From an uncultured Bacteroidota bacterium (lineage in GTDB: Bacteria; Bacteroidota; Bacteroidia; Flavobacteriales; Flavobacteriaceae): a stretch of DNA of 41,619 bases. The DNA is taken from positions 1 to 41,619 of the forward strand of contig CACLAD010000009.1 of NCBI GenBank assembly GCA_902604715.1, read 5' to 3'. Below are positions 1 through 41,619 of this stretch, piece after piece. The translations under genes and the position numbers were made by a program. The notes under the pieces are model-generated. The model was not told the DNA's origin, searched no databases, and worked only from the letters and a program-made list of their open reading frames with translations. The first letter of the stretch is position 1, and each line of letters starts with the position of its first letter.

Positions 1-621
1 TATAAGTGTAAAATGCCACCACTCTTTTGAATAGTTTTTAAATCCATTATTAGACATGATTTCATAAAGAATTAATCTATTTGATTTTTGCTTTTCAGAA
101 ATATCGTCAAAAAAAGTGTGTGACTCAATACCAAAATAATCAAAAACAGTACCCATATCTAATATCTTATTAGTTGAAATTTCAATAAGAGACACATCTA
201 CTGTACTACCGCGCGAGTGACCAGATTTATACGCTATATATCCCAATTCAAATAATTCTGATTTTTTTATGCTGGGATAAAAAATTCTTTTATTAATAGT
301 ATCATATGGGTTCTTTGACCATTTTATAAAAAAATCAACGGCTCTTTGAGGTCTGTATGCATCGTATAATATTATTGAATATCCTAGTTTATTAAAATCA
401 TCTTGCGCATCTGATAGAGCTAAGGCAGACTCTTTTGTTAAAATAGCGGTATTTGAAAGATAACCATCTACAAATTGACCTGTAAAATTTTCATTTGAGT
501 AATACTTTAAATCAACAATTATACTATCATCAATATCATTCAAATAAACAAATCCGTCTTCTAAATTATTATTTAAAAAAGCGGAACAAATAATAAGAAG
601 TATAATTATAAATATCCTCAT
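1..621 (-). CDS. D-alanyl-D-alanine dipeptidase, VanX family (3' end beyond window)
   Basis: This gene encodes a zinc dipeptidase of family M15 that cleaves D-Ala-D-Ala, in non-resistant bacteria probably for peptidoglycan turnover. I translated it by hand from the ATG at 621-619; 207 codons are open to the window edge. A hydrophobic N-terminal segment (residues 3-16) suggests export. All VanX active-site residues are present at a constant offset of 19 from VanX numbering: R90, the SGHSRGSTVD motif with H135 and D142, and the EWWH motif with catalytic E200 and zinc ligand H203. VanX is about 202 residues long and ends shortly after this motif, so only a short tail should be missing. It is divergent from the DUF5916 gene. 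Nothing nearby resembles vanH, vanA or vanRS, so a resistance role is not indicated. Confidence 0.9.
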   Translation of the reverse strand, partial: MRIFIIILLIICSAFLNNNLEDGFVYLNDIDDSIIVDLKYYSNENFTGQFVDGYLSNTAILTKESALALSDAQDDFNKLGYSIILYDAYRPQRAVDFFIKWSKNPYDTINKRIFYPSIKKSELFELGYIAYKSGHSRGSTVDVSLIEISTNKILDMGTVFDYFGIESHTFFDDISEKQKSNRLILYEIMSNNGFKNYSKEWWHFTLI

Positions 622-663
622 ATAAAGTTTTATTAAAGAGTAATTATGTATAAATTTATTACA

Positions 664-680
664 TATTTTTGTCAAAAATA
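664..680. promoter_or_regulatory. 17-bp palindrome carrying two opposed -7 elements
   Basis: The sequence TATTTTTGTCAAAAATA is a perfect inverted repeat with 8-bp arms and a one-base centre. Each arm matches the Bacteroidota -7 consensus TAnnTTTG, one on each strand, in the interval between the divergent dipeptidase and DUF5916 genes. The plus-strand copy (664-671) would start RNA near 678, just before the TTG start at 686. The minus-strand copy (673-680) would give a leader of about 45 nt for the dipeptidase. I found no clear -33 TTG for either. In AT-rich DNA part of this match may be chance. Confidence 0.35.
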
Positions 681-685
681 AAATC

Positions 686-2905
686 TTGAAAAAATTCCTG
701 TTTGTTTTTCTTTTCTTAATCTCAATCTCACTGACATCTCAAAACCTAAAGAAAGAACTATTTGTAAAATATACCGAGAATGAAATTATTATTGATGGAG
801 TATTGAATGAGACAGATTGGGATTTAACCAAAGGAGTTGATGATTTTTATGAGTATAGACCTAATTATAATAATAAACCAAAAAGTCCGGCAATAATTAA
901 AATTTTAAATGATGATAAGTTTTTATATATAGGTATAAAAATTTTAGTTAATAAAAATGATCTACGGGCAGGTTCTTTAAAAAGAGATTTTGACGCAACA
1001 GTTTCAGATTTTATTGCATTAGTATTTGATACATTTAGTGATGCTACTAATGCATTTGTTGTTGGAAGTAACCATTTAGGAATTCAAAGGGATTTATTGT
1101 TATTTAATGGAGGAGTACCTGTTGGAAAGTCCTATGATATGACTTGGAATATTAAATGGACGAGCAAATCATTTATCGCCGATGATTACTATACAACTGA
1201 ATGGAAAATTCCGCTATCATCATTTAGGTATAGAGAAGGTGAGAAAACTTGGAGGTTTGGCTCATACCAACGTGATAGTAAAAACACAGCGTGGAATATG
1301 TGGCATAAAGTCCCCGAAGATCAGGACTTTTCTGATATGGCATTTCTAGGTGATATGATTTTTGAAAAACCTCTAAAAAAATCTAAATCCAAAAAAACAT
1401 TCATACCATACATAAATGGGATATCAGCTAATGATTATGAAAATCAAAATAAGTTTAATGATTTTGAGTTTGGTGGAGATGCAAAGTTTGTAATTGATAA
1501 TTCACTTACTCTAGACTTAACCATAAATCCTGATTTTTCTCAAGTCGAAGTAGATGATCAAATTACAAATTTGACAAGATTTGAAATTTCCCTTCCAGAA
1601 AAAAGACAATTTTTTATTGAGAATAGTGATTTATTTTCAAGTTTTGGGGATAGAGGAGACTCAAATCCGTTTTTTTCAAGAAGGATTGGAATTGCCAAAG
1701 ACCTTGACGGTAACAACATTCAAAATAAAATTATTGCAGGTCTAAGATTAAGTGGTAAAATTAATAATGACTTCAGAATAGGTTTGATAAATATGTTGAC
1801 TGAAGAAGATCTAGATAATAATATCGCATCCAATAATAATACAATTTTAGCCTTACAACATAAGGTTTTTAACAGGTCAAATATTAGTTTTCTATTTATT
1901 AATAGAGAATCAATAAAAGATTATGATTTTGAATCTGAAAATCCATTTAATAGAGTTATTGGAATTGATTATAATTTAGCTTCCTCAGACAGCAAATGGG
2001 AAGGTAAATATTATTTTCATAAATCAATTACCCCAAATTTAGATGGTGACGACATTTCTGCAGGCTTTCGTACGAATTATAATTCAAGAAATATAAACTT
2101 TAAAGTAGGAGCTTTATATATAGGAGATAATTTTAACTCGGATTTAGGATATATAAAAAGAAAATCAATTTATAAAATTGACCCGAGGATTGGATATACG
2201 TTTTGGCCTGAAAATAAAAAAATATTAAATCATCAAATTGAAGTTGCTCCCTTTATCACTTGGATGTCAAATTCAAATAATCAATTATCTGATTATTTTA
2301 TATTTACAAAATGGGATATGGAATTCAAAAGCGGAATAAATTTTAATGTTTCACTAAGAAATCAATATACATATCTTTTGGATGAATTTGATCCAACTGG
2401 AATTAATAACGGCAACTCACTGCCAGCTAACTCTGAATATCACTATAGCAACTATGAAATTGAATTTAGTAATTATTTTACATCGAATAAATTTAAATAT
2501 AGGGTTGAACAAAATTTTGGAGAATTTTATAACGGAAACAAAACATCATCTCAAATCAGCTTGGGTTACAGATTTGAGCCAATTTTTACAGGCTCAATTG
2601 AATTGAATTATGACAAAGTCTCACTTCCTGAAACATATAATAGCGCTGATATTTTTTTAATTGCTCCCAAGTTTGAATTTACATTTACAAAAGATTTATA
2701 TTGGTCCTCATTAATTCAGTATAGTAACCAAACTGAAAATTTAAGTTTTAATTCTAGACTTCAGTGGAGATTTGCTCCTTTATCAGATTTATTTTTGGTA
2801 TATAACGATAATTATTACACCGAAAACAGATATAACAGTATATTTATTCCCAGAGTAAAAAGTAGATCAATTAACCTAAAATTGACATATTGGATAGATA
2901 TCTAA
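686..2905 (+). CDS. DUF5916 outer-membrane beta-barrel protein with CBM9-like N-terminus
   Basis: This 739-residue exported protein belongs to the DUF5916 family common in Flavobacteriia. A signal peptide (residues 1-18, ending near LTSQ) is followed by a carbohydrate-binding family 9-like beta-sandwich (about 25-220), recognisable from the DGVLNETDW opening and the TTEWKIPLSSFR segment. The rest is rich in alternating aromatic and polar residues and ends in a terminal hydrophobic strand, as expected for an outer-membrane barrel. The LPEKRQFFIENSDLF segment (about 305-320) is typical of the family. The start is TTG at 686, directly before the KKF of the signal peptide; no ATG fits better. Its stop overlaps the ATG of the next gene (TAATG), so the two are probably translationally coupled. 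The substrate is unknown; a glycan-related role is only suggested by the CBM9-like fold. Confidence 0.85.
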   Translation: MKKFLFVFLFLISISLTSQNLKKELFVKYTENEIIIDGVLNETDWDLTKGVDDFYEYRPNYNNKPKSPAIIKILNDDKFLYIGIKILVNKNDLRAGSLKRDFDATVSDFIALVFDTFSDATNAFVVGSNHLGIQRDLLLFNGGVPVGKSYDMTWNIKWTSKSFIADDYYTTEWKIPLSSFRYREGEKTWRFGSYQRDSKNTAWNMWHKVPEDQDFSDMAFLGDMIFEKPLKKSKSKKTFIPYINGISANDYENQNKFNDFEFGGDAKFVIDNSLTLDLTINPDFSQVEVDDQITNLTRFEISLPEKRQFFIENSDLFSSFGDRGDSNPFFSRRIGIAKDLDGNNIQNKIIAGLRLSGKINNDFRIGLINMLTEEDLDNNIASNNNTILALQHKVFNRSNISFLFINRESIKDYDFESENPFNRVIGIDYNLASSDSKWEGKYYFHKSITPNLDGDDISAGFRTNYNSRNINFKVGALYIGDNFNSDLGYIKRKSIYKIDPRIGYTFWPENKKILNHQIEVAPFITWMSNSNNQLSDYFIFTKWDMEFKSGINFNVSLRNQYTYLLDEFDPTGINNGNSLPANSEYHYSNYEIEFSNYFTSNKFKYRVEQNFGEFYNGNKTSSQISLGYRFEPIFTGSIELNYDKVSLPETYNSADIFLIAPKFEFTFTKDLYWSSLIQYSNQTENLSFNSRLQWRFAPLSDLFLVYNDNYYTENRYNSIFIPRVKSRSINLKLTYWIDI

Positions 2906-3564
2906 TGAAATATAAAATAATCATTTTTTTAATCATTTTAACTTCCTGCTCATCAGAAAAGGAAAACCTTATAATTGAAGGAAGAATAAGTGGAGTTAAA
3001 AAGTCAAAAATTTATTTATCATCTGTAGAAGAAGGAAAAATAATAGATTCTGTAAATATTATTGATGGCAAATTCAAATTACAAACATATATAGATGCTA
3101 CTAAAGAAATGAGTATGATCTTGGGTGATAAAAACTCTGAAAATAAATTTGATTTTATTTCGGAACCAGCACATATTTTATTTTCTAGCTCAAAGGATAA
3201 ATTTGTATTTAATGGGAAAATTCAAAATTCTAAACTATATATTGATTATAAAAATTTAAAAAATCAAATAAATCGATTTGACGAGAAAGATTTAGAGATG
3301 TTGGCTGAACAAATTGAAATTTCTGTGATAGGAAATCCAAATAAATATGATTCAATAAACGAGCAAAGACTTAAGCTTAATCAAAGAAAAATATTATTCA
3401 TTGTGAATTATGCCTCTAATAATTCTTCAAATCCAATATCTGCATATATTTCATATAAATACCGAGAAAATATTAATAAAAAATATTTAGAAAAAATTTA
3501 TGAAAAACTGAGCGAAGAAATTAAAAATTCATATTATGGAGCAAAATTAAGCTCTAGTTTCTAG
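2905..3564 (+). CDS. DUF4369-type lipoprotein, short form without thioredoxin domain
   Basis: This is a predicted lipoprotein of 219 residues. I prefer the ATG at 2905, inside TAATG with the previous stop, over an upstream in-frame ATG at 2890, because it places a classical lipoprotein signal at the N-terminus with lipobox LTSC and acylated Cys15. The following segment (IEGRISGVKKSKIYLSSV, then a strand-rich region to about residue 100) resembles the DUF4369 domain found at the N-terminus of TlpA-like thiol-disulfide oxidoreductases in Bacteroidota. Those proteins usually continue with a thioredoxin domain carrying CxxC; here there is none, and the remainder is charged and helical. It is co-transcribed with the barrel protein. 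Its stop region overlaps the convergent cupin gene by 11 bp. Confidence 0.7.
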   Translation: MKYKIIIFLIILTSCSSEKENLIIEGRISGVKKSKIYLSSVEEGKIIDSVNIIDGKFKLQTYIDATKEMSMILGDKNSENKFDFISEPAHILFSSSKDKFVFNGKIQNSKLYIDYKNLKNQINRFDEKDLEMLAEQIEISVIGNPNKYDSINEQRLKLNQRKILFIVNYASNNSSNPISAYISYKYRENINKKYLEKIYEKLSEEIKNSYYGAKLSSSF

Positions 3565-4033
3565 AATAATCATCATGTAATCTTACAATATCCTGTTCAT
3601 CAGATGGATTATTTAAGTCTGTATGAATCCATATCTCTGCAACTACTCCAAAATTAGATAAACCAACTAAGCGATGCCTTTCCTCTGTTTGAAATTTGAT
3701 AATATCACCCTGCTTAAATATCTCCATTTCATTTTGATTATTATCAATTGATCTGAAAATACCGACAGAGTTTTTATATACTCTCCAGATTTCTTTTCTT
3801 CTGTTATGAAATTGCCATGATAATCTAGAGTTGGGATTAACAATCAAAATTTTAGGGCTTAACCTGCCCTCAATTTCCAAATTTTCTGTGGAAATAAAAG
3901 TATTGATAAAATCTTGTGACTGAGTCTCGTCTATAAGTAAAAATCCTCCCCATGGTCTTTTGAAATCAAAGTTTATAACATTGAAACCAAGGCTCTCAAT
4001 TTCTTCTCTTATTTCTGTGTAATATTTATTCAA
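3554..4033 (-). CDS. Stand-alone phosphomannose isomerase type II-like cupin
   Basis: This protein of 159 residues is a single cupin domain resembling the C-terminal mannose-6-phosphate isomerase half of type II PMI/GMP enzymes. Visible family features are the RPWGGF entry, the SWQFHNRRKEIWRV metal-binding strand, the EIFKQGDIIKF turn and the HRL segment. Flavobacterial homologues are often labelled phosphoheptose isomerase, a name I would not rely on. A sugar-phosphate isomerase role for fructose-6-phosphate/mannose-6-phosphate is likely but not proven by sequence. The ATG overlaps the queD stop by 4 bp, so it is the last gene of an idi-queD-cupin operon. Confidence 0.75.
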   Translation of the reverse strand: MNKYYTEIREEIESLGFNVINFDFKRPWGGFLLIDETQSQDFINTFISTENLEIEGRLSPKILIVNPNSRLSWQFHNRRKEIWRVYKNSVGIFRSIDNNQNEMEIFKQGDIIKFQTEERHRLVGLSNFGVVAEIWIHTDLNNPSDEQDIVRLHDDYSRN

Positions 4034-4440
4034 TTTCCAGAATATTCAACGAAATTTCGGGGAGTTTCATATAGTTTTACAGATAACTTCAAAGCTTTGC
4101 TAATCTTATTTCTTAAAATGTCATAAATAAATATGGATATATTTTCAGCTGAAGGAATTACGTTTGAAAAATAGGGAACATCTAAATTTAAGTTTTTATG
4201 ATCTAGCCTCTCTTCAATCTCATTTTTTATAATATTCTTTAGCTCACCCATATCGATAACATAGCCTGTATCGGGATTAATTTTTCCTTTGACGCTAACA
4301 ATTAGTTCATAATTATGGCCATGGTAATTCGGATAATTACATTTTCCAAAAACTTGACTATTCTTTTTCTCAGACCATTCTTTATTGTATAGTCTATGCG
4401 CCGCATTAAAATGGGCTTTTCTGCTTACTGTAATTTCCAT
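4030..4440 (-). CDS. queD: 6-carboxy-5,6,7,8-tetrahydropterin synthase (QueD/PTPS family)
   Basis: This enzyme converts 7,8-dihydroneopterin triphosphate to 6-carboxytetrahydropterin in the queuosine (7-deazaguanine) pathway. The 136-residue length fits the family. Zinc ligands are visible as H15 (FNAAH), H40 and H42 (YHGHNYEL); C34 (FGKCN) is the expected nucleophile, with D80-H81 (LDHKNLN) and E125 (YETPRN) completing the active site. The start overlaps the idi stop by 16 bp and its stop overlaps the cupin start by 4 bp, indicating translational coupling. Other PTPS-family reactions are possible because no other queuosine genes are in the window. Confidence 0.9.
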   Translation of the reverse strand: MEITVSRKAHFNAAHRLYNKEWSEKKNSQVFGKCNYPNYHGHNYELIVSVKGKINPDTGYVIDMGELKNIIKNEIEERLDHKNLNLDVPYFSNVIPSAENISIFIYDILRNKISKALKLSVKLYETPRNFVEYSGN

Positions 4441-4955
4441 TTTTTTAAACTTTCATAATAATTATTCATAATAATCATAAACCAAGCTGTATATTGGTCA
4501 GGATTAGTTTTCATGTCTTTGAATAAAATATCAATATCTATCCATTTCCATTCGTCAACCTCATTGGGATTGGGATTTGGAACTCCGTCAAAGACACCTA
4601 ACATTATATGATCATTTTCATGTTCAATTAATCCATTAGAAAACTCAACTCTGTATATAAAAGAGCTAAAATTATGCAGATTGGTAACAAAACCCATCTC
4701 CTCATTAAGCCTTCTTTTTCCTGCATTTAAGTTGTCTTCACCTTCACGTTGATGACTACAACAAGTATTAGACCAAAGGTTTGGAGTATGATATTTTGTG
4801 GAAGCTCTTTTCTGAAGTAAAATTTTTCTCTCACTATTAAAAATTATGACTGAAAAGGCTCTATGAAGTTTACCTTTGAGATGAGCCTCCATTTTAGGCA
4901 TAAGTCCTATTTGATTATCATCTTTATCAACTAATACAACTTTCTCCTCCCGCAT
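4425..4955 (-). CDS. idi: Isopentenyl-diphosphate delta-isomerase, type I
   Basis: This Nudix-fold enzyme interconverts isopentenyl and dimethylallyl diphosphate, the branch point for quinones, carotenoids and, in this organism, retinal. The 176-residue protein shows the LHRAFSVIIFN entry, catalytic Cys66 in WSNTCCSH, the Nudix-like helix GKRRLNEEMGF and the acidic metal/catalytic segment EHENDH (E113, D115). The W-rich C-terminus (DEWKWIDID, TAWFMIIM) is typical. It follows the DUF3467 gene by 41 nt on the same strand, so it could be read from the rpoBC transcript. A TACTTTTG element just before the ATG (4960-4967) could also provide a nearly leaderless start. Confidence 0.93.
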   Translation of the reverse strand: MREEKVVLVDKDDNQIGLMPKMEAHLKGKLHRAFSVIIFNSERKILLQKRASTKYHTPNLWSNTCCSHQREGEDNLNAGKRRLNEEMGFVTNLHNFSSFIYRVEFSNGLIEHENDHIMLGVFDGVPNPNPNEVDEWKWIDIDILFKDMKTNPDQYTAWFMIIMNNYYESLKKWKLQ

Positions 4956-4996
4956 ATATCAAAAGTATTAAGGTAAATTCAATAAACCTAATAAAA

Positions 4997-5308
4997 TTAG
5001 GCTTTGCCAGTTGGACCAAAATTTAACTGAAATTTTGGATTATCATAATCTTTAATCGAACCAAAGTTTTTTTCAAATCTATTTATATTATCGTTCAAAG
5101 CTTTAGCTAATTTTTTTGCATGCTGAGGTGTGATAATAATTCTTGATTTGACCTTATTTTTTGGAGACCCAGGCATAACAGAAATAAAATCAATTACAAA
5201 CTCAGAAACCGAATGGTTGATAATAGCTAAGTTTGAGTAGGTTCCCTCAGCAACTTTTTCATCAAGCTCAATGTTAATTTTCTGATTTTGTTCATTCTTT
5301 TTTTCCAT
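4997..5308 (-). CDS. DUF3467 protein linked to rpoC
   Basis: This small acidic cytoplasmic protein of 103 residues belongs to the DUF3467 family, whose gene commonly follows rpoC in Bacteroidota. Features visible are the YSNLAIINHSVSEFVIDF core strand and the helix ITPQHAKKLAKALNDNI. The gene starts 10 nt after the rpoC stop and must be in the same operon. The function is unknown; the conserved linkage suggests a role around transcription or translation but this is inference. Confidence 0.85.
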   Translation of the reverse strand: MEKKNEQNQKINIELDEKVAEGTYSNLAIINHSVSEFVIDFISVMPGSPKNKVKSRIIITPQHAKKLAKALNDNINRFEKNFGSIKDYDNPKFQLNFGPTGKA

Positions 5309-5318
5309 AATAATAAAA

Positions 5319-8300
5319 TTAATTAGTATTTATTTCCTGGTCAGGCATCGAAACATCCATTAATTCATCATAACTTTCCTTTGAACCAACTAAAATATCA
5401 TCATATTTTCTAAGTCCGGTTCCGGCAGGAATTTTATGACCAACAATTACATTTTCTTTAAGTCCATCAAGGTAATCAACTCTTGCATTGACCGCAGATT
5501 CATTCAATACTTTTGTTGTTTCTTGGAACGAAGCGGCAGAAATGAATGATTTTGTCTGTAATGAAGCCTTTGTAATACCTTGAAGAATCGGAGTAGCAGT
5601 AGCAGGTCTTGCATCTCTCGCCTCAACTAAATTTTTATCCTCTCTTTTCAAAATTGAGTTTTCATCTCTATAGTCTCTGGATGAAATAATTTGACCAACC
5701 TTAAATGTAGTTGAATCTCCAGCATTCTCTACAATTTTCTTTCCATAAATACTGTCATTTTCATCAATGAAATCTGATTTGTGTACAAGTTGGTCTTGCA
5801 AGAAGATGGTATCTCCTGAATCTTGAATTTTAACCTTTCTCATCATTTGTCTTACTACAACCTCAAAATGTTTATCATTAATTTTAACACCCTGTAATCT
5901 GTATACTTCTTGAACCTCATTAACTAAATATTGCTGTACAGCAGATGGTCCTTTAATATTTAGAATATCATTTGGGGTAATTGATCCTTCGGACATAGGC
6001 GTTCCAGCTTTTACATAATCATTTTCCTGGACTAGTATTTGGTTTGAGAGCTTTATCAAATATTTTCTGACCTCACCAGTTTTTGCCTCAATTATAATCT
6101 CTCTATTACCTCTTTTAATTTTTCCAAAAGAAACTACACCGTCAATTTCACTTACAATAGCAGGGTTTGAAGGGTTTCTTGCTTCAAATAATTCAGTAAC
6201 TCTTGGTAAACCACCTGTAATATCACCAGTTTTGGCTGACTTTCTTGGAATTTTGACTAAAATTTTTCCCAAATCAATTTTATCACCGTCATCAACAACA
6301 AGGTGTGCTCCTACAGGTAAATTATAGGATCTTATAATTTCACCCTTAGAGTTTTTTACAAGTAATGTGGGAATTAACTTTTTATCTCTGGATTCAATAA
6401 TTACTTTTTCTTGGAATCCTGTTTGTTCATCAATTTCAACTTCGTAAGTTACTCCAGCTTCAATATTCTCATAACTAATCTTACCAGCATAATCTGAAAT
6501 GATTACACCGTTATATGGGTCCCATTCACAAATAAGTGTTCCTTGTTTAATCTTTTTCTTATTTTTCACGTAGATGAAAGAACCATAAGGGATATTATTG
6601 TTACTGAGGGTTAATCCCGTATTTGGGTCAGAAATTTTTATTTCAGAGGTTCTTGAAATTACTATTTCTACATCTTCACCATCGTTGTTCTTTCCTTTTA
6701 CAGTTTTTAAATCTTCAATTTCAATGTTACCATCGAATTTGGATGTAACACTATTTTCCTCAGAAATGTTTCCTGCAATACCACCTACGTGGAAAGTTCT
6801 CAGAGTTAACTGAGTACCTGGTTCCCCAATCGATTGAGCAGCAACTACACCAACCGCTTCACCCATTTGAACATTCTTTCCAGTTGCAAGATTTCTACCA
6901 TAACATTTAGCACAAATACCCCTCTTAGATTCACAGGTTAATGCTGACCTAACCTCAACAGTTTCAACTGATGAGTTTTCAATGTTATCAGCAATCAAAT
7001 CATCAATTGCTTCACCTGACTTAACAAGAAGCTCGCCTGATATTGGATCATAAACATCTTGTAATGATGTCCTACCCACAATTCTATCTCTAAGTTTTTC
7101 AACTACTTCTTCGTTCTTCTTTAGTGCAGATACGGAAATTCCTCTTAATGTTCCACAATCTTCTTCAGTAATAATAACATCTTGTGAAACATCAACTAAT
7201 CGTCTCGTTAAATAACCTGCATCAGCAGTTTTTAAAGCTGTATCGGCTAAACCTTTTCTTGCACCGTGAGTTGAAATAAAATACTCTAAAATAGAAAGTC
7301 CCTCTTTAAAGTTAGAAAGAATTGGATTTTCAATAATCTCACCTCCTCCAGCAGTTGATTTTTTAGGTTTTGCCATAAGACCTCTCATTCCAGTTAGCTG
7401 TCTTATTTGCTCTTTAGATCCTCTCGCACCAGAATCTAACATCATGTAAACAGAATTAAAACCTTGCTGATCTTCTCTAATTCTTTTCATTGATAGCTCT
7501 GTTAATTCGGCATTTGTAGAGGTCCATATATCAATAACCTGATTATATCTTTCATTGTTAGTAATAAGCCCCATATTATAATTTGACCTGATAACATCCA
7601 CCTGCTTGTTAGCAGTGTTAATCATCTCAAACTTTTCATTTGGAATAATAATATCACCTAAACTAAAAGACAAACCACCCTGAAAGGCAAATTTATAACC
7701 TAGTGTTTTAATTTCATCTAAAAATTCAGCGGTCTCTGGAACACTTGTAATCTTTAAGATATCCCCGATGATATCTCTTAATGATTTTTTTGTCAATACC
7801 TCATTAATGAAACCTGCTCTTTCAGGAACTTTTTCGTTAAATAGAACTCTACCTACTGTGGTATCAATAATCTTATCAACAAGCTGATTATTAGAATCTA
7901 AATCCTTTGTTTTAACTTTTATTGTTGCATTTAAATCAACTTTATTTTCATTATATGCAATAATAACTTCTTCTGGCGAATAAAAAGTCAGACCCTCACC
8001 CATAACTTGGATTTCATCTGTAGATACTTTTTGTTTTGTCATATAATATAATCCAAGAACCATATCCTGAGATGGAACGGTTATCGGAGAGCCATTTGCT
8101 GGATTCAAAATATTGTGAGAAGCTAACATTAATAGCTGAGATTCTAAAATAGCTTCAGGTCCAAGTGGTAGATGAACAGCCATTTGATCACCATCAAAAT
8201 CAGCATTAAATGCAGTACAAACCAATGGGTGAAGCTGAATTGCCTTACCCTCAATTAATTTAGGTTGGAAGGCCTGAATCCCAAGTCTATGAAGAGTTGG

Positions 8301-9626
8301 AGCTCGGTTAAGTAATACGGGATGACCTCTAAGTACATTTTCTAAGATATCCCAAACTACAGGGTCTCGTCTATCTATAATTTTTCTTGCAGATTTTACT
8401 GTTTTTACAATTCCCCTTTCCATCAATTTTCGAATGATAAATGGCTTATACAGCTCAGCTGCCATATTTTTTGGTAAACCACATTCAAAAAGCTTCAGAT
8501 CTGGACCTACAACAATTACAGATCTTGCTGAATAATCAACCCTTTTACCTAATAAGTTTTGTCTAAATCTTCCTTGTTTACCCTTTAATGAGTCAGAAAG
8601 TGATTTGAGAGGTCTATTTGATTCTGTTTTTACAGCAGATGATTTTCTAGTATTATCAAACAAAGAATCAACTGATTCTTGTAGCATTCTTTTTTCATTC
8701 CTTAGAATAACCTCTGGAGCTTTAATCTCAATTAATCTCTTTAGCCTATTATTTCTTATGATTACCCTTCTGTATAAATCATTTAAATCAGATGTAGCAA
8801 ATCTACCTCCATCTAATGGAACCAAAGGTCTCAGCTCTGGTGGTATTACAGGGATAGCCTTCATTATCATCCATTCAGGTAGGTTCTCTCTGTTTAAATT
8901 ACCTTCTCTAAAAGATTCCACAACTTGTAATCTTTTAAGCGCTTCGGTTTTTCGTTGTTTAGAAGTTTCATTGTTGGCTTTATCTCGTAGTTGATATGAA
9001 AGTTCATCTAAATCAATCCTTGATAATAGTTCAATTAAACACTCTGCACCCATTTTAGCGATAAACTTTTCAGGATCACTATCATCTAGATATATGTTTT
9101 CCTGAGGTAAAGAATCAAGAACATTTAAGTATTCTTCCTCAGTAAGAAAATCCATTTTACTTAGAGGCTCACCTTCAATATTTTTTGCATTTCCCGGTTG
9201 TATAACTACATATCTTTCGTAGTAGATAATCATGTCTAGCTTTTTAGATGGTAGGCCCAATAAATAGCCAATTTTATTAGGAAGTGATCTAAAATACCAT
9301 ATATGTGCAACTGGAACTACTAAATTAATGTGACCGATCCTGTCTCTTCTGACCTTTTTTTCAGTAACCTCGACACCACATCTATCACATACGATTCCTT
9401 TATATCTAATTCTCTTATACTTACCACATGCACACTCATAGTCCCTTACAGGTCCAAAAATCCTTTCACAGAATAAACCATCTCTCTCTGGTTTGTGTGT
9501 TCTGTAGTTAATAGTTTCAGGTTTTAGTACTTCTCCTCTAGAGGCTGATAAAATAGATTCTGGTGAACCTAAACCAATAGAAATTTTATTAAATTTAATT
9601 GCTGTATTATCTTTTTTTCTACGCAT
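5319..9626 (-). CDS. rpoC: DNA-directed RNA polymerase subunit beta'
   Basis: This is the largest subunit of RNA polymerase, 1435 residues, a normal length for Bacteroidota. The N-terminal zinc ribbon has C65, C67, C80 and C83. The active-site Mg2+ motif NADFDGD is at 474-480. The second zinc site is visible in the [15 protein letters not shown] region, and the trigger-loop region follows in [16 protein letters not shown]. The ATG at 9626 gives the expected N-terminus and lies 18 nt after the rpoB stop. Its leader is AT-rich with no Shine-Dalgarno, as usual in this phylum. No disruption is seen. Confidence 0.99.
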
Positions 9627-9644
9627 AATTTGTGTATAAATTTA

Positions 9645-12600
9645 TTATTCTTCTAATCTTATATCTAATCCTAAGCCCTTTAATTCATGCATCAATACAT
9701 TGAATGACTCTGGTAATCCTGGATTAGGCATGGATTCACCTTTTACAATAGCCTCATAAGTTTTTGCTCTTCCAACAACATCATCTGACTTTACGGTTAA
9801 AATTTCACGTAAAGTACTAGAAGCACCGTAGGCTTCTAATGCCCAAACTTCCATCTCACCAAATCTTTGACCACCAAACTGGGCTTTACCCCCTAATGGT
9901 TGTTGAGTTATTAATGAGTAGGGGCCAATAGATCTGGAGTGCATTTTATCATCAACCATGTGTCCTAACTTAAGCATATAAATTACACCCACTGTCGCAG
10001 CTTGATCAAATTTTTCACCTGTACCTCCATCATAAAGGTATGTGTGACCAAATTTAGGTAAACCAGCTTCATCAGTTATTTTATTAATCTCATCAATTGA
10101 CGCACCATCAAAAATTGGAGTTGCATATTTTTTGTAAAGCTTCAAACCAGCCCATCCTAGGACAGTTTCATAGATTTGACCTATATTCATCCTTGATGGT
10201 ACGCCTAAAGGATTTAACACAATATCCACAGGCTTTCCATCTTCAAGGAAAGGCATATCTTCTTCCCTTACAATTTTGGCAACAATTCCCTTATTACCAT
10301 GTCTACCTGCCATTTTATCCCCTACTTTAAGCTTTCTCTTTTTTGCTATGTACACCTTAGCTAATTTTAATATACCTGATGGTAATTCATCACCTACCGA
10401 AATTGTAAACTTTTCTCTTCTTAATGAGCCCTGCAAATCATTTTCCTTTATTTTATAATTGTGAATAATTTGAGAAACAATCTCGTTTATCGATTTATCT
10501 GTTACCCATTTTGTTGAAACTAAGTGGGCAAAATCATCAGCAGAATTCAACATTTTTTGAGTAAACTTTTTTCCCTTTGGAAAAACTTCTTCTCCTAAAT
10601 CATTAAATATACCCTGAGATGTTTTACCGTTTAATACGCTGTAGAGCTTTTCAACTAAAACATTTTTGAGCTCTAAAAACTTTAGGTCATACGAATCTTC
10701 CAATAACTTTAGATCTTCTTTATCTTGAATTCTCTTCCTTTTGTCTTTAACTGACCTTGCAAATAACTTTTTATCAATTACAACTCCGTTAAGTGACGGG
10801 GGGGCTTTAAGAGATGCATCTTTAACATCTCCTGCCTTATCTCCAAAAATAGCTCTTAATAGCTTTTCTTCCGGAGTTGGATCACTTTCACCTTTTGGTG
10901 TAATTTTACCTATGAGAATGTCACCTGCATTTATTTCAGCTCCAATTCTAATCATACCATTTTCATCAAGATCTTTTGTAGCCTCTTCAGAAACATTTGG
11001 AATGTCGTTTGTTAATTCTTCATTACCAAGTTTTGTATCTCTAACCTCTATAGAATACTCATCAATATGAATTGACGTGAAAACATCATCTCTTACTACC
11101 TTTTCTGAAATTACAATAGCATCCTCAAAGTTATACCCTTTCCATGGCATAAAAGCAACTTGTATATTTCTTCCTAAGGCTAATTCACCATTATTTGTTG
11201 CATATCCCTCACATAAAACCTGGCCCTTAGTAACTTTATCTCCTTTAGAAACAATAGATTTTAAGTTTACGCAAGTACCCTGATTTGTCTTTTTAAACTT
11301 AGTAAGTTTATATGTTACGGTATTAGATTCAAAACTTGTTAGATCTTCGTTTTTATTTCTGCTATACTTTATTGTAATCTCATTAGCATCAACATATTCT
11401 ACAACACCATCTGCTTCGGCATTAATTAACACTCTCGAATCAGATGCAACCTGCTTTTCTAGACCAGTACCTACTATTGGGGACTGTGGTAATAATAATG
11501 GAACTGCTTGACGCATCATATTAGAACCCATTAATGCTCGGTTTGCATCATCATGTTCTAAAAAAGGAATTAAAGATGCGGAAATTGATGCAATCTGATT
11601 GGGAGCAACATCAGTGTAATGTACATTTGAAGGTTCAGTGAGAGGAAAATCTCCCTCTTGCCTTGCAATAACCTTTTCGTCTAGTATTTTACCTGATTTG
11701 TTAACACTAATATTTGATTGAGCTATTAACTTATTTTCTTCCTCTTCTGCACTGAGGTATACCGGATCTGACTTTAAATCAACGACGCCACCCTCTACCC
11801 TTCGGTAAGGAGTTTCAATGAATCCCATATTATTGATCTTCGCAAAAACACCTAATGAAGAAATTAACCCAATATTTGGTCCTTCTGGGGTTTCAATTGG
11901 ACACAATCTACCATAGTGAGTGTAATGAACGTCACGGACTTCAAAACCAGCTCTTTCCCTTGACAAACCACCAGGACCAAGCGCAGATAATCTTCTTTTA
12001 TGAGTTATTTCTGCAAGTGGGTTGGTTTGATCCATAAATTGAGATAACTGATTTGTTCCAAAAAATGAATTAATAACAGAGGATAAAGTCTTTGCATTAA
12101 TTAAATCAATAGGTGTAAACACCTCATTATCACGAACATTCATTCTTTCCCTGATTGTTCTTGCCATTCTTGCTAAACCAACACCAAATTGGGATGACAA
12201 TTGTTCACCAACAGTTCTAACCCTTCTATTTGACAAGTGGTCAATATCATCAATCTCAGCTTTTGAGTTGATAAGTTCTATTAAATATTTTATAATGGTT
12301 ATTATATCTTCAGTTGTTAAAACCTGTTTGTCCATTCCGATATCTAAACCAAGTTTTTTATTCATTCTGTATCTACCCACATCACCAAGATTATACCTTT
12401 GGTCACTGAAAAATAATTTATCTATAATCCCTCTAGCAGTTTCTTCATCTGGTGGCTCAGCATTTCTAAGCTGTCTGTAAATGTGTTCAACAGCTTCCTT
12501 TTCCGAATTTGTAGGGTCCTTTTGAAGTGTATTATGAATAATAGCGTATTCACCCTGTTGAGTAATTTCTTTGTGAATTAATATGGTTTTAACACCTGCC

Positions 12601-13457
12601 TCGATTATTTCCTCGACATTGTCTTTATCAACCTCTGTATCCCTGTCAAGAACGATTTCATTTCTTTCAATTGAAACAACCTCGCCTGTATCCTCGTCAA
12701 CAAAATCTTCATGCCAAGTATTAAGGACGCGAGCAGCTAGCTTCCTACCATAATACTTTTTAAGATTTGCTTTAGAAACTTTTATCTCTTCTGCTAAATC
12801 AAATATTTCTAAAATATCTTTATCTCTCTCATAACCTATAGCTCTAAATAGCGTAGTAACCGGAAGCTTCTTTTTTCTGTCAATGTATGCATACATTACA
12901 CTATTTATGTCAGTTGCAAATTCTATCCAAGACCCTTTAAAAGGAATTACACGAGCGGAATACAACTTTGTTCCATTTGCGTGGAAAGACTGGCCAAAAA
13001 ATACACCGGGCGACCTATGCAACTGTGAAACAACTACTCTTTCAGCGCCATTGATGCAGAAAGTTCCACTTGGCGTCATATAAGGAATCGTACCAAGATA
13101 TACATCCTGAACAATTGTTTCAAAATCTTCGTGTTCAGGGTCAGTACAATAAAGCTTCAATCTAGCTTTTAGTGGAACGCTGTAAGTTAATCCTCTTTCA
13201 ATACATTCCTGAATGGAATATCTAGGTGGATCAACAAAATAATCTAAGAATTCTAATACAAACTGATTTCTAGCATCAGTAATTGGAAAGTTATCCTGAA
13301 ATGTATTGTATAAACCCTCTTCTCCGCGTTCATCTGATTTGGTTTCTAATTGAAAGAAATCCTTAAAGGATTTAATTTGAATATCCAAGAAATCAGGATA
13401 CTGACTAGCATTTTTAATTGAAGAAAAGTTTATTCTTTCAGCTAATTTGGTTGACAT
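9645..13457 (-). CDS. rpoB: DNA-directed RNA polymerase subunit beta
   Basis: This is the beta subunit of RNA polymerase, 1270 residues. The rifampicin-pocket region is recognisable as [19 protein letters not shown] followed by [13 protein letters not shown]. The conserved [13 protein letters not shown] segment near the C-terminus, which contacts beta', is intact. A run of seven G residues on the plus strand near 10797-10803 falls inside a Pro-rich stretch (KAPPSLNG) and does not break the frame. The gene is 108 nt downstream of rplL, with a hairpin in the gap that may adjust polymerase relative to ribosomal-protein expression. Confidence 0.99.
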
Positions 13458-13508
13458 ATAGTTTTTGTTTTAAAAATGAATATTGAAAAAATCGTTTAAG
13501 TACACCAA

Positions 13509-13546
13509 AAGGCATAGTCATAGATACTAATCTATAACTATGCCTT
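13509..13546 (-). promoter_or_regulatory. Hairpin in the rplL-rpoB interval, possible attenuator
   Basis: A 10-bp outer stem (AAGGCATAGT with ACTATGCCTT), one mismatch and a 5-bp inner stem close on a 6-nt loop. On the minus strand it is followed by only four T residues, so it looks like a weak or partial terminator. In E. coli the same interval holds an attenuator and an RNase III site; a similar role here is inference. Confidence 0.5.
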
Positions 13547-13565
13547 AATTTGATTAAAGTTGAAC

Positions 13566-13946
13566 TTATTTAAGTTCAACCTCAGCTCCAGCTTCTTCTA
13601 AGGATTTTTTGAATCCTTCAGCTTCGTCTTTGCTAACTCCTTCTTTGATTGTCTTTGGTGCGCCATCAACAAGCTCTTTAGCATCTTTTAGACCTAAACC
13701 TGTTAACTCTTTAACCAATTTTACAACCGCAAGTTTAGATCCACCTGCTGCTGTTAGAACTACATCAAATTCTGATTTTTCTTCACCTGCATCACCGGCT
13801 GTGCCAGCACCTGCTGCTGCAGGAGCTGCAACTGCAGTTGCCGCTGGCTCAATACCATATTCATTTTTTAAAATGTCAGCTAACTCACTTACCTCTTTTA
13901 CTGATAAGTTTACTAACTGCTCTGCGAAAGTTTTTAAATCTGCCAT
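13566..13946 (-). CDS. rplL: Ribosomal protein bL12 (L7/L12)
   Basis: This is the stalk protein of the large ribosomal subunit that recruits translation factors. It has 126 residues: an N-terminal dimerisation helix domain (1-35), an Ala/Gly-rich hinge (36-52, [10 protein letters not shown]) and the C-terminal factor-binding domain with [24 protein letters not shown]. It is 33 nt downstream of rplJ in the same operon. A long plus-strand ORF over this gene is only a shadow of its Ala-rich codons. Confidence 0.98.
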
Positions 13947-13979
13947 TTTTCTGTTTTTATTTTACTTTATTATTTTAAA

Positions 13980-14495
13980 TTATTTGTTTGATAATGTTTG
14001 AAGAATTCCTGAAAGTTTACCTCCACTTGATGAAAGTGCAGAAACTAAATTCTTAGCTGGTGACTGTAGTAAAATCACTATATCCGCAATTAATTCTTCT
14101 TTAGACTTAATTGCAAATAATGTTTCTAACTGGTCATCACCAATATAAAGTTCTTCCTCAATCATTGCACCCTTCAATATTGGTCTTTCAGATTTTTTTC
14201 TAAAATTCTTTATAACCTTTGCAGGTGCACTACTAACTTCAGCAATCATAACTGAAGTATTACCTTTAAGCGTCTCTTTTAATTCACCAAAATCTTTTTC
14301 GGAACCATCCATTGCTTTTTCAAGCAATGTATTTTTAACAACTGATAATTTTACATCAGCTTTAAAACACATTCTTCTTAGATTTGATGTCTCAAGAGCA
14401 TTTAAACCTGAAATATCAGCCAAATAAATGTTTTGATTTGACTTTAATACTTCAACTATTTCATTAATCGCTACTGATTTTTCTTCTCTAGTCAT
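13980..14495 (-). CDS. rplJ: Ribosomal protein uL10
   Basis: This protein anchors the bL12 stalk to 23S rRNA. The 171-residue sequence has the family N-terminus (MTREEKSVAINEIVEVLK), the LRRMCFKADVKLSVVKNTLL rRNA-binding part and a C-terminal helix that binds bL12. Only 8 nt separate it from rplA, leaving no room for an E. coli-style L10 leader between these two genes. Confidence 0.97.
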   Translation of the reverse strand: MTREEKSVAINEIVEVLKSNQNIYLADISGLNALETSNLRRMCFKADVKLSVVKNTLLEKAMDGSEKDFGELKETLKGNTSVMIAEVSSAPAKVIKNFRKKSERPILKGAMIEEELYIGDDQLETLFAIKSKEELIADIVILLQSPAKNLVSALSSSGGKLSGILQTLSNK

Positions 14496-14503
14496 AATTA
14501 CAA

Positions 14504-15190
14504 TTATATTTTTGGGTCAATAGCTAAACTAGGACTCATAGTTGATGAAATAAAAATACTTTTTATATAAGTACCCTTTGATGATGTTGGCTTAAGTTTT
14601 ATTAATGTTTGAATTAATTCACTTGCATTACCAGCAATTTTTTCAGGCGAAAAAGAAACTTTTCCAATTGGAGCATGAACAATACCTGCCTTGTCAACCT
14701 TAAAATCAATTTTTCCAGCCTTGACATCAGAAACTGCTTTGGCCACATCCATGGTAACTGTACCAGTTTTTGGATTAGGCATTAATCCTCTAGGTCCTAA
14801 AATTCTACCTAAAGGACCTAACTTACCCATAACACTAGGCATAGTTACTATAACATCTACATCAGTCCAACCACCTTTGATCTTATCAATATATTCGTCA
14901 AGACCAACAAAATCAGCCCCAGCTTTCTTAGCTTCATCTTCCTTATCAGGAGAAACTAAAGCAAGAACTTTCATGTCTTTCCCAGTTCCATTAGGAAGGG
15001 AAACTACACCTCTAACCATTTCATTAGCCTTTTTAGGATCAACTCCTAACCTTACAGCTAAATCAACAGATGCATCAAACTTTGTTGTAGTAATATCTTT
15101 AAGCAATGAACATGCTTCATCTAAATTGTACAACTTAGTTTTGTCAATTTTTGCTTCCGATAATTTTCTATTCTTAGTCAATTTTCCCAT
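14504..15190 (-). CDS. rplA: Ribosomal protein uL1
   Basis: This is the L1 stalk protein of the 50S subunit, 228 residues from the ATG at 15190 ([10 protein letters not shown]). An in-frame upstream ATG at 15229 would add 13 residues but would lie inside rplK, and the family N-terminus aligns with the internal start. Motifs include [31 protein letters not shown] and the C-terminal [19 protein letters not shown]. It is 10 nt downstream of rplK. Confidence 0.97.
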
Positions 15191-15200
15191 TTTGTTTAAA

Positions 15201-15641
15201 TTATTCAGGGGCTTTACCACCCTTAACATTTATACCCATAGATCTCGCAGTTCCAGCGACCATTTTCATCGCAGATTCAACAGTAAATGCATTTAAATCA
15301 ACCATTTTATCTTCAGCGATTGCTTTGACCTGGTCCCACGTTACCTTAGAAACTTTATTAATATTTGGCTCACCAGATCCTTTTTTAACTCTTGCTGCCT
15401 CTAAAAGTTGAACGGCAGCCGGAGGAGTTTTAATAACAAAATCAAATGATTTGTCTTTAAAAACTGTTATCACTACAGGTAAAACTTTCCCAGGTTTATC
15501 CTGAGTTCTGGCGTTGAATTGCTTACAAAAATCCATTATGTTTACGCCTGCAGCACCTAATGCAGGACCTACTGGCGGAGATGGGTTTGCGGCGCCTCCT
15601 CTTACTTGTAATTTAAGAACTTTATCTATTTCTTTTGCCAT
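15201..15641 (-). CDS. rplK: Ribosomal protein uL11
   Basis: This protein forms the GTPase-associated centre with 23S rRNA. The 146-residue sequence has the typical Pro-rich N-terminal motif ([20 protein letters not shown]) and the rRNA-binding C-terminal domain ending [11 protein letters not shown]. It starts 66 nt downstream of nusG. I see no distinct leader structure in that gap. Confidence 0.98.
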
Positions 15642-15707
15642 ATTACTAATTTAAGTTTCAATGATCCTATTATTGGAAGCTATAGTTTCATTTGTGTTAT
15701 GTAACAT

Positions 15708-16265
15708 TTATAGTTTTTCAACCTGCATATAGCTAAGTTCCAATGGTGTTTTTCTACCAAAGATCTTAACCATAACCTCAAGTTTTCTTTTTTCTTCGTT
15801 TATTTTTTCAATTGTTCCATCGAATCCATTAAATGGTCCATCAATAACCTTAACATTTTCTCCGTGAATAAATGGAATAACAATATCAGATTCATCTTGC
15901 AAGGATAGCTCGTCAACTTTACCTAACATTCTATTGACTTCACTTTGACGCAAAGGAATGGGATCTCCCCCTTTAGTCTCACCTAAAAATCCAATAACAT
16001 TGGTTACGGACTTAATAATGTGTGGGACCTCACCAGTTAGGTTAGCCTTAATCATTATGTAACCTGGAAAATAGGTTTTATCTTTTGTAACCTTTTTACC
16101 GTTTCTGATTTGAACAACTTTTTCAGAGGGTACAAGTATTTGCTCAATAAAGCTATCCATACCAACTCTGGTAATCTCATTTTCAATATATGCCTTTATC
16201 TTATTTTCTTGACCACTAACGGCCCTAACAACATACCATTTAAAAAGCGAAATTTTATCAGACAT
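15708..16265 (-). CDS. nusG: Transcription termination/antitermination protein NusG
   Basis: This protein binds elongating RNA polymerase and couples it to Rho or the ribosome. The 185-residue sequence has the NGN domain beginning KWYVVRAVSGQENKIK and ending near the PIPLRQSEV linker, then a KOW domain starting VIPFIHGENVKVIDGPFNGFDG. It follows secE by 6 nt. Length and composition are ordinary. Confidence 0.98.
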   Translation of the reverse strand: MSDKISLFKWYVVRAVSGQENKIKAYIENEITRVGMDSFIEQILVPSEKVVQIRNGKKVTKDKTYFPGYIMIKANLTGEVPHIIKSVTNVIGFLGETKGGDPIPLRQSEVNRMLGKVDELSLQDESDIVIPFIHGENVKVIDGPFNGFDGTIEKINEEKRKLEVMVKIFGRKTPLELSYMQVEKL

Positions 16266-16271
16266 AATTAT

Positions 16272-16466
16272 TTAGCTTATAAGATTAAAAAATTCTTTAA
16301 TAACTCTACTAAACATAGAGTCTAATCCCCAGATAATCAGTGAAAAAATCACTGAAAATACTGCAACCAAAACTGTCAAATTCAATCCTTCATTAAAACT
16401 AGGCCAACTAACATGTGATTTTAGTTCTTCAAAAGATTCTCTTACATATTTAACAATTCCTGTCAT
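16272..16466 (-). CDS. secE: Preprotein translocase subunit SecE
   Basis: This is the small essential Sec translocase subunit. The 64-residue protein from the ATG at 16466 (MTGIVKYVRESFEELKSHVSWPS) has an amphipathic helix, then one transmembrane helix (about 28-50). The open frame continues upstream to 16559, but that extension is the antisense-free reading of the tRNA-Trp gene and is not coding. It sits between tRNA-Trp and nusG, the usual location. Confidence 0.95.
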   Translation of the reverse strand: MTGIVKYVRESFEELKSHVSWPSFNEGLNLTVLVAVFSVIFSLIIWGLDSMFSRVIKEFFNLIS

Positions 16467-16480
16467 ATTATATTTTATTG

Positions 16481-16553
16481 CACGGGTTGAGAGACTCGAA
16501 CTCCCGACACCTGGTTTTGGAGACCAGTGCTCTACCAACTGAGCTAAACCCGT
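16481..16553 (-). tRNA. trnW: tRNA-Trp (CCA anticodon)
   Basis: A 73-nt cloverleaf folds on the minus strand. The acceptor stem pairs ACGGGTT with AACCCGT, with discriminator G. The anticodon stem CTGGT/ACCAG encloses loop CTCCAAA with anticodon CCA. The D-loop GTTGGTAGAG and T-loop GTTCGAG are normal. The 3' CCA is not encoded. It lies between tuf and secE, as in many Bacteroidota. Confidence 0.97.
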
Positions 16554-16564
16554 AAACATAAGTC

Positions 16565-16598
16565 AAGGTATTTTGTTTGATAACAAACAAAATACCTT
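16565..16598 (-). promoter_or_regulatory. Perfect 15-bp hairpin between tuf and tRNA-Trp
   Basis: AAGGTATTTTGTTTG pairs perfectly with CAAACAAAATACCTT across a 4-nt loop. It follows the tuf stop by about 22 nt on the tuf strand. No T-run follows on the minus strand, so it is not a standard intrinsic terminator. It may stabilise the tuf mRNA end or be a processing site releasing tRNA-Trp. Confidence 0.5.
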
Positions 16599-16620
16599 AA
16601 CATATATTATGGGTTTTTTT

Positions 16621-17808
16621 TTAGTCTAAAATTTCAGTAACCTGACCAGCACCAACAGTTCTACCACCTTCACGGATAGCAAAACGTAAACCAACATTCA
16701 TTGCAATTGGCTGTATCAACTCAACTGTAATTGTTAGGTTGTCTCCAGGCATAACCATTTCAACCCCAGATGGTAACTCAATTGTTCCGGTTACATCAGT
16801 TGTTCTTACATAGAACTGAGGTCTGTAGTTATTATGAAATGGAGTATGACGTCCACCTTCTTCTTTTTTGAGAATGTAAACCTCTGCTTTAAATTTTTTA
16901 TGCGGAGTTACAGATCCTTGTTTACAGATTACCATTCCCCTACTGATATCAGTTTTTTCAATACCTCTTAACAGGATACCTACGTTGTCACCGGCTTCAC
17001 CTCTATCTAAAATTTTACGGAACATCTCAACACCGGTTACTGTAGAAGTTAATTTTTCTGCACCCATCCCAATGATATCAACAGCGTCACCAGTATTGGC
17101 AACACCTGTTTCGATTCTACCTGTGGCTACAGTACCTCTACCAGTAATTGAGAATACATCCTCAATTGGCATTAAAAAGTCTTTATCAACCTCTCTAGTA
17201 GGTAATTCAATCCATGAGTCAACATTTTTCATTAATTCTAAAACTGTGTCAACCCACTTTTGCTCGCCATTGAGGGCTCCTAATGCAGAACCAGCGATAA
17301 CAGGTCCGTTGTCACCATCATATTCGTAGAATGATAATAATTCACGAATCTCCATTTCAACAAGTTCTAAAAGCTCGTCATCATCTACCATGTCAACTTT
17401 GTTCATGAATACAACAATTCTTGGAATACCAACCTGTCTCCCAAGAAGAATGTGCTCACGAGTTTGTGGCATTGGCCCATCAGTAGCAGCAACAACAAGT
17501 ATTGCTCCGTCCATTTGTGCAGCACCAGTTACCATGTTTTTTACATAGTCGGCGTGACCTGGACAGTCTACGTGAGCGTAATGACGATTTTCAGTAGCAT
17601 ACTCAACGTGTGATGTATTGATAGTGATACCTCTTTCTTTTTCTTCAGGGGCATTATCAATAGTATCAAAATCTCTTTTTTCAGATAAACCAGCATCAGC
17701 TAATACTGTTGTAATAGCAGCTGTAAGCGTGGTTTTACCATGATCTACGTGTCCGATTGTACCAATATTTAAATGCGGTTTCGAACGATCAAAATTTTCC
17801 TTTGCCAT
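16621..17808 (-). CDS. tuf: Elongation factor Tu
   Basis: This GTPase delivers aminoacyl-tRNA to the ribosome. The 395-residue protein has the P-loop GHVDHGKT (about 19-26), the switch I region with [12 protein letters not shown], switch [10 protein letters not shown] and NKVDM, then beta-barrel domains 2 and 3 ending [13 protein letters not shown]. Codon use is markedly less AT-rich than in neighbouring accessory genes, as expected for a highly expressed gene. It is no longer directly preceded by the tRNA cluster and has its own promoter-like sequence. Confidence 0.99.
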
Positions 17809-17841
17809 AATATAATATTTTAGTTGGTTTTAAAATGAGCG

Positions 17842-17873
17842 CAAATATAAAATTTTTATATCTAATTAACCAA
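17842..17873 (-). promoter_or_regulatory. Candidate flavobacterial promoter for tuf
   Basis: Read on the minus strand, a TTG (17873-17871) is followed after 21 bp by TATATTTG (17849-17842), matching the flavobacterial TTG-N17-23-TAnnTTTG pattern. The predicted start lies near 17835, giving a leader of about 27 nt before the tuf ATG. Confidence 0.6.
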
Positions 17874-17954
17874 TTTATTTGTTAATTTTTTTTGAAGAGC
17901 CTAATCAGTAAAAAAAAACAAAGAAATTTAGATCTTTAATTATATAAAAACCAA

Positions 17955-18572
17955 CTACTTATGGTCTTTGAAAAAAATCTGGTTTTCTACTGATTCCCAG
18001 AGCAAAAGACATGCAATCGAGTTGTAAGGAGACCATTTTTTAGTTAGTCTCTCAATTTCAACTTTTCCCACTGACTCCATCAGATAATTTTTCTTTATGC
18101 TATTAATTAGTGCCAAATCCTTTGGAGAAAAAATATCTTGCCTAAATAAATTGAATATTAAAAACATCTGAGCTGTCCACTCTCCTACTCCTTTGATTGC
18201 AACTAAACAATCAATAACCTCTTTGTCAGACATTTTATTAAAATCAATAGTTTTATTTTTAAAAAAACGGAAAACATTTTTAATGTATTCTGCTTTACGG
18301 AAAGAAATCCCGATAGATTGAAGATCAGTATTTGACATATTCATTATTTCAGATTGAGATTTTTTATCAACTATTTTTGCAAATCTCTTCTTAACAGTTA
18401 TCGCTGCTTTGAAACTTATTTGTTGTTCAATTATAAGGTTTGCAATAGAAAGGGAATAATTTGAGTTGTATCTGTTGCCCCAATCAATTTTATCACGAAA
18501 CTTATTGATGAGAAAAGACATTACTTTGTCTTTTGTCAAATGGTCAAAAGCCAATCTGATGGTATTTCTCAT
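17955..18572 (-). CDS. DNA-3-methyladenine glycosylase II-like (HhH-GPD superfamily)
   Basis: This is a base-excision repair glycosylase of the AlkA type, 205 residues, corresponding to the catalytic HhH-GPD part without the AlkA N-terminal domain. The helix-hairpin-helix is at about 123-135 (LVAIKGVGEWTAQ) and the catalytic aspartate is D152 in FSPKDLAL, aligned to AlkA D238. There is no FeS cysteine cluster, which argues against an EndoIII/MutY enzyme. It starts 6 nt after the upstream membrane-protein gene, so both are probably one transcript. Confidence 0.85.
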   Translation of the reverse strand: MRNTIRLAFDHLTKDKVMSFLINKFRDKIDWGNRYNSNYSLSIANLIIEQQISFKAAITVKKRFAKIVDKKSQSEIMNMSNTDLQSIGISFRKAEYIKNVFRFFKNKTIDFNKMSDKEVIDCLVAIKGVGEWTAQMFLIFNLFRQDIFSPKDLALINSIKKNYLMESVGKVEIERLTKKWSPYNSIACLLLWESVENQIFFKDHK

Positions 18573-18578
18573 TAAGTA

Positions 18579-19436
18579 CTAGTATGTTTCTTCTGCCAAT
18601 TTGTAAATCCTTAAGATAATAAGTCCAAAAACAACCCCAAGTATAAGCAGTAAAATACTATAAAGTCCCTCTGCACTAAAAGAAAGCCTTAGTAGAATGG
18701 TTGAAATAATAAAACCTGTATTTCTAATGAGTTGAGAGTATCTCTCTGTAAACTGAAATGAAATCAAAAGAATAAATACGTCTACAAGAATCAGAATTGT
18801 AAAAAAATCAATGAAGAAACCATTTAAATTCGCAACATCGCCCTCAGCAATAAATACTGTTATTACCCATTCATAAAAATTAATAAAACATAGAGAAATA
18901 AGAGTTGGCACTAATAAAATCGACATTAGCTTCTTGTAGCTAATAAATTTGTTTAAACTTTTATTTGTTTTTCGTTTGGGGATATTGACCCATGTTTTCT
19001 TAAATAAATAAATAAGGTAGAATATTACAATAACCGCAAGCAGATCATAAAGCAATTGTAAATTGTTCGAACTCAAAATAGTTGCACTGTCTAAACTTAA
19101 CTCAGGAATATCTTTAAAAATTTTTCTAATTAATACTAGAGAAATAATTTCATATTCTTTTGCAACAGATGTTGTAAAAGACCTTGGGAGGTAATGAATT
19201 AAAAGAAACGCTTCATAAATAAGAATGAAGGTGAATGGTGTATACAGGGCGGATATTGGATTACTAGATAAATTTGTTTTAGACGAAAATATATCTACTG
19301 AATAATAGTTTTCATAAAATATCAAAAGCAGATGAATGATAAACCCTCCAACTGCCAAAAACATAATGTTTTTCTCAAATAATTCTACATTTTTTTGTGA
19401 AAAAACATTTGAATGTAAAGTTTCAATCCTATTCAT
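18579..19436 (-). CDS. Integral membrane protein of unknown function
   Basis: I do not recognise the family. The 285-residue protein has about six or seven hydrophobic segments: near 25-42, 64-84, 132-147, 171-195, 204-224, 236-250 and 258-278. Between the second and third lies a longer soluble stretch with charged residues (EYEIISLVLIRKIFKDIPEL). A basic linker (KRKTNKSLNKFISYKK, about 154-169) follows the third segment. There is no signal peptide or catalytic motif that I can name. It is 6 nt upstream of the alkA-like gene and 58 nt downstream of the lipoprotein gene on the same strand. Confidence 0.7.
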   Translation of the reverse strand: MNRIETLHSNVFSQKNVELFEKNIMFLAVGGFIIHLLLIFYENYYSVDIFSSKTNLSSNPISALYTPFTFILIYEAFLLIHYLPRSFTTSVAKEYEIISLVLIRKIFKDIPELSLDSATILSSNNLQLLYDLLAVIVIFYLIYLFKKTWVNIPKRKTNKSLNKFISYKKLMSILLVPTLISLCFINFYEWVITVFIAEGDVANLNGFFIDFFTILILVDVFILLISFQFTERYSQLIRNTGFIISTILLRLSFSAEGLYSILLLILGVVFGLIILRIYKLAEETY

Positions 19437-19494
19437 AATCAGACACTTACAATATTTATGCCGTTATGAATAAAATAAACTTAAATTATCCTGA

Positions 19495-20250
19495 CTAAAG
19501 CACTGGTACTCCGTTTGATATGGTAGAAATTGGGGCTACCATATAAGTGTCTTTTTTGTAGACATTTGTATTACTGTCACCCTCAAAACCAATCCACAAC
19601 TCAGAAACTAAATAATCATCAATTGCTGATCTGGATGTAAAAAAATAAACACCACCATATACATTTCCATCGGTGCTATTAATCATGGTCTTACCAATCA
19701 TACCAGGGAAATTTTCATTAGTGAAAACAGGGGCATATTCTTTTACTTGTCTTGACATTTCTTCATTGGTTGGATTTACTTCATTAGTATAATTAACAAC
19801 AAGAATATGAAGTCCAGATGCATCATCCACATTGAAAGAAGTTTTTCTCATAGAATGATTCCCATTGGCTAACTCAGTTCCATCAAATGTTTTAAAAACA
19901 TCAGTTTTAAAGTTAACCAAATTAGGGTGTTCAACTACACCTTTCCGTAATTCTGAATCTAAATAAATTTCAACATCTGTATGATTTGAAAAATAATATA
20001 CACCTCCAAAGATTTCTGTCTCTAAATTTCCGATAAATGATTTACCAAGTAATCCTGGAACATTTTCAGATGTAAAGTTTGGGGCAACGGCACTGCCCAA
20101 CTCAGCATGCTGTTCTAATGTCATATTTTCAAGCTGATAGTTTACTATTAGGACTGTTTCATCTGCATAAATTGCGTTTTGATCATTGGTATTTGAGTTT
20201 TTGCAGCCAAATAAAGTAACAAAACAAGCGAATATTAAAAATTTTTTCAT
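19495..20250 (-). CDS. Lipoprotein with two tandem YdhR-like domains
   Basis: This 251-residue protein has a lipoprotein signal with lipobox LFGC and Cys16. The mature part is an internal duplication: residues about 33-130 and 149-247 share VLIVNY/ILVVNY, APNFTSENVPGLLGK/APVFTNENFPGMIGK, FGGVYYF/YGGVYFF and YLDSEL/YLVSEL. This pattern matches YdhR-like putative monooxygenase domains with a dimeric alpha/beta-barrel fold, which normally pair as dimers, so the duplication could form a pseudo-dimer. The enzymatic reaction is unknown, and surface or periplasmic display is unusual for this fold. It is divergent from the quinone reductase operon. Confidence 0.7.
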   Translation of the reverse strand: MKKFLIFACFVTLFGCKNSNTNDQNAIYADETVLIVNYQLENMTLEQHAELGSAVAPNFTSENVPGLLGKSFIGNLETEIFGGVYYFSNHTDVEIYLDSELRKGVVEHPNLVNFKTDVFKTFDGTELANGNHSMRKTSFNVDDASGLHILVVNYTNEVNPTNEEMSRQVKEYAPVFTNENFPGMIGKTMINSTDGNVYGGVYFFTSRSAIDDYLVSELWIGFEGDSNTNVYKKDTYMVAPISTISNGVPVL

Positions 20251-20382
20251 TGATTTTACACTTAAATATTAATTGTTAGTTCAATTTAAACTGAATTAAT
20301 TTAATAACAAAGTAAGTTTAAAAATTAAGGTAAATATTTTTACAGTGGCACATGATTTGATGTTTGTATTAAAACTTGTTAA

Positions 20383-20997
20383 ATGAAAAACCTAATCATT
20401 ATTGGTCATCCTTATAAAAAATCCTTTTGTTACAATGGAATTTTTAAAACAATTTTTAACGAAATAGATAAGTCTGGTCAAGAATTGGAGGTAATTGATT
20501 TATACAGAGATAGTTTTTCTAGACCTAGAACAAAACTGATTGAAAAATATAAAAACTTAGTGCTGTGGAGTGAAAGAATATATGTTATTTCACCTGTTTG
20601 GTGGTTTAGATTAACCCCAAGAATGGAAGTTTTCTTCGATGAAGTACTTACCCCAGGATTTGCATATAAGTTCGTAAATATCACAAATACATACGCATAT
20701 CCAAAACCATTTCTAAAGGATAAAAAAGTACGTACATATATTACTCACGGAGCTCCAGCTCTTCCTGTAAAAACTCTTTACTTTAATTCGGTAAAATTAA
20801 GATTAGTAATGGGTGTTTATTCTTTTGTATTTGGATGGAAACCATCTCTTTGGTTCAAAACAAAACAATTTTGGTCAGTTCCTTTTGTAAGTGAAAAGAA
20901 AAGAAAAAAATATTTAGGTGTTGTATTAAATGATATCAGAAATGATCTCAGAACTAAAAATATTTTCAATCAGAAACCAGTATTAGAAAATAATTAA
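20383..20997 (+). CDS. Flavodoxin-fold NAD(P)H:quinone oxidoreductase (MdaB/KefF family)
   Basis: This is a predicted FMN or FAD-dependent two-electron quinone reductase of 204 residues. The N-terminal flavodoxin-like strand MKNLIIIGHPYKKSFCYNG places the phosphate-binding loop, and ISPVWWFRLTPRMEVFFDEVLTPGFAYKF is the family signature for the flavin-binding and active-site region. It starts an operon of four genes (20383-21790) with gaps of 2 nt, a 4-nt overlap and 3 nt. The physiological quinone is unknown; oxidative or electrophile stress defence is a reasonable inference. Confidence 0.82.
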   Translation: MKNLIIIGHPYKKSFCYNGIFKTIFNEIDKSGQELEVIDLYRDSFSRPRTKLIEKYKNLVLWSERIYVISPVWWFRLTPRMEVFFDEVLTPGFAYKFVNITNTYAYPKPFLKDKKVRTYITHGAPALPVKTLYFNSVKLRLVMGVYSFVFGWKPSLWFKTKQFWSVPFVSEKKRKKYLGVVLNDIRNDLRTKNIFNQKPVLENN

Positions 20998-20999
20998 GC

Positions 21000-21416
21000 A
21001 TGTTAAAAAGGTTTAGTACTAATGATTATTTAATCAGAATTCCACTATTTATTATTTTTTTCTGGTTTGGAATTCTAAAAGTACTTGATGTTTCCCCGGC
21101 AACTGAATTAATAATTGATACTGTTTTTTGGATGCCTTTTTTATCAGCAAAAACTTGGTCAATAGTTATTGGATATTGGGAAATGGCAATTGGAATTTGT
21201 TTTTTAAGTAAAAACACAACGCTTGCCGCTGTTATCTTGATGTTTCTGCAGATGGCGGGAACTTTTTTACCGCTGGTGATTTTACCAGAAATTACCTTTC
21301 AAGATGGAAACCCTTTTCTACCAACACTTGAGGGGCAATACATAATTAAAAATATAATAATAATTACTGCTGCCCTGATTATAGGTAGAAGTTATCTAAA
21401 AATTAAATTAAAATGA
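21000..21416 (+). CDS. DoxX/DUF417-like small integral membrane protein
   Basis: This 138-residue protein has four hydrophobic segments (about 11-27, 57-73, 75-94 and 112-128), the size and layout of the DoxX superfamily. The C-terminal EGQYIIKNIIIITAALIIG segment is characteristic. Such proteins often accompany quinone- or thiol-related redox enzymes, consistent with the quinone reductase encoded 2 nt upstream. I cannot separate DoxX from DUF417 (RclC-like) by eye. Confidence 0.72.
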   Translation: MLKRFSTNDYLIRIPLFIIFFWFGILKVLDVSPATELIIDTVFWMPFLSAKTWSIVIGYWEMAIGICFLSKNTTLAAVILMFLQMAGTFLPLVILPEITFQDGNPFLPTLEGQYIIKNIIIITAALIIGRSYLKIKLK

Positions 21417-21598
21417 AAAAAATAATTGAAGTTTATTATCCCGTAATTTTAGCATTTATATGCCTTTTATACTCTGTAGGCCTTGGTTTATCAGGAAATA
21501 CTGCTGAAGCTCAATATACCGCTCATTGGCCTGGAACAATTTTACTTTTTGCAATTGCGATACGTCAAAGAAGAAGAGACCATAACTCAAGAAAATAA
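21413..21598 (+). CDS. Small membrane protein, 61 residues
   Basis: The ATG overlaps the DoxX-like stop (ATGA), so it is probably coupled to it. The protein has one clear transmembrane helix (about 8-27), a second weaker one (about 40-50) and a basic tail (RQRRRDHNSRK). I know no family for it. Its place in a compact operon and the lack of overlap with another gene support that it is real. Confidence 0.6.
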   Translation: MKKIIEVYYPVILAFICLLYSVGLGLSGNTAEAQYTAHWPGTILLFAIAIRQRRRDHNSRK

Positions 21599-21601
21599 GA
21601 T

Positions 21602-21790
21602 ATGTTAAGCCCATTAATGTTTATAATTGGATTTATAATATTCCTGCTTTACATGTCAGGATTACTGTGGATGATCAAATCATCTCATGATGATCAACGA
21701 AGAAGAAGGGAAAGGGACGAAAGGCTAAATCAATCTGACGAGAACGACTATGATGGTGGAGGAAATTGGGGTAGATTTGAAAATAAGTAA
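21602..21790 (+). CDS. Small single-pass membrane protein, 62 residues
   Basis: This is the last gene of the quinone reductase operon, 3 nt after the preceding stop. One transmembrane helix (about 4-25) is followed by a highly charged tail (SSHDDQRRRRERDERLN) and a Gly/Asp-rich end. No family is recognised. Its TAA is immediately followed by the tRNA-Thr relic, so the gene ends exactly at the boundary of the repeated sequence; whether the original gene was longer cannot be told. Confidence 0.55.
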   Translation: MLSPLMFIIGFIIFLLYMSGLLWMIKSSHDDQRRRRERDERLNQSDENDYDGGGNWGRFENK

Positions 21791-21837
21791 GAGCCAATGC
21801 CGAGAATTGAACTCGGGACTTCTTCCTTACCAATGAA
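21791..21837 (-). pseudogene. 3' fragment of tRNA-Thr(GGT)
   Basis: This is a 47-bp stretch that matches 23135-23181 at 45 of 47 positions. It contains the anticodon loop, the 3' half of the anticodon stem, the variable loop, an intact T-arm and the 3' acceptor strand, but no D-arm or 5' half, so it cannot make a tRNA. It lies in the same orientation as the complete gene, directly downstream of the kelch gene. The breakpoint at the anticodon loop and retention of the 3' end are typical of attachment-site duplications left by elements integrating into tRNA genes. Confidence 0.9.
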
Positions 21838-21855
21838 AGGGATGTTGTTTATTAA

Positions 21856-23040
21856 CTAATTTTGTTTTATAAACTTGAATGTTTTTGAAAATCCTTGACT
21901 GAATAACTTTAAGAAATAAGTATTTTGGGATAAGTTATCAGTTCTGATATTATTATTTTTTAATATTTGACCTGTTTGAACAATCTTAGATGAAGTATCA
22001 TATATTTCATATTGTAAACTATCATAATCAGATTTAATATTTATAAAATTTGTTGATGGATTTGGGTAAATTATAATTTTATTTATTAAGTCAAAACTAT
22101 TATCGCCCAAAATTTGTTCAATACTAGCATTCTGTACACTATTTAGCCAACTTTCAGAAGACGGAGTATAATTACCACCTACAATATATATTTCAGAATT
22201 TATAATTTCAGAATCAAAATGTCTTCTACCAATCATATTATTTTCTATATTGATAAAAGTTTGATTTGAAGTATCAAACAACGCTATTCTGTTTAATTCA
22301 GTGTAGTCGCCTAGAATAAATATTAAATCATCGATGGTACTAAGAGAATTAGCTGAAACTGAGAAAGGCATCACGAACTGACTTTCCCACTGATTGGTAG
22401 TTAAATCAAATACATCAATTTTATTTGAGACAGAACCATTATAACCTCCTATTGTATATAATTTGTTATTTAAAATCTCTCCTCTAGTATTTTTAGCTTC
22501 TGGCATATTTGGTAATTCTGTCCAAGAATCAAAAGATGTGTTGTAATAATAAAACGTACTGTAGTAATTATTTTCATTAGAACCTCCAAATACATAAATA
22601 TTATTATTTAACTGAGCTGAACCTGCCTGTTCTCTAGGAATAGGATTATTAGTACCATAACCAACCTCTCCAGAAGTTAAATTTATAATTTCCAATTCTT
22701 GGTTATAATTATTAAGATTAGAATTTAGCTCGCCATTGAAAAGGTACAAGTAATCTCCGATTATCTCTCCATTTCCATATCTCTTATCAATTAAACTAAC
22801 ATTAGGTTGGAATATTTCCCATTGATCAGATGAAAAATCATATATGTAAAGAAAATCGTAAACACTTGGATAAATATCGCCACAATTTATAATTATTTTA
22901 TTTCCATATTTACTTGTGGTTAACAGTGAGATATTTTCTGGAATATCTTGTGAATCAGTAAAATCTAAGTTTCCCTGAGCAATAATGTTGTAAAAAAACA
23001 ATTGAAATAATACTACAGGGAAAATTAAGTGTTTTTTCAT
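21856..23040 (-). CDS. Secreted kelch-repeat protein with T9SS type A sorting tail
   Basis: This 394-residue protein starts best at ATG 23040 (MKKHLIFPVVLF), which places a signal peptide (1-22) at the N-terminus; a longer frame from 23067 would bury it. Kelch-like repeats run from about 40 to 300, visible as IYVFGGSNENNYYS, LYTIGGYNGSVSNKIDVFD, LIFILGDY and IYIVGGNYTPSSES blocks with WxxxxxMP motifs. The last 75 residues are a Por secretion tail (IIYPNPSTNFINIKS, YEIYDTSSKIVQTGQ, YFLKLFSQ), so it is exported by the type IX system. The gene is the only one between the tRNA-Thr relic and the intact tRNA-Thr. Its ligand is unknown. Confidence 0.85.
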   Translation of the reverse strand: MKKHLIFPVVLFQLFFYNIIAQGNLDFTDSQDIPENISLLTTSKYGNKIIINCGDIYPSVYDFLYIYDFSSDQWEIFQPNVSLIDKRYGNGEIIGDYLYLFNGELNSNLNNYNQELEIINLTSGEVGYGTNNPIPREQAGSAQLNNNIYVFGGSNENNYYSTFYYYNTSFDSWTELPNMPEAKNTRGEILNNKLYTIGGYNGSVSNKIDVFDLTTNQWESQFVMPFSVSANSLSTIDDLIFILGDYTELNRIALFDTSNQTFINIENNMIGRRHFDSEIINSEIYIVGGNYTPSSESWLNSVQNASIEQILGDNSFDLINKIIIYPNPSTNFINIKSDYDSLQYEIYDTSSKIVQTGQILKNNNIRTDNLSQNTYFLKLFSQGFSKTFKFIKQN

Positions 23041-23064
23041 TCGAGAAAAGTACAAAAAAAAAGA

Positions 23065-23100
23065 CAAAATTATATTTATCCTATTATTATACTTAACAAA
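23065..23100 (-). promoter_or_regulatory. Weak candidate promoter for the kelch gene
   Basis: On the minus strand, TTTG (23100-23097) is followed after 24 bp by TAATTTTG (23072-23065), a full match to the -7 consensus but with spacing slightly over the usual 17-23. The predicted RNA start is near 23058, about 18 nt before the chosen ATG. Confidence 0.35.
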
Positions 23101-23134
23101 GTAAATGAAAGATTAGTAAACAGCTATAACAGAT

Positions 23135-23181
23135 GAGCCAATGCCGAGAATTGAACTCGGGACCTCTTCCTTACCAAGGAA
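23135..23181 (-). repeat. Direct-repeat copy within intact tRNA-Thr(GGT)
   Basis: This is the partner of the relic at 21791-21837. The two copies are identical for 29 bp, then differ at two positions (C/T and G/T) within the next 18 bp. They are 1344 bp apart and flank exactly one gene. Confidence 0.9.
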
Positions 23182-23207
23182 GCGCTCTACCACTGAGCTA
23201 CACCGGC
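23136..23207 (-). tRNA. trnT: tRNA-Thr (GGT anticodon)
   Basis: A 72-nt minus-strand cloverleaf. Acceptor GCCGGTG pairs with CATTGGC, including two G-T pairs; discriminator T. The anticodon stem CTTCC/GGAAG holds loop TTGGTAA with anticodon GGT. No encoded CCA. It is the last tRNA of the cluster, equivalent in order to E. coli thrT. Confidence 0.96.
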
Positions 23208-23221
23208 TAGTGATTATTTTG

Positions 23222-23294
23222 AGCGGGAGACCGGGTTCGAACCGGCGACATTCAGCTTGGAAGGCTGACGCTCTACCAACTGAGCTACTCCCGC
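23222..23294 (-). tRNA. trnG: tRNA-Gly (TCC anticodon)
   Basis: A 73-nt minus-strand cloverleaf. Acceptor GCGGGAG pairs with CTCCCGC; the anticodon stem TCAGC/GCTGA holds loop CTTCCAA with anticodon TCC. T-arm CCGGTTCGAACCCGG is regular. It lies 14 nt from tRNA-Thr(GGT). Confidence 0.97.
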
Positions 23295-23303
23295 ATTATT
23301 GTG

Positions 23304-23386
23304 TGGGGAGAGCAGGATTCGAACCTGCGAAGGTAAAAACCAACAGATTTACAGTCTGTCCTCGTTGGCCGCTTGAGTATCTCCCC
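23304..23386 (-). tRNA. trnY: tRNA-Tyr (GTA anticodon)
   Basis: An 83-nt minus-strand class II tRNA with a long variable arm. Acceptor GGGGAGA pairs with TCTCCCC, discriminator A; anticodon stem CAGAC/TCTG region holds anticodon GTA. It lies 9 nt from tRNA-Gly. Confidence 0.96.
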
Positions 23387-23409
23387 GAATTAAGTATTTT
23401 AAAGAACTG

Positions 23410-23483
23410 AGCCGATGGAGGGACTCGAACCCACGACCTGCTGATTACAAATCAGCTGCTCTAGCCAGCTGAGCTACATCGGC
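23410..23483 (-). tRNA. trnT: tRNA-Thr (TGT anticodon)
   Basis: A 74-nt minus-strand cloverleaf. Acceptor GCCGATG pairs with CATCGGC, discriminator T; anticodon stem CTGAT/ATCAG holds anticodon TGT. It is the first tRNA of the Thr-Tyr-Gly-Thr cluster, and follows the xerC terminator by 13 nt. Confidence 0.97.
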
Positions 23484-23496
23484 TTGTGCTTTTTTC

Positions 23497-23519
23497 AAAA
23501 AAAAGCCCGCTTTGAGCGG
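23497..23519 (-). terminator. Intrinsic terminator between xerC and the tRNA cluster
   Basis: On the minus strand CCGCT-CAA-AGCGG forms a 5-bp GC-rich stem with a 3-nt loop, followed by GGC and eight T residues. It lies 73 nt after the xerC stop and just before the first tRNA. Confidence 0.7.
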
Positions 23520-23592
23520 ATTGCAAATGTAAATATTTATTTTTTCAATCAAAACAAATTATATTTTTTTTTAATCAGAAAACAAACAAAAA

Positions 23593-24483
23593 TCAACCTT
23601 TGTTTCGGGGGTGAGATTTCTTAAAAACTTTTTTTATTTCTTCGATAGATCTATTTGTGTAAACCTGTGTAGCGGCAAGGCTTGTATGCCCCAATAAATC
23701 TTTAACCGAATTTAAATCGGCCCCGTTATTTAAAAGATGAGTTGCAAAAGAATGACGAAGGATATGTGGGCTTTTTTTAAGCTTAGTTGTAAAACCAGAA
23801 AAATATTTTTTAGTAATTCTGTAAACCAGATTATCATAAATTTTTTTTCCTTTAGAGGTTAAAATAAGTGTGTCATTACTTTTTATATTTTTTAGCTTAT
23901 TTCTGAATTCCAAATATTTTTCAATAGATTTTAAGCCTGAATCAATAAGCGGAATATATCTTTCTTTATTTCTCTTGCCTAAAACTTTTATTCTACTATT
24001 TGAATAGTCTATATTTTGAATTTTTAGATCAATTAACTCTTGTCTTCTAATTCCTGTGGTATATAATAGTTCTAATACAAGATAATCTCTAGATCCTTCA
24101 AAGGAGTTTTTAAAATTTTTAGATTTTAAAACATCTAAAATCTCACTTTCAGAAAATGGTAATTGAATTGTTGATTTTGTTTTTAAAGCTTTATGCTCAT
24201 TTAAGGGGTTTTTTTTAATATCTCCCGTCTTGAGTAAAAACTTATAATAACTATTTAGAGAAGATATTTTACGATTTATTGAAGAATTAGAAATTTCATC
24301 GGCTACAAGAGAAACGATCCAGGATCTGATTTGAGAATAATTAGCTTTTTTTATCCCTTTTTGCTCAAACTTTTCAAAGTTAAAATCATAAAAAGTCTTT
24401 AAGTCGTTTTTGTAAGCAACAATAGTTTTGGGAGAGTACTTTTTCTCTAGTTGTAAATGATCAAGAAATGAATTAAATTCCAT
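23593..24483 (-). CDS. xerC: Tyrosine recombinase XerC/D
   Basis: This chromosome-dimer-resolution recombinase has 296 residues. The N-terminal SAM-like core-binding domain occupies 1-85. The catalytic domain has R146 (TTGIRRQEL), K170 (LGKRNKER), H240 and R243 (HILRHSF), H266 (LLGHTSL) and nucleophile Y275 (TQVYTN). It lies 61 nt downstream of rpsU, the usual position in Flavobacteriia, so it is the housekeeping enzyme and not a mobile-element integrase. Confidence 0.92.
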   Translation of the reverse strand: MEFNSFLDHLQLEKKYSPKTIVAYKNDLKTFYDFNFEKFEQKGIKKANYSQIRSWIVSLVADEISNSSINRKISSLNSYYKFLLKTGDIKKNPLNEHKALKTKSTIQLPFSESEILDVLKSKNFKNSFEGSRDYLVLELLYTTGIRRQELIDLKIQNIDYSNSRIKVLGKRNKERYIPLIDSGLKSIEKYLEFRNKLKNIKSNDTLILTSKGKKIYDNLVYRITKKYFSGFTTKLKKSPHILRHSFATHLLNNGADLNSVKDLLGHTSLAATQVYTNRSIEEIKKVFKKSHPRNKG

Positions 24484-24544
24484 ACCTCAAATAAGTATAA
24501 ATTTATAAATTATTGGTAAGTATGTCAGTAGGAATGGAGATATA

Positions 24545-24739
24545 TTAAATATCTTCTTGGTCTCTGAGTCTTTGTACATGCTGAGCTTTTTGAATCACAG
24601 CCCTCCTTTTGATTGAAGGTTTTACAAATTCTTTTCTGGTTTGTAAAGACCTCTTCGTTCCAGTTTTGTCAAACTTTCTTTTGAAACGTTTAAGTGCTCT
24701 GTCGATATTTTCTCCGTCTTTAATTGGTATTATTAGCAT
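24545..24739 (-). CDS. rpsU: Ribosomal protein bS21
   Basis: This small-subunit protein of 64 residues begins MLIIPIKDGENIDRALKRFKRKFDKTG and ends in a basic tail, as in Bacteroidota. In Flavobacterium johnsoniae ribosomes bS21 helps hide the 3' anti-Shine-Dalgarno of 16S rRNA, so that most genes do not use a Shine-Dalgarno. Here rpsU itself has a strong one, consistent with autoregulation. Promoter and RBS are listed separately. Confidence 0.95.
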   Translation of the reverse strand: MLIIPIKDGENIDRALKRFKRKFDKTGTKRSLQTRKEFVKPSIKRRAVIQKAQHVQRLRDQEDI

Positions 24740-24747
24740 ATTACAAA

Positions 24748-24755
24748 CCTCCTTT
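24748..24755 (-). promoter_or_regulatory. Strong Shine-Dalgarno of rpsU
   Basis: The minus-strand sequence AAAGGAGG ends 8 nt before the rpsU ATG, at ideal spacing. The leaders I inspected for rpoB, rpoC, rplL, tuf, idi and proteorhodopsin have no comparable sequence. This matches the known pattern in which rpsU is an exception to Shine-Dalgarno avoidance in Flavobacteriia. Confidence 0.85.
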
Positions 24756-24770
24756 CTTTAAAATTTGATG

Positions 24771-24798
24771 CAAATATAAACTAAAAATAATCTAACAA
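24771..24798 (-). promoter_or_regulatory. Candidate flavobacterial promoter for rpsU
   Basis: On the minus strand TTG (24798-24796, within TTTTG) precedes TATATTTG (24778-24771) by 17 bp, matching the consensus. The predicted start near 24764 leaves a 25-nt leader containing the Shine-Dalgarno. Confidence 0.62.
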
Positions 24799-24817
24799 AA
24801 GATTTTATATAGAAAAA

Positions 24818-26347
24818 TTAATTTTTAATTGCCTCTAAATATTTTTTTAGTTGTTCTTTAACAATTGGGAATAAAAAGTATAGGCCAACCATATTTGGAA
24901 ATACCATTGCAAAAATCATAGCGTCTGAAAAAGCCCATATCGAATTCATACTAGCAGCAGCTCCTATAACAACAAACATTAAAAATAAAACCTTGTAAGT
25001 TAAATCAGCAATATAACCTCTTCCAAATAAAAACTTCCATGACTGTAATCCATAATATGACCAAGAAATCATAGTTGAAACTGCAAATAATACAACTGCA
25101 ACAGTAAGAAATATATCAGAGCCTGGAATATATTCAGCAAAGGCCATTTGTGTTATAGCAGCCCCCTCGTAAATAACCCCATCAATTAAGACTGCACCCG
25201 TTCCATCACCTCCATAAACAAATGCTCCGGATGAATTAAATGTGATTATAACTAAAGCTGTCATTGTACAAATAACCACGGTATCAATAAATGGCTCTAG
25301 CAAAGCAACTAAACCTTCGGAAGCTGCATATTTTGTTTTGACTGCAGAATGAGCTATCGAGGCTGAACCTGCTCCAGCTTCGTTTGAAAAGGCAGCTCTC
25401 TGAAAGCCAACCATCAAAACCCCAATTATTCCTCCAACTCCGACAGCGGTTGGATTAAAAGCCTCACTAATAATTAATCCTATAGCATCATCAATAAATG
25501 AGAAGTTAATAGCTAAAATGTAAATACATGCTAAAATATAAAGCAATGCCATAAATGGAACTACTTTTTCAGTAACAGATGCAATTCTTTTGATACCACC
25601 AATTATAATTATACCTACCAAAGCAGCTAAAACAATTCCTATCATTGCTCCAGCAAAAGTCGATTCATAACCAAATAAGTTTTTTATTACTATTGTTGCT
25701 TGGTTTGATTGAGCAGCATTACCTCCACCAAAAGAACCTCCAATACAGAAGACAGCAAAGAGTGATGCAGCGACCGTACCTAAAGTTTTAAAACCTTTTG
25801 ATTTGAGCCCCCTGCTTATGTAGTACATAGGTCCACCATAAACTACCCCATCCTTGTCAACATCTCTGTAATATACACCTAGTGTACATTCGACAAATTT
25901 TGTGGACATTCCTAATAATCCACAAATAATCATCCAAAAAGTTGCACCAGGTCCGCCTAACGCAATGGCTAAGGCAACTCCAGCAATATTTCCATTTCCT
26001 ACAGTTCCTGAAACCGCTGTTGCTAGTGCTTGAAAATGAGAAACCTCACCTTCTTCTGAATTTGAATCAGACTTTTCTACACTATCGTATTTTCCTCTAA
26101 CAACATTGATTGAAGTCAAAAAATATCTTATGTTAGGAAAACCAAAATATAATGTAAAAAATAAAGCACTTGCAACAAGTAATAATATTACAAAAGGATA
26201 ACCTGATACTTCAAAAAATATTACTGAACTAAAAAAATCCGAAATAGGCTGAAATGCTTCGTCAATTCGCTGATCTAAGCCTTTTTCTTGTGCCCTTAGA
26301 TTTAAAGAGCTAAGCAGTGATAAAAAAAGAAATATATATTTTTTCAT
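24818..26347 (-). CDS. Sodium:alanine/amino-acid symporter, AGCS family
   Basis: This inner-membrane transporter of 509 residues imports alanine, glycine or a related amino acid with sodium. The family signature is visible as GTVGNGNIAGVALAIALGGPGA with FWMIICGLLGMSTKF, and VGFQRAAFSNEAGAGSA further on. About eleven hydrophobic helices are present after an N-terminal segment (1-19) that itself looks like a signal sequence. The position corresponding to the common GTGN reads GNGN. It is monocistronic by spacing. Exact substrate cannot be assigned. Confidence 0.9.
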   Translation of the reverse strand: MKKYIFLFLSLLSSLNLRAQEKGLDQRIDEAFQPISDFFSSVIFFEVSGYPFVILLLVASALFFTLYFGFPNIRYFLTSINVVRGKYDSVEKSDSNSEEGEVSHFQALATAVSGTVGNGNIAGVALAIALGGPGATFWMIICGLLGMSTKFVECTLGVYYRDVDKDGVVYGGPMYYISRGLKSKGFKTLGTVAASLFAVFCIGGSFGGGNAAQSNQATIVIKNLFGYESTFAGAMIGIVLAALVGIIIIGGIKRIASVTEKVVPFMALLYILACIYILAINFSFIDDAIGLIISEAFNPTAVGVGGIIGVLMVGFQRAAFSNEAGAGSASIAHSAVKTKYAASEGLVALLEPFIDTVVICTMTALVIITFNSSGAFVYGGDGTGAVLIDGVIYEGAAITQMAFAEYIPGSDIFLTVAVVLFAVSTMISWSYYGLQSWKFLFGRGYIADLTYKVLFLMFVVIGAAASMNSIWAFSDAMIFAMVFPNMVGLYFLFPIVKEQLKKYLEAIKN

Positions 26348-26406
26348 GATGTTTTTTTGAATGAAGTTTACAAGATGAGAAAAAAAATAGATTTTTGAAA
26401 ATTAAT

Positions 26407-27384
26407 TTACATGTAACCCATTTTACTCATCCAATCGTCATTATATATTTTTTTTAAATACCGACTTCCATGATCATGGAATAGAACAACTACTAAATCT
26501 TCAGGCTTAAAGTTTTCTTTTAATTGCAATACTCCTTTGATTGCAGCACCAGCTGAATTCCCTAAAAACATCCCTTCCTTTTTTAATAGTTCTCTGCAAA
26601 AAATAGCAGCATCTTTATCCGTTACTTTTGTGAAGCCATCAATAATATCAAAATTGATGTTTTTTGGAATCATGTCTTCGCCAATTCCCTCGGTAACATA
26701 AGGGTATATTTCACTCTTGTCGAATTCTCCTGTTTCATGATATTTTTTTAGAACCGAACCGTATGCATCTACTCCCCATATTTTAATGTTTGGGTTTTGT
26801 TCTTTTAAAAATTTTCCAACACCAGAAATAGTTCCGCCAGTTCCAACACCAACTACAAAATGTGTAACATTTCCATTTGTTTGATCCCAAATTTCTGGCC
26901 CTGTGAATTCATAATGAGTCATAGTATTACTCGGGTTATCATACTGATTTACATACCATGAGTTTTTTGTTTTCTCAGATAATTTTTTTGATACGGAGTA
27001 ATATGATCTTGGGTCATCTGGCTCAACGTTAGTGGGACAAACTATAACCTCAGCTCCAAAAGCTTTTAATATGTCGACCTTTTCTTGTGATTGTTTGTCA
27101 CTGGTTACAAAAATACATTTATATCCTCTCGCTATAGCTGCTATTGCCAATCCCATCCCAGTGTTTCCTGAGGTTCCTTCAATTATTGTTCCACCTGGCT
27201 TTAGAAACCCTTTTTCTTCTGCATGTAAGACCATATTTAATCCAATTCTATCTTTTACAGAATTTCCGGGATTGAAAGTTTCATATTTGGCCCAGACTTT
27301 ACAGGGTAAATCCTTGGCGATATTATTTAATACCACCATTGGTGTATTCCCTATTGATTCGGTTAAATTATTGAAGTAACCCAT
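26407..27384 (-). CDS. PLP-dependent cysteine synthase / cystathionine beta-synthase-like enzyme
   Basis: This fold-type II PLP enzyme has 325 residues from ATG 27384. The Schiff-base lysine is K44 in NPGNSVKDR, the substrate loop is EGTSGNTG, and GVGTGGTISG binds the PLP phosphate. It lacks the C-terminal regulatory CBS domains of full cystathionine beta-synthases, although its C-terminal sequence (VVVLFHDHGSRYLKK) is closer to that family than to CysK. It may thus make cysteine from O-acetylserine or cystathionine from serine. An upstream TTG at 27396 is rejected because it overlaps a promoter element. Confidence 0.85.
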   Translation of the reverse strand: MGYFNNLTESIGNTPMVVLNNIAKDLPCKVWAKYETFNPGNSVKDRIGLNMVLHAEEKGFLKPGGTIIEGTSGNTGMGLAIAAIARGYKCIFVTSDKQSQEKVDILKAFGAEVIVCPTNVEPDDPRSYYSVSKKLSEKTKNSWYVNQYDNPSNTMTHYEFTGPEIWDQTNGNVTHFVVGVGTGGTISGVGKFLKEQNPNIKIWGVDAYGSVLKKYHETGEFDKSEIYPYVTEGIGEDMIPKNINFDIIDGFTKVTDKDAAIFCRELLKKEGMFLGNSAGAAIKGVLQLKENFKPEDLVVVLFHDHGSRYLKKIYNDDWMSKMGYM

Positions 27385-27393
27385 TGCGATTTG

Positions 27394-27401
27394 CAAATAT
27401 A
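27394..27401 (-). promoter_or_regulatory. -7 element before the cysteine synthase-like gene
   Basis: TATATTTG on the minus strand matches TAnnTTTG and would start RNA within a few bases of the ATG at 27384, giving a nearly leaderless mRNA. No good -33 TTG is seen at the usual spacing, so this is tentative. Confidence 0.35.
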
Positions 27402-27428
27402 ATTTAATGTGCCATATAATAAGACTAT

Positions 27429-28661
27429 TTAATTAAATTTAATTGAATCTTTAGGATTAACCTTTGAGACTAACAGACTTGGGGCAAAAATTGAAATAAT
27501 ACACAAAAACAATACAATTATGTTTAGGCCAATTATGTGATAAAACTCAATATATACAGGAACACTTTCAACATAATAAATTTTTGGATCAAGTGAAATA
27601 ATTTTATAATTATGCTGAATATAAAGAATTAATAATCCAATCAGATTCCCAATAAGTACTCCGATAAATATAAGATAGGAGGAGGTATAAATAAAAAACT
27701 TTTGAAGAGATTTATTTGATACACCTAAAGCTTTTAAAATCCCAATCATGTTTGTTCTTTCAAGAATCAAAACCAATAAAACTGAAATTATATTCACAGA
27801 TGCAACCAATATCATTATAAATATTATTGCATAAATATTTTTATCGAAAAGCTCTATCCATTCATAAACTGAATAGTATTTTTCTTTTACAGTTAAAACA
27901 TCAAAATCTGAAGGCGAATTCAAATATATAAATTCACTAATCGATTCTAAATCTCTCTGGTTATAAAGTTGAATTTCGAGGGAACTAATTTGATTTTTTT
28001 TCCATTTTGAAATTCTTCTAATCTGTTTAATATCTCCGAAAATAAATTTTGAATCTAACTCTTCAAAACCTGAATCGTAAATACCCACAACAACTAATTT
28101 TAATATTGAAGGATTTAGATTATCGGTCTTTGAAAATAACATTTGGAAACTTTCGTTCACTTTCAAATCAAGCTTGTCAGCAAGAGTTTTCGAAATTAAA
28201 ACATCATTTGAAAAATTATCTGAGAACAATGGAGTATTACCATCAATAATATATTTCTTGATTCTACTAAAATCATAATTCTTATCAAGTCCCTTAAAAT
28301 ACAATCCGTCAAAATCTTGAGCTGTTCTAACAACTCCAAATTTTGATATAATTCTTTCAATATTTTTAACCTCTGGAATTGACTTTAAATCATCTATAAA
28401 ATTTAATTCTGGAGAAATAGGGTTTATAGAATTCTCGTTAATTGTATTATTGAAACTTTGAATCGTAATGTGACTTTCAAAAGATGAAATTTTATCCTTA
28501 ATTTCTTTTTGCATTCCATAACCAACACCAACTGAAATTATCATTACAATCATTCCAATAGCAATTGCAATTACTCCTATTTTTATAATTGGAGCTGAAA
28601 TACTATTTTTATGTGGTCTAGCACTTAAAATTTTTTTTGATAAAAAATGTTCAAAATTCAA
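27429..28661 (-). CDS. ABC transporter permease, LolC/LolE-type (FtsX superfamily)
   Basis: This 410-residue inner-membrane protein has the layout of lipoprotein-releasing permeases: an N-terminal helix (about 25-48), a long MacB-like periplasmic domain (50-265) and three C-terminal helices (about 277-298, 322-345, 372-398). The N-terminus MNFEHFLSKKIL and ISAPIIKIGVIAIAIGM is typical of flavobacterial LolE-like proteins and supports the TTG start at 28661, as no ATG exists before the first helix. Its first 15 bp overlap the first 15 bp of the divergent namZ-like gene. A partner ATPase is not adjacent. Confidence 0.85.
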   Translation of the reverse strand: MNFEHFLSKKILSARPHKNSISAPIIKIGVIAIAIGMIVMIISVGVGYGMQKEIKDKISSFESHITIQSFNNTINENSINPISPELNFIDDLKSIPEVKNIERIISKFGVVRTAQDFDGLYFKGLDKNYDFSRIKKYIIDGNTPLFSDNFSNDVLISKTLADKLDLKVNESFQMLFSKTDNLNPSILKLVVVGIYDSGFEELDSKFIFGDIKQIRRISKWKKNQISSLEIQLYNQRDLESISEFIYLNSPSDFDVLTVKEKYYSVYEWIELFDKNIYAIIFIMILVASVNIISVLLVLILERTNMIGILKALGVSNKSLQKFFIYTSSYLIFIGVLIGNLIGLLILYIQHNYKIISLDPKIYYVESVPVYIEFYHIIGLNIIVLFLCIISIFAPSLLVSKVNPKDSIKFN

Positions 28662-29855
28662 AATCCAGTTCTGTTTATAATTTTAGTACTTAGTTTTACT
28701 TTAATGGTCTATCCCAACAATAAAACTAACGATGATAAATCTAATGTTATTGTCGGTGCTAACCAAATATCAAAATATGAAAATATACTGCAAAACAAGA
28801 GAATTGCAATTGTTGCTAACCACACTTCAGTTATTTTTAAAAAAGATTTAGGTCATACCCACCTTGTTGACTCTTTAATTAAATTGGATTTAGATGTAAG
28901 AAAAATTTTTGCTCCTGAGCATGGTTTTAGAGGTACTGAGCCAAACGGTGCTTATATTGATGATGAGATTGATATTAAAACCGGCCTGAAAATTATTTCA
29001 TTACACGGAAAAAATAGAAAATACGGAGAAATTGATGATAAAGATCTTGAAAATATAGATATTTTAATTTTTGATATTCAGGATGTCGGTGTTAGATTTT
29101 ATACTCACATATCTACATTACACTATGTAATGGAAGCTTCAGCAAGAAATAATATTCCCCTAATTATTCTTGATAGGCCAAATCCAAATGCTAATTACGT
29201 GGATGGTCCGGTTTTAGAATTAGAAAATAGAAGTTTTGTAGGAATGCATGAGGTTCCCATTGTATATGGGTTAACAATTGGAGAGTACGCAAAAATGATA
29301 AATAATGAAGGTTGGTTAGAAAATAAATTAAAATCAAATTTAATTCTGATAAAACTCGAAAATTATAATAGAAATGAAGAATATGATTTACCAATTATCC
29401 CTTCCCCAAATTTACCAAACAAGAAGTCTATAAATTTATATCCATCACTTTGTTTATTTGAAGGAACAAATGTAAGTGCCGGAAGAGGAACAGACTTACA
29501 GTTTCAAATTTATGGCAGTCCCTTCTTAGATAAAAACAAAAATGAATATAAATTTATTCCTGTAAAAAATAGCGGATCAAAATATCCAAAACACGAAAAT
29601 AAACTATGCTTTGGAAAGATTTTAACAGGTTCTGAAAGACTTAATAAATTAAATTTATCATTTATTTTAGACGCATACAATGACACCTCGAATAAAGAAG
29701 ATTTTTTTAATAGTTATTTTATTAAACTTGCAGGAACTGAAAATTTACAAAATCAAATTATTAATGGTGAATTAGAGGATAAGATTGTTGAATCATGGCA
29801 AGAAAAACTGAGAATATATAAGAGAATAAGGACGAAATACTTAATTTATAATTGA
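28647..29855 (+). CDS. namZ: Exo-beta-N-acetylmuramidase NamZ family (DUF1343)
   Basis: This predicted exported glycosidase removes terminal N-acetylmuramic acid from peptidoglycan fragments (NamZ, formerly DUF1343). The 402-residue protein has an N-terminal hydrophobic export segment (8-24), then the Rossmann-like catalytic part with KRIAIVANHTSV, IFAPEHGFRG, FDIQDVGVRFYTHISTLH and LDRPNPNANYVDGPVL, and a C-terminal domain with SLCLFEGTNVSAGRGTDLQF. Length is normal. It is followed after 7 nt by an ABC ATPase gene. The 5' end overlaps the divergent permease gene. Confidence 0.88.
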   Translation: MFKIQNPVLFIILVLSFTLMVYPNNKTNDDKSNVIVGANQISKYENILQNKRIAIVANHTSVIFKKDLGHTHLVDSLIKLDLDVRKIFAPEHGFRGTEPNGAYIDDEIDIKTGLKIISLHGKNRKYGEIDDKDLENIDILIFDIQDVGVRFYTHISTLHYVMEASARNNIPLIILDRPNPNANYVDGPVLELENRSFVGMHEVPIVYGLTIGEYAKMINNEGWLENKLKSNLILIKLENYNRNEEYDLPIIPSPNLPNKKSINLYPSLCLFEGTNVSAGRGTDLQFQIYGSPFLDKNKNEYKFIPVKNSGSKYPKHENKLCFGKILTGSERLNKLNLSFILDAYNDTSNKEDFFNSYFIKLAGTENLQNQIINGELEDKIVESWQEKLRIYKRIRTKYLIYN

Positions 29856-29862
29856 AATTTTA

Positions 29863-30567
29863 ATGAATAAAAAAATTTTAGAATATAAAGATGTGGAAAT
29901 TAAATTAGACTCTGATTTAAAAATATTGGGGTTGACATTAATTGTTTACCAAGGGGAATTTATTTTTTTAATAGGAAAGACCGGCTCAGGAAAATCAAGT
30001 ATTTTGAAATCAATGTACTCTGAAAACAAAATTTTAGATGGAGAAGCTAAAATTTCAAACACAAATCTTAAGACCATTAGTGAAAAGAATATTCCTTTTC
30101 TAAGAAGAAAAATTGGAGTTATATTTCAAGATTTCCAGCTTTTGAAAGATCGAACTGTATATAAAAATTTAGAATTTGTTTTGAATGCAACTGGGTGGAG
30201 TAAACAAAATGAAAAAAAAGACAGGATTGAATCATGTTTACAAAAAGTGCATATTTCAGATTTATCAAACAAGTTTCCAAGTCAACTTTCTGGCGGTCAA
30301 AAACAAAAAGTTGCAATTGCAAGATCTTTACTAAACAATCCTGAGATAATTATAGCTGATGAGCCTACTGGAAATTTAGATCCCAAAAGCAGTATTGAAA
30401 TAATGAATGTCTTAGAAGAAATTAATCAAAATGGTAACACTATAGTTATGGCAACTCATGATTTCAGTCTTCTACATAAATTTAAGGGAAGAATTTTAAG
30501 ATGTAGGGATGGAAAAATTGACGAAATCCATCAAAAAGACCTAAATATTGAAACTGTTTACGAATGA
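29863..30567 (+). CDS. ftsE: ABC transporter ATP-binding protein, FtsE-like
   Basis: This 234-residue ATPase has Walker A GKTGSGKS (38-45), Q-loop at FQDFQLL (about 88-94), signature LSGGQ (142-146), Walker B IIIADE (162-167) and switch H199. The segments RRKIGVIFQDFQLL and ADEPTGNLDP match FtsE, the partner of FtsX in cell-wall hydrolase control during division, though LolD-type ATPases are close. No ftsX is adjacent. Its last codons overlap the next gene (ATGA), so it is coupled to a glycosyltransferase. Confidence 0.78.
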   Translation: MNKKILEYKDVEIKLDSDLKILGLTLIVYQGEFIFLIGKTGSGKSSILKSMYSENKILDGEAKISNTNLKTISEKNIPFLRRKIGVIFQDFQLLKDRTVYKNLEFVLNATGWSKQNEKKDRIESCLQKVHISDLSNKFPSQLSGGQKQKVAIARSLLNNPEIIIADEPTGNLDPKSSIEIMNVLEEINQNGNTIVMATHDFSLLHKFKGRILRCRDGKIDEIHQKDLNIETVYE

Positions 30568-31445
30568 TATCTATTTTAATTCCATGTTTTGATTATAATG
30601 CCTATCCTCTTGTTAGTGTCTTAGAAAAACAAGCGCTAATGCTAAAAATAGATTTTGAAATTATCTGTATTGATGATGGTTCATTCTCATCTAAAAATGA
30701 TTTGAATCAAAAAATCAATCTTCTAACTAATTCAAAGTTTATTGAATCAAAAAAAAATATCGGAAGAATTAATAACAGATTATTACTTGCTGAAAAATCT
30801 CAATACGAATGGTTGATATTTCTGGATGTTGACACTTTACCAAATGAAGATAATTTTTTAAAAAATTATATAGAACAGTTAAACAGGGGAACTCTAATTA
30901 TTGGTGGTTGTATATACAAAAAACCCGAGAATGAAAATTTTAGTCTAAGATATAAATTTGGTAAGTTCAGAGAGGAAATCAAGAGTGATATTAGAAATAA
31001 AAACCCCTATAAGTATATATCATCATGTAATTTTATGTGTAAAAGGAATGTGTTAATTGATATTTTATCTTCGATTAATACTATTTCCTATGGAAATGAC
31101 TATGTTTTTGGTTCATTGATTAAAAAAATGGGGGTTCATATAAACCATATTGATAATCCGGTTTTAATAGATAATATTGATGAAAATCAAATTTTTATAA
31201 AAAAAACACATGATGGACTGGATAATCTTATTAGCTCATACAATAATAAGATAATTGAAAAACATAGCATTTCTATATTGAAGGCATATATAATTTTAGA
31301 CAATCTACTAATGAAGAACATCTTTATTAAAACAACTGATTTGTTTAAAAATTTACTTAACAGAAATTTACACAGTAAAAACCCTAATTTATTTTTATTT
31401 GATCTATATAGGTTAAATTATTTGTGTAAAATCAAAAATGCTTAA
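30564..31445 (+). CDS. Glycosyltransferase family 2
   Basis: This is a GT-A fold glycosyltransferase, 293 residues, cytoplasmic or membrane-associated. The N-terminus ISILIPCFDYNAYPL and the acidic IICIDDGS segment bind the nucleotide-sugar; the metal-binding DxD is D88-V-D90 (FLDVDTLPNED). It lacks transmembrane helices. The start overlaps the ftsE-like stop by 4 bp. It converges with the FdtA-type cupin, with 14 bp of 3' overlap. Donor and acceptor are unknown. Confidence 0.85.
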   Translation: MISILIPCFDYNAYPLVSVLEKQALMLKIDFEIICIDDGSFSSKNDLNQKINLLTNSKFIESKKNIGRINNRLLLAEKSQYEWLIFLDVDTLPNEDNFLKNYIEQLNRGTLIIGGCIYKKPENENFSLRYKFGKFREEIKSDIRNKNPYKYISSCNFMCKRNVLIDILSSINTISYGNDYVFGSLIKKMGVHINHIDNPVLIDNIDENQIFIKKTHDGLDNLISSYNNKIIEKHSISILKAYIILDNLLMKNIFIKTTDLFKNLLNRNLHSKNPNLFLFDLYRLNYLCKIKNA

Positions 31446-31848
31446 ACTGCTTAAACTGATCATAATCACGAAAATAATCAGACTCATCAAAATTATCGGA
31501 TGCCAAAACCATACAAATTGCACCTGACGAAAAGTTATCCATTTCTCTCCAAATACCCTCAGGGATTAATAAGCCTTTATCAGGCTTATTCAACATAACT
31601 TTTTTTCTTTTTTTTCCATCATCTAATAAAACTTCAAAACTTCCACTAAGGGGAATCATTAATTGTACTAATTTTTTATGGGCATGACCTCCTCTGTAGG
31701 AATCACTTGGAACATCATATAAATAGTAAACTCTTTTAATCGAAAATGGGATTACATCTCTTTCGATAAACGAAAGCTTGCCTCTTCCCTGTGGGTCTAC
31801 TATTTTAGGGATATCAATTAATACTGCATCTTCAATTTTAGTTTTCAT
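31432..31848 (-). CDS. FdtA/QdtA-type cupin (dTDP-4-keto-6-deoxyhexose 3,4-ketoisomerase-like, WxcM C-terminal family)
   Basis: This 138-residue single cupin resembles FdtA, which isomerises dTDP-4-keto-6-deoxyglucose on the route to N-acetylated 3-amino-deoxyhexoses. Visible signatures are DPQGRGKLSFIE, RVYYLYDVPSDSYRGGHAHK (catalytic HxH region) and the C-terminal YFRDYDQFKQ. No rmlA, rmlB or sugar aminotransferase is in the window, so the substrate would have to be made elsewhere; several family members act in other ways. It overlaps the upstream glycosyltransferase stop by 4 bp. Confidence 0.82.
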   Translation of the reverse strand: MKTKIEDAVLIDIPKIVDPQGRGKLSFIERDVIPFSIKRVYYLYDVPSDSYRGGHAHKKLVQLMIPLSGSFEVLLDDGKKRKKVMLNKPDKGLLIPEGIWREMDNFSSGAICMVLASDNFDESDYFRDYDQFKQFKHF

Positions 31849-32654
31849 ACTGATTTAAATTTTTTAATTCCATCTAATCCCACCAAGAATTTGCTATAAA
31901 CCTGTTTCCAGCTGATCATATTTTTTTTCTTTAACAAATAAATATGATGCATCAGCTTAAGGTATGATAAATATCCATAAAACTTGTAAAAAATTGCAGC
32001 CCTAGCAAAAATATTTTTGTCTTTAAATGCCAACTTTCCTGACGAGATAGATTTATGTTCTAAAATTATTTTTGGGCAAAATAATAAAGTCAAATCCTTT
32101 TCAATACAATTTCTCAAAAATAAATATTCTTCTCCAGTCTCAAAAGTAGCCCCTAGACCAAATAAAGTATCAAATTGTATATTGTTTTTTATTATTGACT
32201 CCCTTTTAAATGCAATTACAACTGAATTTACCTGTCTAATACTTTTATAATTATGCTTAATATTACTTGGATATTTTTTAAAATATTTTCCATTTTCATC
32301 AACCATAATGAAGGTTATTATATCTGCATCTAAATTTTCCTCAAAGGACTGTTCAATAGTTTTATAAAATCCATTTTTATAAATAATATCATCGTCCGCC
32401 AACAAACAGAATTTTTTTGAAGAATTTTTGATTGCAATGTTTCTACTTTTTGAAAGCCCTTTTGTTTCTGTATTGATTATCTTAATATTTTTATTATTAG
32501 AATTCTTTATTTTTCCTGCTTGATTAACTATGATAATCGGAAAGCTATGCTGATGGTTTTCAAAAAAAATATTTTCTATAAAATCTAAATTGTTTTTTTT
32601 CGTTGTAGAAATTAATATCTCTAAATTATGTTTTTTGTCAAGCGGAATCGGCAT
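31845..32654 (-). CDS. Glycosyltransferase family 2-like protein
   Basis: This 269-residue GT-A type protein has the strand LEILISTTKK at its start, KGLSKSRNIAIKNSS (a frequent GT2 motif), and the metal-binding acidic triplet D87-D88-D89 in LLADDDIIYKNGF. The GEEYLFLRNCI segment near 175 matches the acceptor-side ED/EE motif. It is divergent from the GT4 gene, with only 36 bp between the starts. Substrate unknown. Confidence 0.78.
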   Translation of the reverse strand: MPIPLDKKHNLEILISTTKKNNLDFIENIFFENHQHSFPIIIVNQAGKIKNSNNKNIKIINTETKGLSKSRNIAIKNSSKKFCLLADDDIIYKNGFYKTIEQSFEENLDADIITFIMVDENGKYFKKYPSNIKHNYKSIRQVNSVVIAFKRESIIKNNIQFDTLFGLGATFETGEEYLFLRNCIEKDLTLLFCPKIILEHKSISSGKLAFKDKNIFARAAIFYKFYGYLSYLKLMHHIYLLKKKNMISWKQVYSKFLVGLDGIKKFKSV

Positions 32655-32662
32655 TAAAAATA

Positions 32663-32670
32663 TATATTTG
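32663..32670 (+). promoter_or_regulatory. -7 element before the GT4-sulfotransferase-flippase operon
   Basis: TATATTTG matches TAnnTTTG and lies 20 bp before the ATG at 32691. A TTG at 32635-32637 is 25 bp upstream, slightly more than usual. It sits in the 36-bp gap between two divergent glycosyltransferase genes. Confidence 0.4.
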
Positions 32671-32690
32671 AAACAAGTGATGACAATATA

Positions 32691-33830
32691 ATGAAAATCC
32701 TACTTATTGGTGAATACAGTAATCTTCATAATTCTCTGAAGCAAGGTTTAGTAAATAACGGACACAATGTAGTTTTATTGAGTAATGGTGACGGGTTTAA
32801 AAATTATGAAGCTGATATTCTTATTAAGTCTTCGTTTTTTGATAAAAAATTTCTAAAAATAATTGCCAAAATAGTAGATGGGCTTACCGGAATTAGCTTA
32901 AATGAAATTGAACTGTTTATAAGAACATTATTTAGAATCAAATCTCTCAAAAAATTTGATGTAGTTCAGCTAATTAACGAAAGAGCTTTTAAAACTTCTC
33001 CATGGATGGAAAAAATTTTAATAAAAAATTTATTTAAGAATAATAAAAGGATTTTTTTATTGGCGTGTGGTGTTGACAATGTTAGCCTTGCATACGCAAA
33101 TGAAAAAAAATTTAGATACTCAATACTAAATCCATATTTTGAAAATTCATCTCAAAAAAAAGAATATAAACAAACTTTAAAGTATTTGAGCCCTAGTTAT
33201 TCGAGACTTAGTAAATATGTAAAAAATATTGTAAGTGGTATTATAAGTTCAGATTTAGATTATCATATTCCATACAAGGGAACAAAAAAATATTTAGGAA
33301 TGATACCTAATCCGGTTAATATCGATAAGTTAAAAAAATCCGATTCATTAAAAAGAGATAAAATTTACATTTTGCATGCGATTAATTCTAAAAATAAAAT
33401 AAAAAAAGGGAACAAATTTTTTGAAAAATCTCTATCAATCATTGAAAAAAAATATTCCGATAGAATAAAGGTTATTAGAACTGTTGATAATCCTTATTCA
33501 TCACATATTAAAAACGTTGAAGATTGTGATATACTTCTTGACCAAGTATATGCTTATGATCAAGGTTATAATGCCCTTGAGGCCATGGCTTTAGGTAAGG
33601 TTGTATTTACCGGTGCAGAGGTTGAATGGGCTGAATACTACAATATTAAAGAAGATATGTTTGCCATTAATGCTTTGCCAGATACTACCAAAATTGTAGA
33701 TAAATTATGCTGGCTAATAGAAAATCCGATACATTTGAAAAATATTTCTAAAAATGCAAGAAAGTTTATTGAGGACCATCATAATTATAAAATTATTGCA
33801 TCAAAATACATAGCTAGTTGGGAAAAATAA
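32691..33830 (+). CDS. Glycosyltransferase, GT-B fold (family 4-like)
   Basis: This 379-residue protein has a GT-B layout: an N-terminal Rossmann domain starting MKILLIGEYSNLHNSLKQGL and a C-terminal domain with the donor-binding GYNALEAMALGKVVFTG motif (about 293-310) and a closing C-terminal helix. The N-terminal motif is atypical for GT4. It starts a three-gene operon with the sulfotransferase and flippase. The donor sugar is unknown. Confidence 0.78.
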   Translation: MKILLIGEYSNLHNSLKQGLVNNGHNVVLLSNGDGFKNYEADILIKSSFFDKKFLKIIAKIVDGLTGISLNEIELFIRTLFRIKSLKKFDVVQLINERAFKTSPWMEKILIKNLFKNNKRIFLLACGVDNVSLAYANEKKFRYSILNPYFENSSQKKEYKQTLKYLSPSYSRLSKYVKNIVSGIISSDLDYHIPYKGTKKYLGMIPNPVNIDKLKKSDSLKRDKIYILHAINSKNKIKKGNKFFEKSLSIIEKKYSDRIKVIRTVDNPYSSHIKNVEDCDILLDQVYAYDQGYNALEAMALGKVVFTGAEVEWAEYYNIKEDMFAINALPDTTKIVDKLCWLIENPIHLKNISKNARKFIEDHHNYKIIASKYIASWEK

Positions 33831-34735
33831 AACAACATTTTAAACCAAATTTTTTTATACCTGGAGCTGCAAAATCGGGAACAACCAGTCTACATGAATT
33901 ATTACAAACGCACCCAGATATTTCTATGTCAAATGAAAAGGAGCCAGTTTATTGGAATAATAAATTATTTAACGAATTTGAAAATTTAGAAATCTCAAGA
34001 TATTTAAATCTGTTTGAACAAGATGTCAAAATTAAAGGAGAATCTACAACATCATATATGTATTATGAAAGCTTTATTAGAAATGTAAAAAATAATTATC
34101 AACAATCGCCAAAATTTATTTTTATTCTAAGAAATCCTATTGATAGATATATATCACATTGCAATTGGTTAAGAGGTTTGGGGAAAGAAAAAAGAGGCAT
34201 TTATAAAATAATTGAAGATGAAAAATATTTAGATTTTAAAGAATATGAGGATTACCCCAAACAATATTATCAATTTGGGTTATACAATAAATGGATTTCA
34301 AAATTTATTGAAAATTTTGGAAAAGAAAATATAAAAATAGTGACATTTGAAAAATTAGTCTCGGAAAGATTAAATATATTAAATTCTTGTTTTGAATTTT
34401 TAGAAGTCAGCAAAATGCAAAGTGTGAAATTTATTAAATCAAATAAAACTAATAAAGTTATTTTTCCAACTATATATCATTTTTTGAGAAAATCATCAAT
34501 TGGTAAAATGAAATATACAAGAATTGGAAAGTTTTTTCTGCCAAAAAACATCAGAATAAAAATTAAAAGTCTAATAAAAATTACAATCAAAAATTGGATT
34601 AGTATTGAATCAAAGAAAGAAATTGTTTCATGCAAGTATAGAAAAATTGTGAAGGATATGTATTTTGAAGATGTAATGGCATTAAAAAATAAATTAAATT
34701 ATGATTTTCCAGAGTGGGATGATTTTAAAAATTAA
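33818..34735 (+). CDS. PAPS-dependent sulfotransferase domain protein
   Basis: This 305-residue protein carries the 5'-phosphosulfate binding loop PGAAKSGTTSL (15-25, with K19) and the 3'-phosphate motif FILRNPIDRYISH (R105, S113), which together define the sulfotransferase family using PAPS. It would sulfate a glycan or lipid-linked saccharide, given its neighbours. The start is TTG at 33818, 13 bp inside the preceding gene; no ATG occurs before the PAPS loop. No transmembrane anchor is visible. The gene is strikingly AT-rich. Confidence 0.82.
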   Translation: MGKIKQHFKPNFFIPGAAKSGTTSLHELLQTHPDISMSNEKEPVYWNNKLFNEFENLEISRYLNLFEQDVKIKGESTTSYMYYESFIRNVKNNYQQSPKFIFILRNPIDRYISHCNWLRGLGKEKRGIYKIIEDEKYLDFKEYEDYPKQYYQFGLYNKWISKFIENFGKENIKIVTFEKLVSERLNILNSCFEFLEVSKMQSVKFIKSNKTNKVIFPTIYHFLRKSSIGKMKYTRIGKFFLPKNIRIKIKSLIKITIKNWISIESKKEIVSCKYRKIVKDMYFEDVMALKNKLNYDFPEWDDFKN

Positions 34736-34738
34736 ATA

Positions 34739-35992
34739 ATGAATTTTATAAAAACTTCATTTTTTTCAGGATTAAGTACAGCAATTAGCTTATTAGCAAG
34801 ACTAATATCCACGAAGATTGTTGCTGTTTACTTGGGTACCAATGGAATGTTTTTGATGGGACAACTTAAAGATTTTCTGAGATTAGGAAATACAATTGGT
34901 TCATTTGGAATTGAAAATGGCATTGTCAAATATGTTTCTGAATATGAAAATGAAAAAACTAAAATTAGTAATATTATTGGAACCAGTTTTAAAATTAACT
35001 TTGCAAGTGCATTAATTTTTGCGGCTTTAATTTTAGTATTTAAAAATCAAATTGCCGATTTTCTTCAAATTAATTTTAGTGAAAACTTTTACTTTTTAAT
35101 TTTGATTTTATCGATAATATCAGCTTCTCTACACACTTGTTTTTTATCAATTTATAATGGTCTTAATAAAATTAAACTCTATGTGTTAGTTAATATTTTT
35201 TCAAACATAGTTTCTGCTATAATTCTTGTAATTCTGGTTTTAGAAATAGAAATAATTGGTGCATTTTATGCACTTGCAATTAATCAAATATTTTCGCTTT
35301 TGATAAATTTCATATTCTTTTTCATTTACAAACCATTTGAAATAGGATGGATTTTTAAACAATTTGTTTATGATAATCTGAAGAAATTATCGAGTTTTTC
35401 TGTAATGGCTGTAGTTGGACCTACATGCTTAATAGTTTCGACATTTATAGTTAGAGATTTTATATTTGCCGAATTTGGATCTGATTATGCAGGTTCTTGG
35501 GAAGCGATGTGGAGAATCTCAGCAATATATCTTTTATTTTTAATTACAACCTTTAAATTTTATTTAATACCTACTTTTTCTAAACTAAAAAACAATGAAT
35601 TAAAAAAAGAGGTTTTTAAAATTTGGAAAGTAGTGATCCCAATTATTATAATAATTACTGCCGGTGTTTACATTACAAAAGACCTAATCATAGATATTTT
35701 ATTAACAGAAGAATTTATATTAATTAACACCATAATTTTCTTTCATCTACTGGGAGATGTAATTAAAATAAACTGTTGGGTTTTAGGAAATATAATGATC
35801 TCTAAATCAGATACTAAAAGTTTTATAATTTTTCAAATTGAATGGTCAGTTGTATTTGTGGCATTGACATATTTATTTATTGGTAAATATGGCTTTGTGG
35901 GCGTTTCAATTTCCTATTTTATAACGTACATAATCCATTTTAGTTTATTAAATCTACACTTTAGGAAGCTTCTTTGGATGAATAAAGATTAA
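34739..35992 (+). CDS. Wzx-type polysaccharide flippase (MOP superfamily)
   Basis: This 417-residue membrane protein has about twelve hydrophobic helices and the N-terminus TSFFSGLSTAISLLARLISTKI plus YLGTNGMFLMGQ, typical of O-antigen translocases related to WzxE. It would move lipid-linked oligosaccharide units across the inner membrane. It follows the sulfotransferase gene by 3 nt. No Wzy polymerase or Wzz is seen in the window, so the pathway is incomplete here. Confidence 0.82.
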   Translation: MNFIKTSFFSGLSTAISLLARLISTKIVAVYLGTNGMFLMGQLKDFLRLGNTIGSFGIENGIVKYVSEYENEKTKISNIIGTSFKINFASALIFAALILVFKNQIADFLQINFSENFYFLILILSIISASLHTCFLSIYNGLNKIKLYVLVNIFSNIVSAIILVILVLEIEIIGAFYALAINQIFSLLINFIFFFIYKPFEIGWIFKQFVYDNLKKLSSFSVMAVVGPTCLIVSTFIVRDFIFAEFGSDYAGSWEAMWRISAIYLLFLITTFKFYLIPTFSKLKNNELKKEVFKIWKVVIPIIIIITAGVYITKDLIIDILLTEEFILINTIIFFHLLGDVIKINCWVLGNIMISKSDTKSFIIFQIEWSVVFVALTYLFIGKYGFVGVSISYFITYIIHFSLLNLHFRKLLWMNKD

Positions 35993-36018
35993 AATTCTTG
36001 ACCCTCAACAATTTTTTC

Positions 36019-36990
36019 TTAGATAATTAGATTGTTTAATTTATTAAAATTTGAAGTAGTAATTTCATAAAAATCATGTGTTAGTGAACGTGCACCATAT
36101 CCTTCTTTCCAATAATTCAATCCATTATTTACTTTCAGACCATTCTGTTCATGAGAATTACCAAAATCAAAGTACTTAAAGCTGGATAGATGTTCAGTTA
36201 TCAAATTGTAAAATAGAAAATCAAGGGAACCAAGAGAATTTTTTTCTGAGTTTGAACCAATGTACTGTACATGAGCAACATTTTTTGTCAAAAAAATTGT
36301 GGTTCCAGCAACTATTTGCCCCTTGTGATAAACATTAAATTGTTTAATATTATCAATAAAGAAACTTTTAAGTTTATTCATATCCTCTAAACTATGAACT
36401 GGATTTACGTCGTGTCTATTCAATAGTGTTGGTATTAATATAGAATTCCAAAACTCATCAAAATCATCAGTTTGTTTTATCTCTAATTTATTTTTTTTAC
36501 CCCTTTTATATCCTTGAATTCTATCTTTTGAAATTTTGTTTTCATTTTTCATTTCAATAACAGAAATAATATCTCTCCTGTATATTTTTGCTCCAGTAAC
36601 AAATGACAAATAATCAAGTTCTCCGTTAAAATTGGAATTATAAATGGAAGGGATTTGTTTGATGTAAAGCTTATTTATTGACTTTTCGTCAAAGTACTTG
36701 AGCATGTAAGTAAATAATTCTAGGTATTTCAAAAATTTAATATCGCTCTTAACTATAATCCCTCCATAGCTAAGCCCCTCATGAGAATAAACCTCACCCT
36801 CCCGAATATTACAAGGGAATAATGCAATTAGTTCAGAATTATAAAATATTAGCAAAGAAAAATCTTCAAACTTTTCTGCATGATAATCCATAAATTCTCT
36901 TTTAAATAAAAAAGTTGAGTTTTTAGAAATATCAACAAAATTATTCCAGTCAACTTTATAGCTATTGTTGTAAGTTTTTATGGAAAACAT
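36019..36990 (-). CDS. FemAB/GNAT-like acyltransferase
   Basis: This 323-residue protein resembles the FemAB-like GNAT proteins (Acetyltransf_6 type). Features are NSTFLFKREFMDYHAEKF near the N-terminus, SYGGIIV in the first half, and the C-terminal acetyltransferase-like core with VYHKGQIVAGTTIFL, AHVQYIGSN, KYFDFGNS and the YWKEGYGARSL ending. Such proteins transfer amino-acyl or acyl groups to cell-wall or glycan substrates. It starts 11 nt after blh on the same strand and converges with the flippase. Whether it belongs with the rhodopsin genes or with the polysaccharide genes cannot be decided. Confidence 0.72.
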   Translation of the reverse strand: MFSIKTYNNSYKVDWNNFVDISKNSTFLFKREFMDYHAEKFEDFSLLIFYNSELIALFPCNIREGEVYSHEGLSYGGIIVKSDIKFLKYLELFTYMLKYFDEKSINKLYIKQIPSIYNSNFNGELDYLSFVTGAKIYRRDIISVIEMKNENKISKDRIQGYKRGKKNKLEIKQTDDFDEFWNSILIPTLLNRHDVNPVHSLEDMNKLKSFFIDNIKQFNVYHKGQIVAGTTIFLTKNVAHVQYIGSNSEKNSLGSLDFLFYNLITEHLSSFKYFDFGNSHEQNGLKVNNGLNYWKEGYGARSLTHDFYEITTSNFNKLNNLII

Positions 36991-37001
36991 TAATTATAAA
37001 T

Positions 37002-37865
37002 TTATTTATCCTTAACAAAATCCTTCATGATAAAGACATGAGGAAGGGTCAAGCTTGAAATAATGATAAAAACAAACAATATTAAATTATCACTTGTAAG
37101 TAAGTCATTATTAAATTGATATAATAAGAAACCAAAAATTATTGAAAGTATTGTGAACGGCAAGGTTTTTAGGTAAAATTTCATAAAGCTATCCGTTTTA
37201 AATTCCTTGAACTCTAACATTAACATTGGCAATGAATGACAAAAACCAAAATATAATGCAAAAGACGTTAATAAATCTGTATGAAAAAACACCATATAAA
37301 GAATTGTAATTTCTGCATATAGAGGAACTTTTCTTTTTATTTCAAAATTTATTATTGATAGCATTAAAATAGCAATAGAAATCAACAGAAAGAAAACATT
37401 ATCAAATCCAGTAAGATCTAAGCTTGCGAATTGTGGTAGAATATATAATATCTCTTGTAATTCTATAATATTGTTCAAAAACAAGGATAACAAAATATTT
37501 GCACCAATTACAAAATTTAAAATTTTATTATCAGTTGGGTTGTAGCCTATAACTTGAGTTTCACCAAAATGATAACATGAAATGATTAAGAAAACCATAA
37601 GGCCTAAAAAAGGGGATATTATCCAGAGTATAATATTAAAAACAATTAGGGATAAGTATACTACATAAAATGTCAGTTTACTTTCAAACTTTCTGGCCTT
37701 AGGGTTAATAAATGCAATAATATGATCTACAGATCCGTGGGGAATACCAATAGAAAGCATAATAATAAGAAATAATAATATTGAATAAGAGCTCTCAAGT
37801 CCAAAAAATATGATTGAAAATGCAAGAACCAGTCCTAGAAGTTTTGATTTAACTATAATATCCAT
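37002..37865 (-). CDS. blh: Beta-carotene 15,15'-dioxygenase, Brp/Blh family
   Basis: This membrane enzyme cleaves beta-carotene to two retinal molecules, the chromophore of proteorhodopsin. The 287-residue protein has about eight hydrophobic helices. Histidines that are the expected iron ligands or neighbours are H43 and H48 (GIPHGSVDH), H99 (CYHFGETQ), H210 (GFCHSLP) and H276 (LPHVFIM). It lies directly downstream of the proteorhodopsin gene, but a strong terminator stands between them. Carotenoid synthesis genes (crt) are not in the window. Confidence 0.9.
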   Translation of the reverse strand: MDIIVKSKLLGLVLAFSIIFFGLESSYSILLFLIIMLSIGIPHGSVDHIIAFINPKARKFESKLTFYVVYLSLIVFNIILWIISPFLGLMVFLIISCYHFGETQVIGYNPTDNKILNFVIGANILLSLFLNNIIELQEILYILPQFASLDLTGFDNVFFLLISIAILMLSIINFEIKRKVPLYAEITILYMVFFHTDLLTSFALYFGFCHSLPMLMLEFKEFKTDSFMKFYLKTLPFTILSIIFGFLLYQFNNDLLTSDNLILFVFIIISSLTLPHVFIMKDFVKDK

Positions 37866-37890
37866 TAGTTAGTTTATTTTAAATAAATAT

Positions 37891-37923
37891 AAAAAAAAAG
37901 GTGAGGAATAAACCTCACCTTTT
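37891..37923 (-). terminator. Strong intrinsic terminator after proteorhodopsin
   Basis: An 11-bp stem (AAAAGGTGAGG with CCTCACCTTTT) encloses a 6-nt loop, and on the minus strand it is followed by a run of T residues (nine including the stem end). It lies 25 nt after the proteorhodopsin stop and 26 nt before the blh ATG, so blh must use read-through or its own promoter. Confidence 0.88.
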
Positions 37924-37948
37924 CTTATTAGTTAATTACTAAACAAAA

Positions 37949-38668
37949 TTATTTAGCAGCATACCATACGGCCATACCGAAACCAATTTTGTTAATAGCG
38001 TCACCTACGTTGTAAATGATATTCATTGCTCCTTCATCAATAGCTACAAAGTTATACCATCCGTCGGTACCTGCCATATATCCAAGTGGATAAATAGCCC
38101 AACCAACAAGTACAAACCATTGTAACATTCTACCAGCTTCTGGGATTTTTCCAGAACCACTAGTTAGGGCATTACCAACTGCACCTGAAGGACCTCCGAA
38201 GATTGATAAACATCCAACTTCATAAGCCATTAAAAAGTAAGCAGCACCAGAAATAGCACCCCACCATTGAGCATCTAATACTCCTGTCACTCCTGACTCA
38301 CCGAAGTAACCGGTAACTAACATCACAACAGATAACCAGAATAATTTTCTCATTCCTACACCTGTTAAAAGAGCAAACTCAACTACCATTAATGGTACAG
38401 TTAGAATCCAGTCTATGTACCTTAACTCAGTTGGGGAACCTAAACCAGCTACCCATTGCTCTCTCATGTAAAAATAATGCACAGCTGCAATTCCTGTAAT
38501 AAGTGCTGCAACAAGCATTGAATCTTTAAATTTCTTGTCAACTTGACCGTGTTGCATCAAAAACCACACAGTTGCTGCTAACATAGAAACAGAGCCGATA
38601 AAGAACGTGAATCCGGTGAAATCACCAGGTTCAATTGTTCCGGCTAAAATAAAATTTAACATTTCCAT
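37949..38668 (-). CDS. Proteorhodopsin, green-absorbing proton-pump type
   Basis: This light-driven ion pump has seven transmembrane helices and 239 residues. Retinal binds K227 (DAINKIGFG). Proton acceptor D86, T90 and donor E97 form the DTE motif of outward proton pumps, in RYIDWILTVPLMVVEF; H64 lies 22 residues before D86, as H75 before D97 in the SAR86 protein. The tuning position equivalent to 105 is M94, the usual flavobacterial residue for green absorption. An NDQ sodium-pump motif is absent. GC content and codon choice suggest high expression. It is divergent from kdsA and has its own terminator. Confidence 0.97.
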   Translation of the reverse strand: MEMLNFILAGTIEPGDFTGFTFFIGSVSMLAATVWFLMQHGQVDKKFKDSMLVAALITGIAAVHYFYMREQWVAGLGSPTELRYIDWILTVPLMVVEFALLTGVGMRKLFWLSVVMLVTGYFGESGVTGVLDAQWWGAISGAAYFLMAYEVGCLSIFGGPSGAVGNALTSGSGKIPEAGRMLQWFVLVGWAIYPLGYMAGTDGWYNFVAIDEGAMNIIYNVGDAINKIGFGMAVWYAAK

Positions 38669-38697
38669 AATTATATAGTGTTTAATTTGTTATACAC

Positions 38698-38723
38698 CAA
38701 AACTAAACAAAATATATGCCAAA
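38698..38723 (-). promoter_or_regulatory. Candidate promoter for proteorhodopsin
   Basis: On the minus strand TAGTTTTG (38705-38698) is an exact TAnnTTTG match, with TTTG at 38723-38720 upstream. The 14-bp spacing is shorter than the usual 17-23, so the -33 assignment is uncertain. The predicted start near 38691 gives a leader of about 23 nt. Confidence 0.45.
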
Positions 38724-38957
38724 TTGTTAAAAAAATCTTAAAAAATTGAGAACTTTTCAATGTTTACACTTGATTATTGACGATTTAACAGGGAAAAAAT
38801 CAATAAAAATTGTAAATCTGATGTTTTTCTTTAAATGTTGGAAAAATCTGAAATTAAGGTTAAAATTGGGGAAATTTGACCTTTTTTGGAAAAAGGCTAA
38901 ATATATTTTTAGAAATTATTAACTAAAAACATACCATTACATTAAGATATTTAATGA

Positions 38958-38965
38958 TAAATTTG
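38958..38965 (+). promoter_or_regulatory. -7 element before kdsA
   Basis: TAAATTTG matches TAnnTTTG, 13 bp before the kdsA ATG. I see no TTG at the expected -33 distance, so support is partial. Confidence 0.35.
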
Positions 38966-38978
38966 TAAAAATCTAATT

Positions 38979-39803
38979 ATGGATTTAAAAGTTATACATA
39001 ATTTAAAATATTTAGAATCCGAGAATTTCTTTTTGATTGCGGGACCATGTGCAATTGAGGGTGAAGAGATGGCGTTAAAAATTGCTGAAAGTTGTGTAAA
39101 AATATGCGATAAATTAAAAGTTCCATATGTTTTCAAGGGAAGCTATAAAAAAGCTAACAGAAGTAGAATTGATAGTTTCAGCGGAATTGGAGATAAAAAA
39201 GCATTAAGTATACTAAAAAAGATTAAAGATCATTTTAACGTACCCGTTATCACTGACATTCATAATGAAAATGATGCACAGATTGCAGCTGAATACGTCG
39301 ATATACTTCAAATTCCCGCATTTTTAGTTAGGCAAACAGATTTATTGGTAGCTGCGGCGAAAACCAATAAAGTCATAAATCTTAAAAAAGGGCAATTTAT
39401 GAGTCCTGAGAGTATGCAATTTGCAGTGGATAAAATTTTCAACTCTGGAAACCAAAATGTTATGATTACCGAAAGGGGGACTATGTTTGGCTACCAAGAT
39501 TTGGTTGTTGACTTTAGAGGAATACCTACAATGAAATCATATGCAACTACAATATTAGATGTTACACATTCATTGCAAAAACCTAATCAAACCTCAGGGG
39601 TCACAGGTGGATTACCGGATATGATTGAAACTATTGCACGTGCAGGTATTGTTAATGAAGTTGATGGATTATTTATTGAAACTCATTTTGACCCAGAAAA
39701 TGCACTAAGTGACGGTAAGAATATGCTGCCAATTAAAAGTCTAGAGAAAATATTAAGCAGATTAATTTCGATTAGAGAAACAATTAACTCTTTTAAGTCT
39801 TAG
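38979..39803 (+). CDS. kdsA: 3-deoxy-8-phosphooctulonate synthase (Kdo-8-phosphate synthase)
   Basis: This enzyme condenses phosphoenolpyruvate with arabinose-5-phosphate to make Kdo-8-phosphate for lipopolysaccharide. The 274-residue TIM barrel has VPYVFKGSYKKANRSR, PAFLVRQTDLL and GYQDLVVDFRGIPTMK. Residues C24 (AGPCAIE), H197 (DVTHSLQ), E234 (FIETH) and D245 are the four metal ligands of the metal-dependent class; E. coli KdsA has Asn instead of the cysteine. The stop overlaps the convergent M28 peptidase stop by 4 bp. Confidence 0.95.
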   Translation: MDLKVIHNLKYLESENFFLIAGPCAIEGEEMALKIAESCVKICDKLKVPYVFKGSYKKANRSRIDSFSGIGDKKALSILKKIKDHFNVPVITDIHNENDAQIAAEYVDILQIPAFLVRQTDLLVAAAKTNKVINLKKGQFMSPESMQFAVDKIFNSGNQNVMITERGTMFGYQDLVVDFRGIPTMKSYATTILDVTHSLQKPNQTSGVTGGLPDMIETIARAGIVNEVDGLFIETHFDPENALSDGKNMLPIKSLEKILSRLISIRETINSFKS

Positions 39804-41179
39804 AGCTTAACCTTGTTAACAATTCCGTATTTATCAATTAGATAAACTAAAGCTGTCATAGTCGCAGCTCCTAGTTCAAGTTCTCTTTTGTGAATGGTTT
39901 CAAAAACATCATTAGCAGAATGATGATGATCAAAATATCTTTGTGAATCTGGTTTCAACCCACTGAGAACATTGTAAGATGTCTTTAGAGGACCTATATC
40001 AGCACCACTACCACCTAATTCAAAAAAATGAATTAAATAAGGTTTAAAGAGCTCTTTCCAGCTTAATATCTGAGTAAAGTTGCTTTCATCAGTATCAAAA
40101 TAGAAGCCTCTTGGGGTAAATGCACCTGCATCACTTTCCAAAGCGAAAATATGTTCCTCACCTTTTCTAAAAGCTTCCTCTGCATATTTTTTTCCACCTC
40201 TTAAACCATTTTCTTCATTCATAAATAAAACTACCCTGATACTTCTCTTGGGAGTAACACCTGAAACTTTTAATAATCTTAATACATCCATAGATTGAAC
40301 GCATCCTGCTCCGTCATCATGTGAGCCATCTCCAATATCCCACGAGTCAAGGTGGCCACCAACCACAATATATTCATCTGGAAATTCAGATCCAGTTATT
40401 TCACCTATAACATTATGTGAAAGAACATCGTCCAGCTGTTTACAGTTTTGTTTAAAATAGAATTGTATATCGTTGTCCATTTTTAACATAGAACTTAGCA
40501 AATCAGCATGTTGAGTACTAATGGCAGCGGAAGGAATTCTATCCTTAACAGGGATTTCACCATATGTCATACTTCCAGTGTGTGGTAGATCATCAATTTT
40601 TAAGTTCATAGACCTGACTATAACCCCAGCTGCACCATACTCTATTGCATTTACTGCTCCTTCATATCGCTGATTGACACACCCTCCGTAGGCCTTGAAG
40701 GTATCGATAATAGTAGCATCCATTGGTCTATTATAAAAAACAATTTTTCCCTGTATTTTACCTCTTCCTAAACTTTCAAGCTCTTCGAAACTTTTTACCT
40801 CCACTAGTTTTGCCTTAAGCCCAGTAACAGGTGTTGAAATTGACCCTCCAAGAGCACATATATTCACATTAGTTGTCTTACCTGGAGATGTTTCTATATA
40901 AGCAAATTCAGGAGCACCTCTAACCCATTTTGGCACCATAACAGGTTGGAGCCAAACCTTATCTAGACCTAAAAGCTCTAATTCCGACTTTGTCCAATTA
41001 ACTGCTCTTTCCGCATTTAATGAGCCTGATAATCTGCCTCCAATTTGATTAGAAAGGTAATCTAACCATTCATAACTTTTACCCTGAGTCAAAGAATTGG
41101 AATAAATATCTCTGAAAACTTTCTCATCAGTTTGAGCAAAAGTGAAAGCTGATATCAAAAAAATAAATATATACCTCAT
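39800..41179 (-). CDS. M28-family zinc peptidase with PA domain, exported
   Basis: This 459-residue peptidase has a signal peptide (1-15, ending FTFAQ), a PA-like inserted domain (about 120-240) and a C-terminal M28 catalytic domain. Likely metal and catalytic residues are H276 (GGHLDSW), D288 or D289 (SHDDGAG), E322-E323 (MNEENG), D350 (ESDAGAF) and H419 (HHHSAND). The arrangement resembles carboxypeptidase Q-like aminopeptidases. It begins directly after the stop codon of the sigma-54 activator gene (TAG-ATG), so the two are co-transcribed. Export suggests peptide scavenging. Confidence 0.88.
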   Translation of the reverse strand: MRYIFIFLISAFTFAQTDEKVFRDIYSNSLTQGKSYEWLDYLSNQIGGRLSGSLNAERAVNWTKSELELLGLDKVWLQPVMVPKWVRGAPEFAYIETSPGKTTNVNICALGGSISTPVTGLKAKLVEVKSFEELESLGRGKIQGKIVFYNRPMDATIIDTFKAYGGCVNQRYEGAVNAIEYGAAGVIVRSMNLKIDDLPHTGSMTYGEIPVKDRIPSAAISTQHADLLSSMLKMDNDIQFYFKQNCKQLDDVLSHNVIGEITGSEFPDEYIVVGGHLDSWDIGDGSHDDGAGCVQSMDVLRLLKVSGVTPKRSIRVVLFMNEENGLRGGKKYAEEAFRKGEEHIFALESDAGAFTPRGFYFDTDESNFTQILSWKELFKPYLIHFFELGGSGADIGPLKTSYNVLSGLKPDSQRYFDHHHSANDVFETIHKRELELGAATMTALVYLIDKYGIVNKVKL

Positions 41180-41619
41180 CTAAATTTTTATAAAATCTTT
41201 TACATTTTTTGCAGAAATCTCTTTATCCCCTAGAATAATTAATCTTTCAATTACATTTCGTAGTTCCCTAATATTTCCTGACCAATCGTATTTTTTCATT
41301 AAATCGATTGCTTTGTCGGAAAACTTTTTAACCTTATTTCCTTGAGAATCAGCAATATTTTTTGCAAAGTGATCAATCAAAAGGGGAATATCATCTTTTC
41401 TTGAGTTTAGAGGTGGAACATCGATTATTATAACTGCTAGTCTATGGTATAAGTCTTCTCTAAACTTTCCGTTCTCAATTTCCTTTTTTAAATCTTTATT
41501 AGTTGCAGCTATGACTCTAACATCAATTTTGATGTCTTTTCCTCCCCCTACTTTTTGAATACAGTTATCTTGAAGAACCCTTAATACTTTTGCTTGGGCA
41601 GACAAACTCATATCTCCAA
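41180..41619 (-). CDS. Sigma-54-dependent activator (NtrC-type AAA+), C-terminal part
   Basis: The window holds the last 146 codons; the frame is open to the edge, and the Met at 41611 is internal to the family motif DMSLSAQAKVLRVLQ. The AAA+ domain shows IDVRVIAATNKDL, FREDLYHRLAVI, PPLNSRKDDIPLL and the sensor II helix WSGNIRELRNVIERL. Only about 20 residues follow, so the C-terminal Fis-type DNA-binding helix-turn-helix is absent. The Walker A, GAFTGA loop and any N-terminal receiver lie beyond the window. It probably controls sigma-54 promoters without direct DNA binding, or via partners. Confidence 0.88.
   Translation of the reverse strand, partial: GDMSLSAQAKVLRVLQDNCIQKVGGGKDIKIDVRVIAATNKDLKKEIENGKFREDLYHRLAVIIIDVPPLNSRKDDIPLLIDHFAKNIADSQGNKVKKFSDKAIDLMKKYDWSGNIRELRNVIERLIILGDKEISAKNVKDFIKI

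Follow-up and report, generated by a model that had tools for sequence, protein, structure and literature searches.

A probable integrase-less, single-gene cassette inserted at tRNA-Thr(GGT) in an uncultured member of the Flavobacteriaceae

The stretch of DNA analysed here (41,619 nucleotides, referred to below as the window) corresponds to positions 1–41,619 of the forward strand of contig CACLAD010000009.1, in assembly GCA_902604715.1 of an uncultured Bacteroidota bacterium of the family Flavobacteriaceae (genome G000; 1.39 Mb, 80% complete). The window contains the genes rpoC-rpoB-rplL-rplJ-rplA-rplK-nusG-secE-tuf, followed by the genes lying between tuf and the tRNAs, a tRNA array (Thr-Gly-Tyr-Thr, minus strand), xerC and rpsU. 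Ten proteins encoded around the site were scanned against Pfam and NCBIfam; the remaining genes were named by eye from their translations or sizes.

The original prediction started from a 47-nt direct repeat, which was confirmed (positions 21791–21837 and 23135–23181; 45/47 identical, same orientation, 1344 bp apart). ARAGORN identified an intact tRNA-Thr gene with the anticodon ggt at 23135–23207 (minus strand), the presumed integration target, and the repeated segment extends from the anticodon stem-loop to the 3' end of this tRNA. The outer copy (21791–21837, minus strand; 2 mismatches within nt 1–44) is a relic of the tRNA 3' part, i.e. a putative far-end copy of the attachment site. When a 29-nt piece of the repeat was searched in the G000 assembly (up to 3 mismatches), just two sites were found, both of them the repeat copies, and a control with the backwards pattern gave no match. 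Backbone gene c13 (21602–21790, plus strand; 62 aa, no Pfam match) forms the left boundary of the insertion; it ends directly before the relic, which places the insertion point at the 3' end of the tRNA.

As had been predicted, the DNA between the two copies contains exactly one plausible gene, encoding a protein with kelch repeats and a C-terminal T9SS type A sorting domain (Pfam/NCBIfam). This cargo gene occupies 21856–23040 (minus strand; 394 aa), if translation starts at the likely ATG at 23038–23040, which we chose and which lies 27 bases inside the TTG (23067) given by the ORF tool. On one side, an 18-bp spacer (21838–21855) separates the gene from the relic; it lacks the right-hand arm common to five other cassettes (a right-arm search gave no match in G000). 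On the other side, the region from the start codon to the tRNA (23033–23134, minus strand) was recognized, by sequence comparison and with the model R1 described below, as a conserved left module of type A. Within it lies a weakened pair of 11-bp-spaced repeats (23075–23094, positions counted by hand; 6/8), which are putative integrase arm sites.

The prediction had also stated that no integrase is present. This is true of the cassette itself, but a XerC-like tyrosine recombinase is encoded nearby (23593–24483, minus strand; best NCBIfam match XerC, E 2.4e-83, 280 bits, below the model cut-off of 335). Wherever the array was detected (17 genomes), a PF00589 gene occupies the same position next to it, also in the genomes with an empty site. 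It was therefore taken as a housekeeping gene and rejected as the cassette's own enzyme.

The site was compared in G000 and 20 other genomes of the same genus (56–86% complete). Seventeen of these 21 genomes yielded the tRNA array, and all 17 loci were compared; the contig of G002 begins at the tRNA, so that 16 genomes could be assessed. Relics at tRNA-Thr(GGT) were detected in half of them (G000, G004, G009, G011, G012, G017, G018 and G019). Four genomes (G005, G006, G016, G007) carry an empty site, with c13 ending 10–44 bp from the intact tRNA and no gene in between. G020 contains the conserved module with no detected relic, and three genomes (G001, G003, G014) have other DNA at this position, with neither relic nor module. 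Insertion at this site has thus been recurrent, as in additive tRNA-targeted cassette islands: the location is constant, 4 of the 16 sites are empty and the cargo differs elsewhere. These relics beside different cargo, which the original prediction had proposed to look for, together with the empty sites, support its reading of tRNA-targeted integration. In four genomes (G009, G012, G018, G019) stacked units were found.

A larger multi-gene stretch extends from the backbone to tRNA-Thr at three loci, L065 (G011), L069 (G018) and L062 (G019); those of G011 and G018 include a gene resembling that of the glutamate synthase small subunit (named by eye). These stretches are possibly older accretions. 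Three contigs (G006:C9, G006:C34 and G002:C8) break exactly at the tRNA array, which perhaps reflects variation of the site within the sampled population. In a wider survey, a 27-nt tRNA-Thr core pattern was matched in 224 of 299 genomes of the family (the other 75 are not judgeable for relics), and it occurred twice only in G000 and G154. In G154, which belongs to another genus, the two copies lie on opposite strands; this pair might reflect either an additional tRNA gene or a further hotspot.

Cargo genes were named from the comparison of loci, Pfam and PADLOC (the last applied to nine proteins, the G009 protein being left out). Besides the kelch/T9SS gene of G000, they encode a PD-(D/E)XK nuclease in G017 (PADLOC candidate system PDC-S26, E 9e-123), a DUF285 protein in G004, an alpha/beta-hydrolase-like protein under the Pfam cut-off in G012 and G018 (c22), a protein with no family match in G011 and G018 (c28), a TPR protein and an AIPR protein in G019 (the latter with an AbiU match, E 1e-14), a hydrolase in G020 and a 179-aa protein with no family match in G009. 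Beyond the PDC-S26 and AbiU matches, PADLOC gave just weak ones (E about 0.006), for a protein of G003. The suggested delivery of surface proteins thus agrees with the kelch/T9SS cargo, but it does not extend to the cargo as a whole, which includes two genes matching defence models.

The kelch protein itself has only weak matches in the 20 genomes of the same genus (best E 8.5e-10), the majority of them in the sorting tail that these proteins have in common. Matches at E<=1e-15 were obtained in 33 of 395 sampled genomes of the order; besides the window's own, these are 6 from its family and 26 from a single genus of another family, which encodes the closest relatives (34–42% identical proteins). 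This patchy distribution points to acquisition of the gene. The outcome that would have spoken against the original prediction, namely a kelch gene at this site with no relic or inherited as vertical core, was not seen, and the vertical-core reading was rejected.

The kelch cassette has only the segment 23033–23134 in common with the other cassettes. Similar modules of 80–100 bp occur at 10 places, spread over 9 of the 21 genus genomes, and each lies directly next to the tRNA or a relic. Identity to the window module is 93% (G004), 89% (G018) and 86% (G009) over 102 bp, and 85% (G017) over 81 bp. G000 and these four genomes carry type A; type B is found in G011, G012, G019 and the inner unit of G018, and the module of G020 is diverged. 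The conserved and variable parts of the cassettes meet at the start codon, and the module presumably serves as a promoter. The model R1, built from sequences of the left end, gave 10 strong matches (E<=2e-12) in 9 of the 21 genus genomes, all at tRNA-Thr(GGT) or a relic; nine of them are training sequences, and the inner G018 unit is the one match from outside the training set. The other 15 matches in these genomes were weak (E>=0.0019). In the 299 family genomes, R1 gave matches at E<=0.01 in 53 genomes, none of them outside the window better than E 1.8e-4, and such weak matches were collectively taken as chance.

A conserved right end is also present beside the relic in G004, G011, G012, G018 and one unit of G019, which carry different cargo. 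A search of 395 genomes of the order detected it in five, all of the window's genus, and about 75–150 bp separate relic and cargo in the five cassettes that possess both ends. This right arm is absent from the window copy, G017 and the inner G009 unit.

Eight of 11 left ends (the 10 modules and the G009 recombinase element described below) contain an 8-bp repeat (>=7/8) at a spacing of 11 bp, starting 55–68 bp from the core, a range that was set after inspection of the data. Such repeats occurred in 0.76% of 36,000 random windows and at none of seven module-less sites. The three remaining pairs fall below the threshold: the window module (6/8), G020 (5/8) and the inner G018 unit (4/8). The G009 element has a different repeat, ATAAGTTCA, at the same spacing and place. 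By their arrangement, these repeats resemble integrase arm sites.

An indication of mobility comes from c22, a 1.1-kb cassette without an integrase. Its copies in G012 and G018 differ by 1 mismatch in 1,022 bp, starting at the first base of the relic, and each lies inside its own contig, flanked by sequence of its own genome. From the second cargo codon through the left module the copies diverge (type B in G012, type A in G018). Next to this array, the xerC regions of the two genomes show 71% identity, and the genomes stand far apart in a xerC tree of 16 rows, in which 5 of the 13 inner branches have good support. Near identity of c22 against 71% identity of xerC argues that this cassette was transferred recently and site-specifically between distantly related species. 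The c28 cargo is 98.2% identical in G011 and G018, a closer and less telling pair (xerC 91%).

An integrase-bearing version, which the original prediction had suggested seeking, was found in G009 and is the only one seen at tRNA-Thr(GGT). At this locus (L070), a 4.5-kb element between a relic at -4519 and the tRNA contains small unknown genes and a recombinase-like gene. The tRNA 3' part of G009 is changed (about nt 1–26) and the relic at -4519 keeps the sequence of the genus: the incoming element replaced this part of the tRNA. The encoded 597-aa protein has no match in Pfam or PHROG, although HxxR and GH...Y motifs are visible. Among 299 family genomes, six contain relatives, all of them weak matches to the C-terminal part; none were present in the viral contigs and phages searched. 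A profile built from six ORFs scores 30 bits against the C-terminal part of the protein, in a test that is partly circular because the ORFs were found by similarity to this very protein. At least two of the six have canonical integrase motifs, as judged by eye, and the ORF from L129 is merely the longest in its locus. A PDB sequence search returned nothing meaningful, and AlphaFold gave no usable model (mean pLDDT 33.7). The protein appears to be a divergent tyrosine-recombinase-like enzyme.

In each of the 21 genomes, PF00589 detected one or two XerC/XerD-like genes. Additional matches were confined to G009 and G020 (both beside tRNA-Asn) and to two sub-threshold scraps in G012. Since the genomes are 56–86% complete and PF00589 missed the G009 protein, an unseen integrase may be present in the same cells. 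No integrase with the arms of the cassettes was found in the viral contigs, phages and genomes searched. The viral contigs contained no exact cassette ends and, at first, no tRNA-Thr core patterns, and the kelch cassette DNA matched none of the phages. Two sets of candidates were discarded: a single viral contig matching the 20-nt arm pattern, an unrelated-looking phage judged to be a chance match, and three contigs with later tRNA-Thr core matches, which carry unrelated phage tRNAs. It is most likely that the cassettes depend on an enzyme acting in trans.

A further feature of the genus is the DNA of a signal-peptide start, ATGAAAAAGCTAATACTATTACTATTTATTCC, present in 1–12 copies (<=3 mismatches) in 20 of the 21 genomes; the control gave 0 matches. 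Thirteen loci were inspected, three picked for their extra PF00589 matches and ten for clusters of this DNA. At every locus the signal-peptide repeats have a single orientation, and nine loci contain tRNA-Asn(GTT): L219 (G020), L220 (G009), L221 (G012), L235, L238, L239, L240, L242 and L243. Integrases are encoded at the tRNA-Asn loci of G009 and G020, and some clusters contain scraps of integrase 3' ends among one-gene units. In G009 a tRNA-Asn relic lies 8.8 kb out (L220:9180-18033), and the enclosed DNA encodes the integrase, two DNA methylases and a ResIII-type helicase; it looks like a mobile restriction or defence island. At seven of the nine tRNA-Asn ends, an 11-bp-spaced repeat (>=8/9) is present within 170 bp, compared with 461 of 9,000 random windows, but the ends are not independent, several being near-identical. 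In G004, G012 and G018, the tRNA-Thr cassettes, too, start with this signal-peptide DNA. The tRNA-Asn loci make up a second, larger hotspot, which may feed cargo to the tRNA-Thr cassettes.

We consider it reasonably probable that 21791–23134 represents an old, integrated member of a cassette family of this genus, whose hosts are marine flavobacteria with small genomes. These cassettes, mostly of one gene and about 0.65–1.8 kb long, would target tRNA-Thr(GGT) by means of a recombinase supplied in trans. A tyrosine recombinase would join a circular cassette to the tRNA near the anticodon stem-loop; the core of the cassette would restore the 3' part of the tRNA, and the displaced 3' part would remain as the relic at the far end. 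In most relics the tRNA 3' part is preserved to about nt 44, with divergence beyond this point (two decayed relics, those of G012 and G019, show wider differences), which places the crossover near the anticodon stem-loop. This structure is a common target of tyrosine integrases. Both the point of divergence and the exchanged 3' part in G009 correspond to a tyrosine-integrase attachment site, in which the crossover lies inside the tRNA and the 3' part is restored. As the cassettes encode no recombinase, the enzyme would come from an integrase-bearing element or a phage. The shared module beside the tRNA would offer the enzyme two arm-like repeats spaced by one helical turn, and newly arriving cassettes would land next to the tRNA, pushing older ones outward.

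Several observations count against this reading. In the viral contigs, phages and genomes searched, no helper integrase with matching arms turned up. The same c22 cargo lies behind different left modules, which is not expected of simple cassette transfer, and G020 has a module without a relic. The window copy, like G017 and the inner G009 unit, lacks the right arm, and its repeat reaches 6/8. The two substitutions in its relic, the weakened repeat and the missing arm suggest that this copy is fixed; it is probably old, decayed and immobile.

The original prediction left two options, the scar of a larger element or a small non-autonomous cassette. The second fits better, because integrase-less cassettes share conserved ends and one of them moved between species. 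According to the first, each cassette would be what is left of a once autonomous tRNA-Thr element after loss of the integrase (CIME-like decay). Three findings are compatible with such decay: G009 carries an element with a recombinase at this tRNA, integrase scraps lie at tRNA-Asn, and some units are devoid of a right arm (G000, G017 and the inner one of G009). We nevertheless regard it as rather unlikely, since five cassettes with different cargo keep both ends with only a short stretch (about 75–150 bp) from relic to cargo, and since near-identical c22 without an integrase in two distant species implies that it moved in this form or that the identical loss occurred twice.

Still less likely as a general account is a single ancestral insertion of the module, with homologous recombination exchanging the cargo between the module (or the signal-peptide DNA) and the relic. 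All four members of the clade G000/G004/G009/G017 contain type A modules, whose identity (86–91%) resembles that of xerC (89–92%); relative to the distant G018, the values are 84–90% and 69–72%, respectively. As the module is as diverged as xerC within the clade, one inherited insertion with exchanged cargo fits there too. The boundary at the start codon, c22 behind either module type and the repeated signal-peptide DNA as possible homology agree with such an exchange, but the empty sites, the stacked units with several relics and the c22 identity from the first base of the relic need site-specific events. Cargo exchange may nonetheless hold in part for the window's own copy, for which, on present sequence comparisons, it would fit indistinguishably from an independent insertion. 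It is very improbable that a piece of the tRNA was duplicated, by chance or mechanically, next to a kelch gene of vertical descent, as nothing beyond the repeat itself speaks for this reading and it is contradicted by the lack of a close kelch match in the 20 same-genus genomes, by the recurrence of relics beside other cargo and by the conserved ends.

The preferred reading, of cassettes mobilized in trans, has parallels in known systems. Additive flexible genomic islands with tRNA direct repeats have been described in 'Ca. Actinomarinales' (PMC7771536, which also reports transfer between genera), Methylophilaceae (PMC10872708) and Alteromonas (PMC4119200), so that, going by the accessible parts of these reports, tRNA-targeted additive cassettes in marine bacteria are already in print. 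Conserved cassette ends or arm repeats are not described in those parts. In contrast to such islands, the units found here are mostly single genes with a shared module, one of them near-identical in two distant species. CIMEs retain attL and attR, lack integration or transfer genes and stack in tandem by accretion (PMC5704250). The cassettes likewise keep attL/attR with no integrase gene inside (the right end of the window copy being without the shared arm), but the accessible text presents CIMEs as decayed ICEs or IMEs (PMC5704250), whereas here unrelated cargos share one set of ends and no gene for conjugation came to notice. Tycheposons are also tRNA-bordered cargo elements of marine bacteria; as far as the available part of PMC10872708 describes them, they span 4–200 kbp and carry a tyrosine recombinase, in contrast to cassettes of 0.65–1.8 kb with no PF00589 gene. 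Integron cassettes and CALINs, as portrayed in the consulted part of PMC11389934, share with our units the single-gene mobile format, integrase-less arrays and mobilization in trans; unlike in those systems, the site of attachment is here the 3' part of a tRNA, accompanied by arm-like repeats. The literature searched, which leaves out most subscription papers, gave no description of cassettes of this kind in these flavobacteria. What is new here is the single-gene, integrase-less unit with shared arms.

A broader and more tentative possibility, to which we give somewhat more weight than to either decay or cargo exchange, is an integron-like system operating on tRNA genes. In such a system, trans-acting tyrosine recombinases would move single-gene cassettes, with their own promoter and phased arms, into tRNA-Thr and probably tRNA-Asn, and cargo would be taken up at the start codon or at the repeated signal-peptide DNA (up to 12 copies per genome).

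The conserved ends (left module and right arm) may be used for seeking helper integrases and further cassettes in metagenomes. In most of the genomes studied (56–86% complete), PF00589 finds only two XerC/XerD-like genes. If our interpretation is correct, the cassettes would illustrate the minimal size of a mobile unit whose enzyme comes from elsewhere, and would provide streamlined ocean bacteria with a route for swapping single surface and defence genes across species.
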